Source: Balneolales bacterium (GTDB lineage Bacteria > Bacteroidota > Rhodothermia > Balneolales > Cyclonatronaceae). From it: DNA of 63,709 nucleotides. Below the pieces are notes generated by a model. The model was not told where the DNA came from. It worked only from the letters and a program-made list of their open reading frames with translations, and made no database searches. Shown piece by piece: positions 1-63,709 of this stretch. Each line of letters opens with the position of its first letter. Positions within the stretch are counted from its first letter, which is position 1. The stretch spans positions 1-63,709 of the forward strand of contig JAFIET010000013.1 of the NCBI GenBank assembly GCA_020832405.1, written 5' to 3'. A program made the translations under genes and the position numbers.

Positions 1-806
1 CCGGAAATCAGAACAGAGACTATGGTTTCGGCCACCGATACTTCGGGCCCGCCTGCTGTTGGGCTGTGCGAAATCCTGAGCAGGGCGCCGGAGCTGCTGA
101 GCTCAACGGTTAGCTCAGACGGCACGGCAGCTTCTTCCACACTAAAGCGGATGAGGTAGAAAAAGTCAGCTTCTGCGCTTTCCCGCGAAACGTGTGTTAC
201 GGTCTTCTGCCAGCGGCTCCAGATGCTTTCGTTCAAAAACGAGCGGGCCCTTTGCACGGCAAGGGTGTCAGATACATCAGCACCGAGCGGACCCATGCCG
301 TGCGATAGCACGGGCTGCCGGCTGCCTTCCATCTGCAGCTCAACCAGCTCCGAGCTTTCGCTCCATTTGGTGAGCACGGTAACAGTGCTGCTGTCAGCCG
401 CTGCGCTTTCCCCGGCTGAGGCCGGCAGCGCCAGTTCGTAGCCTGCCTGCCATACATAAAAAGGAATCCGGGCCTGATGCGCCCCTTCTGTGGTTCGCAT
501 GGCCCGCTTACCGTTCAGCCGGATGAAGGTATTGGTAAATTCGTGCTGCTTAACAAGTTTGGGTCTGTCCGCCGGGCTGACCTCTGAGGCACCCCAGTGC
601 GTAAGTAAGGTTTGGGCAGATTCCCGAATCTGTTGTTCAGGGTTGTTCAGCTGTGGAGCGGCACCCGGTATGGCCAGGCCGTGGATGGCAAAAGCCAGCA
701 TCAGGCAGAGCAGTCCGGCGGCAATCCAGGCTGAATCGTTATTTCGGAAATAGGAAAACAAGCAGGCTAAGGCTAAAAGAAGGATGATTTTTACTTCAAA
801 ATGCAC
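1..806 (-). CDS. Hypothetical membrane-anchored protein, partial (3' end cut by window edge)
   Basis: An open frame runs from a GTG at 806 on the minus strand to the left edge (about 268 codons, no stop). An in-frame TAA lies just upstream at about 825, and GTG is the only usual start between it and the hydrophobic N-terminus. The first ~46 residues hold two likely membrane segments (about 5-20 and 26-46). A polar, probably extracytoplasmic region follows, beginning with NNPEQQIRESAQTLL and rich in Ser, Glu and Trp. No catalytic motif is visible in the part present. Some CPBP-type membrane proteases begin with a similar anchor plus soluble domain, but their catalytic helices would lie beyond the edge, so this is only a guess. 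It is separated from the downstream thioredoxin by a short gap. Confidence 0.6.
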   Translation of the reverse strand, partial: MHFEVKIILLLALACLFSYFRNNDSAWIAAGLLCLMLAFAIHGLAIPGAAPQLNNPEQQIRESAQTLLTHWGASEVSPADRPKLVKQHEFTNTFIRLNGKRAMRTTEGAHQARIPFYVWQAGYELALPASAGESAAADSSTVTVLTKWSESSELVELQMEGSRQPVLSHGMGPLGADVSDTLAVQRARSFLNESIWSRWQKTVTHVSRESAEADFFYLIRFSVEEAAVPSELTVELSSSGALLRISHSPTAGGPEVSVAETIVSVLIS

Positions 807-848
807 CTGCCAAATTAGCCGAAATTACAAAGCTTTGCACCTAAACCT

Positions 849-1409
849 TTAGCCGGCTATGAGCGCCACCAGCAGCGGCCTCAGCTGCTCTTTATGCAGC
901 ATGCCGGGCGCATAGCCTTCTACGTAGCCGTCGCGGTTTATCAGAAAAGTCGTCGGGATGCCCCTTATCGGACCGTACAGCCGGGCAACGGTGCCGTCAT
1001 CCACCACCTGCGGGTAATTAATTTCCATCAGCTCCACAAACGGCCGAACGATTTCCCAACCTTCGCGGTCAACCGAAACTCCGAGGAAGAGCACATCCCC
1101 CTGCATCTCTTCCTGAAGTGCCATAAAATCGGGGATTTCCTCCCGGCAGGGCGGGCACCAGGTTGCCCACAGGTTCAGCACCACAACCGTGCCCCTGTGA
1201 TCGCTCAGGGTGAAGGGGTTACCTTCCATATCTGTCAGGGTGAAATCCGGCGCTGGTTTGAGCTCGTCGCTGCGGGTGAGCGGATCGGTGATGTCGCGCA
1301 TCATGATGGAAGGAAACTCAGCCGGACCCGCCGGACGGTTCGAAAAATAAAAAAGCGGAGCTGCAGCAAGCAGCATGAAGAGGATGATGAGATAGTGTCG
1401 GAGCTTCAT
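849..1409 (-). CDS. TlpA/ResA-family thioredoxin-like protein
   Basis: A 186-residue membrane-tethered thiol-disulfide oxidoreductase. Residues 5-22 are an uncleaved signal anchor. A thioredoxin fold follows (about 50-186) with the active site WCPPC (Cys85, Cys88) and the cis-proline stretch RGIPTTF at about Pro152. The family reduces disulfides in exported proteins, commonly apocytochrome c or copper-site proteins, on the outer face of the cytoplasmic membrane. The ATG at 1409 directly precedes the signal anchor. The next gene on this strand starts at 806, a short gap away, so the two may be co-transcribed. The specific partner cannot be told from sequence, and no cytochrome maturation genes are nearby. 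Confidence 0.9.
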   Translation of the reverse strand: MKLRHYLIILFMLLAAAPLFYFSNRPAGPAEFPSIMMRDITDPLTRSDELKPAPDFTLTDMEGNPFTLSDHRGTVVVLNLWATWCPPCREEIPDFMALQEEMQGDVLFLGVSVDREGWEIVRPFVELMEINYPQVVDDGTVARLYGPIRGIPTTFLINRDGYVEGYAPGMLHKEQLRPLLVALIAG

Positions 1410-1690
1410 TTTATTACTGTATAGTTATTTAGTTTCTGCAAAATACGGAATTAGCTGCAGAACCCCGAGCCCGAAGAAATCTGCCACACTTAAAATAGGT
1501 GTGTAGTTGCGTCTTTGTGTTTAGCCACCCTGCTGAAGCGGCTGCACGCCTGATATCTGAGCGCTTTACCGCCTCAGCTTTTTATTTAAGTATTATTTAT
1601 GATAGTTTGTTTGAGGAATACAGATCGACGGAATCAGCTTGCGAGCCTTTCTGTGTTCGCTTTGCCATTTGCAGCTATTTGTTCACTTAT

Positions 1691-1696
1691 GAGGAG
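1691..1696 (+). promoter_or_regulatory. Ribosome binding site of the 1702 lipoprotein gene
   Basis: GAGGAG lies 5 bases before the ATG at 1702. It decides this start over the TTG three bases upstream at 1699. Clear Shine-Dalgarno sequences are uncommon in this window, which makes this one informative. Confidence 0.6.
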
Positions 1697-1701
1697 AGTT
1701 G

Positions 1702-2232
1702 ATGAGAATTTGTCGATTTCATAAAGGTAAAGGAGCCATTTTGGCCGCGGCCATTCTGCTGGTTGTAGTAGCAGGCTGTTCGGAAGAAAACCCGGTAAAC
1801 GTGACTCCTGATGAAGTAGCCGGTGACTACAGCTTTTCCCGTTTTGAGTTTATTCCTTTAGCGACGGCAGTAGCGCCCGCGAATATTCTTGATACGCTGA
1901 TAACCGCAAATTCTTTCCTGAAACTTACACAGGGTGGGCAGTTTCTTCTGAACTATCAGTTTACAGAAGGCCCGGAATCAATTATAGCAGGAAATTTCTC
2001 GCTCACAGCAACTCAGGTTAAACTTATGGCTGCTGCAGGATCAGAAGCGCGGCTGGCACCGCTGCTGCTTGATCCAACCGTGCATCTTGACCGCATACCC
2101 GAAGAGGGACAGATAGGGGAAAGGCTTGAGTTAAGTATTGTTAAAACAGCTGATCTCTCAAAGTTTTCAGACCGGTATCAGGGGCTGCCTCCTTTACAGG
2201 GCAGGCTGGAAATTATTCTTACACCGCGCTGA
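1702..2232 (+). CDS. Hypothetical lipoprotein
   Basis: A 176-residue protein with a textbook lipoprotein signal: basic N-terminus, hydrophobic run (about 12-24) and lipobox VVAGC with Cys26 as the lipidation site. The mature part starts SEENPVN and continues DEVAGDYSFSRFEF, which resembles the lipocalin-like or calycin-type beta-barrel lipoproteins common in Bacteroidota, but no defining motif can be named. It probably sits on the periplasmic face of a membrane. It is transcribed divergently from the TlpA-like gene. The start at 1702 is chosen because of the GAGGAG ribosome binding site. Function unknown. Confidence 0.75.
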   Translation: MRICRFHKGKGAILAAAILLVVVAGCSEENPVNVTPDEVAGDYSFSRFEFIPLATAVAPANILDTLITANSFLKLTQGGQFLLNYQFTEGPESIIAGNFSLTATQVKLMAAAGSEARLAPLLLDPTVHLDRIPEEGQIGERLELSIVKTADLSKFSDRYQGLPPLQGRLEIILTPR

Positions 2233-2465
2233 TCAGCTGTAGGAGGATAAGACCGCCTCAGCAGCGCCGGTTACAGTTAACTTCACCCCGGTCCAAGCTG
2301 CCCAAAACCACAGCCCGTAAATCGTGCTGAGCGAATAGCCAAAAACGGAAGTCTTCCGGTTTGTGCCTGTAAGGTCCGGCGGACTTGCATAATAGTCTAA
2401 AATGTGATATTTCGGCAGTTCCCGATTTAATATGTTCACAAATAACTTTCGATGTAAGCCTTTTT

Positions 2466-3908
2466 ATGATGAGAACAAAGCTACTGACCTTCCTGCTGCT
2501 TGTATGCTTCGCGGCAGCACCCGCCGCAATTGCTGCCGGTGAGCGCAGCACCGAACCTTCATCAGCGAACAAGCCTGCCGGTGCCGGCTGGGCCGAAAGC
2601 TACCGCGATGTGGCCAACCGGCTCATCGAAGCCGCCCTCGATCCCGAAAATGTGGACTTCATGTGGGAGCGGCTGGCCTGGCTCACCGATTATTACCCGC
2701 ACCGCCTCAGCGGCAGTGAAATGCTCGAAGACGCCATAAACTGGATGTATGAGCAGCTGAATGATGACGGCTTCGACCGCGTGTACAAGCAGGAAGTGAT
2801 GGTGCCGCACTGGGTGCGCGGCCGCGAATCGCTGATGTTTCACGGTCCGTGGGAGCGCGAACTGCGCATGCTCGGGCTCGGCAGCTCGGTCGGTACGCCG
2901 GCTGAAGGCATAAGGGCGGAGATTTTGGTCGTGCAGAGTTTTGACGAGCTCCGGGAGCGCGCCGCCGAAGCAAGGGGCAAGATCGTGGTCTGGAATGTGC
3001 CCTTCACCACCTATGGCGAAACCGTGCAGTACCGGGTACGCGGTGCCTCCGAAGCCTCACGGGTCGGGGCTGTTGCCTCACTGCTGCGTTCCGTAGCCCC
3101 GTTTTCGATGCAGACCCCGCACACCGGCAACATCCGCTACGATGAGGATGTCGATCCCATCCCCTTCGCGGCCATCACCCTGGAAGATGCCGAGCTGATG
3201 CAGCGCTTTCAGAACCGGGGCGAACGCATGGAAGTGACCCTCAAAATGGAAGCGCAGATGCTGCCCGATGCCCTTTCACACAACATCATCGCCGAGCTGC
3301 GCGGCAGCGAAAAGCCGGAGGAAATTGTCGTAATCGGCGGACACATCGACTCCTGGGATATTGGTCACGGCGTGATGGATGATGCCGGCGGCGTGATCGC
3401 AACCTGGGAGGCCATGCGGCTGATGAAAGCACTCGGCCTGCAGCCCCGGCGCACCATCCGGCTGGTCGGCTGGACCAACGAGGAAAACGGCGTGCGCGGC
3501 GGCCTTGCCTACCGAGATATGGTGATGGAAGATGGCAGTTTCCGCAACCATCAGCTGGCTTTTGAAATCGACTTTGGCGTATTCGCGCCGCTCGGCTTTG
3601 GCTTCACCGGCACAGAGGAAGCGTTCGCAATGCTCGAGCCGATCATGGAACTCACCGCACCAACCGGAGCCGAAATCCTGCGGCGCGGCAGCTCCGGCAC
3701 GGTCGATATCGGTCCGCTCATGCGCGAAGGTATGCCGGGCATGGGCATCGATACCGATGTGGAAAAATACTTCTGGTACCATCACACCGATTCCGACACC
3801 CTCGATAAGCAAAACCCAGAAGATATCGCCCGCGTAATTGCGGCCACAGCCGTAATGATTTATGTGGTAGCCGATATGGAAGCCCGCCTGCCCTGGGCAG
3901 ATGAGTAA
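2466..3908 (+). CDS. M28-family zinc metallopeptidase (aminopeptidase/carboxypeptidase type), secreted
   Basis: A secreted co-catalytic zinc peptidase of about 480 residues. The ATG at 2466 (or the adjacent ATG at 2469) is followed at once by a signal peptide ending near AAIAAG. The longer open frame upstream adds 27 residues without signal character and is rejected. A PA-like insertion (about 115-265) precedes the catalytic domain. Metal and catalytic residues are visible: GGHIDSWD (His293, Asp295), MDDAGG (Asp305), NEENG (Glu339/340), EIDFG (Asp369) and HHTDSDT (His439/440). The family removes N- or C-terminal residues from peptides outside the cytoplasm, and the set looks intact. Substrate preference cannot be read from the sequence. 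Confidence 0.92.
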   Translation: MMRTKLLTFLLLVCFAAAPAAIAAGERSTEPSSANKPAGAGWAESYRDVANRLIEAALDPENVDFMWERLAWLTDYYPHRLSGSEMLEDAINWMYEQLNDDGFDRVYKQEVMVPHWVRGRESLMFHGPWERELRMLGLGSSVGTPAEGIRAEILVVQSFDELRERAAEARGKIVVWNVPFTTYGETVQYRVRGASEASRVGAVASLLRSVAPFSMQTPHTGNIRYDEDVDPIPFAAITLEDAELMQRFQNRGERMEVTLKMEAQMLPDALSHNIIAELRGSEKPEEIVVIGGHIDSWDIGHGVMDDAGGVIATWEAMRLMKALGLQPRRTIRLVGWTNEENGVRGGLAYRDMVMEDGSFRNHQLAFEIDFGVFAPLGFGFTGTEEAFAMLEPIMELTAPTGAEILRRGSSGTVDIGPLMREGMPGMGIDTDVEKYFWYHHTDSDTLDKQNPEDIARVIAATAVMIYVVADMEARLPWADE

Positions 3909-3962
3909 GAAAAAATGAGCGTTTCCTCCTGCCTCCGCCTGCGCTTGCCTTTCTGCGCCTTC

Positions 3963-4060
3963 TTATTTTAGGGGGAACTCCGTGCGCATCACGGTCTTTC
4001 GTGCCGTTTATAACCTAAAAAACCCACGGCCAATCCCGTGCTTTTGGTTTTCTGCGCCTT
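3963..4060 (+). repeat. Dispersed intergenic repeat, copy R1
   Basis: Shares the block CTCCGTGCGCATCAC followed by TTTCGTGC, then CCCGTGCTTTT and GCGCC, with copies at 7150, 16371, 16533 and 52545. It lies in the 381-bp gap between the M28 peptidase and the DUF885 gene and has no open frame of note. The rest of this gap (4061-4289) holds a GC-rich patch with a possible GCGCCATCA/GGGATGGCGC pairing and an AT-rich leader before 4290. I see no gene in it. Confidence 0.6.
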
Positions 4061-4289
4061 AAAAAGAAACGCAAAAAACCGGCCTGGTCCGCAATAGCCG
4101 CGCGCCATCATCGGGCGTTTTGCGGGATGGCGCAGGAAGGTGTAATGATCCGGATTCAGGGTGATGCTTTTTCTGCAAACGAATATTTTGAGCTTTTTAA
4201 GCCTTTGAGCACCTATATTTAACCTTCAGATGTTGCAAAACAGCATCAGAACCAGAACCAGAACCTAACCACAATTCAGGCCCGGATTT

Positions 4290-6038
4290 ATGAGCAAAAG
4301 ACTTTTTGGCATCGGTTTATTAACGGTTTTTCTGCTTGCGTGTACGGTTGAGACCGACGAGCAGCGCCTGCATCAGCTTTTTGATGACTACTGGGCGTAT
4401 CAGCTTTCGGTAAATCCTTACCTCGCGGGCAGCTCGGGCAGCACCGATGCCAACGCGCTGCTGCCCGATGCCGGCCTTGATGCCCTCTATGCCCGCTACG
4501 ATGCCAATACCCGATTTCTGGAGCGGCTGCGCGGCATCAGCTACGGCCGGCTTTCCGCGCAGGATCAGATCAGCTACCGGCTATTTGAGCGGCAGATGAT
4601 GAACGCAACAGAGGCGCACGAGCTTCGCGAGTACCTGCTGCCGCTTAACGGCTGGTGGGATTACCACGCAACCTTTGCCGAGCAGCCCAACCGAATGCCT
4701 TTCGGCACCGTGGCTGACTACGAAAACTACCTGTCGCGGCTGCGGGCTTTTCCGGCTATGAACGCGCAGTACCTGCAGCGGCTGCGCATGGGCGTGGAGG
4801 AAGGCATCGTAAGGCCGCGGGTGGTGCTCGAAAATTACATCCCTACGGTGGAGGCGCTGATTGCCGCCCGTGCGGAAGACAGCCGCTTTATTGCCCCTTT
4901 CGACCGCTTCCCGGCTCAGGTTTCGGAGGCCGAGCAGCAGCGGCTGCGTGCTGAAGCCGTGCAGCTGATTGATGCGCAGGTACTCCCGGCCTATCGTGAG
5001 CTCGCCGCTTTTTTACGGGATGAATACTACCCGGCCGCTCCCGAAGCCATCGGCATTTCGCAGGTGCCGGGCGGCGAAGCTTATTACGACTACCTTGTGC
5101 GCTTCTACACTACGCTCGACATCACGCCGGATGAAATTCACGAGACCGGCCTTTCGGAAGTGGCGCGCATCCGCGCGGAAATGCTGGAAGTAATCGAAAC
5201 CACCGGCTTTGAGGGCGATTTCGATGCTTTTGTGAATTATCTGCGCACCGACCCGAAATTTTACGCACAGTCCGCTGAGGAGCTCCTGATGCGCACGGCG
5301 CTCGTCCTGAAAAAAATGGACGGTGCCCTGCCCGGCTTCTTTGGCAGGCTTCCGCGCATGCCCTACGGCCTCCGCGAAGTGCCCGATTACCTCGCCCCGC
5401 GCATGACGACCGCCTACTACAACAGCCCCGCACAGGACGGCACCCGGGCCGGCTTCTATTTTGTGAACACCTACGACCTGCCGAGCCGTCCGCTGTATGA
5501 GGTGGAGGCGCTGTCGTTTCATGAGGCTGTGCCGGGGCATCACCTGCAGCTGGCGCTTCAGCAGGAGCTGGAAGGTTTGCCGGATTTCCGCCGGAACAGC
5601 AGCTTTACCGTTTTTGTGGAGGGATGGGCGCTGTACTCGGAGTGGCTGGCGCTGGAGATGGGCTTCTATCAGGATCCGTACAGCAATTTTGGCCGCCTCA
5701 CCTATGAAATGTGGCGGGCGCTGCGGCTGGTGGTCGATACCGGCATACACGCCAAAGGCTGGACCCGGCAGCAGGCTATCGATTATATGGCTGAAAACTC
5801 AGCCCTTACCCTGCTCAATATCCGGAATGAGGTGGACCGCTACATTTTCTGGCCGGGTCAGGCGCTGGCGTACAAAACGGGCGAAATCAAAATCAGGGAG
5901 CTGCGCCGCGAAGCGGAAGAAGCACTCGGTGATGCTTTCGATATCCGGGCATTTCATGATATGGTGCTGGCCAACGGCAGCATCACCCTGGAAGTGCTGG
6001 AAGAGCAGGTGCGCGGCTGGATTGCCGAAAACCGCTGA
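4290..6038 (+). CDS. DUF885-family lipoprotein, putative zinc peptidase
   Basis: A 582-residue protein of the DUF885 family. Residues 1-18 form a lipoprotein signal with lipobox LLAC (Cys18), so it should be exported and membrane-anchored. The family hallmark HEAVPGHHLQ is present with His411, a gluzincin-type HExxxGHH variant. A downstream EGWALYSEWL stretch supplies the usual third ligand region. Family members are annotated as metal-dependent peptidases, but biochemical data are thin. Length is normal for the family. The gene follows the M28 peptidase in the same direction and may form part of the same extracellular protein-degradation capacity, although a repeat-bearing 381-bp gap separates them. 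Confidence 0.9.
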   Translation: MSKRLFGIGLLTVFLLACTVETDEQRLHQLFDDYWAYQLSVNPYLAGSSGSTDANALLPDAGLDALYARYDANTRFLERLRGISYGRLSAQDQISYRLFERQMMNATEAHELREYLLPLNGWWDYHATFAEQPNRMPFGTVADYENYLSRLRAFPAMNAQYLQRLRMGVEEGIVRPRVVLENYIPTVEALIAARAEDSRFIAPFDRFPAQVSEAEQQRLRAEAVQLIDAQVLPAYRELAAFLRDEYYPAAPEAIGISQVPGGEAYYDYLVRFYTTLDITPDEIHETGLSEVARIRAEMLEVIETTGFEGDFDAFVNYLRTDPKFYAQSAEELLMRTALVLKKMDGALPGFFGRLPRMPYGLREVPDYLAPRMTTAYYNSPAQDGTRAGFYFVNTYDLPSRPLYEVEALSFHEAVPGHHLQLALQQELEGLPDFRRNSSFTVFVEGWALYSEWLALEMGFYQDPYSNFGRLTYEMWRALRLVVDTGIHAKGWTRQQAIDYMAENSALTLLNIRNEVDRYIFWPGQALAYKTGEIKIRELRREAEEALGDAFDIRAFHDMVLANGSITLEVLEEQVRGWIAENR

Positions 6039-6070
6039 GGTGCACTCTTGAGCCGCTGATTGTGAAAAAC

Positions 6071-6113
6071 AAAAAAGCCGCATTGGTTTTGGAAACGGAT
6101 GCGGCTTATTAAA
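6071..6113. terminator. Bidirectional intrinsic terminator
   Basis: AAGCCGCAT (6075-6083) pairs with ATGCGGCTT (6099-6107), with A-runs on the left and T/A-rich sequence on the right. It lies between the convergent DUF885 gene and the small membrane-protein gene and can serve both. Confidence 0.75.
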
Positions 6114-6131
6114 AAAGTCAGGATTCGGATT

Positions 6132-6446
6132 TCAGGGTCGGGCGTGCGCAAACTGCACCGGATCGGGATGCAGGAACCGGGTAAGGTCGTTGATGCGGTA
6201 GATGCAGCTGCCGGCCTCGCTTCGGATTTCGAACACAAGCGGCTCGGTGTTGCGAATGCCGTCGATCTGTTTTTGAAGATTCGCGAACGAAATGCGCTGC
6301 CCGTCGAGGTAAATCAGGTTGTCGTTGTCGAGGGTGATTACAACAACCCGCGGTGTTTCAGGCTGGGTGTTGAGCTGCAGGGAAAGGAGGTAAAATCCGG
6401 AAAGCAGCAGCAGGCAAAAAAAGGCGGTTAGTCCAAGCTTTTTCAT
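6132..6446 (-). CDS. Small membrane-anchored protein, ExbD/TolR-like
   Basis: About 104 residues starting at the ATG at 6446. A GTG two codons upstream (6452) is also possible. Residues 3-23 are a hydrophobic anchor. The remainder (about 30-95), beginning RVVVITLDNDNLIYLDG, has the layout of the periplasmic domain of ExbD/TolR proteins: a beta strand, a xIxLDGxxI strand, then a helix LQKQID and a VFEIRSEA strand. Such proteins couple the proton motive force to outer-membrane processes together with an ExbB/TolQ partner. No partner gene is adjacent, and the key membrane aspartate of ExbD is not evident. The family call is therefore tentative. Confidence 0.6.
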   Translation of the reverse strand: MKKLGLTAFFCLLLLSGFYLLSLQLNTQPETPRVVVITLDNDNLIYLDGQRISFANLQKQIDGIRNTEPLVFEIRSEAGSCIYRINDLTRFLHPDPVQFAHARP

Positions 6447-6595
6447 AATCACATCTTTTATGAAGAATAAAATTTAACATAACAGCTTTGTCGCTTGCAT
6501 GCAAGGGGCTTAATTGTAAAACAGAATGTTTTGCAGCTGCCCTAATGTTTACTGCGTGTGCAGGTAAGCCTTTTCAGATACGAATTAAACAAGAC

Positions 6596-7090
6596 ATGAA
6601 AAATCCCGTTTTTGAAGAAACGCAATCGTTTGGCCGGCATGGACTTTGGTTTGCCATGCTGAGCATTTTTGTGATAGTACTGTACTCGTTTTTCCAGCTC
6701 ACCCTCATTGGCGTGAACACCTTTATCCTGCTGGCGATGGTGCCAAGCATTGCGCTGTTCTTTTTTCTGGTGATGTTTTTCCGGAGGATGGAGCTGCATG
6801 TACGGGTTGACGAGCAGGCACTGGAGTTCCGCTTCAGCCCCGTTCAGAATGAGTTTCAGGTGATTGACTGGGAGTTTGTGCAGGATGTTGAAGTTGTGGA
6901 GACCAGCCCGATACGGCGGCTTGCAGGCTGGGGTGTGCGCTACGGCCCTACCCGCGCCTACACCGTGGGTGGAAGTGAAGGGGTTGAAATCAGCTTTTCT
7001 AACGGGCGCAAGCTGTTTTTGGGATCGAAACGGGCGGGCGAGCTGGAGCGCACGATCCGGAAGTTTCGGAACAAGGCGAAGCGGCTGTAG
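6596..7090 (+). CDS. Hypothetical membrane protein with bacterial PH-like domain
   Basis: About 164 residues from the ATG at 6596. An upstream in-frame extension to 6488 adds unlikely Cys-rich sequence and overlaps the promoter region of the divergent gene. Two membrane segments (about 20-42 and 46-64) form a hairpin. A soluble domain (about 70-160) follows with the pattern LHVRVDEQALEFRF, IDWEFVQDVEV and ISFSNGRKLFLGSKR typical of bacterial pleckstrin-homology-like membrane proteins. Proteins of this kind are mostly uncharacterised. The gene is divergent from the ExbD-like gene. Confidence 0.65.
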   Translation: MKNPVFEETQSFGRHGLWFAMLSIFVIVLYSFFQLTLIGVNTFILLAMVPSIALFFFLVMFFRRMELHVRVDEQALEFRFSPVQNEFQVIDWEFVQDVEVVETSPIRRLAGWGVRYGPTRAYTVGGSEGVEISFSNGRKLFLGSKRAGELERTIRKFRNKAKRL

Positions 7091-7149
7091 CTGTTCCCGG
7101 ATTTTGCTGTTTGGTTAAGAGGCCTCAGTGCGTTTGTTGGGCCGGGTAT

Positions 7150-7254
7150 TTTGGGAGCGCCTTCACCCCAAAAAGCAAGGGACAAGCCGTTGACTTGGGA
7201 TTTCTCACAAGCACGAAAAACAGTGATGTGCACGGAGTTTCTCCCAAAAAATAA
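7150..7254 (-). repeat. Dispersed intergenic repeat, copy R2
   Basis: On the minus strand it reads TTTTTTGGGAGAAACTCCG, then GTGCACATCACTG, CGTGCTTGTG and AATCCCAA, the same order of blocks as the other copies. It sits in the convergent gap between the PH-like gene and the porin gene, immediately next to a terminator. Confidence 0.7.
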
Positions 7255-7293
7255 AGCCCCGCTGTTTGCTTAGGCAGCGGGGCTTTGTTTTTG
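7253..7293. terminator. Intrinsic terminator of the porin operon
   Basis: A perfect 12-bp stem AAAGCCCCGCTG (7253-7264) / CAGCGGGGCTTT (7275-7286) flanked by an A-run on the left, which is a U-run for minus-strand transcripts, and a T-run on the right. It suits the porin gene, which ends at 7313. Confidence 0.85.
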
Positions 7294-7312
7294 ATGTCTG
7301 TATTGCCTTTGG

Positions 7313-8416
7313 TTAGACGGGGATAAACCGAAGCTGAAGTACGAGTACGAGCGCGTGCCGGCTGAGGTCGCCGGGGTCGGCTGTGCCGAGGTTGTAGTTG
7401 AGGTAGGTGCGGGCAATTTCGCGGTTTTCGTGGAAGAAGTAGCGGGTGATGCCAAGGGTGATGCTGTCCTGATTGTAGCGGGGTACATCCCGGAAGCTGC
7501 CGGCCTGACCCGGTTTTTGGATGATTTTGTCGAAGCGGCCGAGTATGTGCCATTCGCGGGTGAGTCCGTAGCCGATTTCACCATAAAAGCCGTTGAGATC
7601 GTAGGCACCGTCGATGGTGGCGACTCCGCGGTTGGTATCGTTTACACTCATTTCCATGTATTCAAATTGTGTGTAGAGGCGGTCGGCGCCCAGGTTGTTG
7701 GTAGCAAGCCGGATGGACCATGAGGTGCGGTCGAGGTCGAAGGGTTCGCTGCCGCCCTGCACGAGGTCGCGCTGCTGATTGGTGGAAACGTGCCCTCCAA
7801 GAACGAGGCCGTCGATGAGGGTGTAGTCGATGCGTGCGCCGTACAGCCCGCTGCCCCAGCTGCGGTTGGTGATGGTGGTACCGGTCTGGTTGAAGCGTCC
7901 GGCCCCGTTACCGGCGTGAATGCCGTACCAGAGGGGGCCGTAGGTTCCGTACACCATCATGCCGATATCGCGAAAGGCGTCGTAGCCCATGCCGCTGGCA
8001 AGCGTTGTGGTTACGGGTGGGCGCTCGTAGAAAAACAGCCGGGAAGACACAAGCCGGGCGGTATCGTGCGATTGCCCCGGCATGATGAACTGCCCGAAGC
8101 GAAGGTTCAGCCACGGCCTGATGTGGGCATCCATGTGGAAATCGAGCAGGATGTTGTTTTGGCCTGAAAGCTCAAGCCAGGTTGTGGCACTGAAGGTTTC
8201 GTTGAGGCTTCCTCTTGCGGTAAGCCGGGCCCTGCGCACGCGGAAGCCGCTGTTGTTAAGTTCGCTGCCGGAGCTCAGCTCGGTGTGCTGATCGGCTACG
8301 TACCAGGTTTGGATGTAGCCGCCAACCCGGAGGTCAATCTGAGCCTGTGCCTGATAACTGACCGACAAACTGATTAAGACGACAAGGAGGGCGAAAAAAT
8401 AATTTTTGAGCGTCAT
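7313..8416 (-). CDS. OprO/OprP-type outer-membrane porin
   Basis: A 367-residue outer-membrane beta-barrel. A signal peptide ends near YQAQAQ (about residue 26). The mature N-terminus LRVGGYIQTWYVAD and the segment RVRRARLTARGSL are characteristic of phosphate-selective porin O/P family members. Alternating aromatic/polar strands continue to the C-terminal strand LVLQLRFIPV. The family forms trimeric channels for anions, although phosphate specificity is not assured outside pseudomonads. It lies 60 bp downstream of a DASS anion symporter, so the two may let a di- or tricarboxylate or similar anion cross the outer and then the inner membrane. That link is inferred from position. Confidence 0.85.
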   Translation of the reverse strand: MTLKNYFFALLVVLISLSVSYQAQAQIDLRVGGYIQTWYVADQHTELSSGSELNNSGFRVRRARLTARGSLNETFSATTWLELSGQNNILLDFHMDAHIRPWLNLRFGQFIMPGQSHDTARLVSSRLFFYERPPVTTTLASGMGYDAFRDIGMMVYGTYGPLWYGIHAGNGAGRFNQTGTTITNRSWGSGLYGARIDYTLIDGLVLGGHVSTNQQRDLVQGGSEPFDLDRTSWSIRLATNNLGADRLYTQFEYMEMSVNDTNRGVATIDGAYDLNGFYGEIGYGLTREWHILGRFDKIIQKPGQAGSFRDVPRYNQDSITLGITRYFFHENREIARTYLNYNLGTADPGDLSRHALVLVLQLRFIPV

Positions 8417-8476
8417 TATAATAGATCTGAGTGTGTGAAAGGTTTTTTAAGCGTTTGGTGAAATTCTGTGTGTCTG

Positions 8477-9988
8477 TTACTGACCGATGGACTCTATGCC
8501 TTCCAGCCATTCGGGCAGAACGGTAAGGTCGATATCCCAGATGAGCGGTAGTACAAACACGGTGAACAGCACGATGATGATTACACCGATGATGTTCAGC
8601 CAGACACCAGCCCGCGCCATCTGAGGGATGGTAACAAAGCTGCTGCCGAATACGACGGCATTGGGCGGGGTAGCAACCGGCAGCATGAAGGCGAAGGAGG
8701 CGGCGATGGTGGCGCCGATCATGAGTCCGTAGGGGTGCACGCTCATGGCAAGCGCCATACTCGCGAGGATGGGCATCAGCATGGTAGCTGTTGCGGTATT
8801 GGAGGTAACCTCGGTGAGCAGGATGGTGAGCAGGGCTACGGCGAAAATAAGGATGATGATGTTGAAGCCGGACAGGAACATCAGGGAGTTGGCGATCCAG
8901 GCGGCAAGGCCGGTTTGGCTGAAGCCGTGCGCGAGGGCAAGGCCGCCGCCGAAAAGCACCACTATACCCCAGGGAATTTTAACAGCGGTCTGCCAGTCGA
9001 GCAGGAAAACGCCCTGCTTGTAGTTGGATGGAAGGATGAACAGAATCATGGCGCCGGTGATGGCAATCGCAGCGTCGTTGAAAAAACCGAAGTCAACGAA
9101 ACCGCGCACAATCCATGCGGCGGCTACCAGACTAAACACCCCGAGGACCATTTTCTCCTCTTTGGACATCGGGCCCAGTTTTTTGAGTTCTTCGTTGATG
9201 AATTCACGGCCACCGGGCAGCTCTTTGATACGCAGCGGGAAGGCGACCTTGATAAGGTAGCCCCAACAGAGAATAAGCATGATGGCGGCAAGCGGCACTC
9301 CGTAAAGCATCCAGAGGGCGAAGCTGATCTGCTGATCGAAAAGGGTTTCTGCGACTCCTACAAAAACCGTGTTGGGCGGCGTACCGATGATGGTGCCCAC
9401 TCCGCCGATCGAACAGGCGTAGGCGATGCCGAGCATCAGCGCAATGGCAAAATGGAAGTTTTCGGGGCGGGTATCGACGCCCTGAACATTGTTTTTCTTT
9501 ACGATATCAGAGGCCTGCTTGATTACGGCAAGGCCGATGGGTACCATCATCATGGCGGTAGCAGTGTTGCTCACAAACATCGAAAGAATGGCGGAGGCAA
9601 TCATGAAACCCAGAATAATGCGGGCCGGTGCGGTACCCACAAGCTTAATTACGGAGAGCGCAATTCGCCGGTGCAGGTTCCATCGCTCCATGGTAACGGC
9701 GATAAAAAAACCGCCGATAAAAAGGTAGATGATCTGATTGGCATACTGCGCGGTTACCGAGCCGGTAGGCATAACCCCGAGCAGCGGGAAAAGGCTTATC
9801 GGAAGCAGCGCAACGGCGGCGATGGGCAGGGCTTCGCTCACCCACCAAACGGCCATGAGTACAGCAACAGCACCTACCATGTGGGCCTGCGTTGTGAGGG
9901 ATTCCGGGGTGGGCAGCAAAACTATCAGCAAAAATAGTGCGGGACCTAAAAAAAGGCCGATACGGGACCTGAGGTCATAGGTGCTCAT
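8477..9988 (-). CDS. DASS/SLC13-family sodium:anion symporter
   Basis: A 503-residue inner-membrane transporter with about 11-12 hydrophobic segments. Both sodium- and substrate-binding Ser-Asn-Thr motifs are present in paired form: SNTATAMMMVP in the first half and SNTATATMLMP in the second. This inverted-repeat arrangement defines the divalent anion:Na+ symporter family (VcINDY, SdcS, CitT). Typical substrates are succinate, fumarate, malate, citrate or sulfate. It is followed on the same strand by an anion porin gene 60 bp away. Substrate is not resolvable from sequence alone. The promoter should lie in 9989-10170, an AT-rich stretch where I cannot name precise boxes. Confidence 0.93.
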   Translation of the reverse strand: MSTYDLRSRIGLFLGPALFLLIVLLPTPESLTTQAHMVGAVAVLMAVWWVSEALPIAAVALLPISLFPLLGVMPTGSVTAQYANQIIYLFIGGFFIAVTMERWNLHRRIALSVIKLVGTAPARIILGFMIASAILSMFVSNTATAMMMVPIGLAVIKQASDIVKKNNVQGVDTRPENFHFAIALMLGIAYACSIGGVGTIIGTPPNTVFVGVAETLFDQQISFALWMLYGVPLAAIMLILCWGYLIKVAFPLRIKELPGGREFINEELKKLGPMSKEEKMVLGVFSLVAAAWIVRGFVDFGFFNDAAIAITGAMILFILPSNYKQGVFLLDWQTAVKIPWGIVVLFGGGLALAHGFSQTGLAAWIANSLMFLSGFNIIILIFAVALLTILLTEVTSNTATATMLMPILASMALAMSVHPYGLMIGATIAASFAFMLPVATPPNAVVFGSSFVTIPQMARAGVWLNIIGVIIIVLFTVFVLPLIWDIDLTVLPEWLEGIESIGQ

Positions 9989-10180
9989 AAAATCAGGGTT
10001 ATGTAATTGAAGGATTTACGAAGAGCGGTGTTTCGCTACCGGACTGCGCAGGGCATTGTATTGGTTGGCTAATAATCTAATTTGAATATCAGGGTTCAAT
10101 TATACTCAAAAAAGCGTTTCCTTTCAAAAATAATTTACGAGTCGCAGACAAAAAGCTACCCTGACTTTTAAAAAGCATAA

Positions 10181-10215
10181 AAAAAGCCCGCAATCTGATA
10201 TTGCGGGCTTTTTTT
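10181..10215. terminator. Intrinsic terminator after the Rrf2-family gene
   Basis: AAAAGCCCGCAAT (10182-10194) pairs perfectly with ATTGCGGGCTTTT (10200-10212), giving a 13-bp stem with a 5-base loop. Strong A/T runs flank both sides. It is oriented to end minus-strand transcripts from 10257. Confidence 0.88.
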
Positions 10216-10256
10216 ATACAAAATATATGAAAAGCGGCGGTTCAGTTTTCTTAAGG

Positions 10257-10709
10257 CTACCGCCTGCGGTCAAACTTCAGGCGAAGGTCGAACCACTCTT
10301 CCGTCATGCCGTTACTTGCATCTTCGATGGTGGTTTGCTCGAGCCACATCTGTATTTCAGTACGCATGTTGGACCAGGTTTCGTGAAACGGGCAGGGCTC
10401 GATATGTCCGCAGCCGGGTATGCCAAGAAAACACTTTTCGAAAAAATCGCTGCCGTCGATGGCGTTCACGATATCGATAAGGCGGATATCTTTGGGTTCT
10501 TTAAGCAGATATACGCCACCGTTCAGCCCCCTGCGGGTGTCGATAATTTTATGCGGAACAAGCCGGGCAAGCGTTTGGGACAGATAAGCTGCAGGGCAAT
10601 TTAAGGGACGTGCAAGGTCACCGGCTGAAACGGCTTTACCCATTGGCTCACGTGCGAGCGCAATGATGGCTGAAATAGTGTATTGAGCACCTTGTGACAA
10701 TAATTGCAT
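10257..10709 (-). CDS. Rrf2-family transcriptional regulator, probable Fe-S sensor
   Basis: A 150-residue Rrf2/IscR/NsrR-type regulator. The winged helix (about 1-65) contains the recognition-helix region AAYLSQTLARL and the wing RGLNGGVYL. Three cysteines in CFLGIPGC and EPCPFH (C-x6-C-x5-C) lie in the usual cluster-binding loop, so it probably senses iron, oxygen, NO or redox state through a [2Fe-2S] or [4Fe-4S] cluster. The exact ligand set is inferred from spacing. No obvious target such as isc/suf genes is adjacent, and the upstream AT-rich region has an inverted repeat that could be its own operator. Confidence 0.9.
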   Translation of the reverse strand: MQLLSQGAQYTISAIIALAREPMGKAVSAGDLARPLNCPAAYLSQTLARLVPHKIIDTRRGLNGGVYLLKEPKDIRLIDIVNAIDGSDFFEKCFLGIPGCGHIEPCPFHETWSNMRTEIQMWLEQTTIEDASNGMTEEWFDLRLKFDRRR

Positions 10710-10746
10710 ACGGGCTGTTTCTTTTGAAATGGGTTTGAGAACTTGG

Positions 10747-10789
10747 AATCTGAAATATATACATAATAATATAATTTATAAATCAGATT
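10747..10789. promoter_or_regulatory. Candidate operator/promoter of the Rrf2-family gene
   Basis: Inverted repeat AATCTGA (10747-10753) / TCAGATT (10783-10789) with A/T-only sequence between, 38-80 bases upstream of the regulator start on its strand. Rrf2 proteins often autoregulate from such AT-rich palindromes. The half-sites are short and far apart, so this is tentative. Confidence 0.3.
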
Positions 10790-10831
10790 TATGCGCAAAA
10801 GAACAACAAGATTAAGGGCTTGCAGCTGCAA

Positions 10832-11344
10832 TCAGTTGCAGCTGTTCATTACACGGTTAAACCGGAATGTAACCGGTTTGTCGGATCTTGGGAGGCTAAC
10901 AATATGAAAAGGTGTGGTAATGACGGTTAGGTAAGCACAGGAGGGGTCAGGAAATTCATTTCGTACCCAAATCTGAAAACGATCTTCCTGTTCATCAAAG
11001 CCTGTTATCTCAATATTGTAGCCGGAGCTGTTGCTTTCCCCCAACCAAACCGCTGCAACCATTCTTTTACTAAAATCGATTTCCGGAAATGGATCAGAGA
11101 ATCCTCCCTTTTCGAATTCGCGGGCAAGCGATTCATATGCGTCCTGCGATTGAATAAGGAGTTCAAAAACAGCTTCGTCATCACCTGGCTGAAAAGGAGC
11201 ATAATTTCCTTTGGCAATGCTGAGGGGTTCCGGGGTTTCAGCTTGGTTTTCCATCTGCAAATTTTTGGATTGCGAGCAGGCACTTGCATAAATAAGGAGG
11301 ACTGCGGTAAACAAGAGTCCAAATATAGGGGAAGTGTTCTTCAT
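10832..11344 (-). CDS. PrcB-like C-terminal domain lipoprotein
   Basis: About 170 residues from the ATG at 11344. A TTG three codons upstream is less likely. A lipoprotein signal ends at lipobox SAC (about Cys23). The mature domain contains DAYESLAREF, then IDFSKRMVAAVWLGE and GYNIEITGFDE. This matches the PrcB_C pattern of a VDFsKemVvavflG strand followed by a GYxI strand, seen in PrcB of the Treponema protease complex and many stand-alone lipoproteins. No protease gene is adjacent. It probably acts in the periplasm; its role is unknown. It is separated from the Rrf2 gene by 122 bp on the same strand. Confidence 0.7.
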   Translation of the reverse strand: MKNTSPIFGLLFTAVLLIYASACSQSKNLQMENQAETPEPLSIAKGNYAPFQPGDDEAVFELLIQSQDAYESLAREFEKGGFSDPFPEIDFSKRMVAAVWLGESNSSGYNIEITGFDEQEDRFQIWVRNEFPDPSCAYLTVITTPFHIVSLPRSDKPVTFRFNRVMNSCN

Positions 11345-11353
11345 AGTTAACAA

Positions 11354-11660
11354 TTATTTAGCGTTTTGGTAAGCTATTATATCTACGGAGATGATGATAA
11401 TCAATTGTTTTGAAGTAATTAAGGGTACAGGGGGCTCGGGGTTTTAAATCGAGGATTAAGTGTAAAAAATAAGATACGTATTTGTACTGTTATCAATAAT
11501 ACGTAGTTTAACGTAGCAAATAACGAAGTTCAGTGTATGAACACTGTGAGATGGCCATTTAGGCAAAAGTGCTTTGAGCGATGAGGCCTACACTGGTAAA
11601 GGTTGGCAACTTGAATTTATTATTCGCTTCTAAAATCAAAAAACGACGGTACACTCAAAT
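11354..11660. other. AT-rich divergent intergenic region
   Basis: A 307-bp region between the PrcB-like lipoprotein and the AP2-like gene. It holds an inverted repeat ACGTATT (11476-11482) / AATACGT (11498-11504) and a further direct copy of ACGTAG at about 11501 and 11511, which could be a protein-binding region. No open frame or RNA was recognised. Confidence 0.35.
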
Positions 11661-12257
11661 ATGGAATTTAAAACAGAAGCTCCTGCGAAAAGAATTCAGA
11701 AAAGGAAAAAGTCGGTTGAGAAGTCAGATACCAACAACATGAAAGGTATCAGCAGAATTGACTCTAAAGGAACCCACGGCTGGTATGTTCGTGTGTACAA
11801 AAACGGGAAAACATATTCCAAGCTCTACTCCGACAGCAAATACAACGGGAAAGAACGGGCTTTAAAGTTTGCACAAAAAGCACGGGAATTAGCCCTTGAA
11901 ACTATAAGCAAAATACCCGACAAGCCCATTCGCAGGCTTGTAACCCGGGATAAACGAAATAAGTCAGGCGTGGTAGGTGTAAGTAAAACCCAGAAAACGC
12001 TGAAAAGCGGGAAGGTAAATCATTATTACCAGGTAACCTGGTCGCCCAAACCCGGAAAAATAAAAAACCGGCAATGGAGTGTTCACAAATACGGTGATGA
12101 AAAAGCCTTCGAGCTTGCCAAATCATTTCGGGATGAAGTAATGCTTGATATTTACGGAGAGCGCTACGAAGACTACCTGAAAACACAGGATGAAACGGAC
12201 TCAAATAACAATGAGCATGTAGCTGAAGCCGAATCAGCACACGGTGCTTTTGCCTAA
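11661..12257 (+). CDS. Protein with two tandem AP2/ERF-like domains
   Basis: A 198-residue basic protein. Two segments have the AP2/integrase-N-like pattern of a three-stranded sheet with a final helix: residues about 28-78 (GISRIDSKGTHGWYVRVYKN, then a helix with KERALKFAQKARE) and about 98-165 (GVVGVSKTQK, YYQVTWSPKPG, then a helix with KAFELAKSFRDEV). Flanking N- and C-termini are low complexity (Lys-rich, then Asp/Asn-rich). Bacterial AP2-like domains occur in homing endonucleases and small DNA-binding proteins. No nuclease motif is present here, so a DNA-binding or regulatory role is inferred. The gene is visibly AT-richer than its neighbours, suggesting acquisition. A terminator follows at 12307. 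Confidence 0.6.
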   Translation: MEFKTEAPAKRIQKRKKSVEKSDTNNMKGISRIDSKGTHGWYVRVYKNGKTYSKLYSDSKYNGKERALKFAQKARELALETISKIPDKPIRRLVTRDKRNKSGVVGVSKTQKTLKSGKVNHYYQVTWSPKPGKIKNRQWSVHKYGDEKAFELAKSFRDEVMLDIYGERYEDYLKTQDETDSNNNEHVAEAESAHGAFA

Positions 12258-12306
12258 TCTTAAAAGCGGCCGGTAGTAAAGTTGAACGTTCTTCAAATGG
12301 TAATAC

Positions 12307-12348
12307 AGGGCCTCAGACAGAAAAACATCTGTCTGAAGCCCTTTTTAT
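12307..12348 (+). terminator. Intrinsic terminator after the AP2-like gene
   Basis: A 14-bp stem AGGGCCTCAGACAG (12307-12320) / CTGTCTGAAGCCCT (12329-12342), with one mismatch, followed by TTTTTATTG. Confidence 0.8.
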
Positions 12349-12950
12349 TGCTGCCCCGGGCTGAAGCCACATTTAATTTGAGATAAGCGCATTTCGCGAT
12401 TAAGGAGAACCCCCCGGGCCTTTAAACACCGTTTTTATTAAATGATGGAAGCATGAAACTGCCTGCTATCAAAATTGAAGTCTTTTGCATATCTTGGCAG
12501 GATATTTAAAGCTTAATAGTTGCTTTAAATCCGGATATGATAAACCTGGCACTGCGCTGCTTCGTGCAGCAGATAACAAGCCGGGAATCAGATCTGCGCT
12601 CTTTGCCTGACTGAGTAACGAATTTTGTGCGTAACAGCTCAAAAGCATGATTAGAATGGTGGCATTCAGGTAAGCAAACCTGAATGCAATCGGGTTTTGC
12701 AGCTTATGTACGTATGGCAGTCTTTAAGACCGTAAAGATACGAGCCGCATGTTATTACCCCGGGTTCACGCCCCGCCCGTAAACAGTTCCATCAGATATT
12801 TGTTTAAACAGACTGAAAGCACCTGAATATTAAAGGCAAAGCAGTCAGCTTGTATCGACGCCATGCATTTGACCCAAACCAAAACGGCACTCACAAGCAG
12901 TCTAAACCGGATTTAAGGCAAAATAAACATCATTTTTAATTTAGTCTGAT
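12349..12950 (+). other. Long leader region before the DEAD-box helicase gene
   Basis: About 600 bp with no convincing open frame. It contains a perfect 9-bp hairpin GCATTCAGG (12663-12671) / CCTGAATGC (12680-12688) and several weaker pairings. DEAD-box helicase genes often have long structured 5' leaders used in cold-shock or autoregulatory control, so this may be one. The other possibility is a small RNA gene, but no known RNA family was recognised. Confidence 0.35.
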
Positions 12951-14735
12951 TTGTTATTTACTGATTTCGACCTCAGCACTGAGGTGCTCGACGGTATTCT
13001 GGATATGGGTTTTGATACCCCAACTGAAATTCAGAAAGAAGCTATTCCTATTGCCCTTGCCGGCAAAAACCTCCTTGGTACATCATATACAGGTTCCGGA
13101 AAAACAGCAGCATTTGTAATTCCGGTAATACAAAAAATACTTTCAAGCCGAAAATCGGGCATACAGGCCCTGGTGCTTGCCCCAACACGTGAACTCGCCC
13201 AGCAAATTGACGAACAGTTCATGGCTTTGGGCTATCACGCGAACATTTCAAGCGCCTGTGTTTACGGCGGTTCAGACTGGTCGGCTCAGGAGAAGGCGAT
13301 GAAAGCCGGCGTAAATGTAGTCGTTGCCACACCCGGCCGCTTGCTCGATCAGATGAAAATCACAACCTACGATTTCAGCAATATTGATGTGCTGATTTTG
13401 GATGAAGCTGATCGCATGCTCGATATGGGGTTTCTGCCTGATGTTAGAAGCATCATAAACCGGATTCCTTCAAACCGCCAAACCCTGCTTTTTTCTGCTA
13501 CAGTAACACCGAGGATTGAAAGTCTTGCCAATGAATTTACACAGGGAGGTTTTGAACGGATTGCCGTAGGCCGGATTGCACCTGCTGCCGGTATCGATCA
13601 GTACTACTACAAAATAGACGACGCCCGCAAAAAAGATCTGCTGATTCACCTCTTTAAAGAACAGCAGTGGCATTCTGCTATCGTTTTCGCTTCAACCAAG
13701 CGTGGGGTGGATTTGCTCTCACGTTCGCTTAATAAAATGGGCGTTGCCGTTGAGAGTATGCACGGCGACAAAGAACAGAAAGACCGTGAAGCAACCTTAG
13801 AGCGCTTCCGCAGCGGCAAAACCAAGGTCATTGTTGCAACAGATGTGATGAGCCGTGGCATAGATGTTGATGATATCTCCCATATCATCAATTACGATGT
13901 GCCTAACGACGAGGATGATTACATCCACCGTATCGGCCGCACTGCACGGGCTGAATCCACCGGAACAGCCATTACCTTTGTATCCCGCCGCGACTGGCGT
14001 TCCATGCTTCAGATTATGGATGCAAAAGGGCTGGAAATCAAGGAAGGTCAGGTACCTGAAGAAATTGCTGGTGCAGCACAGCAGGATGGCGATGCAGAAC
14101 AGGATAACCGCGAACGGGGTGGTCGGGGCAGGAATGCGGGCCGGAGCCGGGGTTCATCCGGCAGGGGAAGCCGGCCCCGCGAAGACAGACCGCAGCCAAG
14201 GCACGAAGACACCGCAGTGCAGCAGACACCTGATACGCAGGAAGAAAGCCCTGCCCCAAAAAACAATGAAGAAGAACAAAAAGGCTCCGACAGGCCAAAG
14301 CGCAGGCCAAAATCCAGAAGAAGAAAAAAACCACAGGGGGCTGATTCGGAAACTTCCGGACAGGATCAGAACGGTGAAAACCGAAAAACAGCCGCTACCA
14401 AAAGTGCTGACGACGACGGACAGCAAGTACGAAAGAAGAAGCGCCGTAACCGTAAGCCGCGTCAGAAAAGATCACAGGATTCTAACAGTGGTGAGGCAAA
14501 TCAGCAGCCCTCACGCAGTAAAACTTCTGATAACCCGTCTTCGGGCCGCCGTCGGGCTCCGGGTCGGAGCCGGCCTCCAAAGAAGACCGGCGACCGAAGC
14601 GAAGTGATACGCCAACAGGAGAAAAAAATCGAACAGGTACAGCAAAGCAGCCTCAATTTCCCGGAAAAACAAACATCAAAAGCCACAGAAAACGCCGGCT
14701 TTTGGGGGAAACTTAAGAAGAAAATTCTGGGATAA
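12951..14735 (+). CDS. DEAD-box ATP-dependent RNA helicase, RhlE/DeaD-like with long basic tail
   Basis: A 594-residue protein. The helicase core (about 1-370) shows the Q motif PTEIQ, motif I TGSGKT, Ia PTRELA, motif II DEAD, motif III SAT, motif IV-V FASTKRG and TDVMSRGIDV, and motif VI HRIGRTAR. Residues about 375-580 are a disordered tail rich in Arg, Gly, Lys, Gln and Ser (for example GGRGRNAGRSRGSSGRGSR), suited to RNA binding. The tail ends with a conserved-looking short helix WGKLKKKILG. Such helicases unwind RNA in ribosome assembly and mRNA turnover. The start is a TTG at 12951: an in-frame TAG lies three codons upstream, and the next ATG falls after the Q-motif region begins. The non-ATG start plus long leader hints at translational control. 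Confidence 0.93.
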   Translation: MLFTDFDLSTEVLDGILDMGFDTPTEIQKEAIPIALAGKNLLGTSYTGSGKTAAFVIPVIQKILSSRKSGIQALVLAPTRELAQQIDEQFMALGYHANISSACVYGGSDWSAQEKAMKAGVNVVVATPGRLLDQMKITTYDFSNIDVLILDEADRMLDMGFLPDVRSIINRIPSNRQTLLFSATVTPRIESLANEFTQGGFERIAVGRIAPAAGIDQYYYKIDDARKKDLLIHLFKEQQWHSAIVFASTKRGVDLLSRSLNKMGVAVESMHGDKEQKDREATLERFRSGKTKVIVATDVMSRGIDVDDISHIINYDVPNDEDDYIHRIGRTARAESTGTAITFVSRRDWRSMLQIMDAKGLEIKEGQVPEEIAGAAQQDGDAEQDNRERGGRGRNAGRSRGSSGRGSRPREDRPQPRHEDTAVQQTPDTQEESPAPKNNEEEQKGSDRPKRRPKSRRRKKPQGADSETSGQDQNGENRKTAATKSADDDGQQVRKKKRRNRKPRQKRSQDSNSGEANQQPSRSKTSDNPSSGRRRAPGRSRPPKKTGDRSEVIRQQEKKIEQVQQSSLNFPEKQTSKATENAGFWGKLKKKILG

Positions 14736-14839
14736 TTCTTCGTACCTTTGGAACATTAAGATGTGCATAAAAAAATCGCTTCTTTCTGGAAGCGCTTTTT
14801 CAGAATAGATTCAACGATTATATCAAATTTATTGCTTTT

Positions 14840-16243
14840 ATGGAAAACCTGCGTTTTTTTGAACAGGTGAACCTCAATTTCGATCGTGCTGCGAAATATG
14901 TGAAGTTCACCGATGGTCTGCTTGAGCAGATCAAAGCCTGCAATACCGTATGTCATTTCACCTTCCCGCTGAAGCGGGATAACGGCTCCATCGAAACCAT
15001 CCATGCATGGCGGGCCGAGCACAGCCATCATAAGCTGCCCACCAAAGGCGGTATCCGCTACAGTATGATGGTGAACGAAGATGAGGTAAAAGCCCTCGCC
15101 GCACTCATGACCTATAAGTGTGCCGTTGTTGATGTGCCGTTTGGCGGAGCAAAAGGTGGTGTCAGAATCGACCGCCGAAACTACTCCACCGCCGAGCTTG
15201 AGCGCATCACACGACGCTTCACCTTTGAGCTCGTAAGCAAAAACTTCATTGGTCCTGATATTGACGTGCCCGCCCCCGACTACGGAACCGGCGAGCAGGA
15301 AATGGCCTGGATCGTTGATACCTACACGGCCATCAGCCCGTCTCTCAATGCTTTGGGATGCGTTACCGGCAAACCGATAGGTCTTGGCGGCATCCGTGGC
15401 CGCACGGAAGCTACCGGCCGAGGGGTATTCTTTGGGGTGAGGGAAGCCTGCGATAACAAAGAGGATATGAAAGCCCTCGGCCTTGAACCCGGTTTAGCAG
15501 GCAAACGCGTGATCGTGCAGGGCTTCGGGAATGTGGGCTATCACTCAGCCAAATATCTGATGGAAGCCGATGCCAAAATTATTGCAATCTGCGAGTGGGA
15601 CGGCGCCGTTTACAACGAAGACGGCATCGATATCATCGCGCTCGATCTTCACCGCAAAGAACACAAAACCATTACGACCTTCCCCGGGGTAACTCTCATT
15701 AAAGACAGCCGCAGCGCGATGGAGCTTGATTGCGATATTCTGGTGCCCGCCGCACTCGAAGGCCAGATCAATGCTGAAAACGCACCCCGCATCAAGGCAA
15801 AAATTATTGCAGAAGCTGCTAACGGCCCTACAACGCAGGAAGCCCACGACATCATCAAAAGCCGCGGTGCCCTGGTAATTCCTGATAATTACCTGAATGC
15901 CGGCGGGGTTACGGTTTCTTATTTTGAATGGCTCAAAAACCTTTCTCACGTTCGCTTTGGCCGGATGGACCGCCGCTTCGAGGAAAACTCAGCCCGCCGC
16001 ATGCTCGATGCCATGCAGGTGATGACCAGCAGAAGCCTCTCTGATGAGGACATTTCGAAGCTCGCACACGGCGCAAGTGAAGCTGATCTCGTAGATTCCG
16101 GCCTTGAAGACACCATGATTACAGCCTACAATGAAATCAACGAAATCCGCAAGTTTCACGGTATTGACCTGCGCACAGCAGCTTTTGTGAGCGCAATTAA
16201 AAAGGTGGGCAGTATTTATGAGCGCATGGGCATTTTCCCGTAA
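14840..16243 (+). CDS. Glutamate dehydrogenase (Glu/Leu/Phe/Val dehydrogenase family)
   Basis: A 467-residue cytoplasmic enzyme. It carries out reversible oxidative deamination of glutamate to 2-oxoglutarate and ammonia with NAD(P). The substrate-binding and catalytic lysines lie in [13 protein letters not shown] and [15 protein letters not shown]. The dinucleotide fold starts at [10 protein letters not shown] (GxGxxG). [16 protein letters not shown] and EAANGPTT are typical of the family. The length fits GDH rather than leucine dehydrogenase, but the latter subfamilies cannot be excluded by eye. It starts with ATG 104 bp after the helicase stop. With gltBD at the right edge it forms part of the ammonia/glutamate node. 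Confidence 0.92.
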
Positions 16244-16331
16244 GCGAATCTGAGCCAGCGAGGAAAACACACCACTCCTGAGCGGTCAAACTGTAAAGGG
16301 GCGCATCGAAGGCCGGGAAGCTGATCATCTC

Positions 16332-16356
16332 TTGCCTTGCCTTGCCTTGCCTTGTC
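16332..16356. repeat. (CTTGC)n short tandem repeat
   Basis: Four to five uninterrupted copies of a 5-bp unit (CTTGC) directly before the inverted repeat element, in non-coding sequence. Confidence 0.8.
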
Positions 16357-16370
16357 CGTCTCCCTCTGAT

Positions 16371-16462
16371 TTTTTTTGGGGGGGGAAACGCCTTGCGCAT
16401 CACTGGCTGCAGTGCTTGTGGAAAATCCCAAATCGGCGGATTAGCCCGTGCTTTTGCGCCTG
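16371..16462 (+). repeat. Dispersed intergenic repeat, copy R3 (left arm of a long inverted repeat)
   Basis: Reads T-run, G-run, GAAACGCC, TTGCGCATCACTGGCTGCAG, then ATCCCAAATCGGCGGATTAG and CCCGTGCTTTT. The copy at 16533-16626 is its inverted partner, with exact matches of about 19 and 31 bases. Found between gdh and htpX. Confidence 0.8.
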
Positions 16463-16532
16463 TTACTCGCGGATTGGGTGTACCCTGCCGGATTTACACA
16501 GGTTTTAGGCTTACTGATGGGATAGCGAAACT

Positions 16533-16626
16533 GCCCCCCCAAAAAAAGCACGGGCTAATCCGCCGATTTGGGATGGCACGAGCAGCACTGCAGCCAGTGA
16601 TGTGCACGGAGTATTCCCAAAAATAA
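16533..16626 (-). repeat. Dispersed intergenic repeat, copy R4 (right arm)
   Basis: Reverse complement of the R3 arm. On the minus strand it begins TTATTTTTGGGAATACTCCG and carries GTGCACATCACTGGCTGCAG, then the exact block shared with R3. At its outer end it matches copies R1 and R2 (CTCCGTGCACATCAC) better than R3 does, so R3 is the more decayed arm there. Confidence 0.8.
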
Positions 16627-16683
16627 CAGCACCGGGAATGCCAAAGCATACTGACTTCAGCCTGCAACGGTGCGGACAACATT

Positions 16684-16726
16684 AAAAAAAGGCCGCTGTT
16701 CCGAACGGAGCAGCGGCCTTTTTTTG
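16684..16726. terminator. Intrinsic terminator between gdh and htpX
   Basis: A perfect 15-bp stem AAAAAAAGGCCGCTG (16684-16698) / CAGCGGCCTTTTTTT (16711-16725). It serves the minus-strand htpX group and possibly both strands. Confidence 0.9.
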
Positions 16727-16757
16727 AGATTTAGGCTGTGATGGTGGCTGGCCAATA

Positions 16758-17639
16758 TCAGGCGGCTTCGAGGGCTTTGATGCGCTCATCGAGCGGCGGA
16801 TGGCTCATAAAGAGCGCCTGAATGCCGCTGCGCTTGCCGGACGAAATGCCGAAAGCATTCATCGATTCGGGCATCTGATCGGGAACCTGCGACTCAGCCT
16901 TGAGGTGCTTAAGGGCACTGATCATGCCGGCTTTGCCGCCAAGTTCGGCTCCTGCGCGGTCGGCCACGAACTCGCGCTTGCGGGAGAACCACATCACGAT
17001 CATGGCAGCCAGAATACCGAGGATAATCTGCATCACAATGGTTACAACAAAATAACCGATGCCGTAGCCGCTGTCATTTTTAAGAATCTGACGGTCCACG
17101 ATATGGCCGATGATGCGGGCAAAAAACATCACGAAGGTGTTAAGCACACCCTGAATGAGCGTGAGCGTAATCATGTCGCCGTTTGCTACGTGACCAATCT
17201 CGTGGCCCATAACGGCACGGATTTCGTCTCTGCTGTAGCGCTCAAGCATACCGGTGCTGATTGCAACGAGGGCGTTGTTGCGGTTCCAGCCGGTTGCAAA
17301 GGCATTGGCCTGCTGCATGGGGAAAATCGCAACTTCGGGCATGTCGATGCCGGCACGGGTGGCCATGTCGCGTACTTCGTTAAGCAGCCAGCGCTCGGTT
17401 TGCGTGCGCGGATCCTGAATAATCTGGGCTTTGGTGCTCCACTTCGCAATCGGCTTGGACAGCAGCAGCGAAATCACGGAGCCTATCATCCCGAAAACAA
17501 AACAGATGATGAGCAGGTTGGTGAGGTTAAGCGCCCCCGTTTCATCAAGGGTTGAGCCTACCCCCAAAATGCTCAGCACAATACCCGCAACAAAAATAAT
17601 TGCAAGGTTGGTAAGCAGAAATAAGGCTATTCTGAACAT
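16758..17639 (-). CDS. htpX: Membrane zinc protease HtpX
   Basis: A 293-residue M48-family protease of the inner membrane. There are two N-terminal membrane segments (about 4-28 and 40-60), the active site MGHEIGHVANGD with the HEIGH zinc motif, two further hydrophobic segments (about 150-215), and the third ligand region FVADRAGAELGG. HtpX degrades misfolded membrane proteins together with FtsH. Length is the family's usual. It is the last gene of a minus-strand series (Nudix-gmhB-HAD-queA-pheA-htpX), 66 bp after pheA, and is followed by a strong terminator. Confidence 0.96.
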   Translation of the reverse strand: MFRIALFLLTNLAIIFVAGIVLSILGVGSTLDETGALNLTNLLIICFVFGMIGSVISLLLSKPIAKWSTKAQIIQDPRTQTERWLLNEVRDMATRAGIDMPEVAIFPMQQANAFATGWNRNNALVAISTGMLERYSRDEIRAVMGHEIGHVANGDMITLTLIQGVLNTFVMFFARIIGHIVDRQILKNDSGYGIGYFVVTIVMQIILGILAAMIVMWFSRKREFVADRAGAELGGKAGMISALKHLKAESQVPDQMPESMNAFGISSGKRSGIQALFMSHPPLDERIKALEAA

Positions 17640-17705
17640 ATAGTATTTATGATTTTAATGTTGATTCGGTTGAAGTTTTGTGACCCTAAACGTAGCAGGG
17701 CCGGT

Positions 17706-18851
17706 TTATGATATACGCGCCGGGTAGGTTCCCAGTACTTTGATAAAGCCTGAGTGCTCACGCAGTTTTTCGAGTGCCTCTGCGGCAGCAGGTGAGGCCA
17801 GGTTGCCTTCAAAGTCGATATAAAACAAATACTCCCACGGGTTTCCGGGGCTCGGTCGTGATTCCAGTTTAGTAAGGTTGAGGTCGTACTGATGCAAAAT
17901 ATTCAGCGCCTGCGCGAGGGCTCCCTTGCGGTGTGCCGCGCTCATAATGATGGAGGTCTTGGTTTTAATCTGTCCGTCACAAACTACAGGCTCCTTTGCA
18001 ACAACCAGGAAGCGGGTAAAGTTTTCTTTTTGGTTGCCGATAGTGTCGCTCACTACGTGCAGCCCGTACAGCTCGGCAGCATCGCGGCTGGCAATGGCCG
18101 CCTGAGAGAGGTCGTCATCTTCCAGTACTTTTTTCGCTGCCATAGCGGTATCGAGATAGGCCTCAACTTTGCAGTGATGCAGCTTGGAAAGGTACTCCGA
18201 GCATTGCGCAATTGCCTGCGGGTGCGAGTAAATGCGCTTGATGTTGGATACGGGCACATCGCTCAGCGTTACGAGGCAGTGCTGCACCCGCACTACTTCT
18301 TCGCCTACCACGTGCAGCTCATGCTTGTGCAGCAGGTCGTAGGTATCGTTGATGGAGCCGGCGGTTGTGTTTTCGATGGGCAGCATGCCGTAGTGCAGCG
18401 AGCCGTTATCAACGGCTTCGACCACATCGCGGAAGGTTTCGTAGCCGATGGAGAGCAGTTCGTTGCGGCGGGTGCCGAAGTGCGTGTGCACCGCACGCTG
18501 ACTGTAAGCGCCGTCCGTACCCTGATACCCGACCCGAAGCAGGCTTTCCGCATCGCGCAGGTTGTGGTGATCCATCAGGAAATCGGTCTGAAAACGCACC
18601 GAGTAGTCGATGATCTGCCGAAAGAGGGTCATCGCAAAATATTTGTCGACGCCCTGTTCCTGTGCAACCCGCCCGATGCGGCTCAGAATTTCGTGCTCCC
18701 GCGAGGGGTCGCGCAGCACGGCGCGCTTGTCGCGCTTGAGGTGCGCGGTTTCCTGAATCAGCTTTTGCCGGAAAGCAAGCGCTTCAAGCAGGTTATGGTC
18801 GATGCGGTCCAGCTCTTTGCGGATATCGCTAAGCTCACGTTTCTCACTCAT
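17706..18851 (-). CDS. pheA: Bifunctional chorismate mutase/prephenate dehydratase
   Basis: A 381-residue P-protein making phenylpyruvate from chorismate. Chorismate mutase of the AroQ type occupies about 1-95 (DIRKELDRIDHNLLEAL, helix, ILSRIGRV). Prephenate dehydratase spans about 108-290 (GYQGTDGAYSQRA, ENTTAGSINDTYDLL and the catalytic TRF in NFTRFLVV). A regulatory ACT domain follows (about 300-375) with the phenylalanine-binding GALAQALNIL and ESRPSPGNPWEY regions, so feedback inhibition by phenylalanine is expected. The whole protein is intact. It is followed by htpX and preceded by queA on the same strand. Confidence 0.96.
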   Translation of the reverse strand: MSEKRELSDIRKELDRIDHNLLEALAFRQKLIQETAHLKRDKRAVLRDPSREHEILSRIGRVAQEQGVDKYFAMTLFRQIIDYSVRFQTDFLMDHHNLRDAESLLRVGYQGTDGAYSQRAVHTHFGTRRNELLSIGYETFRDVVEAVDNGSLHYGMLPIENTTAGSINDTYDLLHKHELHVVGEEVVRVQHCLVTLSDVPVSNIKRIYSHPQAIAQCSEYLSKLHHCKVEAYLDTAMAAKKVLEDDDLSQAAIASRDAAELYGLHVVSDTIGNQKENFTRFLVVAKEPVVCDGQIKTKTSIIMSAAHRKGALAQALNILHQYDLNLTKLESRPSPGNPWEYLFYIDFEGNLASPAAAEALEKLREHSGFIKVLGTYPARIS

Positions 18852-18935
18852 TTTGAAAGGATATGTGGATTAAAATCTGCATTCATACAAGACGGGTAGC
18901 ACTACAATCTCCGTGCCGGATTTTGCCATTTTGCT

Positions 18936-19934
18936 TCACAAAAGCAGCATGGCATCCCCAAAAGAATAAAATCGGTATTTTTTCTGAATTGCGTGCTCAT
19001 AGATACGCTTCATTTCTTCATAGCCGGTAAATGCGGCAATCATCATAAGCAGGGTGCTTTTGGGCAGGTGGAAGTTGGTGATCATGCTGTCGGTATGTTT
19101 GTAGCGGTAGCCGGGTTTGATGTAGATGCCCGTATCCCCCGAGCCGGCTGCGAACTGCCGCCCGCTTTCGGGCAGCGACTCCAGCACGCGTGTGGTAGTG
19201 GTGCCAACCGCGGTGATGTGCTTGGCCGCGCTAAGGGCTTCGGCCGCCTGCGGACCCATCATCCAGCTTTCGGTGTGCAGCTTGTGCGCACTAATGTCGT
19301 CGGTCTTTACCGGCGCGAAGGTGCCGAGCCCTACATGCAGGGTCACTTCAGTAGTCGGGTGACCTGCATCGCGCAGTTTTTGAAGCAGCTCTTTGGTGAA
19401 GTGCAGTCCTGCGGTAGGGGCGGCTTTGCTGCCTTCCGGCTTGGCGTACACCGTTTGATAGCGCTCCGCCAGCGATTCGTCGGCCGCAATGTAGGGCGGG
19501 AAGGGCGTGTTCCGGTGTGCTTCGAAGGCCGGATGGTCGAGCGGGAGGTTAAAGGTGAGCCTGCGCAGGCCGTCGTCTTCGATGTGGTCAACCCGCGCGG
19601 TAATTTTATCTGTGAGCGCAATTTCGCGCCCCTGCCGGAATTTCTTGCCGGGGCGCACCATCGCATCAACCGTGTGCGGATTGTGGGTGTGGGTGATGAA
19701 CACCTCCATCTTCCCGAAAAGCAGCCGTGCTTTTTCGACCCGGCTGTTGTTCATCACCAGGGTGGTTCCCGGGTGCAGAAACGCACCGAGCTGATGGAAA
19801 ACGGTATCGGTAATTTCGCCCGTTTCGCGCCGGTACACCAGCAGCCGGGAGTGGTCGCGGGGCTCAGCCGGTTTCTGCGCGATAAGCTCAGCCGGCAGCT
19901 CGTAGTCAAAATCAGAAAGCGTAAACTGTTTCAT
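18936..19934 (-). CDS. queA: S-adenosylmethionine:tRNA ribosyltransferase-isomerase
   Basis: A 332-residue enzyme that transfers and isomerises the ribosyl part of SAM onto preQ1 at the tRNA wobble position, giving epoxyqueuosine. The start at 19934 is fixed by the invariant N-terminus SDFDYELPAELIAQKPAEPR. An open frame extending to 20042 only adds unconserved residues overlapping the neighbour. Other family blocks are NNSRVEKARL, AAPTAGLHFT, LHVGLGTFAPV, AVGTTTTRVLES and MITNFHLPKSTLLM. It is separated from the upstream HAD gene by 25 bp, so probably in one operon. Confidence 0.97.
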   Translation of the reverse strand: MKQFTLSDFDYELPAELIAQKPAEPRDHSRLLVYRRETGEITDTVFHQLGAFLHPGTTLVMNNSRVEKARLLFGKMEVFITHTHNPHTVDAMVRPGKKFRQGREIALTDKITARVDHIEDDGLRRLTFNLPLDHPAFEAHRNTPFPPYIAADESLAERYQTVYAKPEGSKAAPTAGLHFTKELLQKLRDAGHPTTEVTLHVGLGTFAPVKTDDISAHKLHTESWMMGPQAAEALSAAKHITAVGTTTTRVLESLPESGRQFAAGSGDTGIYIKPGYRYKHTDSMITNFHLPKSTLLMMIAAFTGYEEMKRIYEHAIQKKYRFYSFGDAMLLL

Positions 19935-19959
19935 ATTCAGTGAGGAAACCGCAGGCAGA

Positions 19960-20694
19960 TCAGGGGTTGATGACGGCATCACAAACCTGCTCCCAGCTCT
20001 CGCAGATGAGGTCGGCCGTGGTGTCTTTTTTGTGAAAATCACTCACCCCGGTGTACAGAATGCCCTTGATGCCGAAGCCCTGCGCACCTTTGATGTCGGT
20101 CTGCTGAATATCGCCGATGTGCCAGGAGCCCTGAGTGCTGCTGCCGGTTTCGGTCAAAATTTTCTCAAACATTTTGGGATGCGGTTTGCTTACCCCTACT
20201 TCATCCGAAAAAGCAAAAGCCGAAAAATGCCTGCCCAGGCCCTTGTCGTCCAGAAAGGCTTTCAGCACGCGACCGGGAGAGAACATGGTGTCGGAAATGA
20301 TGCCCAGCTTGTAGTGAGCGGCCAGTTTTTCGACGGCTTCCAGCACACCGGGCGCCAGCTCGGGCGGACCGTCGAGCAGGGATTCCTCATAAACGAAGGC
20401 CAGCTCGCGCTGCTGCTGCGCGCTCACCGAAAGCTTCAGGGATTCAAGGGTGAAGCCCACCAGCTCGTATGAATTCGGGGTGCGGGCCTGCCCCAGCCAG
20501 ATTTCGTCGAAGCGTGCGGAGGCATGGGCGTGCGCCTGCTTAACATCGGTGGCAGAAATATTTTTCCCGAATGATTCAGCCAGCTTATGCAGGGCTTCAA
20601 TGCGGCGTTTGGCGCGTTTTTCGCCGTTGGTGTGGGCGTTTACGATGGTGTTCCAGAAATCGATGGAGATAAAAGAAGTGCCGGGTGTTTCCAT
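19960..20694 (-). CDS. HAD-superfamily hydrolase
   Basis: A 244-residue HAD phosphatase-like enzyme. Motif I is IDFWNT with Asp12 as the nucleophile. The second Asp of the usual DxDxT is replaced by Trp, in a pattern closer to the DxYGT of haloacid dehalogenase and phosphonatase branches. Motif II is LGIISDT, motif III the Lys of SKPHPKMFE, and motif IV GDIQQTDIKGA. A helical cap lies at about 18-100. Its substrate is unknown. It lies between queA and gmhB; the neighbour gmhB is also a HAD enzyme but of a different subfamily. Confidence 0.85.
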   Translation of the reverse strand: METPGTSFISIDFWNTIVNAHTNGEKRAKRRIEALHKLAESFGKNISATDVKQAHAHASARFDEIWLGQARTPNSYELVGFTLESLKLSVSAQQQRELAFVYEESLLDGPPELAPGVLEAVEKLAAHYKLGIISDTMFSPGRVLKAFLDDKGLGRHFSAFAFSDEVGVSKPHPKMFEKILTETGSSTQGSWHIGDIQQTDIKGAQGFGIKGILYTGVSDFHKKDTTADLICESWEQVCDAVINP

Positions 20695-20760
20695 AAAGGT
20701 GAAGTCGGATTTTGAAAAAAGATGGCAGCCTCTGCTGCCGTAAAACTGGTGTGTCGGGCT

Positions 20761-21342
20761 TCAGAGCTGAAGCAGTTCCGGGCGCTCGCTGAGCAGCAGG
20801 GGCAGGGTTTCTGATACGGGCACCTCGTGCCGGGTGCACCACTGCGCAAGTTCGTCGCTGAAAAACCGTGAGCGAACCAGAAATGGCTTCATGCCGAGCC
20901 GGAGTGCGGGTTTGAGATCGCTCGCCTTGTCGCCGACCATGAGTGACCGGCTCAGATCCAGCTGATGCTCTTTTGCTGCCCGTTCGAACAGGACCGTGCC
21001 GGGCTTGCGTTCGTTCAGCAGCTCCGGATCCTGCCCCTCATGAAACTGCGGATGCCAGGGTGCAATGTACCAGCCATTAATCTGAACGCCGGTATCGGCC
21101 AGCAGCCTTCCGGCATATTCGTGCAGCGCGTGCACCTGTGCCAGCGTGAAGCGGCCGCGCGCGATGCCCGACTGATTGGTGACCACAATCAGCTTGTATC
21201 CGGCCTGCTGAAGTTTCAGCAGGGCTTCGGGCACGCCCGGAATCCAGTCCCACTCGTGAGGCTGGTGCACAAAATCGTGATCCACATTCAGGGTGCCGTC
21301 GCGGTCAAGAAAACAGGCAGGCTGCATTGGAGGTGCGTTCAT
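20761..21342 (-). CDS. gmhB: D-glycero-D-manno-heptose 1,7-bisphosphate 7-phosphatase-like
   Basis: A 193-residue HAD protein of the GmhB/HisB-N type. Motif I FLDRDGTLN (Asp13, Asp15), motif II VTNQSGIARG, substrate loop HPQ, Lys of NERKPG and motif IV GDKASDL are all present. GmhB removes the 7-phosphate during ADP-heptose synthesis for the lipopolysaccharide core. Odd point: the zinc-binding loop of the E. coli enzyme, with Cys/His ligands before RKP, reads APWHPQFHEGQDPELLNERK and has no cysteines, so this is a zinc-free variant. The start overlaps the stop of the Nudix gene by 4 bp (ATGA), showing translational coupling. Confidence 0.85.
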   Translation of the reverse strand: MNAPPMQPACFLDRDGTLNVDHDFVHQPHEWDWIPGVPEALLKLQQAGYKLIVVTNQSGIARGRFTLAQVHALHEYAGRLLADTGVQINGWYIAPWHPQFHEGQDPELLNERKPGTVLFERAAKEHQLDLSRSLMVGDKASDLKPALRLGMKPFLVRSRFFSDELAQWCTRHEVPVSETLPLLLSERPELLQL

Positions 21343-21953
21343 TCAGGTTTGATGGGGGTTTGGCCGGGCAGCGGAAAAGGTCCGCTGCGATCCCACCAGG
21401 CTTTGGTGCGCAGCAGGGAAATGATGGTTTTGGAATCGGTGATTTCACCGGAGTGGACCATCTCAACGGCCTTCGCGAACGGAAGCCGGAAATGGGTGAG
21501 AAACTCATCATCGTCAGTGTTCTCCCGCCCCTCAGCCAGGTCCCATGCGGTAAACAGGTGGATTACTTCATCTGAGTAGCCAATGCAGGGATGGAAAAAA
21601 CCGATGTAGTGCAGCTCGCGGCAGCTGAGGCCGGTTTCTTCGGTAAGCTCCCGCCTTGCCGTCACTTCAGGCGGCTCACCTGCGTCGAGCTTTCCGGCGG
21701 GCACCTCCAGCAGGGCCTGCTGCACCGGGTAGCGGTACTGCCCGATAAACATCACATCCCCGTTCTCAAAAACCGGCAGCACAACCGAAGCGCCGGGGTG
21801 TTTGATGTACTCTCTTTTCGAGCGGCTGCCGTCCGGCAAAATGACGTCATCCTGCCAGGCATTCAGCAGTACGCCCTTGTAAACCTGTTTGCCGGAGTGG
21901 CGTTTTTCTTTAAGCCAGGCCGATTTCCCGGCCCAATTTTCAACAGAATCCAA
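21339..21953 (-). CDS. Nudix hydrolase, ADP-ribose pyrophosphatase-like
   Basis: A 204-residue protein with a full Nudix box GKLDAGEPPEVTARRELTEE TGL (G-x5-E-x7-REL-x2-EE-x-GL). N-terminal strands include YIKHPGASVVLPV and QYRYPVQQALLEVPAG, typical of the NudF/ADP-ribose pyrophosphatase group that hydrolyses ADP-ribose and related nucleoside diphosphate sugars. It is translationally coupled to gmhB through a 4-bp overlap. The substrate is inferred from family. Confidence 0.9.
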   Translation of the reverse strand: MDSVENWAGKSAWLKEKRHSGKQVYKGVLLNAWQDDVILPDGSRSKREYIKHPGASVVLPVFENGDVMFIGQYRYPVQQALLEVPAGKLDAGEPPEVTARRELTEETGLSCRELHYIGFFHPCIGYSDEVIHLFTAWDLAEGRENTDDDEFLTHFRLPFAKAVEMVHSGEITDSKTIISLLRTKAWWDRSGPFPLPGQTPIKPE

Positions 21954-22059
21954 AAATGTAAGCGGGTTTAGGGCAGTCGGGATAACTGCACGGTGCTGGG
22001 GAAGGGTGATGCACTCTTTTCGTGTAAATTCGCGGGATTAGAAGTATCTTAATAATCTG

Positions 22060-22701
22060 ATGCGATTGGCATTAAAACGTATAGCTTCGCAAAATAACCC
22101 TTTAATCATCATTTTGGAAACTGCGAATAACATATCAGAAACCGGCCAAAAACCAACCAAGCAGATTTGGACGGTAGGTAATTTTCTGTCAGTTTCCAGA
22201 ATACTCGCCCTCCCTATTCTGATATGGCTTCATTATGCCAACGACTTCCAGCCAAATCTGGAAATGAAGCTTGTGGTGGGCTACATCATCCTGTCAGATT
22301 TTCTGGATGGTTTTGCCTCCCGGGCGCTTAATCAGGTTAGTGAGATGGGCAAATGGCTCGATCCGCTGGCCGATAAAGCCTGCGCCGGAATTCTGTTCGC
22401 CTACGTCTGGTGGATCGGCATGGTGCCGAGCTGGCTGTTTGGGTTTATTGTGCTGAGGGATGTCCTCATTCTGGCAGGTTCCCTGCTCATTAAGCAGAAA
22501 AGAGGCAAGGTGGCCATGTCGGTGATGGCCGGCAAAATTGCGGTAAACATCCTGGCACTGTACTGGCTTGCGCTGGTGTTTACGGATGCGGAAACCCTCA
22601 CCCTTATTCTAAAATATGCCAGTGTGACCATGCTCGGGTATTCAAGCTATATTTATCTGAAGCGAGGGTACGAAATAATGCAGGGCGCACAGTATGAGTG
22701 A
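22060..22701 (+). CDS. CDP-alcohol phosphatidyltransferase (PgsA-like)
   Basis: Up to 213 residues and integral to the membrane, with about five hydrophobic segments. The CDP-alcohol signature is present as DFLDGFASRALNQVSEMGKW followed by LDPLADK, i.e. D-G-x2-(A/S)-R-x8-G-x3-D-x3-D. The preceding NFLSVSRILALPILIW is typical of phosphatidylglycerophosphate synthases, which make PGP from CDP-diacylglycerol and glycerol-3-phosphate. The ATG at 22060 yields an unusual ~40-residue N-terminal lead before WTVGNFLSVSR, so the true start may be internal. It lies 88 bp before ftsY. Confidence 0.85.
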   Translation: MRLALKRIASQNNPLIIILETANNISETGQKPTKQIWTVGNFLSVSRILALPILIWLHYANDFQPNLEMKLVVGYIILSDFLDGFASRALNQVSEMGKWLDPLADKACAGILFAYVWWIGMVPSWLFGFIVLRDVLILAGSLLIKQKRGKVAMSVMAGKIAVNILALYWLALVFTDAETLTLILKYASVTMLGYSSYIYLKRGYEIMQGAQYE

Positions 22702-22789
22702 GGGCTGCCCCTGCGGTATATCGCCTTAAAGATTATTTTCAGCAATTTGTCTGCTAACATGCAGACAGAACCAAGCGAATAAAATTATT

Positions 22790-23749
22790 ATGAGTTTTTT
22801 AGAAAAATTAGGCTTTAAAAAGAAGGAAGAACGGCTAAAAGAAGGCCTTGAAAAAAGCCGGACCGGCCTGCTCAGCAAGCTCGGTAAAGCGGTTATCGGG
22901 AAGGATACGGTTGATGAAGAAGTACTCGATGAGCTCGAAGAAGTGCTCATTACCTCTGATGTAGGGGTATCAACAACCCTCAAAATTATCCGCCGGATTG
23001 AAGAGCGGGTGAAAAAAGACAAGTACCTGAACACCAGCGAGCTGCAGCGCATTTTGAGGGAAGAAATCATTGCGCTGCTGCGCGAAAATGATACTGACAA
23101 ACCGGCCGAGTTTGAAGCGGCAACGCCTGCCAAACCCCATGTTATTATGGTAGTTGGGGTGAACGGCGTGGGGAAAACGACAACCATCGGCAAACTTGCC
23201 TGGCATTACAAGCAGGCCGGAAAAAATGTACTGCTTGGTGCAGCAGATACCTTCCGGGCCGCGGCGGTAAATCAGCTCACTATTTGGAGCGAGCGGGCCG
23301 GGGTGCCCATTATTCAGCAGGGTCAGAATGCCGATCCGGCAGCTGTTGCCTACGATACCGTAGCCGCTGCAAAATCGCGCGGCGCAGATGTAGTGCTGAT
23401 TGATACAGCCGGCCGCCTGCATAACAAAAAAGGACTGATGGACGAGCTCTCGAAAATTAAACGTGTGATGAGCAAAATCGTACCGGAAGCCCCTCACGAA
23501 GTGCTGCTTGTGCTGGATGCCTCAACCGGTCAGAATGCCATGCAGCAGGCGAAGGCCTTCACGGAAGCGGTCGATATCACCGGTCTGGCGCTCACCAAGC
23601 TGGACGGCACTGCGAAAGGCGGCATCGTAATCGGGATTTCTTCCGAGCTGAACGTGCCGGTGAAATATATTGGCGTTGGCGAACAGGCAGCTGATTTGCA
23701 GGTTTTTGACCGGGTCGGCTTTGTAAATGCACTTTTTGATAAATCCTGA
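22790..23749 (+). CDS. ftsY: Signal recognition particle receptor FtsY
   Basis: A 319-residue SRP-type GTPase. A short charged N-terminal helix is followed by the N domain (about 20-100) and the G domain with GVNGVGKTTTIGKLA (G1), DTFRAAA (G2 region), DTAGRLHNK (G3) and TKLDGTAKGG (G4/G5). FtsY binds the Ffh-ribosome complex at the membrane for co-translational insertion. The acidic A domain is nearly absent, as in many Bacteroidota. An intact, ordinary copy. Confidence 0.97.
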   Translation: MSFLEKLGFKKKEERLKEGLEKSRTGLLSKLGKAVIGKDTVDEEVLDELEEVLITSDVGVSTTLKIIRRIEERVKKDKYLNTSELQRILREEIIALLRENDTDKPAEFEAATPAKPHVIMVVGVNGVGKTTTIGKLAWHYKQAGKNVLLGAADTFRAAAVNQLTIWSERAGVPIIQQGQNADPAAVAYDTVAAAKSRGADVVLIDTAGRLHNKKGLMDELSKIKRVMSKIVPEAPHEVLLVLDASTGQNAMQQAKAFTEAVDITGLALTKLDGTAKGGIVIGISSELNVPVKYIGVGEQAADLQVFDRVGFVNALFDKS

Positions 23750-23909
23750 TAGCGCTCGACTTTGATACCTGATATTGTGCGCAATTGAGCCGGCTGTGGG
23801 GGAAGCCGGGAATATTTAAATAGTTACTCATTGAGCTTGACTAATATATAAACGTTAGCTTAATTGATTGCTGTTAAAGGACTATTAGATTAAATCCTAA
23901 GATGACTGT

Positions 23910-26654
23910 ATGAAACCGCAAGGCAAGCTGCTTAAAAGCGCTATGCTCATTTTATTGTTCTGTTTACCTGTACATACGCCGTATTGCAACGCAGGGGTGT
24001 TTTTTTATGCAGAAACTGTAAAAGCGCAGACAAGTGTTGCTGCCGACAGCATGCAGATCGTCAGGCTATGGATAACTGAGGCACAGCTTCTTAGGCGTCA
24101 GCTAAATCAGGCTTCAGCTTTGGAGTTATTGGATAAGGCCGAAGCATACCTTGAGCGAAATCCTGATATTGACCTGCAGTATATGTTGTTTACCGAGCGT
24201 GGTTTTTTCTACAGATGGATTGGAGATTATGATCAGGCAAAGTTAAGTTTTAAAAGAATTCTGGATTTCATAGATGAAGATGATGCACATCGCAATGCGG
24301 TAGTTAATAACAGTATTGCAACCTTACTCAGAGAAACAGGAGAATTTGTTGAAGCCCTTAACTATCATCATCGCTCCCTGCAGTACCGTTTTCGTGTTCA
24401 GAACGGTGGTGAACTTGGCCTTGCAGCAACATACCTGAACTATGCCCGTACTTTCGACGACTTAAACCGCCTTGATCAAAGTCTGGTGATGTACGAAAGG
24501 GCACTTCACTATGCAACGCTGATCAACCACAGGCGCCTGTATATGGAGATTGTAAGCAGCTTTGCCAATGTGCTGAACCGCCTCGGAAATTTTGATGCTG
24601 CCATGCTTTATTACAGGGAAGGTCTTGAAGCCGCGCAGGAATTTGGAGAAACCAGATCCAAATCATTGCTTTACAGCGCGTTGGGGCTGGTGCATCTTAA
24701 TTTAGGGGAACCTGAGGCTGCAAAGTATAATTACGAGCGCTCCTATGCTATGGTAAAGGAGGTGAACTTGCCCTGGGTTGTACGGCTTAAGCTTTCATAT
24801 CTGGATATTTTGTTAAAAACCGGTGATACAGTTAAGGCGCATGAGGTAATGAGTGCCACAGAAGAAATCATTGGGGAGCTTGGGTCGCAGCTTGAAACGG
24901 CTGACTTTATAGCCCAAAAGGCATATCTCAGCTATCTTAATTCTGATTACATATCAGCAGCGCGATATTTTAGGGAAGCGGGTACCAGGTATATTCAGGC
25001 CGCTCCTTACCGTATCGAACCCGAATTTTATTTCAGGAAAGCCTTCAACCTGATAGCAATTAACGAGCAGGCAGGCCTCATTCAGGCCGGTGAAGCTCTC
25101 GAGTACCTTGAGAAGTTCCGCCTGGAGACGGCATTAACGGGAAACACACGCGCGGAATACTTTAGTGAGCTAAGCCGGTATGTGTCTGAAATAGTTCTGA
25201 TTTACATGAAAAAAGGAGATGCAGCTAAGGCCTTTGATGTAGCAGAACGCCTCAAATCAAGAGTTTTTTCAGAAGAACTGAACCTCAGCAGCCTGCTTTC
25301 GCAATCTCTGATTGAAATTAACAGACAGCAGGATTTTGAAGTACTGCAGGCCGGGATTATTTCATTGGAAAATCAGGTACTTCAGGCTGCCGATCCTATA
25401 CAGCGTGATATGCTGCAAATGGAGATCGAGCAGCAGCAGTTAAGGCTTGAAGCACTGTTGGGTGAAGTCTCGCTTATAAACCCGGCACTGCACGAACTTA
25501 TGAACCCGCCGCGCATCAGCCTTGCACAGGCCGCTGCTCAGTTAGATCAGGGTGCCGTTGGCTTACATATTGTTACCGGGGGCTCTGAAACCGGCTATCT
25601 GGCCTTCACCAATACAGAAACGCGACAGGGGGTTGTAAGCCTCTCCGGTAAGGAGCTTGCAGAAAATGTTACCGGAGTGAGGGAAAGAATTATTTCAGGG
25701 CTGCCTTTATCAGAGCTGAAGCCATTTTTGGATGAAGTAACGACAGCCATGATACCGGTTGAAATTCTGGAGATTTTGGCCGGTGCCAAAGAGCTGATTA
25801 TTTCGGTAGATGGTGTTTGGGCGTATTTGCCTGTTGCTGCCCTGCGCTACCGAGATACTTATTTTGCTGAAACAAAAACCATCTCCTTTACCCCCTCTTT
25901 TACTGCCCGCAGCCTGCTAAATCAGCGCCATCTGATTAACCGAAATGGCAGGCGTGAAGCACTTGTGTTTGCTAATCCTGTAATCCCGGCCTCTGACCCG
26001 GATGCCCGAACCTCCGGAAACATCGCAGATATGCAAAACCTGCGCCCGCTGCCGTTCAGCGAGCTTGAAGGTCGTTGGGTTGCTGAGTTTTTCCCCGGAG
26101 CCGTACGCCTCAAAACGGGTACGGAGGCAAGAGAAACGGTACTTTCTGAGCCTGATATTTCACGCTACAGTCTTATTCACTTTGCTGCGCACGGGTTATT
26201 GGATGAACGTAACCCGCGGTATTCCGGTCTGGTACTTGCAACTTCTGCAGAAGATGAGGGTTACGGTCATAATGTTGACGGATTTTTGAGGACAACTGAA
26301 ATCAGTGCTTTACGGCTAAACGCTGATATTGTAATGTTAAGCGCCTGTAATACGGGTATCGGCAGGGTTTTAAGCGGTGAAGGAGTGCTTGGCCTGCAAC
26401 GTGCTTTCCTGAACGCCGGCAGCTCTGCGGTAGCCGTAACCCTTTGGAGTGTGGAAGACCGTGCAACTTCTCTGCTGATGCGAAATTTTTACCAGCAACT
26501 AAACCGGCAATACGAGGAACGGCCGCGGTTCAGCCGCAGAAACACGGAACTTAACTATAAAGAGGCTTTGCGCGAAGCACAGCTGAGCCTGCTTGAAAAC
26601 CCGCAGTATGCTCACCCGGTTAACTGGGCATCCTTTGTAATTACAGGCAGGTGA
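23910..26654 (+). CDS. Secreted TPR-CHAT protein (caspase-like peptidase domain)
   Basis: A 914-residue protein. Residues about 9-44 include a signal peptide or anchor. About 45-480 are TPR-like helical repeats (for example LGLVHLNLGEPEAAKYNYE and YDQAKLSFKRIL). A coiled region follows (about 485-540), and a C-terminal CHAT domain occupies about 600-914. The caspase-type dyad is visible: His761 in HFAAHGLLDE and Cys813 in LSACNTGIG, followed by GEGVLGLQRAFLNAGSSAV and SVEDRATSLLM. CHAT proteases are clan CD cysteine peptidases; TPR-CHAT versions take part in programmed responses, secretion or, in one case, CRISPR-associated cleavage. Here the signal peptide suggests an extracytoplasmic role, and no CRISPR or partner gene adjoins. 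It is AT-richer than ftsY. Confidence 0.88.
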   Translation: MKPQGKLLKSAMLILLFCLPVHTPYCNAGVFFYAETVKAQTSVAADSMQIVRLWITEAQLLRRQLNQASALELLDKAEAYLERNPDIDLQYMLFTERGFFYRWIGDYDQAKLSFKRILDFIDEDDAHRNAVVNNSIATLLRETGEFVEALNYHHRSLQYRFRVQNGGELGLAATYLNYARTFDDLNRLDQSLVMYERALHYATLINHRRLYMEIVSSFANVLNRLGNFDAAMLYYREGLEAAQEFGETRSKSLLYSALGLVHLNLGEPEAAKYNYERSYAMVKEVNLPWVVRLKLSYLDILLKTGDTVKAHEVMSATEEIIGELGSQLETADFIAQKAYLSYLNSDYISAARYFREAGTRYIQAAPYRIEPEFYFRKAFNLIAINEQAGLIQAGEALEYLEKFRLETALTGNTRAEYFSELSRYVSEIVLIYMKKGDAAKAFDVAERLKSRVFSEELNLSSLLSQSLIEINRQQDFEVLQAGIISLENQVLQAADPIQRDMLQMEIEQQQLRLEALLGEVSLINPALHELMNPPRISLAQAAAQLDQGAVGLHIVTGGSETGYLAFTNTETRQGVVSLSGKELAENVTGVRERIISGLPLSELKPFLDEVTTAMIPVEILEILAGAKELIISVDGVWAYLPVAALRYRDTYFAETKTISFTPSFTARSLLNQRHLINRNGRREALVFANPVIPASDPDARTSGNIADMQNLRPLPFSELEGRWVAEFFPGAVRLKTGTEARETVLSEPDISRYSLIHFAAHGLLDERNPRYSGLVLATSAEDEGYGHNVDGFLRTTEISALRLNADIVMLSACNTGIGRVLSGEGVLGLQRAFLNAGSSAVAVTLWSVEDRATSLLMRNFYQQLNRQYEERPRFSRRNTELNYKEALREAQLSLLENPQYAHPVNWASFVITGR

Positions 26655-26699
26655 AAACGGGCTCAGGTAAGCGCAGAATACATGTGCCCGTTTTTTTAT
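26653..26699. terminator. Terminator between convergent CHAT and SirB1-like genes
   Basis: AAAACGGGC (26654-26662) pairs with GCCCGTTTT (26686-26694), followed by a T-run. The loop is long (23 bases), but the T-run and position fit. Confidence 0.6.
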
Positions 26700-27577
26700 T
26701 ACTGACGATCTGTATGGGCTGATTCAACGAGCATAAGCAGCTCCTGCAGGGAGCGGGCAAGCTCAGGTTCGCTGCTTTCCATGTGCCCGTTAATGAGGTT
26801 TCGTACAAAGCGCGTGAACATCGAATAAGGGGATGCTGCTTCATAGTATTCCGGAAACCTGCGAATTCCGTTATTTGCAAGAAAGCGGTCGCACTGCTCC
26901 CTTGAAATAATGCTACCCTGATTGAACGGATCTACAAGTATGCTTTGGTTGGAAGGGGTAACAAACTTCACCAGAAAATGAAGGGGGATGTTCATTCCGT
27001 AGAAGGGCAGTTTAAGCCGGTCTGCTAAAAAAAGCATCACAAAAGCAAGCGATAGCGGAATTCCGCGCCGGTGCTGAAGTACCTCGTGCAGATAGGAATG
27101 CCGGGGGTGCAGGAAGTCTTCGGTGCAACCCCTGAAATCATTTTCAACAAACAAAAAGCGGGTAAAAGCCAGCATTTGTGCTTCAGCCGTATCTGCTTTT
27201 TTAATAGGTACAGCTGCTTCGTGAGCGAGTGCATCAAGCAACTCCCTGAAAGGCCGGATGCGCAGGGTTGGGTTTTGGAATCGTGAAAACAGAAAAACAG
27301 CATCTTCAAGTTCTTCCATGGTGTGAATGCCCTGCCCTGCCAAAACAGCAACTTCTTCCTGGTAACTGCCGAAAGTAGCTGAGCGGATTATCGACTGAAC
27401 CTGATTACGCAGGCTTGGGTCGCTGGTTTTAACCCGGTGCTCATCAAGCTGAGGCACGGCTGCCTCCCCTATTTCTATAAGGCGATTGGTTATGGTTTGC
27501 CGGATAGAGGGTTCGGGATCATCCAACAACCTGATTAATGCTGAAATTTCGCGCTGTATGGTGGTCTGTGCGTTCAA
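26699..27577 (-). CDS. SirB1-family transglutaminase-like protein
   Basis: A 292-residue protein. N-terminal residues about 1-60 look like a HEAT-type helical pair (LLDDPEPSIRQTITNRLIEI). The main domain (about 95-245) matches the SirB1/Transglut_core2 family: HEVLQHRRGIPLSLAFVMLF, LPFYGMNIPLHFLV and ILVDPFNQG. The transglutaminase-like catalytic Cys is not in its usual place, and the family is generally considered non-enzymatic or of unknown activity. It converges with the CHAT gene. Confidence 0.8.
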   Translation of the reverse strand: MNAQTTIQREISALIRLLDDPEPSIRQTITNRLIEIGEAAVPQLDEHRVKTSDPSLRNQVQSIIRSATFGSYQEEVAVLAGQGIHTMEELEDAVFLFSRFQNPTLRIRPFRELLDALAHEAAVPIKKADTAEAQMLAFTRFLFVENDFRGCTEDFLHPRHSYLHEVLQHRRGIPLSLAFVMLFLADRLKLPFYGMNIPLHFLVKFVTPSNQSILVDPFNQGSIISREQCDRFLANNGIRRFPEYYEAASPYSMFTRFVRNLINGHMESSEPELARSLQELLMLVESAHTDRQ

Positions 27578-27838
27578 GGTTTTGATACGTAGGTCTGAGT
27601 CGTTGAAAGAAAAACAGCAGTTTGGCAGCTATCCTGTACTTCAGCAACGCTATTGCCGGTTTAAATGTTTAGAGAAAGCAGCATTGATTAATACCTGAAA
27701 AGCTTAATACAGGAAATTGAAACGACAGGCTGCATCAGTTTGGTACAAGCTTTGCTATAGGCTGTGATGCCTTTTGAAAATGCGAAAATCCAGAAATACA
27801 GTTCCGATAATAATGCTGTCCATTAAGATAAAAACATC

Positions 27839-28237
27839 ATGAGATTCTATTCCAGAAAACTAATCAAGCCTGAAGACCTTAACCCCAACCACACCCTGTT
27901 TGGCGGAAGCCTGCTGCGGTGGATTGATGAAGAAGCTGCGATTTTCGCTATTTGCCAGCTTCAGAGCGATAAGCTTGTTACGAAATTTATCTCCGAAATC
28001 AATTTCATCAATTCGGCCAAAGCCGGAGATATCATTGAAATGGGTATGGAGATACTCAGCTTCGGGACAACTTCTGTTACCTTTAAGTGTGAAGTCCGGA
28101 ATAAATTCAATAAAAACAAGATTATCACTATCGATAAAATTGTTTTCGTGCATGTAGATGAAAACGGCCGCCCCAAAGCGCACGGTATTACAAGCGAGCG
28201 GGAGCCCGAAGAAGATCAGGCCTACGAGCCGGCATAA
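27839..28237 (+). CDS. Acyl-CoA thioesterase, YciA/hotdog family
   Basis: A 132-residue hotdog-fold protein. The segment PNHTLFGGSLLRWIDEEAAI supplies the conserved Asn/His and Asp/Glu of the YciA/BFIT-type thioesterases. KFISEINFINSAKAGDIIEM and TTSVTFKCEVRNKF follow the usual strand pattern. It hydrolyses acyl-CoA to free acid and CoA in the cytoplasm. Single-domain length is normal. It is divergent from the SirB1-like gene and convergent with the sugar nucleotidyltransferase gene. Confidence 0.88.
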   Translation: MRFYSRKLIKPEDLNPNHTLFGGSLLRWIDEEAAIFAICQLQSDKLVTKFISEINFINSAKAGDIIEMGMEILSFGTTSVTFKCEVRNKFNKNKIITIDKIVFVHVDENGRPKAHGITSEREPEEDQAYEPA

Positions 28238-28270
28238 ACGGCAAGGGTGCCGGCCGTGAGGCCGTGCGGT

Positions 28271-29473
28271 TTAGCGGTTGGCTTTTTCAAACAGAAACCG
28301 CATCATAGCCCGGTATTCCGGTGTGATTTCAATGCCGCGGCGGCCCATCATTCTTTCGGCAGCCTCCATAGCTTTGTCGAACTTGTAGATATCCTCACCG
28401 TTTTTGGTGAGCCATCGGAAGGATTTGATGTGCTTCGGGGGGAAATCACCCAGCACTATATTGGAGAAAACCCCGCAAACCGTGCCCGTATTGAGCATGG
28501 TATTGATGGCCGTTTTGGAGTGATCGCCCATGATGGTGCCGCAGAACTGCAGGCCGGTGTCGTACTCCTTTCCGGTCTCCCATTCAGTGAGCCGCACACT
28601 GCTGTAATTGTTCTTCAGATTGGAGTTGTTAGTGTCGGCACCGAGGTTGCACCATTCGCCGATGGCAGAGTTGCCAAGAAATCCGTCATGGCCTTTATTC
28701 GAGTAGGCCTGCATTACCACATTCTGAACTTCCCCCCCGACCTTACACCAGGGGCCGATGGTGGTGTCAGCATAAATTTTTGCGCCCATTTTTACGGTAG
28801 CATGATTACACACAGCAGCAGGGCCACGGAGCATTGAACCTGCCATAATGGTAGCTTTCGCACCAATATAAACAGGCCCTTCTGCTGCAAGTATTGTGCA
28901 GCCAGGCTCGATTACGACGCCTTCATCAACAAATATCTGATAGGCGTTTTGAAAAAATACACCCGGAAACCGACTTTCATCAACAGGTCTTAAGCCTGAT
29001 TTGAGCAGGCTTATATCTGCCAGTATTTCCCCGCCGTTAAATCCAAAAACCTGCCAGGGTGCATCAAGCAAAGTTCCGCGGTCGGTATCACGAAAGCTTA
29101 TATCTGTGCCAGGAATGCTGCCAGCATTGAAAATGCTGACACTTCTGCTGCCATCCATCCTCAGAGCAACGGGCGTATTGCTGTGCATCAGGCCTTCATC
29201 GGTCTGCAGCTGCATAATTTGGCCTAAAACTTCGAGGTCCGGTAAAAAACGGCCGTTAATCCAAATACAGTCCTCGTCGGGGTTGAGCGGAGGTGCGGGG
29301 TACACACCAGCCATATATTCAGGGAGCTGACGTGTAACCAGTTCCGGGCTGAGGTACCGCTCCCATTTTTCAGCTATAGTCAGAATTCCGATCCTGACCA
29401 TATTTGACGGCTTTGTTAATGTGAGGGGCATCAGCCGTGTAGCCCTTGAATCATCGAAAAAGCAAAGTTGCAT
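28271..29473 (-). CDS. GlmU-like putative sugar nucleotidyltransferase with left-handed beta-helix
   Basis: A 400-residue protein. The N-terminal half (about 1-180) resembles the NTP_transf_4 group: start LCFFDDSRATRLMPLTLT and RIGILTIAEKWE, then a hexapeptide region. The C-terminal half (about 190-340) carries left-handed beta-helix hexapeptide repeats (GAKATIMAGSMLRGPAAV, GAKIYADTTIGPWCKVGGEV). Such proteins are annotated as GlmU-family enzymes in Bacteroidota. The normal GlmU pyrophosphorylase signature is absent, so the reaction is uncertain, but UDP-GlcNAc-type synthesis is suggested because it is divergently paired with glmS, which supplies glucosamine-6-phosphate. Confidence 0.75.
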   Translation of the reverse strand: MQLCFFDDSRATRLMPLTLTKPSNMVRIGILTIAEKWERYLSPELVTRQLPEYMAGVYPAPPLNPDEDCIWINGRFLPDLEVLGQIMQLQTDEGLMHSNTPVALRMDGSRSVSIFNAGSIPGTDISFRDTDRGTLLDAPWQVFGFNGGEILADISLLKSGLRPVDESRFPGVFFQNAYQIFVDEGVVIEPGCTILAAEGPVYIGAKATIMAGSMLRGPAAVCNHATVKMGAKIYADTTIGPWCKVGGEVQNVVMQAYSNKGHDGFLGNSAIGEWCNLGADTNNSNLKNNYSSVRLTEWETGKEYDTGLQFCGTIMGDHSKTAINTMLNTGTVCGVFSNIVLGDFPPKHIKSFRWLTKNGEDIYKFDKAMEAAERMMGRRGIEITPEYRAMMRFLFEKANR

Positions 29474-29924
29474 GGTTCAGCTATTGAGCTTGGAAGACCT
29501 GATTAAAGATGGCTCTATAACTCAAAAAGGGAATAGAGTTTAGCCAATATAGCAATTAAATGAGCACATTTTGTGAATCAGATTGCCGTATAACGCCATT
29601 AAGTAATGCCATTATTATAATATATGTATTTATAACTAACATGTTTCTGAGAGATCAACCCATTTTCAGAAAAAGGCTTTTGTGGATGTTGCAAGCTGTT
29701 TTTACAATTTAGCAAAGTAAGCTTAATGCACAATCAGGAACAGGAATCATGATAAAAGGTGAAAAACAAATGCGCTTTCAACACTGGTTTTAATTCCCTA
29801 ATTTAGGTGAATTATAACTTTTCCAAGTCAAGAACAGCAGGTCGTGCAGGTTTACTGTGCATTAATTGAGCAGTTCAGTTAAACCTGTATTATTAAGTAA
29901 ATCAATAACAAACCCAATACTCTT
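29474..29924. other. Divergent promoter region of the GlmU-like gene and glmS
   Basis: A 451-bp AT-rich region without an open frame. It should hold both promoters. I searched for the conserved core of a glmS ribozyme next to the start and saw none; no other regulatory RNA was recognised. Confidence 0.5.
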
Positions 29925-31760
29925 ATGTGCGGAATAGTCGGATACATTGGATTTCGCGAAGCTTCAGATGTTATCATCAAGGGGCTTAAAAGACTTGAAT
30001 ACAGAGGCTACGATTCAGCAGGAATCGCAATTTTAAACGGAACATTAATTGTAAGGAAAGGAAAGGGCAAAGTTGCCAATCTTGAGAGTCTGCTCACAGA
30101 AACAGACGTTACAGGCACCATTGGCATAGGGCATACCCGCTGGGCCACACACGGCGAGCCCAACGACATCAACGCACACCCCCACTGGGATGGCAGTCAG
30201 AATTTCGCCATTGTTCATAATGGCATTATCGAAAATTACGATGCCCTCAAAAAAGAACTTAGCAATAAGGGCCACATTTTTCAGGGAGAGACCGATACAG
30301 AAGTGCTCGCACACCTTATTGAAGAAATTCAGCGGGTTGCATCCGTTGATTTTGAAACAGCCGTTCAGATGGCTCTCAAGCAGGTTGACGGCACCTACGG
30401 TCTGGCTATCGTAAATAAAAACGAGCGGGATAAAATTATCGTAGCCCGGAAGGGCTCGCCTCTGCTGCTTGGCATTGGCGATAACGAGGTGTTTATTGCC
30501 TCTGATGCTTCCCCGATTATCGAATACACCAATAAAGTGGTTTATCTCGATGATGATGAAATGGCAATTATCAGCCGCGACGGCTATCAGGTGAAAACCA
30601 TTTCAAATGTTAAGCTCAGCAAGGAAGTTCACGAGCTTGAAATGAATATTGAGCAAATTGAAAAAGGCGGATATGCCCACTTCATGCTCAAAGAAATTCA
30701 TGAGCAAAGTCAAACAATCGCCGACTGTATGCGCGGAAGGCTTATTGTGGAAGATAATAAAATTGTTCTCGGCGGTATCGAAGCAGTCACAGACCGCCTG
30801 GTAAATGCCCGCCGCCTCATTATTGCGGCTTGCGGTACAAGCTGGCACGCCGGGCTTGTTGGTGAATACCTGATTGAGCACCTCGCCAAGATGTCGGTCG
30901 AGGTCGAATACGCTTCCGAGTTCCGCTACCGCGATCCGCTCATCACCAAAGAAGATGTGATGCTCGTGATCTCCCAAAGCGGTGAAACAGCCGATACCCT
31001 GGCAGCCGTGCGCGAAGCCCGCTCCAAAGGAGCGCTTGTGCTTGGCATCTGCAATGTGGTAGGCTCAACCATTGCGCGTGAAACCGATGCAGGGGTGTAC
31101 ACTCACGCCGGCCCTGAAATCGGGGTTGCCTCAACCAAAGCGTTTACCGCACAGGTTACGGTGCTTACCATGATGGCCATTCTGCTCGGTCAGCGCCGTA
31201 AAACGCTGGCTCCGGACGAAGCTTCAAAAATCATTAAGGCCATGAGCGAAATTCCGAAGAAGGTGGCGGAAATCATGACCAAGTTTGATGAAATTGACGC
31301 CATTGCCCGCCTTTTTGCCTATGCCCCGAATTTCCTGTATCTCGGCCGCAGCTACAATTTCCCGGTTGCCCTTGAAGGCGCGCTCAAGCTCAAGGAGATT
31401 TCCTACATCCATGCGGAAGGCTACCCGGCCGCTGAAATGAAGCACGGACCTATCGCCCTTATCGATGAGCTTATGCCGGTAGTGGTACTCGCTTCAGCAG
31501 CACATACCAACGACAAAATGGTGAGCAACATCGAGGAAGTACGTGCCCGCAAAGGCCGTGTAATTGCCATCACTACGGATAATAACAAAGACGTTCAGCG
31601 CCTTGCTGAATTCTCGGTTACCATTCCGGAAACGCACGATTTACTTACGCCCCTGCTCACGGTAATTCCGCTGCAGATTCTGTCGTATCAGATTGCGGTG
31701 TACCGCAAGTGCAACGTAGATCAGCCGCGTAACCTGGCCAAGAGCGTGACCGTGGAATAA
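29925..31760 (+). CDS. glmS: Glutamine-fructose-6-phosphate aminotransferase (isomerizing)
   Basis: A 611-residue enzyme making glucosamine-6-phosphate. After Met removal, Cys1 (MCGIVGYIG) starts the Ntn glutamine amidotransferase domain, with HTRWATHGEPNDINAHPH and HNGIIENY (about 1-240). Two SIS sugar-isomerase domains follow (about 280-610) with ACGTSWHAGL, SQSGETADTLAA, GVASTKAFTAQ, EGALKLKEISYIHAE and the C-terminal DQPRNLAKSVTVE. The protein is intact. It feeds peptidoglycan and LPS precursor synthesis and is followed by a strong terminator. Confidence 0.97.
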   Translation: MCGIVGYIGFREASDVIIKGLKRLEYRGYDSAGIAILNGTLIVRKGKGKVANLESLLTETDVTGTIGIGHTRWATHGEPNDINAHPHWDGSQNFAIVHNGIIENYDALKKELSNKGHIFQGETDTEVLAHLIEEIQRVASVDFETAVQMALKQVDGTYGLAIVNKNERDKIIVARKGSPLLLGIGDNEVFIASDASPIIEYTNKVVYLDDDEMAIISRDGYQVKTISNVKLSKEVHELEMNIEQIEKGGYAHFMLKEIHEQSQTIADCMRGRLIVEDNKIVLGGIEAVTDRLVNARRLIIAACGTSWHAGLVGEYLIEHLAKMSVEVEYASEFRYRDPLITKEDVMLVISQSGETADTLAAVREARSKGALVLGICNVVGSTIARETDAGVYTHAGPEIGVASTKAFTAQVTVLTMMAILLGQRRKTLAPDEASKIIKAMSEIPKKVAEIMTKFDEIDAIARLFAYAPNFLYLGRSYNFPVALEGALKLKEISYIHAEGYPAAEMKHGPIALIDELMPVVVLASAAHTNDKMVSNIEEVRARKGRVIAITTDNNKDVQRLAEFSVTIPETHDLLTPLLTVIPLQILSYQIAVYRKCNVDQPRNLAKSVTVE

Positions 31761-31782
31761 TTTTCCCGCGGCAGATGTTTAT

Positions 31783-31824
31783 AAAGGCAGTATCCTCTAT
31801 TAGAAGGATACTGCCTTTTCTTTT
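31783..31824 (+). terminator. Intrinsic terminator after glmS
   Basis: A perfect 14-bp stem AAAGGCAGTATCCT (31783-31796) / AGGATACTGCCTTT (31805-31818) followed by TCTTTTTT. Confidence 0.9.
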
Positions 31825-31851
31825 TTAACCGACGAAAGCCGGATTGCCCGC

Positions 31852-32415
31852 ATGTATGTCCTCAGCATAAAAAATATGGTTTGTCCCCGCTGTATCGATG
31901 CGGTGGAGCAAAGCCTGAGCGATGCCGGGCTGCGCCAGGAGACCGTTCGTTTGGGTGAAGCCGTGCTGCAAAGTCCGCCGGAACAGGCCGCTTTGGAGCA
32001 GCTGGAAGCGGATCTTCGTGCAAAAGGCTTTGAGCTTATCCCCCCGGGCGACGAACAGCTGGGCGCTCAGATCAAAAGTGAGATCATCAGGTTTCAGCAG
32101 CAAATCGAGGCGGGGGCAGCACCGGGCCTGCTTTCTGACTGGCTAAGCAGCAAGCTAAACAAAAACTACAGCTACCTGAGCGGGCAGTTCACCCAAACAA
32201 GCGGACACACCATCACGCAGTTTTATGAGAAGCTGCGCACCGAACGCGCCAAAGAATTACTCGCTCTCAACCGCCTCAGCGTTGGTGAAATTGCCCTCAC
32301 CCTCGGCTACAGTTCCTCGCAGCACTTCTCGGCCCGCTTCAGGGAACAGACCGGCCTCAGCCCCACGGCCTGGCGGCAAAAGGGCGGGGAACGCCGCTCA
32401 CTGGATGCGATTTAG
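31852..32415 (+). CDS. AraC-type regulator with N-terminal HMA-like metal-binding domain
   Basis: A 187-residue fusion. Residues about 1-65 resemble a heavy-metal-associated (HMA) fold with NMVCPRCIDAVEQ, giving Cys11 and Cys14 in a CxxC that would bind Cu(I) or another soft metal. Residues about 85-182 are a two-helix-turn-helix AraC domain (LSSKLNKNYSYLSGQFTQTS, ELLALNRLSVGEIALTLGYS, QHFSARFREQTGLSPTAWR). The inference is a transcriptional activator or repressor directly sensing metal through its HMA domain, controlling the copper genes that follow from 32529. Similar proteins are common next to copper ATPases in Bacteroidota but, as far as I know, little studied. Starts at the ATG at 31852. 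Confidence 0.85.
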   Translation: MYVLSIKNMVCPRCIDAVEQSLSDAGLRQETVRLGEAVLQSPPEQAALEQLEADLRAKGFELIPPGDEQLGAQIKSEIIRFQQQIEAGAAPGLLSDWLSSKLNKNYSYLSGQFTQTSGHTITQFYEKLRTERAKELLALNRLSVGEIALTLGYSSSQHFSARFREQTGLSPTAWRQKGGERRSLDAI

Positions 32416-32528
32416 AAACGCATCACCCAAAAAATATATACAAAGTAGCGGCAAATCCGAACGCCCGGGCCCGGTAAAGTGCCTACCTTAAGGAGTCATC
32501 ATCCCGAAAGCCAAAAGCCCGTTTTGCT

Positions 32529-34952
32529 ATGGAAGCAACCCTCTCCCGCATCCGATTCGATATCAAAGGCATGAGCTGCGCGAGCTGCGTGAGCGGTGTC
32601 GAAAAAGCCCTCAGCCGGGTTGAGGGCGTCGAAGAAGTTTCCGTAAATCTGGCGACCAATCAGGCCGAAGTGGTTTACGAGGCCGGCAAAATTTCGGAAG
32701 AGCGCCTCATGCAGGCCGTTGACGATGCCGGCTTCGAAGCCGTACTGCCCAAAACAAAAAAACAGCAGCCCGCTGAACACCGCCTGAAAATTACCGGCAT
32801 GAGCTGCGCGAGCTGCGTAACCGGTGTTGAAAAGGCCATCGGCCGGGTTCCGGGTACCCGAGACGTTTCGGTGAATCTCGCGACCGGCGAAGCCCGCTTT
32901 TTCCGGGATGAGCCCGACCTGAACCCCGTAATTGAAGCCGTAGATGCAGCGGGTTTCGAAGCAGAAGTCATCACCCGAAACACAACTCCCGCTTCACCAA
33001 CAGAGACGGAGGGCACCACTTTCCGGCGCAGGTTTTTTATCGCGCTGCCGCTGGCGCTGCTTGTAAGCGTGATGGATATGGGCCCGATGTTCATCCATGC
33101 CTGGCATGAGGCCATCCATCCGGTTATGTTTGAATGGAATCTGGCGCAGCTGCTGCTTACCGGCTTCATTATGTTTTATGCCGGGAGTCAGTTTTTTACG
33201 GGCGCATGGAAAGCGGTGAAGCGCAAAAGCGCCGACATGAACGTGCTGGTTGCCGTGGGAACCGGCGCGGCTTTCCTGTTTAGCGGTTACGCGACCTTCT
33301 TCGGGCGCGAAGGCGGTTTGGTGGAACCGATGGATGTGTACTTCGATACCGCGGCTGTGATTATCGCCCTCATTTTACTGGGCCGGTGGATGGAAGAGCG
33401 CGCCCGAAACAAAAGCCGCGATGCCCTGGGCGGGCTCCTCAAACTCACCCCGCCGCGCGCGCACCGCATCGGTGCCGGGGGGCAGCCCGAAACCATCACC
33501 CTCGATCAGGTGCGCACGGGCGATGAGCTGCTCGTGAAGGCATTTGAGCAGGTTCCGGTTGACGGCGAAGTGCTCAGCGGCAGCCCTTCGCTTGATGAAT
33601 CGATGATGACCGGTGAAAGCGTGTCGGCCGATAAAACCCCCGGTGATGCCGTAACCGGCGGCACGCGCAACACAAATCAGTCCTTCCGGATGAAGGCTAC
33701 TGCCGTAGGCGAAGATACAGCCCTGGCCCGTCTTATCGAGGCCGTGCGGCGCGCGCAGGGCTCCAAGCCGCCGATTCAGCGGCTGGTGGATAAAGTTGCC
33801 TCCGTATTCGTGCCCGTCGTAATTGTGATTGCCCTCATCACCCTGCTTGCCTGGATGTTCGCGGAAGGCGACCCCGCCAAAGCGGTGGTCAACATGGTGG
33901 CTGTGCTCATTATCGCCTGCCCCTGCGCGTTGGGTTTGGCTACGCCTACCGGCATTATGGTCGGCTCAGGCCGGGCGGCAGAGAAAGGCATCCTCATAAA
34001 AGATGCCGTTACCCTGGAAGATGCCCGAAAGGCTGACGTTATCCTCCTCGATAAAACCGGAACCCTCACCACCGGCGAAATGCAGCTCACCGGCATCTTC
34101 ACCACGGGAAGTCTGCCGGAGGAAGAGTTGCTCAGCCTTGCGGCCTCGGTCGAGCAGGAGTCTGATCACCCGATCGCGCAGGCTGTGGTGCGCTACGCAA
34201 AGCAAAAAGCGCCGCACCTGCCCCGTGCAGAAAGTACGCAGACGCAGGCCGGAACCGGCATTACCGGAGAGGTGAACGGGAAAAAGGTGCAGATTGGCTC
34301 TGTAGAGCTGCTGGGCGGGACAAGTGCGGATGTGCAGGCCCGAATCGATACCTGGCAGGAAGCCGGCCGCACGGTTCTGGTTGTGCTGGTTGACGGCGAA
34401 ACAGCAGGCCTGCTGGGCATCAGCGATGAGCCACGCGAAGATGCGGCCGCATTTGTGAAGCAGCTCAAAGCCATGAACATCATGCCGGTGATGGTTACCG
34501 GCGATCAGGAAAAAACGGCGCGTTACGTAGCCGGCAAGCTGGGCATTGAAGAAGTGCGTTTCGGCGTGAAGCCCGACGAAAAAGCGCAGATTGTGCAGCA
34601 CTATCAGCAGCAGGGCAAGCATGTTGCCATGGTGGGCGACGGCATCAACGATGCGGCGGCGCTGGTACAGGCCGACCTTGGCATAGCGCTGAGCAGCGGC
34701 ACCGACCTCGCGGTTTCATCAGCTGATATCACCATTGCCGGTGCTTCGCTCGGCAAGGTTGCCGAGGCCATCACGCTTTCCCGGAGCGTGCTCCGGATCA
34801 TCCGGCAGAACCTTTTCTGGGCCTTTGTGTACAACACTGTGGGCATACCGCTTGCGGCATTTGGCATACTCAGCCCCATGTTTGCCGCCCTTGCCATGGC
34901 CCTGAGCTCGGTGAGCGTAGTCGGCAACAGCCTGCGTATCCGGAAATTGTAA
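32529..34952 (+). CDS. copA: Copper-exporting P1B-type ATPase
   Basis: An 807-residue inner-membrane ATPase. Two N-terminal HMA domains carry GMSCASC (about 14-20 and 92-98). A-domain SGSPSLDESMMTGES, the intramembrane metal motif ACPCALGLATP, P-domain DKTGTLTTG and hinge GDGINDAAAL are present. The CPC motif with CxxC HMA domains is the P1B-1 pattern for Cu(I)/Ag(I) export from the cytoplasm. Length and motifs are normal. It starts 113 bp after the HMA-AraC regulator, and a CopZ gene lies downstream to deliver copper to it. Confidence 0.95.
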   Translation: MEATLSRIRFDIKGMSCASCVSGVEKALSRVEGVEEVSVNLATNQAEVVYEAGKISEERLMQAVDDAGFEAVLPKTKKQQPAEHRLKITGMSCASCVTGVEKAIGRVPGTRDVSVNLATGEARFFRDEPDLNPVIEAVDAAGFEAEVITRNTTPASPTETEGTTFRRRFFIALPLALLVSVMDMGPMFIHAWHEAIHPVMFEWNLAQLLLTGFIMFYAGSQFFTGAWKAVKRKSADMNVLVAVGTGAAFLFSGYATFFGREGGLVEPMDVYFDTAAVIIALILLGRWMEERARNKSRDALGGLLKLTPPRAHRIGAGGQPETITLDQVRTGDELLVKAFEQVPVDGEVLSGSPSLDESMMTGESVSADKTPGDAVTGGTRNTNQSFRMKATAVGEDTALARLIEAVRRAQGSKPPIQRLVDKVASVFVPVVIVIALITLLAWMFAEGDPAKAVVNMVAVLIIACPCALGLATPTGIMVGSGRAAEKGILIKDAVTLEDARKADVILLDKTGTLTTGEMQLTGIFTTGSLPEEELLSLAASVEQESDHPIAQAVVRYAKQKAPHLPRAESTQTQAGTGITGEVNGKKVQIGSVELLGGTSADVQARIDTWQEAGRTVLVVLVDGETAGLLGISDEPREDAAAFVKQLKAMNIMPVMVTGDQEKTARYVAGKLGIEEVRFGVKPDEKAQIVQHYQQQGKHVAMVGDGINDAAALVQADLGIALSSGTDLAVSSADITIAGASLGKVAEAITLSRSVLRIIRQNLFWAFVYNTVGIPLAAFGILSPMFAALAMALSSVSVVGNSLRIRKL

Positions 34953-35084
34953 GCAGAATGAGTATATTAACCGCCAGCCAACTTAATTTTAAATTATCCG
35001 GCCATCAGGTTGCCAGTCATGGTTTACTTAACTATATTCGTCAGCACGCTAAGGACTCACGAATAAGCAAGTTAGGGTATAGCC

Positions 35085-35159
35085 ATGAGAAAGAACAAAA
35101 TGACCGCCCTGAAAGTAGGGCTTGCAATTCTTGTTGTTTTGGTGATGATGGTTGGTTAA
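35085..35159 (+). CDS. Possible 24-residue hydrophobic peptide
   Basis: An ATG at 35085 opens a 24-codon frame: a basic start MRKNKMT then a single hydrophobic segment LKVGLAILVVLVMMVG, stop at 35157. It lies between copA and copZ, in the same direction. AGGG at about 35074 could be a weak ribosome binding site. It could be a small membrane peptide of the copper system, a leader peptide or chance. A longer overlapping frame from 34958 has no recognisable features and is not called. Confidence 0.3.
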   Translation: MRKNKMTALKVGLAILVVLVMMVG

Positions 35160-35175
35160 ACAAACAACTCTCATT

Positions 35176-35394
35176 ATGGAAGACACACTAAGCATTCGGG
35201 TGGAAGGAATGACCTGCGACGGTTGTTCCTCCCGTCTGAAAAAACAGCTTGAAAAGCACCCGCAAATCGAAAAAGCCGAAGTTGATCACACCAACGGCAT
35301 CGCTATGATAGCCGGAAAGGTTACCGAAGAAGTGGTAGCTGAAATCGTGGAAGCTACCGGTTTTACCTACAAAGGACCCGACGTAGTAAACTAA
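35176..35394 (+). CDS. copZ: Copper chaperone CopZ-like HMA protein
   Basis: A 72-residue single HMA domain. The CxxC motif EGMTCDGC gives Cys14 and Cys17, preceded by strand SIRV and followed by helix SSRLKKQLEKH and a second half ending TGFTYKG. It carries Cu(I) in the cytoplasm to CopA or to the metal-sensing regulator. The start at 35176 gives the canonical N-terminus; an upstream GTG-type extension to 35152 adds eight unlikely residues. It is followed after 4 bp by the Cys-rich protein gene. Confidence 0.9.
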   Translation: MEDTLSIRVEGMTCDGCSSRLKKQLEKHPQIEKAEVDHTNGIAMIAGKVTEEVVAEIVEATGFTYKGPDVVN

Positions 35395-35398
35395 ACCG

Positions 35399-35938
35399 AT
35401 GAAAGGGCATACCAACTCATTCCGGTCAAAGGTCAGCATCTTCATAAGTTTTTGGATGATGCTTTCCGTGGTTCTGCCTGCCGCAGAAGCGTTGGCTGCG
35501 TATGCCGGTTTGCCCTGCCCCGAAACTGCTGCTGCTGCCCCGGAGCAGGCCGCGCTTATGAGCTGCTGCCCTGAACAGGCCGAAGCCGTTGCTCAGCTTG
35601 CAGATGAAACCCTGCTTGCCGGACTTACCCCTTTTTTTAGTAATCAGGAAACCCGCGGCTGCGATCCCTCCGCAGCTGTGCCGGCCTGCTGTACGGAGTG
35701 CGACTGCTTTTTCAGCCCGGCATCTGATGCGCCAAATTTCGCTGAAATCCTGAAAAGGGTCGTTGTTCCGCAAAAAGAATCCTTCCCCCTTTTTCCGCTG
35801 CTTCAGCAAAATACCACTGATGAAGCCCTGCAGGCTTCCCTCCCCAAATTTTCCGCTCCCCGACTTTCCGGCGATCTTACCCAGACTCACGCAGCCGCCC
35901 TCCCGCTGCGTGTCGTAAACTGCTGCTATCTGATTTGA
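35399..35938 (+). CDS. Cys-rich secreted protein of the copper cluster, unknown function
   Basis: A 179-residue protein. A signal peptide (about 10-35, ending near EALAAYA) is followed by a mature part with about ten cysteines in pairs and CxC-like groups (LPCPE, SCCPEQ, ACCTECDCFF, NCC). The C-terminal half is proline/leucine-rich without further Cys until the last NCCYLI. The number and pairing of cysteines and its place 4 bp after copZ and 148 bp before cusA suggest a periplasmic or outer-membrane copper-binding protein. This is inference: no domain was recognised. Bacteroidota copper operons often carry short Cys/His-rich secreted proteins of unknown role, and this may be one of them. Confidence 0.6.
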   Translation: MKGHTNSFRSKVSIFISFWMMLSVVLPAAEALAAYAGLPCPETAAAAPEQAALMSCCPEQAEAVAQLADETLLAGLTPFFSNQETRGCDPSAAVPACCTECDCFFSPASDAPNFAEILKRVVVPQKESFPLFPLLQQNTTDEALQASLPKFSAPRLSGDLTQTHAAALPLRVVNCCYLI

Positions 35939-36086
35939 GAAAGCGCCGCTGACTGAAGGGCTCTGAAGCCCGCATTCAGCTTTTTTCCGCACATCCCCCT
36001 AAACCCGTCAGCTTTGCTGCCATGCCCTGGTATGGTCCGCTTTGGATGTGCGCTCCTCGCTTTTCTCCATTTCAACACAGCAGCTT

Positions 36087-39000
36087 ATGCTTCACCGAAC
36101 CATTCGTTTTTTTCTCGAAAACCGGCTGATTGCCGCGCTTTTGCTCTTTTTTCTGGTGGGATGGGGCCTCGCTACATCGCCCTTCGCCTGGGATTTAGGC
36201 ATCTGGCCCCGCGATCCCGTTGCCGTTGACGCCATCCCCGATATCGGCGACAATCAGCAGATTGTCTTTACGGAGTGGCCCGGCCGCTCGCCACAGGATA
36301 TTGAAGATCAGATTACCTACCCCCTCACAACACAGCTGTTAGGTCTGCCCGGCGTGCGGGCAGTGCGCAGCAACTCTATGTTTGGCTTTTCGGCCATCAA
36401 CATCATTTTTGAGGATGATGCAGAGTTTTACTGGAGCCGTGCCCGCATCCTCGAAAAGCTGAATGCGCTGCCCGCGGGCATCTTGCCGGAAGGTGTACAG
36501 CCCTCCCTCGGCCCGGATGCCACCGCGCTGGGTCAGGTGTTCTGGTACACCCTGCAGGGGCTCGACCCCGACGGAAACCCCGCCGGGGGCTGGGATCTGG
36601 ATGAGCTCCGCAGCATTCAGGATTTTCAGGTGAAATACGCCCTTTCTTCGGCTTCGGGCGTGGCGGAGGTCGCAAGTATTGGCGGCTTCGTGCGGGAATA
36701 TCAGGTGGATATCGACCCCGTGCGCATGCGTGAGCGCGGTGTTACGGTAACGCAGATCGCCAATGCCGTGCGGCAGAGCAATCTCGATGTGGGCGCCCGC
36801 ACCCTCGAAATGAACCGCGTTGAGTACGTGGTGCGCGGCCTCGGCTACATCCGCAGTCTCGCTGATATTGAGAACAGCGTGGTAGCCGTAAACAACAATG
36901 TGCCGGTGCTCATCCGCGATGTGGCCGAAGTCACTACGGGTCCGGCGCAGCGGCGGGGCATGCTCGACCTCGAAGGCGCCGAAGCCGTTGGCGGGGTGGT
37001 CGTTGCCCGATTCGGTGAAAATCCGCTGCAGGTGATTGAGGCGGTAAAAGCCAAAATGGAAGAAATTGCCCCTGGTCTGCCGGTACGCACCCTCGATAAC
37101 GGCACCCGCTCGCAGGTCAGCATCGTGCCCTTCTACGACCGCAGCGACCTCATCCTTGAAACCCTCGGCACCCTGGAGCAGGCCCTCACCCTGCAAATCC
37201 TGATTACGCTCATCGTAATCATCGCCCTGGTGATGCACCTGCGCACCGCCCTGCTGGTTTCCGCGCTCATGCCTGTGGCCGTGCTCATCTCCTTCATCCT
37301 GATGCGGCATTTCGGTGTAGAAGCCAACGTAGTAGCCCTGGCCGGTATCGCGATCTCAATCGGTACGGTGGTCGATATGGGCATCATTCTTACCGAAAAT
37401 ATGCTGCGAAGGCTGGAGGATGCGCCCCCGGCCGAAAGCCGCATCGGAGTGATTGCCAAAGCCGCGCAGGAAGTGAGCCCCGCCATCGTTACGGCCCTGC
37501 TCACCACCATTATCAGCTTTCTGCCCGTATTTCTGCTGGAAGCGCAGGAAGGCCGCCTATTTGGTCCGCTGGCGTTCACCAAAACCTTTGTGCTGCTGGC
37601 CGCGCTCGTCATCACCCTCACCATTATTCCCGCGTTTGCCTACTGGCTGTTCACGGCCCGCTTCGACAAGCTGCTGTGGAAAAAAATATGGAGCGCCCTG
37701 CTTGTGGTGAGCGGCCTCGCGGCCTTTTGGCTGCTGCCGTGGGCGGGCTTCATTCTGCTGGGGCTGGGCCTCACAGGGCTCCTTCGCGCCTTTGAAGTTC
37801 AGGGCCTCAAGCCGGGCCTGCTCAGCCTGGCCAACACCATCATCATCGTGCTGGGGCTGAGCTGGCTGATGTCAGACAGCTGGCTTCCGCTTGGCCCCGA
37901 AAACAGCCGGCTGATTAACACCCTGTTTCTTGTTTTTGTGGTGGCGCTGGTACTGCTTTCGTTTTGGGGATTTATGCGCGTGTATGAGCGGGCGCTGCGG
38001 TTTTTTATGCAGCGGAGAGCGCTGTTTTTTGTGCTTCCGGTGCTGCTGCTGTTTTTCGGCGCGCTGTCGTGGCTGGGCTTCAGCCGGGTATTTCAGCTGC
38101 CGGCTTCAGCCGCGGAATCAGTCGGCTGGGAGCTGCGTGAAACCGGGCTCTGGCAGTCGGCCTCGCACACCTTCCCCGGCCTGAACCGCGAATTTATGCC
38201 GCGCCTCGATGAAGGCTCCTTCCTGCTGATGCCCACTACCATGCCGCACGCCGGCATGGCGGAGGTCGCCGAAATGGTGCAGATCATGGATATGCGCGTG
38301 GCTTCCATCCCTGAGGTGTCGGGTGTGCTGGGCAAAATCGGGCGGGTGGAGTCGGCCCTTGATCCCGCACCGATTTCCATGTTCGAAAATGTGGTGACCT
38401 ATCATCCGGAGTTCAGGACCGACGAAAACGGCCGGCGCATCCGCTTCCGGGTTGACCGCGAAGGTAACTTTGTGCGGGATGAAAACGGCGGCCTCATCCC
38501 CGACCGGCGCGGACGCTTCTACCGGCAATGGCGCGATCACATCCGCTCGGTTGATGACATCTGGAGCGAAGTCGCCGCCGCGGCCACCATCCCCGGTGTT
38601 ACCTCTGCCCCGAAACTGCAGCCCATCGAGACCCGCATCATCATGCTACAAACCGGCATGCGCGCCAACATCGGCATCCGGGTAAGCGGCCCCGATCTGC
38701 AAACGATTGATGACTTCTCCGTGGCACTCGAGCACCTGATCCGCGAGGTTGAGGGCGTTCGCGCAGCTTCGGTGTTTGCCGACCGCGTGGTGGGTAAGCC
38801 CTACCTCGAAATTGATTTGCAGCGGAAAGCCCTCGCCCGGCACGGCCTTACCGTGCAGCAGGTGCAGGAGGTTATTTCCATCACGGTTGGCGGCATGCCC
38901 CTCACCACCACCGTTGAAGGCCGCGAGCGCTATCCGGTGCGGGTGCGCTATGCCCGTGAGTACCGCGACAACCCGGAGAACATCGCCCGCATTCTGGTGC

Positions 39001-39869
39001 CCGCCCCTGACGGCAGTCAGATTCCGCTGGGTCAGCTGGCGGAGATTCGCTTCGCGACCGGCCCGATGAGCATCCGCAGCGAGAACACCTTCCTGAACAG
39101 CTACGTAACCTTCGATGCGGTGCCGGGTTTTGCAGCCGTGGAGGTGGCCGAAAACGTGCAGCGCCATCTCGACCGGCGCATCGCCTCGGGCGCACTCGTA
39201 GTGCCGGCGGGCGTCAGCTTCACCCTTGAGGGCGAGTACCGCAATCAGCAGCGGGCGGCGCAGCGGCTGCTGGTGATCGTGCCCGTAACCCTGCTGCTCA
39301 TCTTCATGCTGATTTACCTGCAGTTCCGCTCGGTTACCCAAACCGGCATCATCTTCAGCAGCATTGCGCTGGTATGGGCCGGCGGTTTCCTGATGCTCTG
39401 GCTGTGGGCACAGCCCTGGTTCATGAACTTCAGCCTGCTTGGCATGGATATCCGCGGCCTGTTCGGCATGGGCACCGTGAACCTGAGCGTGGCCGTGTGG
39501 GTCGGTTTCCTCGCGCTGTTCGGCATAGGCGTGGATGACGGCGTGGTACAGGCGACCTATCTACGGCAGCTGTTTGCCGAGAAACGACCCGGCAGCCGCG
39601 CTGAAATCATCGAAACGGCCATCGAGGCCGGTCTGCGCCGGGTGCGTCCCTGCCTGATGACAACCGCGACCACCCTGCTGGCCCTGCTGCCCATCCTCAC
39701 CTCGCCCGGCCGCGGCGCCGAAATCATGACGCCCATGGCCATCCCGCTGTTCGGCGGCGTGCTGTTCCTGCTGCTGTCGCTTTTCATGGTGCCTCTGCTC
39801 TACGCCATTGCCGCCGAATACCGCCCCGATTTCGTGATTCCGGCTCCGGCCGAAACCACATCACCCTGA
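36087..39869 (+). CDS. cusA: CusA/CzcA-type heavy-metal efflux RND transporter
   Basis: A 1260-residue inner-membrane pump. The start at 36087 gives the family N-terminus LHRTIRFFLENRLIAALLLF; an extension to 36042 is rejected. Hallmarks are FTEWPGRSPQDIEDQITYPL, proton-relay helix SIGTVVDMGIILTENML and the C-terminal MTTATTLLALLPIL. By eye alignment, Met715, Met765 and Met853 match the CusA methionine triad, favouring Cu(I)/Ag(I). It is about 200 residues longer than E. coli CusA: extra membrane segments lie at about residues 530-650, and an extra charged loop of about 39 residues (DENGRRIRFRVDREGNF...) lies between the second and third Met. It joins the TolC-like and CusB-like genes in one operon. 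Confidence 0.92.
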   Translation: MLHRTIRFFLENRLIAALLLFFLVGWGLATSPFAWDLGIWPRDPVAVDAIPDIGDNQQIVFTEWPGRSPQDIEDQITYPLTTQLLGLPGVRAVRSNSMFGFSAINIIFEDDAEFYWSRARILEKLNALPAGILPEGVQPSLGPDATALGQVFWYTLQGLDPDGNPAGGWDLDELRSIQDFQVKYALSSASGVAEVASIGGFVREYQVDIDPVRMRERGVTVTQIANAVRQSNLDVGARTLEMNRVEYVVRGLGYIRSLADIENSVVAVNNNVPVLIRDVAEVTTGPAQRRGMLDLEGAEAVGGVVVARFGENPLQVIEAVKAKMEEIAPGLPVRTLDNGTRSQVSIVPFYDRSDLILETLGTLEQALTLQILITLIVIIALVMHLRTALLVSALMPVAVLISFILMRHFGVEANVVALAGIAISIGTVVDMGIILTENMLRRLEDAPPAESRIGVIAKAAQEVSPAIVTALLTTIISFLPVFLLEAQEGRLFGPLAFTKTFVLLAALVITLTIIPAFAYWLFTARFDKLLWKKIWSALLVVSGLAAFWLLPWAGFILLGLGLTGLLRAFEVQGLKPGLLSLANTIIIVLGLSWLMSDSWLPLGPENSRLINTLFLVFVVALVLLSFWGFMRVYERALRFFMQRRALFFVLPVLLLFFGALSWLGFSRVFQLPASAAESVGWELRETGLWQSASHTFPGLNREFMPRLDEGSFLLMPTTMPHAGMAEVAEMVQIMDMRVASIPEVSGVLGKIGRVESALDPAPISMFENVVTYHPEFRTDENGRRIRFRVDREGNFVRDENGGLIPDRRGRFYRQWRDHIRSVDDIWSEVAAAATIPGVTSAPKLQPIETRIIMLQTGMRANIGIRVSGPDLQTIDDFSVALEHLIREVEGVRAASVFADRVVGKPYLEIDLQRKALARHGLTVQQVQEVISITVGGMPLTTTVEGRERYPVRVRYAREYRDNPENIARILVPAPDGSQIPLGQLAEIRFATGPMSIRSENTFLNSYVTFDAVPGFAAVEVAENVQRHLDRRIASGALVVPAGVSFTLEGEYRNQQRAAQRLLVIVPVTLLLIFMLIYLQFRSVTQTGIIFSSIALVWAGGFLMLWLWAQPWFMNFSLLGMDIRGLFGMGTVNLSVAVWVGFLALFGIGVDDGVVQATYLRQLFAEKRPGSRAEIIETAIEAGLRRVRPCLMTTATTLLALLPILTSPGRGAEIMTPMAIPLFGGVLFLLLSLFMVPLLYAIAAEYRPDFVIPAPAETTSP

Positions 39870-39874
39870 TTTTT

Positions 39875-41245
39875 ATGATGATGATGAAAACAATCATGCA
39901 CGCTACAAAAAACAAGGCCATTCCCGCCTCTGCTGTTTTTTTTCGGGGGATAGGGAAGCTCCTCGCCGTTTTCGGTCTGCTTGCCCTGCTGCCTGCCGCC
40001 GGAAGTTCCGCTTTGGCGCAGCAGGTGGCCGATCAAAAGCTGCCGGCCGAAGCCGAAGCCCTGATTCGGGAAGCCCTCAGCTTTAACCCGGCCCTTGCGG
40101 CCTCGGCACATCAGATTGAGGCGCAGGCAAGCCGGGAGCGTCAGGTGAGGTCGCTGCCCGACCCGGAAGTGAATCTGGGCTACTTCATCAATCCGGCGGA
40201 GGAGAGTCAGTTTTTGGGGCGCTTCTCGGTTTCGGCCATGCAGATGTTCCCCTGGTTTGGCACCCTGAGCGCAGCGCAGCGGCAGCAGGAACAGCTCACC
40301 GCCGCCGAAGGGCAGCGCCATCTGGAGGCCGCCCTCGATCTGGTGCTTGAGGTGCAGCTGGGCTGGCTCGATCTGGCCGAAACCGGGCAGCGGGAGCAGC
40401 TCCTGCACGAAGAGCTGGCCCTGCTCACACAGCTCGAAGACTGGCTGGCGGCGCGGCACGAAACCGGGCTCGCGCGCCAAACCGAGCGCATCGCCCTGCA
40501 GATGGAGCGCAGCCGGCTGCAGACCCGCATCCGGAACGTGGAGGATGCCCGGCTTCCGCTGCAGACCCGGCTGAATACGCTGCTGCAGCGGGATGCTGAG
40601 CGCCCGCTGCATATCGGAGCTGAGGTGCCGCTTCGGGAGCTGGTGGCAGGCCCGGAACACATCACCCTGCAGCTGCTGCAAAACCGGCCGGAGCTGCGCG
40701 AATACACGCAGCGCACGCAGGCCCTGGAGCACGCCATGGAGCAAAACCGTCGTATGGGTCTGCCTGAATTCGGCCTGGGATTTGAAGTGATGGGCCGTGA
40801 TTACGGCACCATGAACATGATGCCCGCCATGAAGGAATCTTTTTACGGGATGGCGACCGTGCGGGTGCCGCTGTGGCGCGGCAAGTACGACGGCCGGCGG
40901 GATGAGTACCGCGCTGGTATGCAGGCCCTCGAACAAAACCGCGAGGCAGCCCGGCTACAGATGGTCGCCCGAGCGGAAACCCTACAGTCGGCCTGGCGCG
41001 AAGCCCGGCGGGCGGTAAGCCTCTATGATGAGGAGCTGCAGCCGGCTTTTGAGCAGCTCTACCGCCTGCAGCTGGAAAGCTACGCCGCCTCTGAAACGGG
41101 CTTCAGGGAGCTGCTGCAGCTGCGCCGCGACTGGCTCGATGCCCGCACCGACCGGCTTGAAGCCCGCTTCCGCGCGGAGCGTGAACTGGCCCGCATCGAG
41201 CGCGAAACCGCAAGCTGGCTGGAACTGGTGCTCAGCCTTGAGTAG
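39875..41245 (+). CDS. TolC-family outer-membrane channel (CusC-like)
   Basis: A 456-residue outer-membrane efflux protein. A signal peptide (about 28-52) ends near SSALAQQ. Two OEP repeats of helix and strand follow (EAEALIREALSFNPAL, AALDLVLEVQLGWLDLAE, and the second half TLQSAWREARRAVSLYDEELQ). It starts 5 bp after the RND gene, so it is very probably translationally linked. Four ATG codons in a row (39875-39886) leave the exact start ambiguous by up to three residues. It would form the outer-membrane duct of the copper/silver pump with CusA and CusB. Confidence 0.88.
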   Translation: MMMMKTIMHATKNKAIPASAVFFRGIGKLLAVFGLLALLPAAGSSALAQQVADQKLPAEAEALIREALSFNPALAASAHQIEAQASRERQVRSLPDPEVNLGYFINPAEESQFLGRFSVSAMQMFPWFGTLSAAQRQQEQLTAAEGQRHLEAALDLVLEVQLGWLDLAETGQREQLLHEELALLTQLEDWLAARHETGLARQTERIALQMERSRLQTRIRNVEDARLPLQTRLNTLLQRDAERPLHIGAEVPLRELVAGPEHITLQLLQNRPELREYTQRTQALEHAMEQNRRMGLPEFGLGFEVMGRDYGTMNMMPAMKESFYGMATVRVPLWRGKYDGRRDEYRAGMQALEQNREAARLQMVARAETLQSAWREARRAVSLYDEELQPAFEQLYRLQLESYAASETGFRELLQLRRDWLDARTDRLEARFRAERELARIERETASWLELVLSLE

Positions 41246-41299
41246 GCCGCACCCGAAAACAGGCTCACATCCCGAACGATTAACTTTTTGATTTTTAGA

Positions 41300-43081
41300 A
41301 TGATGGAATGGAATAAAAAAACACTGCTGCTGCTTACTGGCGTACTGCTGACCGGACTTTTTCTGGGATGGCTGATTTTTGGCGGAAGTCATAATCATGA
41401 TGCGCATAACGGCCACGGCCACGATCATGATCACGCGCACAGCCACGGGGAAGCCGGTAACGGTTCCGCAGCTGCGGCTGAAACGGTCTGGACCTGCTCC
41501 ATGCACCCGGCCATCCGCGAGGAGGGGCCCGGGTTGTGCCCGATTTGTGCGATGGACCTTACCCCGGCTTCCGCCGATGATGGCGGCGATTTCGAGCTCA
41601 CCATGAGTGAAGCCGCCGTGCATCTTGCAGGCATCCGCACTACGGAAGTGGTGTCGGCGCAGCCGGTGCGCGAGCTTCGCCTGCCGGGCCTGGTAGTGCC
41701 CGATGAGCGCCGCCTGCACCGGGTGAGTGCCCATTTCCCCGGGCGCCTCACCTACCTGCGCACGGCTGAGACCGGCATGCAGATAAGCCGGGGTGAGCTG
41801 CTGGCGCGGGTGTATGCACCCGAACTCGTGAGTGCGCAGCAGGAGCTGCTCGAGGCGCAGCGGCTGGCAGCGCAGCACCCTGAGCTGCTGCGGGCGGCAC
41901 GGGCACGGCTGCTGCAGTGGGAGCTGAGCGAGGCGCAGATCGATGCCATCCTCGAAAGCGGACGCGTGCGGCAGGAGCTCGAAATTTTCGCCCCGGTCAG
42001 TGGCGTGCTCATGCGCCGCAATGTGGAGCAGGGCGCCTATGTAGCACAGGGCACCGTGCTGATGGAAGTGGCTGATCTCTCACAGGTGTGGCTGCGTTTC
42101 GAAGCCTGGGAGGAAGACCTGCCGTGGATCGAGACCGGCACCGAAATCAGCTGGCACCGCCGCGGCCGGGCGGGTGAGCTGAACGGGGCAGTTGTGGAGT
42201 TCATCGATCCGATGGTGGATGAGCGCACGCGCACAGCTGGCTTGCGGGCCTCGGTGAGCAACCGCGATGCGCAGCTGCGCCCCGGAGAGCTGGTGCAGGC
42301 CACGGCACGCATCACCCTGCCCCAAACACAGCTGATGGTGCCGGCAAGCGCGGTACTCTGGACCGGGCCGCGATCGGTGGTTTTTGTGGAAGACACCGAA
42401 GCCGAAACCCCGCGCTTTGAAAGCCGGGAAGTGACCCTCGGGCAGCGGGCGGGTGATTTTTTTGTGATTGAAGACGGTCTCGAGGCCGGTGAGCGGGTGG
42501 TGTTCAGCGGGGCCTTTAAGCTGGACAGCGCTTTCCAGCTGGCTGACCGCTTCAGCATGATGAACCGCGGCCCCGGGCTGCAGCCGGTGCGGCAGGGGCA
42601 CGGCGACCACGCCGAAGTACGCCGGTTCCGGGATGTACCCGAAGCATTCCGTGCCGGGCTAACCCGCCTCACCCGAACTTATCTTGAAGGCAAAGAGGCT
42701 TACGTTGAATCTGATTTCACGGCCTCGGTGCAGGCCTTTGAAGCTTTTCAGGAGCAGCTTGCCGGGCTGGAGCGGCCGCAGCTGCCGGTTGATATGGTGC
42801 AGCCGTGGCGCGGGCTCAGTCGGGCCCTTGGCGCACACGTTGAGCTGCTGCTGGCCGCCGGCGATATTGAGGACGGCCGGGCACAGTTCCGTCATCTTTC
42901 GGATCAGATGGTACTCGCCGTACGGCAGTTCGGTGTTGACGGCGTAGTGTACCATCAGTACTGCCCGATGGCCTTCGAAGACGAGGGCGCACACTGGCTC
43001 AGCGCCGAAGAGCCCATCATGAACCCTTACCTGCCGGAAATCATGCTCATGTGCGGCGATGTAATCGCGCGCATTGAGTAG
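41300..43081 (+). CDS. cusB: CusB-type periplasmic adaptor with HMBD and DUF3347 domains
   Basis: About 593 residues from the ATG at 41300 or 41303. A TTG at 41288 is less likely. Order of parts: membrane anchor (about 5-28), His-rich linker (HDAHNGHGHDHDHAHSHG), heavy-metal-binding domain (WTCSMHPAIREEGPGLCPIC), then lipoyl, barrel and beta-barrel adaptor regions (LAGIRTTEV, YAPELVSAQQELLEAQ, LMRRNVEQGAYVAQG, RTRTAGLRASVSN, VPASAVLWTG). The C-terminal DUF3347 ends HQYCPMAFEDEGAHWLSAEE...NPYLPEIMLMCG. It bridges the RND pump to the outer-membrane channel and may itself bind metal. A near-copy of its last 46 codons lies at 44086. Confidence 0.92.
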   Translation: MMEWNKKTLLLLTGVLLTGLFLGWLIFGGSHNHDAHNGHGHDHDHAHSHGEAGNGSAAAAETVWTCSMHPAIREEGPGLCPICAMDLTPASADDGGDFELTMSEAAVHLAGIRTTEVVSAQPVRELRLPGLVVPDERRLHRVSAHFPGRLTYLRTAETGMQISRGELLARVYAPELVSAQQELLEAQRLAAQHPELLRAARARLLQWELSEAQIDAILESGRVRQELEIFAPVSGVLMRRNVEQGAYVAQGTVLMEVADLSQVWLRFEAWEEDLPWIETGTEISWHRRGRAGELNGAVVEFIDPMVDERTRTAGLRASVSNRDAQLRPGELVQATARITLPQTQLMVPASAVLWTGPRSVVFVEDTEAETPRFESREVTLGQRAGDFFVIEDGLEAGERVVFSGAFKLDSAFQLADRFSMMNRGPGLQPVRQGHGDHAEVRRFRDVPEAFRAGLTRLTRTYLEGKEAYVESDFTASVQAFEAFQEQLAGLERPQLPVDMVQPWRGLSRALGAHVELLLAAGDIEDGRAQFRHLSDQMVLAVRQFGVDGVVYHQYCPMAFEDEGAHWLSAEEPIMNPYLPEIMLMCGDVIARIE

Positions 43082-43093
43082 GGGCCGGGGGAA
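42941..43093 (+). repeat. Direct repeat, copy A (end of cusB)
   Basis: The last 140 bases of cusB plus 13 bases beyond its stop match 44086-44238 with about 6 differences in 153. The two copies bracket the toxin-antitoxin module. Confidence 0.9.
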
Positions 43094-43099
43094 AGGAGC

Positions 43100-43147
43100 T
43101 TCACCGCAGACCCGGCCGGATCTGAAGCCGGTCGGGGCTGCGGTGAA
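43100..43147 (+). terminator. Hairpin after the copper efflux operon
   Basis: TTCACCGCAGACCCGGCCGG (43100-43119) can pair with the complementary run ending CTGCGGTGAA at 43147, giving about 20 pairs with two mismatches. No T-run follows, so it is either a factor-assisted terminator or an mRNA-stabilising 3' hairpin. It lies just inside the segment between the direct repeats. Confidence 0.5.
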
Positions 43148-43276
43148 CTTCCTCACTTACAAAACCCGGAGTACAGCGGGAAAAAGCTCAAGACGGGAAC
43201 CTGATATGTTGTAAATCATGCTGCCGTTTCGTAGAATGGATAAGAAACAGGTATTTATCACAAAGCCCATGCTCTT

Positions 43277-43528
43277 ATGAAAAAAAAGCTGACACTTACC
43301 GTAGAAGAAGAGGTAATTAGCTCTGTGAGACGCAGAGCTAAAAGGAAGGGTGTTACTGTTTCCAAAATGTTTGAAGAAGTTATGGGTTCATATCACGATG
43401 AAGGAGTTGAAACGGATCAGCAACGTGCCGCTAAAAGATTGCTTCTGGCATTAGAGAAATCGGAGTCGATCCGATCAAAGGAAGATCAAAAGCTCTTAAA
43501 TGAATATGTTCAAAGGAAATTTGCCTGA
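43277..43528 (+). CDS. Antitoxin, DUF6364/ribbon-helix-helix type
   Basis: An 83-residue small protein. The N-terminal strand MKKKLTLTVEEEVISSVRRR and helix-turn-helix KRKGVTVSKMFEEVM are the pattern of DUF6364/RHH antitoxins that bind DNA as dimers. The rest (about 45-83) is the charged toxin-binding tail (AKRLLLALEKSESIRSKED). It overlaps the PIN toxin gene by 29 bp in another frame, the classical coupled arrangement. AT-rich compared with the GC-rich copper genes upstream, pointing to acquisition. It should neutralise the toxin and autoregulate the pair. Confidence 0.85.
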   Translation: MKKKLTLTVEEEVISSVRRRAKRKGVTVSKMFEEVMGSYHDEGVETDQQRAAKRLLLALEKSESIRSKEDQKLLNEYVQRKFA

Positions 43529-43940
43529 ACTTTTTTTGGACGCTGATGTGGCTTTTGACATTATTTCGAAACGTGAGCCGCACTTTAGGGAATCCGTAAA
43601 GCTTTTGGAGCTCGCATCCCTGAACAAGGTCAAACTGGCAATTTCTGAAAGCAGCCTGGCAACATTGATTTATCTTTCTTTTGAAATCTACAAGCTTGAA
43701 AATGCTTCGGATAAGCTTTATGATTTTATCTTAGCCTGTGATATCCTGAGTGGAGGAAGGCCGGTAATGCTTCAGGCCATTTCATCAGAATTCCGCGACA
43801 AAGATGATGCCCTGCAATATTTTACCGCGCTGAATCATGGCGCTGATTATTTCATAACGAGAAATATTTCAGACTACAAAAAATCAGAAAAAAGATTACC
43901 GGTTATGACGCCGGCTGAGTTTATGAGTTTCTTTAAATGA
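43500..43940 (+). CDS. PIN-domain toxin (VapC-like ribonuclease)
   Basis: A 146-residue PIN-domain protein. The N-terminal acidic signature is LFLDADVAFDIISKRE (Asp14, with Asp20 also nearby). Central helices and the C-terminal SSEFRDKDDALQYFTALNHG and ADYFITRNISDY give the remaining acidic residues typical of VapC-like RNases. Such toxins cleave RNA when the antitoxin is degraded. The start at ATG 43500 overlaps the antitoxin gene; ATG 43506 is an alternative. Intact reading frame. The pair stands between two copies of the 3' end of cusB. Confidence 0.88.
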   Translation: MNMFKGNLPELFLDADVAFDIISKREPHFRESVKLLELASLNKVKLAISESSLATLIYLSFEIYKLENASDKLYDFILACDILSGGRPVMLQAISSEFRDKDDALQYFTALNHGADYFITRNISDYKKSEKRLPVMTPAEFMSFFK

Positions 43941-43972
43941 TTTTCAGGAGCTGACTCCCCCTCCCAAAAAAT

Positions 43973-44018
43973 CACAAAGCCCCCCGGAAGCTGCTACCGG
44001 GGGCTTTGTGGTTTTTTT
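43973..44018 (+). terminator. Intrinsic terminator after the toxin gene
   Basis: CACAAAGCCCCCCGG (43973-43987) pairs with CCGGGGGCTTTGTG (43997-44010) with a single bulged base, followed by a T-run at 44012-44018. Confidence 0.9.
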
Positions 44019-44085
44019 AGCGAAGTAGGTTTGCTACAAAGGCATGGCGCCTGTTTGTGCTGAGGGAACTTGAAATTGAAATGAA

Positions 44086-44238
44086 GGCGTCGTGTACCAC
44101 CAATACTGCCCGATGGCCTTCGAAGACGAGGGCGCACACCGGCTCAGCGCCGAAGAGCCCATCATGAACCCCTACCTGCCGGAAATCATGCTCATGTGCG
44201 GCGATGTGATCGCGCGCATTGAGTAGGGGCCGGGGGAA
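44086..44238 (+). pseudogene. Truncated copy of the cusB 3' end (DUF3347 part)
   Basis: Translates in frame to GVVYHQYCPMAFEDEGAHRL and onward to MCGDVIARIE and the same stop, matching the last ~46 residues of CusB. Five of six base differences are synonymous. The sixth changes the conserved Trp of the WLS motif to Arg. There is no start, signal or upstream gene body, so it cannot be expressed as a protein by itself. Confidence 0.9.
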
Positions 44239-44395
44239 TGAGCACCGAAGATCAAGTTAGTTGATGATGTTCGGGGCTGATAAAGCAGTAAGAATGGAAA
44301 CGGTCAGGCTGCATTAAGGAAAATCAAAAAAGGTACGCATAAAAATTGCTGAATGGCCTAATGCCCGCAGGATGCGGAAGATAACATGCTTCGCT

Positions 44396-45490
44396 TTACT
44401 CCGCCTTGCCGTGAACCAGAATGTCAGTCATTCCTGAAGCGATAATGGTACCTGCAACTGCCGCGCCCGCATTGGAGAAATGGAACATATCATAAAAATA
44501 TTCAGATGACTTTCCCATTTTTGCAGCTAAATCAATCAGGGGAATGCCATAGGCCCGGGCAACTTCGCGGGTCGTTTCGTTGTACAGCTGCAGCACACGC
44601 CACAGCTGATAACCGCTTCCTCCTCTGTATTCGATTTTAGCTAAATCAACACCTGTTAACGGGTCGGTTCCCTCGCCGGCTAATATTGCCTGTGTTACCA
44701 AAACGGGCATAATGCCCGATTCAAGAGACATTTCCACAAAACGGCTGAGGCGGTTCCGGTACGGCTCTGTAAAATAATAGGCATGCCAGGCAAGGGCACG
44801 TTCGGCTTCTTCACGGTCAATTTCTTCAAACACCGGCTGTTGTTTTAGGTCTAAAAACTGATGTCTGACCCCTGCGTCTCCTGCAAGGTAAATCCTGTAA
44901 AGATGCAGGCCCGTAGCTACGACTTCACTGTAATATGAAGCAGACCTGACGAACTCAGCAGCCGATGAAAACCGTAGCCCGGACCTGACTCGTCGTTCAT
45001 AGCTGTCGCTTCTGCCAATATCATTCAGACCTGCTTTCAGGATGATGAAATCGGGCTGCAGGGGAAGCAGATGATCTTCAAGGAGGATGAGATGTCCTAT
45101 TGTAGAGTGTCCGTCCATTGCGGCATTATTTACCCACACTTCATGTCCTGCCGCATTTAGTGCAGAAGCCATAACGGCGGGCCAATCTTTGCCATCAGAC
45201 AGATAAAAACCCTCAGTAGTGCTTCCGCCAACTGCGATGATCCGGGCCACATCATGCGGCTTGCCATCTGGTTCCGGACCTCTGAAGCCTAAACTGTTTT
45301 TGGTATGCCTGATTTGCTCATCAAGCCTGGGAATATCCACCTGCTGGAATTCATAAATCCTCTCGTATGGGAGCATGATGCGGTTGCCCCTCACCCGGAT
45401 TTCAATGGGACTCCATAACCGCAGCAAAACCTCTGCTATGATTAAGGCCGCCAAAAGTCCCGTAAAAAATGCTGCAAGATTTTTGATCAT
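44396..45490 (-). CDS. SGNH/GDSL-family hydrolase, membrane-anchored
   Basis: A 364-residue protein. Residues about 5-24 are a membrane anchor. Blocks of the SGNH fold are present: AVGGSTTEGF (block I Ser), NNAAMDGHST (block II Gly), LKAGLNDIGR (block III Asn) and DMFHFSNAGAA (block V Asp-x-x-His). Such enzymes are esterases or acetylhydrolases acting on lipids, polysaccharides or acetyl groups; this one should act outside the cytoplasm. The catalytic set looks complete. It lies downstream of the S9 peptidase gene on the same strand, 169 bp away. Confidence 0.85.
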   Translation of the reverse strand: MIKNLAAFFTGLLAALIIAEVLLRLWSPIEIRVRGNRIMLPYERIYEFQQVDIPRLDEQIRHTKNSLGFRGPEPDGKPHDVARIIAVGGSTTEGFYLSDGKDWPAVMASALNAAGHEVWVNNAAMDGHSTIGHLILLEDHLLPLQPDFIILKAGLNDIGRSDSYERRVRSGLRFSSAAEFVRSASYYSEVVATGLHLYRIYLAGDAGVRHQFLDLKQQPVFEEIDREEAERALAWHAYYFTEPYRNRLSRFVEMSLESGIMPVLVTQAILAGEGTDPLTGVDLAKIEYRGGSGYQLWRVLQLYNETTREVARAYGIPLIDLAAKMGKSSEYFYDMFHFSNAGAAVAGTIIASGMTDILVHGKAE

Positions 45491-45538
45491 GATTGAATCC
45501 GGATTGCGGGAAAGGTTTGTTCAGCAGAAGGTTACGAT

Positions 45539-45595
45539 GCCCGTGAAATGCGTTTTCCTTTTGATGCGGACATTGAGGCAGTGCATTTCACGGGC
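45539..45595. repeat. 13-bp perfect inverted repeat
   Basis: GCCCGTGAAATGC (45539-45551) and GCATTTCACGGGC (45583-45595) with 31 bases between. It lies in the gap between two minus-strand genes. There is no T-run on either side, so it is a poor intrinsic terminator; it may be a 3' mRNA hairpin of the S9 gene or an operator of the SGNH gene. Confidence 0.5.
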
Positions 45596-45659
45596 TGTTT
45601 ACCGGTTAGATTGAAAGCGCAGTGTTTCCGACTGAGGCAGCGAAAATTCGTTTAAAAAC

Positions 45660-47600
45660 TCAGCTGTTCAAATGCAGGGCAAAAAAGCCGAGCATGGTTT
45701 TGTAGAGTTCGATGCGGTTTTCCTCGTGCTGAAAGCCGTGCCCTTCGTTGTATTTCACCATGTAGGGTACGTGAAAACCGCGGGCGCGCAGGTTTTCGAC
45801 AATCTGATCCGATTCGTGAATGTTCACCCGAGGGTCGTTGGCGCCCTGAACCACGTACACGGGCCGGGTTATTTTATCCACATTAAGAGCCGGGGAAACC
45901 TGTTTCATGATTTCCTGATCGGCTTCATCCTCAAAATCGAACCACTGTGCGCGCAGCTGACCCATGAAGGGTTTCCAGTAGGGCGGGAAGGATTTGTAGA
46001 AGGTGAACAGGTTGGAGACGCCCACATAATCGACGGCGCAGCAGTACAGCTCAGGGGTTTTAACGAGGGAGCCGAGGGCTGCGAGTCCGCCGTAACTGCC
46101 GCCGTATATGGCGATGCGCTTTTCATCGATCGCGAAGTTATTGAGGGCAAAGGCTACCCCGTCTTCGAGGTCGTCGAGCATGCGGCGCCCGATTTGTTTG
46201 CTGCCGGCGAGGTAGAATTTTTTGCCGTAGCCGCCTGAGCCGCGGTAATTAATCTGCAGGGTCGCAAAGCCGCGGCTTGCAAAAAGCTGCGCTTCGGGGT
46301 TGAAGCCCCACTCGTCGCGCGGACCGTACGGACCGCCGTGCGGGTTCACGATCAGCGGCACTTTCTCACCCCTTTCTGCCTGCGCGGGCAGGGTGAGGTA
46401 TCCGTGCAGGCTGAGGCCGTCGCGGCTCGTAAACTGCACCGGGCGCATGGCAGCCATGTGTGCTGCATCAAGGTGCGGCATGAGGTCGGCGATTTTTTCG
46501 AAACTGCCGGTGCCGGTATCAAAAAGGAAGTAGGCCCCGTAACTGCGGTCGCTGCCGGCATACAGCAGGTAGCGGGATTCATCGTCCGTTCTGCCTGCAA
46601 CGCTGAATTCCTGCCCCTCAAAAAAGGCTGTGAAGTGTTCATGCAGCTTGGTGTAGGTTTCACTCACGGGGATGATGACATCCTTCTCGCCGGTGTAGTA
46701 ATAAAAATCAATTTCGTAGCCGCGCTTGCGGGAAAGGCTGAGTCCGCCGGCGTCGTAGGTCTCGTGCCGGAACAGGGTCTCGGTTTTTGTACAGGCGGCA
46801 AGGTCGTAGCGGATCAGCTCTGCGGTATCGCTTTCAAGGTTGGAGCTTACAAAGGCAAGGTGCGGATTTTCAGATGTATAATCGAAACCGAGCAGGTCGA
46901 AGCTGTCCTGCCAGCCGGTACGCAGGATTTCCTCAAAGCCGGAGGCTTCATCTCTGCGGTACAGCAGCACGTATTCGGTACCGTTTTCCTGCCGGGTGAA
47001 GGCCCGCAGCCGGCCGCTTTTGTCGAAATGGTAGCCTGTTACCGGCGATACGGGGTCGTTGTTGGTGAAAAGCTTCTCCAGCGCTCCGCTAATCACATTA
47101 ATCTTGAAAGGCTCAAAAAGCTCCGGGTTGTCTTTGTTCATTTGTATGATGATGTGCTCCGGATCTTCCTTCAGCTGGCTGAGCAGCATCACCTTCACCC
47201 CGTCGAATGGGGTGAGTGCCTGAAAGCCGGTGCCGTCCACATTGATGCCGTAGAGTTGGTGGTTTTCATCACCGCTTTTATCCTGCACGTACAGCAGTCG
47301 GGAGTCGGTTACCCACATATATCCGTCGATGAGCTCATCACCCTCGTCCAGAATCTTACGGACTTCCCCCGTCTCAAAATGCCGGGCAAATATGGGGCGG
47401 CGGCCGCGCTCATCGCGCTCGCGGTAGGCAATCCATGTGCCGCCGGGAGAAAGCTGAAAGGCCGAGAGGGCGGGTTTGCGGAAGTAGTCTTCTACGGAGT
47501 AGCGGTAGGTGCCCGTGTCGTTGGCAGCAAGAGCAAGCAGTTCTTCGGTTGAGGAGGCAAGCGACGGATTCCCGGGCAGAGGTTTGTTTTCAGTTTCCAT
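45660..47600 (-). CDS. S9-family prolyl oligopeptidase-like peptidase
   Basis: A 646-residue serine peptidase. Residues about 30-400 form a beta-propeller (repeats such as FQLSPGGTWIAYRERDERG and YMWVTDSRLLYVQD). The C-terminal alpha/beta-hydrolase has the nucleophile Ser in YGGSYGGLAALG, the Asp in GANDPRVN and the His in NEGHGF. There is no signal peptide, so it may be cytoplasmic. It cleaves small peptides, often dipeptidyl- or acyl-aminoacyl-type. The ATG at 47600 gives an acidic start METENKPL. Confidence 0.93.
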   Translation of the reverse strand: METENKPLPGNPSLASSTEELLALAANDTGTYRYSVEDYFRKPALSAFQLSPGGTWIAYRERDERGRRPIFARHFETGEVRKILDEGDELIDGYMWVTDSRLLYVQDKSGDENHQLYGINVDGTGFQALTPFDGVKVMLLSQLKEDPEHIIIQMNKDNPELFEPFKINVISGALEKLFTNNDPVSPVTGYHFDKSGRLRAFTRQENGTEYVLLYRRDEASGFEEILRTGWQDSFDLLGFDYTSENPHLAFVSSNLESDTAELIRYDLAACTKTETLFRHETYDAGGLSLSRKRGYEIDFYYYTGEKDVIIPVSETYTKLHEHFTAFFEGQEFSVAGRTDDESRYLLYAGSDRSYGAYFLFDTGTGSFEKIADLMPHLDAAHMAAMRPVQFTSRDGLSLHGYLTLPAQAERGEKVPLIVNPHGGPYGPRDEWGFNPEAQLFASRGFATLQINYRGSGGYGKKFYLAGSKQIGRRMLDDLEDGVAFALNNFAIDEKRIAIYGGSYGGLAALGSLVKTPELYCCAVDYVGVSNLFTFYKSFPPYWKPFMGQLRAQWFDFEDEADQEIMKQVSPALNVDKITRPVYVVQGANDPRVNIHESDQIVENLRARGFHVPYMVKYNEGHGFQHEENRIELYKTMLGFFALHLNS

Positions 47601-47865
47601 TATAAATGATCAAATTCGATTGGGTGTATAAGAAATAAGCGGAAAAGCCGCGTGGCAGAGCAGAAAAACGCAGCCTTGTGTTTTGCTTCAAAATAAGGCC
47701 TGTATAGCAGGGATGAAATAAAATTGGTTTTGATTTCAAATCCTCTTATTTTTGCAATCTGTATAAAAACAGGAAGCTTTGCAGCAGACACTTACGCAAT
47801 CCGCAGTGTGGTGCTGCAAAGCTTCCTTTGTAACCAAGTATATCCCATCCAAAAAAAGATATCCC

Positions 47866-48099
47866 ATGTCACGCAGAGACGATATTACAGGGTCTAAAGC
47901 CATGAACGGCTACCGTTCTTCCAAGGCGAATAACAAGACCAAGCGTCTTTTTCACCTTAACCTTCAGAAAAGAAAATTCTACATTCCGGAAGAAGACCGC
48001 TGGGTAACCCTGAAGGTAAGCTCGAAAACGCTTCGTACCATCAATAAAAATGGTATTTACGCCGTACTGAAAAAGAACGGTTTACTCACCAAAATCTAA
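47866..48099 (+). CDS. rpmB: 50S ribosomal protein L28 (bL28)
   Basis: A 77-residue basic protein. Conserved SKANNKTKRLF and LQKRKFYIPEEDRWVTLKVS, SSKTLRTINKNGIYAVLKK identify bL28. The start is the ATG at 47866; an upstream open frame to 47779 is not conserved. It is followed by L33 after 20 bp. Confidence 0.95.
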   Translation: MSRRDDITGSKAMNGYRSSKANNKTKRLFHLNLQKRKFYIPEEDRWVTLKVSSKTLRTINKNGIYAVLKKNGLLTKI

Positions 48100-48119
48100 T
48101 TCGCTAAACGAGCAGCATC

Positions 48120-48290
48120 ATGGCAAAAGCAAAAGGTAATCGCATTCAGGTAATTCTGGAGTGCACCGAAAAGCCCGGTACCTCCCGTTATGTTACGACC
48201 AAAAACCGCAGAACGACCACCGGCCGTATGGAGCTGAAGAAGTATAATTCTGTTCTGCGCAAGCACACTGTGCACAAAGAAATCAAATAA
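48120..48290 (+). CDS. rpmG: 50S ribosomal protein L33 (bL33)
   Basis: A 56-residue ribosomal protein. [31 protein letters not shown] and [16 protein letters not shown] match bL33. It has a single Cys and no CxxC pairs, so it is the zinc-independent form. Middle gene of the rpmB-rpmG-small protein cluster. Confidence 0.95.
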
Positions 48291-48323
48291 GCAATTCATT
48301 CTTAACCCGCAAGGTATTCAGTA

Positions 48324-48494
48324 ATGGCTAAGAAGCAATCATTCGGTGAAAAAGTACTTGCCGCCAAAATGTCTCAGCGTAAAATGGCGAAAGTAATTAT
48401 AGGTCAGAAAACAGCTCAGGGCAGCCCAAAATTTAAGGAAGCGATTGTTGAAGCTGATAAGATCAGTGACTTCATTTCCGCTAACCGCTCCTGA
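48324..48494 (+). CDS. Small basic protein, DUF4295-like, ribosome-linked
   Basis: A 56-residue basic protein (MAKKQSFGEKVLAAKMSQRK, KVIIGQKT..., ISDFISANRS). Its place directly after rpmG, size and MAKK start match the DUF4295 gene that follows rpmB-rpmG in Bacteroidota. Sequence similarity by eye is limited. From memory, a protein in this position was named a Bacteroidota-specific large-subunit protein (bL38) in a Flavobacterium ribosome structure; I have not verified this. Followed by a terminator. Confidence 0.7.
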   Translation: MAKKQSFGEKVLAAKMSQRKMAKVIIGQKTAQGSPKFKEAIVEADKISDFISANRS

Positions 48495-48569
48495 TATTTA
48501 TCTGTTTTTGCCTCCATTTAACTCTTTACACCGCCCTAAGAACGTGTTGTAGTTGTAGTTGTAGTGAGT

Positions 48570-48609
48570 AAAAAGGTTGTATTCCTATGTGAATGCAGCC
48601 TTTTTTTAT
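48570..48609 (+). terminator. Terminator after the rpmB-rpmG cluster
   Basis: AAAAAGGTTGTATTC (48570-48584) pairs with GAATGCAGCC and the T-run (48591-48607) with two G-U wobbles, followed by seven Ts. Confidence 0.75.
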
Positions 48610-48793
48610 TTTAATCTGCGGCAGTAACCGGTTTTCAGCAGCAATTTGCAGCGGTGCTGTGATTTGTATATTTCCGCCTGAATTCAAAAACACGTTCCTT
48701 TGTTTAAATCCGGTTTAAAAGCATTTTGATATTGTAATGCCGCCCGACAGCTCTTTTCAGGCTTAAGTACTATCCGACTAATATAATTTCGCT

Positions 48794-52510
<3,717 letters not shown>

Positions 52511-52544
52511 GGCTCCTCATCTCATCTGCGTAACAAATTCGGGC

Positions 52545-52590
52545 TCTTTTTTTGGGTGGGAATTCCGTGGGCATCGCTTGTTTTCGCGTC
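52545..52590 (+). repeat. Dispersed intergenic repeat, partial copy R5
   Basis: TTTTTTTGGGTGGGAATTCC, then GTGGGCATCGCTTG and TTTTCGCG match the first ~45 bases of R1-R4 (TTTGGG, GAAACTCCGTGCGCATCAC, TTTCGTG). The second half of the repeat is missing. Confidence 0.5.
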
Positions 52591-53332
52591 AGCCTGATAA
52601 ACCCTGCGCCAGGAGCGTTTTTGGGATTGTTGATCAGTAGGGTCTTCCGCAGATTTTGCAGGGGGCGAATCCGTGATGTTCGCACAGAAAGAGAGCCCGG
52701 AGTTACAGATCTGTTCATTTCCCGCATTATTATTCTGACCGGCAGGGGTTAACGAAGGGAGTAGGGCTCAGGAAAAGGTTTATTCTGCAGACCCGTGGCA
52801 TAAAGCGGTTCTGCATATGAGCCCACACAACGGATTACAGATAATTGAGGAATCCCTAAAAAAAACGGGAATCTCCGGCAGCTGCATTTTTTTATTGTGA
52901 GCCGGTGTAACAGGTAATACCTGTGCCGGCGGCATCTGCCCTATTTTGAAACTTACGACAGGAAATGTGGGGATAAAATGTGACACATCCGGTGAGGCGA
53001 ATAGTTCAGGCCCGGGTGTTTTTCCGGCAAAAAAGGGTGCTGTCTGAGGGGCTGATGTCGTTTTAAAGTACTCGCAGAACCACCGGCCTGAAATAGTGCT
53101 TTAGTGCACAGAATGAAGGGGGGGCTTTCTGAAAAAAAGAGATTAGAATTCGATCTGAAAGGAGCTGTGGCTGCTTTACCGGTCTGCTCCGGGACTGGTT
53201 TGTTAGGATGGGATAAAAAAACTATTTTAATATAAGTTCAATATTATAATAACAGCATTTCGTTAATGATCCTTTGTATGGCACCGATACTTCGAAAAGC
53301 AAACGGCATTAGCGGTTTCATTTAGAGTTAGA

Positions 53333-53337
53333 AGGAG
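53333..53337 (+). promoter_or_regulatory. Ribosome binding site of the GLUG protein gene
   Basis: AGGAG within GAAGGAGAATT lies 4 bases before the ATG at 53342, a strong Shine-Dalgarno sequence that fixes the start. Confidence 0.7.
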
Positions 53338-53341
53338 AATT

Positions 53342-55678
53342 ATGATCTACAAAACGAGCGTAATACTTTGTGTTTTGATGCTGCTGCTTGGTACAGCGAA
53401 CAGTAACGCCCAATTCGCCGGCGGTTCGGGCACTGCAGATGCCCCCTGGGAGGTAGCAACATTACAGCACCTGAACAATGTGAGGAATTACCTGGGCGAA
53501 GACCATGCAGATAAGCACTTCATACAGACTGCGGACATTGATGCAGCCGGGAATACGTGGGAACCAATCGGAAGCAGAAGCGCAAAATTTATGGGGACAT
53601 ATCATGGAAATGACTTCACGATTAGCAATATCACAATTTACAGGCCGGAGGCTGATGATAATGGCTTGTTCGGGTACCTCGAAGGCGCCCGGGTCAGTAA
53701 TCTGAACATTACAGATATCCAAATCAATGGCAGCAGGTATAGTGGCGGTTTGGCCGGAAGAGTTCACTCGTCGGTGCTCAGTTTTATATCCGTTACGGGA
53801 AGTATTGTGGGCTATGATGATGATACGGGCGGGGTGATTGGTCTGGTGCGAAACAGCAGTCAGCTAAGCTGGCTGAGCGCGGATGTTACTGTAGTTGGCC
53901 GTGAAGCAACGGGCGGACTGATTGGCCGCCAATGGACTTCGGAAGTACGGTATTCGTATGCCAAAGGAACGGTAACAGGTATGTCGCTTACAGGTGGTCT
54001 GATAGGATATACCTCCTCGCTTGTGGCCGACAGTTATACAACGGCCGACGTTACGGGAACTTCCTCCGTTGGCGGTTTTACAGGGTCAAACTGGGGCGGC
54101 TCTGTTCACAGGAGCTACAGCACCGGAGCGGTAGCCGGTGAAAGCAATGTTGGCGGTTTCGCAGGAAGAAGTGATTCGTACAGCCAGACCGCGTACAGTT
54201 TTTGGAATACCGAAACATCCGGTCAGGAAACAAGTGCAGGCGGTTCGGGCGTAACCGGCTTAACGACGGCAGAGTTAAAGCAGCAATCAACCTTTGCAGC
54301 CTTTAACTTCTATTCGGCCTGGCAAATTAGCGAAGGCTCAGGCTACCCGGAATTTCAGGATTTCAGCGTGTACACCTTGCCTGAATACACTGAGCTGGAA
54401 AACCTTTCCGGCAGCGGTACTGAGCACGACCCCTACATTATCTCCACCATTCATGAACTAAACGCCGTAAGGCAGGATGTGACCGCTCACTACAGGCTTG
54501 CCGAAAATCTGGACCTGAAACCGAGTGTTGTCTGGAATATGGGGCAGGGCTGGGAACCCTTCGGGGATGCTTCAAACTGGTTTGCCGGTGTTTTTGACGG
54601 TAACGGCAAAATCATCACAGGCCTGGCTGTAAACCGGCCGGGAACCAATAATCAGGGGTTATTTGGCTACCTCAGGGAGGCTGAAGTCGCGGATGTAAAT
54701 CTGGCTGATGTGCAGGTTTATGGCATGAGATATACCGGCGGTTTAGCCGGAACAGCGCATTCGTCACACTTAAGCATTATATCGGTCACGGGAAATATTG
54801 CAGGCCATGACGACGATACGGGTGGGGTAATTGGCCTTGTGCGAAACAACAGTATGCTAAGCCGGCTGAGCGCAGATGTTAATGTTATGGGCCGTGATGC
54901 AACGGGCGGACTGATTGGCCGCCAATGGACTTCAGAAGTACGGTATTCGTATGCCAAAGGAACGGTAACAGGTATGTCGCTGACAGGTGGCCTGACAGGA
55001 TATACCTCCTCGCTGGTGGCCGATAGTTATACAACGGCCGACGTTACGGGAACTACCTCCGTTGGCGGTTTTACAGGTTCAAACTGGGGCGGCACTGTTC
55101 ACAGGAGCTACAGCACCGGAGCGGTAGTCGGTGAAAGCAATGTTGGCGGTTTCGCAGGAAGAAGTGATGTTTACAGTGAGGCCCTAAACAGTTTTTGGAA
55201 TACCGAAACATCCGGTCAGGAAACAAGTGCAGGCGGTTCGGGCGTAACCGGCTTAACGACGGCGGACATGACCTTCCCGTACGCAACAGGTGTTTACGCA
55301 GAATGGGACTTCGACACCATCTGGTCACATGATGAAGACCATTCCGTTAACGCAGGCTATCCGCATATTGATGAAGGCCTGCCAACGTCAGCAGAAAACG
55401 AAACAGATGTACCACGGATAGTTAAGCTTCATCAAAACTACCCCAACCCGTTTAACCCTGTCACCAATATCCGGTATGAACTGCCGCAACAGCAGGAGGT
55501 GCGGCTGGAAGTATATAATGTGCTGGGCCGCCGGGTAGCGGTACTCGTAAGCGGCACTCAGCCTGCCGGCTACCATACCATTCAGTTCGATGCAAGCCGC
55601 CTTGCAAGTGGCATGTACCTTTACAGATTACAAGCCGGCAGCGTGGTGCAAACCCATAAGATGATGCTGGTAAGGTAG
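53342..55678 (+). CDS. Secreted GLUG-repeat protein with T9SS type A C-terminal sorting domain
   Basis: A 778-residue exported protein. A signal peptide (about 1-24) ends SNAQ. Residues about 28-340 and 350-680 are two nearly parallel blocks of GLUG-type repeats (GLFGYLEGARVSNLNI, GGLAGRVHSS, GGVIGLVRN, GGLIGRQWTS, GGFTGSNWG, GGFAGRSD), a parallel beta-helix fold typical of surface adhesins. The last ~80 residues start NYPNPFNPVTNIRYELP and end YLYRLQAGSVVQTHKMML, the type A signal used for type IX secretion and surface attachment. The two blocks are offset by exactly 993 bp at the DNA level, with parts almost identical. Role: probably surface adhesion or S-layer-like; inferred. Confidence 0.9.
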   Translation: MIYKTSVILCVLMLLLGTANSNAQFAGGSGTADAPWEVATLQHLNNVRNYLGEDHADKHFIQTADIDAAGNTWEPIGSRSAKFMGTYHGNDFTISNITIYRPEADDNGLFGYLEGARVSNLNITDIQINGSRYSGGLAGRVHSSVLSFISVTGSIVGYDDDTGGVIGLVRNSSQLSWLSADVTVVGREATGGLIGRQWTSEVRYSYAKGTVTGMSLTGGLIGYTSSLVADSYTTADVTGTSSVGGFTGSNWGGSVHRSYSTGAVAGESNVGGFAGRSDSYSQTAYSFWNTETSGQETSAGGSGVTGLTTAELKQQSTFAAFNFYSAWQISEGSGYPEFQDFSVYTLPEYTELENLSGSGTEHDPYIISTIHELNAVRQDVTAHYRLAENLDLKPSVVWNMGQGWEPFGDASNWFAGVFDGNGKIITGLAVNRPGTNNQGLFGYLREAEVADVNLADVQVYGMRYTGGLAGTAHSSHLSIISVTGNIAGHDDDTGGVIGLVRNNSMLSRLSADVNVMGRDATGGLIGRQWTSEVRYSYAKGTVTGMSLTGGLTGYTSSLVADSYTTADVTGTTSVGGFTGSNWGGTVHRSYSTGAVVGESNVGGFAGRSDVYSEALNSFWNTETSGQETSAGGSGVTGLTTADMTFPYATGVYAEWDFDTIWSHDEDHSVNAGYPHIDEGLPTSAENETDVPRIVKLHQNYPNPFNPVTNIRYELPQQQEVRLEVYNVLGRRVAVLVSGTQPAGYHTIQFDASRLASGMYLYRLQAGSVVQTHKMMLVR
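53801..54270 (+). repeat. Intragenic direct repeat, unit A (GLUG gene)
   Basis: Matches 54794-55263 with constant offset 993 bp and no indels. Especially from 53903 onward the two units differ at only a handful of positions. Confidence 0.9.
54794..55263 (+). repeat. Intragenic direct repeat, unit B (GLUG gene)
   Basis: Second copy of the 53801 unit, inside the same gene and in frame (993 bp = 331 codons). Confidence 0.9.
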
Positions 55679-55898
55679 AAATTGTTCAGCCCAAAAGAAT
55701 CAAGGCAAAACGGGCGGATCGTTGAGTAAAGGCCCTTGCACTGTTTTTACAGTAGCAACAGGAGCAGGGGCCGGTCTCAAATGTTGTTTATGGAAATACG
55801 CTGTTCAAAAAAAAGCACGGGTGGTGTAAATCCGATAAGGGCTTAAAACCGGATGATCACGCATTTATCACCAACCGATAATTCAATAAGGGGAAATC

Positions 55899-56522
55899 AT
55901 GGAAAAAAATAAAAGCCTCCATGGCAATAAAATGCAGTGGCTCACGGGAAATTTATGGCTCATCGTAACTGTGCTCATGCTCTTGGTCATTATTGACATA
56001 GCCATTCGTGAAAGCAGTCTGCTGAACAGCGTTTCCTTACAGGATCTTCAGTCTGCTCATGTTTTGGGAATTGTTACAGGGCTGTTTGTAATCGCGATTT
56101 TTGTGGAAAGAGTGATAGAAGTCTTCCTCATTTATGCGCGTGAACCTGCAAAGCTGCACCTCAATAACAGCCTTGAGCAGGCAACAGATCCGAATGAAAA
56201 AACCGGGCTGAAACAGAAGCTCACAGCTTACAAGCAGCAAACCAGGCAGATGGCAGTTGGTATGGGGCTCCTGTTAGGCATTCTGATTAGTGCAGCCGGT
56301 TTCCGTACACTGTCAGATCTCGCCGGAGCGGAAGGACTAATGGGTCTGTCGGATTTACAACAGCGTATTTTTACGGTTACGGACATCCTCCTAACCGGAG
56401 TGATTATAAGTGGTGGTAGTGCTGCGATTGATAAAATAGCGGGTAAATTCAGCGATTATTTCGACCTCAACCGAAACCTTAAAGAGCCCGCAGATGAAAA
56501 AAAACCGAACCGGCCGGAATAG
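55899..56522 (+). CDS. Hypothetical membrane protein
   Basis: A 207-residue protein with likely membrane segments at about 17-38, 51-70, 117-135 and 160-178, and a charged helical loop (about 75-112, LEQATDPNEKTGLKQKLTAYK) between them. The C-terminus is hydrophilic. No family was recognised. GGGG/AAATC before the ATG may act as a weak ribosome binding site. It stands alone between the GLUG gene and a convergent amidohydrolase. Confidence 0.7.
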   Translation: MEKNKSLHGNKMQWLTGNLWLIVTVLMLLVIIDIAIRESSLLNSVSLQDLQSAHVLGIVTGLFVIAIFVERVIEVFLIYAREPAKLHLNNSLEQATDPNEKTGLKQKLTAYKQQTRQMAVGMGLLLGILISAAGFRTLSDLAGAEGLMGLSDLQQRIFTVTDILLTGVIISGGSAAIDKIAGKFSDYFDLNRNLKEPADEKKPNRPE

Positions 56523-56664
56523 TAACTCCTCAGAAGTCATATCGGCAGGATAACCGGGCATTCCCGTAATGCTGCAAAGAAGCTGTACCGGCAAACTGCA
56601 TGACGGACAGAACAGATAGCAAAGAATTAAAATGTAAGCCTGCAGGAAATCATTTTGGTTTCAT

Positions 56665-56702
56665 AAAAAAAGGGGCAGCATCTCTCAGCTGTCCCCTTCT
56701 TG
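56665..56702 (-). terminator. Terminator of the amidohydrolase gene
   Basis: On the minus strand GGGGACAGC and GCTGCCCC form a stem (one bulged A), followed by a seven-T run (plus-strand A-run at 56665-56671). Confidence 0.8.
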
Positions 56703-56725
56703 AAACTTCCCGGGCCCTGCCCGCT

Positions 56726-58099
56726 CTACTTCTCAGGTAGCGTGTTTTTGTAAATCCGGCCGTCTTTCATGATTACCATGAAATTTTCCTCCGGGCTGGC
56801 GATGAGTTCGATGTTTTCGAGCACGTCGCCGTTTACGAGCAGCAGGTCTGCGAGGGCGCCTTCTTCCACAACACCGAGGCGGCCCCGGTACGGACTTCTG
56901 AGGCCGGAGAGTGCCAGCAGCTGCGCATTGTCGTGCGTTACCATTTTGAGGGTTTCGGCCGGGGTGAACCACTCGAGCAGCTGCAGGATGTAGGCGTTCT
57001 GTTCCTGATTCATCCAGGGTTCAAAAAGAAAATCGGTGCCCCAGGCAATTTTGACGCCAAGTTCCTTCGCCAGCGGCCACATGCGGGCCTGACCTTCAAG
57101 TACGGGTCTGCGCTTCTCGACCCGCAGCGGATCCATGTTGGGCGTACTTGCCCGCAGCACCTGTGTGCTCAGCCAGATATCGTTTTCGGCTACGAGCCGC
57201 ATGGTTTCCTCGTCGAGCAGCTGACCGTGCTCGATCACTTTTACGCCGGCTTCAATGGCGCGGCGGATGGCGCGTGGGGTGTAGGCATGTACCATCACGT
57301 AGGTACCCCAGTCTTCGGCGGCTTCAACGGCTGCGCGCATTTCGTCGAAGGTGTACTGGGTAACGTCAACCGGGTCGTATGCGGAGGATGTGCCTCCCCC
57401 TGCCATGATTTTGATCTGACTCGCGCCAAAGCGCAGGTTTTCGCGTACGGCAGTGAGCACCTCGTCGCGGCCGTCGGCGATGAAGGTTGCCCCGAGCAGC
57501 TCAGCACGGGAGGGCTGCCCGAAGAAACGGCGTGAACGTTCATTCGGCTGACGAAAGTCGCCGTGACCGGCGGTCTGACTGATGGTTGCCCCCGAAGGCC
57601 AGATGCGCGGGCCCATCATTTGCCCGCTGTCAATGGCTGCCTTGATCTCGAAGATAGGCCCGCCCGCATCGCGTACCGCCGTGAAGCCGCGCATGAGCAT
57701 CTGCTGCGACTGCTCGGCGATTTTCGGGGCAAGCGACTCCAGCGAGAGCTCCGGGTTCATCATATCAATCATGCTGAGAGATCCGAAGGTCATGTGCACG
57801 TGTACGTCAATCAGGCCGGGCATGAGGGTCATCCCTTCCCCGCTGATCCTCAGGGCGTCGGGATAATCGCTGTAGCTTACAAATCCTCCTTCAACAATAC
57901 TATGAATGAGGTTCTCCTGTACAATTACGGTCGAAGGCGCGGAAAGGCTCTCTGAGGTGCCGTCAAAAATGCGGACATTTTCAAAGATGACGGTTTGCGC
58001 ATCCTGACTGTAGGAATCGCCGCAAATCGTAAATAAAAACAAAAAAGCGAAGAGAATTACGCTAAGGGGTCTTAAACAGTTCTGAATCTGTTTTTTCAT
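56726..58099 (-). CDS. Secreted amidohydrolase-family metal-dependent hydrolase
   Basis: A 457-residue enzyme with a signal peptide (about 10-32, ending DSYSQ). Metal-binding HVHM in PGLIDVHVHM, further His in VMVHAYTP and VIEHGQL, and the catalytic Asp in WGTDFLF mark the imidazolonepropionase/prolidase-like amidohydrolase branch. The carboxylated-lysine position seems to be replaced or not obvious. Members hydrolyse cyclic amides or dipeptides such as Xaa-Pro/Xaa-Arg in the periplasm. Substrate unknown. It is transcribed away from gltB. Confidence 0.9.
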   Translation of the reverse strand: MKKQIQNCLRPLSVILFAFLFLFTICGDSYSQDAQTVIFENVRIFDGTSESLSAPSTVIVQENLIHSIVEGGFVSYSDYPDALRISGEGMTLMPGLIDVHVHMTFGSLSMIDMMNPELSLESLAPKIAEQSQQMLMRGFTAVRDAGGPIFEIKAAIDSGQMMGPRIWPSGATISQTAGHGDFRQPNERSRRFFGQPSRAELLGATFIADGRDEVLTAVRENLRFGASQIKIMAGGGTSSAYDPVDVTQYTFDEMRAAVEAAEDWGTYVMVHAYTPRAIRRAIEAGVKVIEHGQLLDEETMRLVAENDIWLSTQVLRASTPNMDPLRVEKRRPVLEGQARMWPLAKELGVKIAWGTDFLFEPWMNQEQNAYILQLLEWFTPAETLKMVTHDNAQLLALSGLRSPYRGRLGVVEEGALADLLLVNGDVLENIELIASPEENFMVIMKDGRIYKNTLPEK

Positions 58100-58605
58100 A
58101 GTGGAAGTAGATTTTATATGATAAAAATTGCACTAACATGATGTCAACAAAATACTGAATACGCACGTTTGGACAGGCTTAAAGTTTGATTTTTTTGATT
58201 GAATAAGCACAATTCCTATGATTCCGGAAAGCTAATAAGTCTATGTGTCTGAGTTGTTTTCACAGTTTGTGCGTAAAACAAAACGACTGTTTAAAATTAT
58301 TTTTCAAAAACAAAAAAGCGCTTCAATCATTTGGAAAAGCGCTTTTATTGGTCGCAAATCATTAATTATCAATAACAGGAAACAAGGCCGACTTGCAGCG
58401 GGACCTTTTTTTGGTCAAATTAATAAAGCTAACTCTGTAACAATCTGAAAATCACCAATTCGTACTCACTCCGATAAAATTGGTGAAAACCTGATGATAC
58501 TGAATAAGGAGAAGTGAGGATTAACTGATTCGGCACAGATCCGCTGCCTTTTGCGAAATTCGAAACAACATCTTCCTGCATCACCATTACACCTTCTGCA
58601 AGTCT
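58100..58605. other. Divergent region between the amidohydrolase gene and gltB
   Basis: 506 bp, AT-rich. A stem-loop lies at 58314-58346: AAAAGCGCTT (58314-58323) pairs with AAGCGCTTTT (58337-58346), with T/A runs on both sides, so it has the look of a terminator although both neighbouring genes point outward. That would suit the end of a short transcript or an attenuator in the gltB leader. No other feature or gene recognised. Confidence 0.4.
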
Positions 58606-61600
58606 ATGAATGCTACTAAACACAGCTGCGCACCAATGAGGCCGCCACTCAAACAAGGTCTGTACGATCCGTTACACGAGCACGATGCCTGCGGGATCGG
58701 CTTTGTTGCCAACATTAACGGTGAGGCCTCCCACACCATCGTAAATGAGGCGATCCGGGTTTTGCACAACCTCAATCATCGGGGTGCAACCGGCGCGGAA
58801 GGCAACACCGGTGACGGTGCCGGCATCCTGATGCAGATTCCGCACGATTTCCTGAAGCGCTCCTGCGAAGGTCTGGGGTTCAGGCTGCCTGAGCCCGGCC
58901 ATTACGGTGTTGGGATGATCTTTATGCCGGGCGACCGGCGCGACCGGCTGCCATGTGAGCGCATTGTGGAAAAGATAATCCGGGAGGAAGGTCTTGAGGT
59001 ACTGGGCTGGCGCAAGGTTCGTACCGACAATGCGACTCTGGGGGAGACAGCCCTTGCCTCGGAACCATCCGTGCGGCAGGTTTTTATCGGCAAAGGCGGG
59101 CATGAAGGAACTGCGCTCGATCTGGAACGCAAACTTTTTGTGATCCGCCGCCGGGCAACGCTGGCGATCAGCAAGGCTGAGCAGAAAATCAGCGACAAAG
59201 ACTTTTTCTACATCAACAGCCTCTCAAGCCGCACGATTGTGTATAAGGGGATGCTCACCCCGCATCAGCTCGATAATTATTACCCGGAGCTGCGCGACCC
59301 CAACATGCAGACAAGCATCGCGCTGGTCCATTCGCGTTTCAGCACCAACACTTTTCCGAGCTGGAAACTTGCCCATCCCTACCGCTACATCATCCATAAC
59401 GGTGAAATTAATACCGTGCGCGGCAACCAAAACTGGATGCACGCCCGCGAAGCTGTTTTGCAGTCACCCCTGTTTGGCTCCGACCTGAAAAAAGTGCTGC
59501 CGATAGTGCAGGATGAAGGAAGCGACTCCTCCAAATTTGATCAGTGCCTCGAGTTTCTGACACTCAGCGGCCGTTCGCTGCCGCATGCTATGATGATGAT
59601 GATTCCTGAGCCCTGGGAAAAGCACGAAACCATGGATGATGAGCGCCGTGCTTTCTACGAGTACCACAGCTGTATGATGGAGCCCTGGGACGGACCCGCC
59701 TCGGTCGCCTTTACGGATGGTCAGGTGGTCGGGGCAACCCTCGATCGGAACGGCCTCCGGCCCTCGCGCTACTACGTTACCCGCAGTAACATGATTGTAC
59801 TGGCCTCAGAAGCCGGCGTGCTCGACATCCCGTCAGATGAAGTGCTGATTAAAGGCCGCCTTCAGCCGGGCCGTATGCTGCTTATCGATACCAAAGAGCA
59901 GCGCATTATCAGCGATGAAGAAATCAAAAAGCAGGTGGTGAGTCAGCAGCCTTACGGTCAGTGGCTGAAGGATAACCTGGTGGACTTTGAAACCTGCACG
60001 AAGAAAATTACCTGGCAGGAGCCGCGTCTCGATCATGAAAAGGTGGTGCACCGCCAAAAGGTTTTCGGCTACACCTACGAAGACCTGCGCATCAACCTCG
60101 GCCCGATGGCTGAGAACATGCTGCAGCCGATCGGAGCTATGGGCAACGATGCGCCCCTCGCGGTGCTTTCGAATCAGCCGCAGCTGCTGTACAACTATTT
60201 CAAGCAGCTGTTTGCGCAGGTAACGAACCCGCCGATTGATCCCATCCGGGAGGAGCTGATTACCTCAACAGAAACCTACCTCGGCGGCAAAGGCAACATC
60301 CTCGAAGAATCGCCTGAGCGCTGCCGTCAGATTAAGCTGCCAACACCGGTGCTCTCAACCGAAGAAATGGAGGTACTGCGCAAAACGGATCTGCCGGGCT
60401 TCCGGATTGAAGAGCTTCCGATTTTATTTGAAGCCGGAACCGGCGGCACCGGTCTTGAGAAAGCACTCAGCAAGCTGTTCAACGCGGCGGCGGAGGCCAT
60501 TGGCTCCGGAGCTAATATTCTGATTCTCACAGACCGTAATTTCAGCAGCAAGCTTGCGCCGATTCCGGCTTTGCTGGCGGTATCGGGCCTGCATCACCAT
60601 TTAATAAGAACCGGCAAGCGTACCGATGTGAGCATTGTGCTTGAATCGGGAGAGCCGCGCGAAACCCATCATTTCTGTACCCTGCTGGGTTACGGCGTTG
60701 ATGCCGTAAATCCGTATATGGCGTATGAGAGCCTGTGCGACCTGCTGCAGCAGGGCCTCATTTCGGGCATCGATTACAAGCGTGCGGTGAAAGGCTACAA
60801 CAAAGCTGTGGTGAAAGGCATCGTGAAAGTGATGGCCAAGATGGGCATCTCAACCGTGAAGTCGTACCGCGGGGCGCAGATTTTTGAGGCGCTCGGCATC
60901 AGTAAGGAAGTGGTCGATTCCTACTTTACCTGGACCGACAGCCGGATTGGCGGCATCACCCTCGATACCATTGCAAGGGAAGCCGAGATGCGACATGAAA
61001 AAGCCTATCCCAAAATTCGTCAGAACGGAACCGTTCTGGATGAGGGCGGTCAGTACAAGTGGCGCCGGAATGGGGAGTACCACATGTATAACCCGAAAAC
61101 TGTGCACACACTGCAGCTTGCTACCCGTACCGGCGATTACGAGCTCTATAAAGAATATGCCCGCCTGCTCGATGAGCAGCACGATCCGCCACCGGCCCTG
61201 CGGCACCTGCTCGAACTCATTTACGGCCCTAAACCGGTGCCGATTGAAGAGGTTGAGTCGGTAGAGTCCATCTGCCGCCGCTTCAAAACCGGGGCAATGT
61301 CGTACGGCTCCATCAGCTTGGAAGCGCACGAAGCCCTGGCCATCGCCATGAACCGGCTTGGCGGCCGCAGCAATACCGGTGAGGGCGGCGAAGATGCCAA
61401 CCGCTTCATCGAAGATGTCAACGGCGACTCCCGCAACAGTGCCATCAAGCAGGTGGCCTCAGGTCGTTTCGGGGTAACGAGCGAGTACCTCACTCAGGCC
61501 AAAGAAATTCAGATTAAGATGGCGCAGGGTGCCAAGCCGGGTGAGGGAGGCGAGCTGCCCGGCCGAAAGGTTTATCCCTGGATTGCCGATGTGCGGCTGT

Positions 61601-63234
61601 CAACGCCGGGTGTGGGGCTCATCTCCCCCCCTCCGCATCACGATATTTACTCGATTGAGGACCTTGCCCAGCTCATTCACGACCTAAAGAACGCCAACGA
61701 TCAGGCCGACATCAACGTGAAGCTGGTTTCCCTTGCCGGGGTCGGTACCATTGCCGCCGGTGTGGCGAAAGCCAAGGCCGATGTAATTCTGGTCAGCGGC
61801 CATGACGGCGGCACCGGGGCCTCCCCGCAAACGAGCATCAAGCATGCGGGCCTGCCGTGGGAGCTCGGGCTTGCCGAGGTGCATCAGACCCTGCTGCTCA
61901 ACAACCTGCGCAGCCGGGTGAAGCTGGAAACCGACGGACAAATCAAGACAGGCCGCGATATCGTAGTCGCAGCCCTGCTGGGTGCCGAGGAGTTCGGTTT
62001 CGGCACGAGCGCGCTCATCACCCTCGGGTGTATTATGATGCGCGTGTGCCACCTGAATACATGCCCGGTTGGCGTGGCTACGCAGGATCCGCACCTGCGC
62101 AGTAAATTTACCGGCGACCCGCAATATGTGGTCAATTTCATGAGGTTTGTGGCGCAGGATGTACGCGAGCACATGGCCGCAATGGGCTTCCGTACGATCG
62201 ACGAAATGATCGGCCGTACCGACAAGCTCCGCCAAAAGAAAACCAACCACTGGAAGGCAAAGCTGCTTGATTTGTCGCCGGTGCTGCACAGTCCGAAAGT
62301 TCACGCGCTCACGGGCGTTCGCAAGCTCACCAAACAGCATCACGGCCTCGAAAACAGCATGGACGTGCAGATGCTGCTCGACCTTTGCGAGCCCGCCCTG
62401 AGTGGAAAAACAAAGGTGAAAGCCAGCCTGCCCATCCGGAACACCAACCGCGTAACCGGCACCATCTTAGGAAGTGAAATCACCCGCATGTACGGTCAGG
62501 AAGGGCTGCCGGAAGATACCATCCACCTGCGCTTCCGCGGCTCGGCCGGGCAGAGTTTCGGCGCGTTCGGCGTGCCCGGGGTTTCCCTCGAGCTTGAAGG
62601 CGATGCCAACGATTACTTCGGCAAAGGCCTCTCCGGCGGCAAGCTGATTCTGTACCCCGACCGCGATGCGCGTTTCCGACCTGAGGAAAATATTATTGTC
62701 GGCAATGTGGCGCTCTACGGCGCAACCCGCGGGGAGGCTTATATCCGAGGGCGTGCCGGTGAGCGTTTTTGCGTGCGCAACAGCGGCGCCGCGGCGGTAG
62801 TTGAAGGCACCGGAGACCACGGCTGCGAATACATGACCGGCGGCCGCGCCGTAATTCTGGGCCCGACCGGCCGGAATTTCGCGGCGGGTATGTCGGGCGG
62901 AATCGCCTACGTACTCGATACCGACGGCAGCTTCCCAAGCCGCTGCAACAAGGAAATGGTGTACCTGGAGAAGGTGGAGGATGAAAGCGACGAAGCCGAA
63001 CTCAAGCGCCTCATCCGCCGGCACGCCGATTTTACGGACAGCGTACTCGCCTGGAAAATCCTTGCCAAATGGGACGAAGTGCTGCCGCAGTTTGTGAAGG
63101 TTCATCCACAGGATTACAAGCGGATGACCGAAGCCATCCAAAAAGCCGTGAAAACCGGCATGGATCCGAAAGAGGCCGAGCTTCATGCGTTTGAGGCCAA
63201 TCAGCTGAGTGAAGCCCGCGCCGCCGGCAACTAA
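58606..63234 (+). CDS. gltB: Glutamate synthase large (alpha) subunit
   Basis: A 1542-residue subunit. A 28-residue propeptide precedes Cys29 in HDACGIGF, the Ntn nucleophile of the glutaminase domain. FMN-binding central domains follow, with [54 protein letters not shown] and [13 protein letters not shown]. The [3Fe-4S] cysteines lie in [15 protein letters not shown]. The C-terminal glycine-rich beta-helix ([38 protein letters not shown]) completes it. With GltD it makes two glutamates from glutamine and 2-oxoglutarate using NAD(P)H. gltD follows 95 bp downstream. Confidence 0.97.
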
Positions 63235-63329
63235 GCGGCTGCTTCTGCTCAGGGCCCGGATGAGGCCCGGAAACGCATCCCCCGAGAAAAAATTATCAAA
63301 GAAAAACCGAAATACAGGATTATCGACTG

Positions 63330-63709
63330 ATGGGAAAACCAACCGGATTTATGGAAATAGCGCGCAAAGATGCGCCGGCAATAAGCCCCGCTGAGCGCGT
63401 AGGCGACTGGTCAGAGTTTGGCATCCGCCTGCCTGACAGCGAACTGCAGCAGCAGGGTGCCCGATGTATGGACTGCGGCATCCCGTTTTGCCAGACCGGC
63501 AGCACAACCGGCAGCGGCAAGGCGCTGGGCTGCCCGGTGTACAACCTCATCCCGGAGTGGAACGACCTGGTCTATCGCGGCAAGTGGCGCGAAGCCCTCA
63601 ACCGGCTGCACAAGACCAATAATTTCCCGGAATTTACGGGCCGCGTTTGTCCGGCGCCCTGCGAGGGCAGCTGCGTACTCGGCCTGATTGACAAGCCCGT
63701 TGCCATCAA
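63330..63709 (+). CDS. gltD: Glutamate synthase small (beta) subunit, partial (3' end cut by window edge)
   Basis: The first 126 residues of GltD. Starts [17 protein letters not shown] at the ATG at 63330. The cysteine-rich N-terminal Fe-S region is visible: [13 protein letters not shown] and then [13 protein letters not shown], which carry the [4Fe-4S] clusters linking NADPH/FAD to GltB. The FAD/NAD-binding domains lie beyond the window. In operon with gltB. Confidence 0.95.

Follow-up and report, generated by a model that had tools for sequence, protein, structure and literature searches.

The 63,709-nucleotide window (the whole stretch of DNA analysed) carries a gdh-like gene for a Glu/Leu/Phe/Val dehydrogenase (14840–16243, + strand; PF00208 and PF02812) and a gene for an M48 peptidase that is presumably HtpX-like (16758–17639, − strand; PF01435), and these two genes converge on an intergenic region that holds a long inverted repeat. 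An inverted-repeat search placed the exact arms at 16425–16455 and 16544–16574, where 31 of 31 bases are complementary, and outer arms of 35 nt at 16382–16416 and 16584–16618, where 30 of 35 positions pair (86%). The outer arms include a 19-base exact run reported in an earlier, sequence-only reading of this DNA, which had also described the convergent genes and the facing arms correctly. The centre, put there at roughly 75 bases, measures 88 nt between the exact arms and ~70 nt between that reading's own outer limits. That reading had further proposed a very long hairpin, and folding predicts such a structure: as RNA, positions 16366–16640 reach −150.3 kcal/mol versus −90.4 ± 5.3 kcal/mol (z = −11.4), and none of 200 dinucleotide shuffles folded as well.

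We found that the inverted repeat consists of a directional intergenic repeat of about 81 bp that is present twice, its two copies placed back to back. Arm 1 occupies 16374–16455 on the − strand (65.7 bits with nhmmer) and is read from right to left, its AAAAAGC end lying at 16455 and its CCCCAAAA end at 16374; R1, a sequence-only model built from 64 copies of two genomes, scores it at 70.3 bits over 16380–16455. Arm 2 occupies 16543–16623 on the + strand and reads from left to right (67.7 bits with nhmmer, 73.3 bits with R1), which leaves a spacer at 16456–16542; the spacers of other pairs have no conserved sequence by eye. The arms are unlike in the middle, where arm 1 has TTTTCCACA and arm 2 has TGGCACGAGC, a difference that had previously been noticed at their tips. 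As had also been stated, they match other places in the genome, with 76 BLAST matches when both arms are counted. A Rfam search of the window returned nothing at the gathering score, the weak matches listed all lying below it, and in sequence the repeat is unrelated to any family at that score.

Outside the repeat, a terminator-like hairpin lies at 16684–16725 (20-nt inverted repeat, 95%, 2-nt loop), with an A run before it and a T run after it; in the terminator scan it was called for the − strand alone. Tandem CTTGC/CCTTG units were also seen at 16331–16354, between the gdh stop codon and arm 1.

The repeat family and its distribution

The repeat unit is non-palindromic, with the core 5'-AAAAAGCAnGGGatnntCCGccGATTTGGGAT...GCACgaaAGACmGTGATGtgCACGGAGTTtCCCCcAAAA-3' followed by a loosely conserved 3' tail. 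Conserved columns fall into the blocks AAAAAGCAnGG, CCGnnGATTTGGGAT, GCAC, GTGATG and CGGAGTTtCCCC, and between the blocks the sequence is very variable. The 3' tail is real: a model trained on one half of the 3' flanks exceeded 3 bits in 24 of the 58 flanks that had been held out, and did so in just 1 of 58 controls taken at a distance and in none of 58 reverse complements. On the 5' side the motif AGCGCC was present in 17 of 114 flanks, versus 2 and 1 in two control stretches, and the held-out test of the 5' flank failed (0 of 57).

A first profile, made from BLAST matches, identified 52 copies in the stretches examined, 51 of them strong. With R1 we found 94 copies in the genome of the window and at least 150 in the one-contig genome of a sister (G001), the latter figure being a lower bound because all 150 candidates scored matched the model. 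Mean identity between copies is 0.71 in the window's genome and 0.67 in G001. The same search recovered 0 copies from four other genomes of the genus, and the repeat was present in 2 of 128 genomes of the order and in 2 of 394 in a phylum sample, both under stricter filters that lose weak matches. The relatives found via gdh are Balneolia/Balneolales MAGs, and the repeat probably spread in the common ancestor of the window's species and its sister. Exact-pattern searches gave 0 matches in genome_contigs, with a pattern that fits 19 of 51 own copies and with near records possibly omitted, and 0 in viral_contigs, with a pattern that fits 20 of 51. Among the G001 copies there is a subfamily in which TGAGACCG replaces TCCGCCG, linked with GCTCTCGG or GCTCACGG (A1 columns 17–21 and 63–67; e.g. 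L072, L074, L077 and L095).

BOX, RUP, ERIC and Correia elements are larger interspersed intergenic repeats, and the present repeat is like them in being short, non-coding, intergenic, multicopy and lineage-specific. In general features it differs in that its consensus has no terminal inverted repeat and in that no target duplication was found. The listings of our literature search contained no description of the ~81-bp repeat, and the word 'repeat' is absent from the main text, as far as it was available, of a paper on a soda-lake Balneolaeota isolate (PMC6243061).

Orientation of single and paired copies

Orientation with respect to genes was assessed for 104 copies, of which 7 were set aside as overlapping ORFs of at least 200 codons (a crude call) and 2 for lack of a gene beyond their 3' end. 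In the window's genome the 3' end of a copy faces a gene stop in 38 cases and a gene start in 10 (p = 6e-5). The corresponding counts in G001 were 25 and 22 (p = 0.77), so the gene-end bias is shown for the window's genome only. A second bias was seen in G001, where 99 of the 150 copies listed are co-oriented with the replication fork (p = 1e-4), the origin and terminus having been placed solely by the GC skew of 42 stretches. KOPS and Chi are polar chromosome sites. In G001 the repeat shares with them an orientation that follows the fork, but it is far longer, far less numerous and just two thirds oriented.

The arrangement between gdh and htpX recurs at other loci, as the sequence-only reading had anticipated. 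Taking as close pairs all neighbours separated by under 600 bp within the stretches examined, we found that 19 of 19 are ordered (−)(+), at 10 places in the window's genome and 9 in G001 (at L089, one of the two copies is a partial match of 23 bits). In every pair the AAAAAGC ends point inward and the CCCCAAAA ends outward, across gaps of 31–489 bp. By a crude ORF call, 10 of these pairs lie between convergent genes, 3 between divergent and 3 between tandem genes, with 3 unresolved; since pairs also occur at divergent and tandem genes, the order cannot be put down to gene convergence alone. At greater distances the order varies: four neighbours 679–1403 bp apart comprise one (−)(−), two (+)(−) and one (−)(+) at 918 bp, and a fifth set of neighbours, 1303 bp apart, is (−)(+). 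Only 7 pairs below 600 bp, all (−)(+), were found among the 150 copies listed for G001, so most copies are single.

Shared junctions, empty sites and the case for selection

Flanking genes were used to pair up copies across the two genomes. Of 27 queried loci of the window's genome, 25 could be located in G001; a copy is present there at 11 of these and absent at 14. The copy-less junctions, in some of which synteny is broken, include one 28-column remnant (16.8 bits). As a copy is common to just 11 of 25 unbiased junctions, gain or loss is continuing. Within the window, the copy at 7170–7249 (+ strand) has a counterpart at the same junction of G001 in the same orientation, the copy at 3966–4045 (− strand) corresponds to a pair there, and 52550–52604 (− strand) is a weak partial match to the repeat (20.4 bits, or 15.4 bits with R1).

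Together with loci considered earlier, some of them biased because the G001 stretches had been chosen for their copies, the unbiased loci gave 19 matched copies. Their core identity (0.59–0.80, mean 0.68) is not above that of unrelated copies. They are identical at 559 of 608 conserved columns (92%) and at 253 of 577 variable columns (44%); non-orthologous copies have identities of 0.925 and 0.394, respectively. For comparison, four-fold degenerate sites are identical between the genomes at 76 of 197 positions in gdh and 81 of 142 in htpX. The 60-bp 5' flanks of matched copies have a mean identity of 0.34 (18 measured) versus 0.32 in unmatched flanks, and the 3' flanks one of 0.50 (0.37–0.90) versus 0.32, a rise that fits the 3' tail together with nearby coding sequence. 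Orientation agrees at 15 of 15 junctions with one copy per genome; junctions with pairs were left out of this count, as the fitting arm was chosen there. Fit to the model is equal in shared (mean 68.2 bits, n = 12) and unshared copies (67.1 bits, n = 19), and detection favours well-kept copies. Base-level empty sites could not be read against G001, intergenic DNA being too diverged.

At such neutral divergence unselected copies would seldom be recognisable. Selection in place is the simplest reading of the matched copies; copying between repeats or repeated insertion at one place could imitate it. Key columns persist at shared junctions whereas variable columns and the sequence 5' of the copies have been replaced, which allows function to be argued for individual copies, in a class of small interspersed bacterial repeats that are often read as junk or hairpins.

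The gdh–htpX site itself is empty in relatives, as the earlier reading had suggested might be checked. Three congeners have convergent gdh and htpX with no match to the repeat in the named records searched, and the distance between the aligned gene ends is 108, 129 and 123 bp in them versus 514 bp here. To the eye, they carry a terminator-type hairpin alone. Three further named records (L112, L113 and L141) have the same gaps, probably come from the same genomes and were left out of the count, and no gdh was found next to htpX in G005. The two genes are separated in G001, with htpX at 327.8 kb and gdh, in opposite sense, at 385.6 kb, a layout that is uninformative on the former presence of a pair. 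The same insertion-sequence-like stretch was observed beside both genes in G001 (L051/L102 at htpX; L101, 1–1972, at gdh), which fits an inversion of ~58 kb with one breakpoint in the gdh–htpX gap.

Our best reading is that the repeat is a one-way element scattered among intergenic regions, in part maintained where it stands and, in the window's genome, biased to the 3' ends of genes. With close to even confidence, we propose that it is a protein-bound gene-end or boundary site whose copies are kept by selection. The copies would be one-way sites recognised by a candidate sequence-specific protein, and they might mark the ends of genes or insulate them; where genes converge, as gdh and htpX do, each gene would be faced by one copy, and the long hairpin would be mainly a by-product. 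We infer protein binding as most likely since it is sequence, not a fold, that is conserved. Against a selected site weigh the absence of the gene-end bias in G001, the junctions that lack a copy there, the slight folding tendency of single copies and the fact that relatives manage without the repeat. Were the proposal true, the repeat would be a recently started case of a dispersed repeat turned intergenic signal, and the four genomes of the genus from which no copy was recovered would serve as controls. It is rather unlikely, in our judgement, that it further represents a new type of directional DNA site between genes, that is, a protein-bound ~81-bp element of one lineage, present at 100–150 junctions, selected, fork-oriented, gene-end-oriented here and facing outward in pairs.

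Mobility and known repeat families

The repeat could instead be a selfish, non-autonomous mobile element (REP- or MITE-like), moved in trans by a putative enzyme and useless to the host, with pairs arising where a further copy tends to insert next to an existing one, in fixed orientation. This is possible, if on balance doubtful. It would accommodate the lineage-specific spread to about 100–150 places, the 14 of 25 placed junctions that are copy-less in G001 and the empty gdh–htpX site of relatives. IS200/IS605 elements insert into one strand at the replication fork, and one-strand insertion there would give the excess of listed G001 copies that run with it. In addition, five G001 genes exceed the cut-off for the Y1 transposase family (PF01797). 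The window's own draft genome, in which we found no PF01797 gene, argues the other way, as does the finding that the old copies at shared junctions match the consensus no worse than the unshared copies do. Four of the G001 Y1 genes were tested, and all pass the NCBIfam cut-off for IS200/IS605 and fail the REP-associated one. These genes were rejected as the source of the repeat, the flanks of the four loci being unlike it; matches to the repeat, two of them weak, occur near three of the four in no fixed arrangement. At L217, a palindrome-like repeat unlike the 81-bp one was seen on both sides of an IS200/IS605-type Y1 gene, as REPs flank RAYT genes.

The proposal that the pair is a transposition substrate found no support in the flanks of single copies. 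A shared run of at least 7 bases flanks 7 of 70 single copies, where 7.7 would be expected, and with direct repeats at chance level there is no standard mark of transposition. The copy at 3966–4045 has the same 12 bases on both sides (3958–4062), the longest match among the 70 single copies, and one of ten listed shuffles also reached this length.

Membership in the REP/BIME/REPIN class, also suggested earlier, is not borne out. There are shared features: some 100 intergenic copies or more, close copies forming inverted pairs around a spacer and, in the window's genome, a preference for gene ends. In the part of PMC3116915 available, REPs are described as ~20–60 bp long with a palindromic core and REPINs as doublets that are better conserved than singlets. 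The ~81-bp unit, by contrast, has no conserved palindrome, its singlets prevail, no Y1 transposase was found in its own genome, and its doublets are less conserved than its singlets (64.9 bits, n = 16, versus 68.8 bits, n = 35; p = 0.012).

Folding of single and paired copies

Single copies have no consensus fold (−0.53 kcal/mol). Individually they fold slightly better than shuffles (mean z of −0.47 and −0.46, with 10 and 7 of 104 copies below −2), and RNAalifold under other settings gave an outer stem of 6–7 pairs for 51 copies, its arms hardly varying. A conserved RNA fold or pseudoknot was considered and rejected: mutual information coupled columns 19 and 62 (C-G to A-T), a signal that accompanies the G001 subfamily, and the pairs neighbouring these columns fail in most copies. 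Neighbouring terminator hairpins were likewise rejected as a target of the repeat, a score of at least 18 occurring beside only 8 of 100 copies.

In 16 of the 19 pairs, compared with unrelated copies of the same genome, paired arms were somewhat more alike, and the effect is weak in most pairs. By overall identity the mean rank over the 16 pairs was 0.28 (P = 0.0009), the window pair not standing out (23% of copy pairs reach its level of likeness). When pairs are judged by their longest exact run, the 31 bases of the window pair are exceptional (mid-p 0.0075), as are two other pairs (0.0015 and 0.011), and the remaining 13 are ordinary (mean mid-p over 16 pairs 0.389, P = 0.06). This likeness may come from copying between arms, shared origin or selection for pairing.

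That the hairpin itself, as RNA or DNA, is the working unit, whether as a two-way transcription barrier, an RNA stabiliser or an RNase III target, strikes us as improbable. The very stable fold of the window pair speaks for it, along with the three long exact runs, the overall likeness of paired arms and the position of 10 of 16 resolved pairs between convergent genes. Spacers that vary from 31 to 489 bp, the 13 pairs with ordinary runs and the terminator-like hairpin already present at the site speak against it, and since most copies are single and without a conserved fold, the hairpin is doubtful as a functional unit and is probably not the main point of the pair. The pair resembles an intrinsic terminator in its place between convergent genes and in its capacity to form a hairpin; it differs in having arms of ~80 bases set 88 apart rather than a short stem and loop, and the terminator scan found none within these arms, a separate hairpin being present.

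Assembly error, collapse or chance is scarcely credible as the origin of the pair, even though its genome is a 188-contig draft, since both arms match a 94-copy family, the arrangement recurs 19 times in two genomes, one of them in a single contig, and relatives have the site empty. The window also contains three unrelated direct repeats, of 157 nt (96%; 42937–43093 and 44082–44238), 300 nt (83%; 53714–54013 and 54707–55006) and 90 nt (81%; 32568–32657 and 32796–32885).
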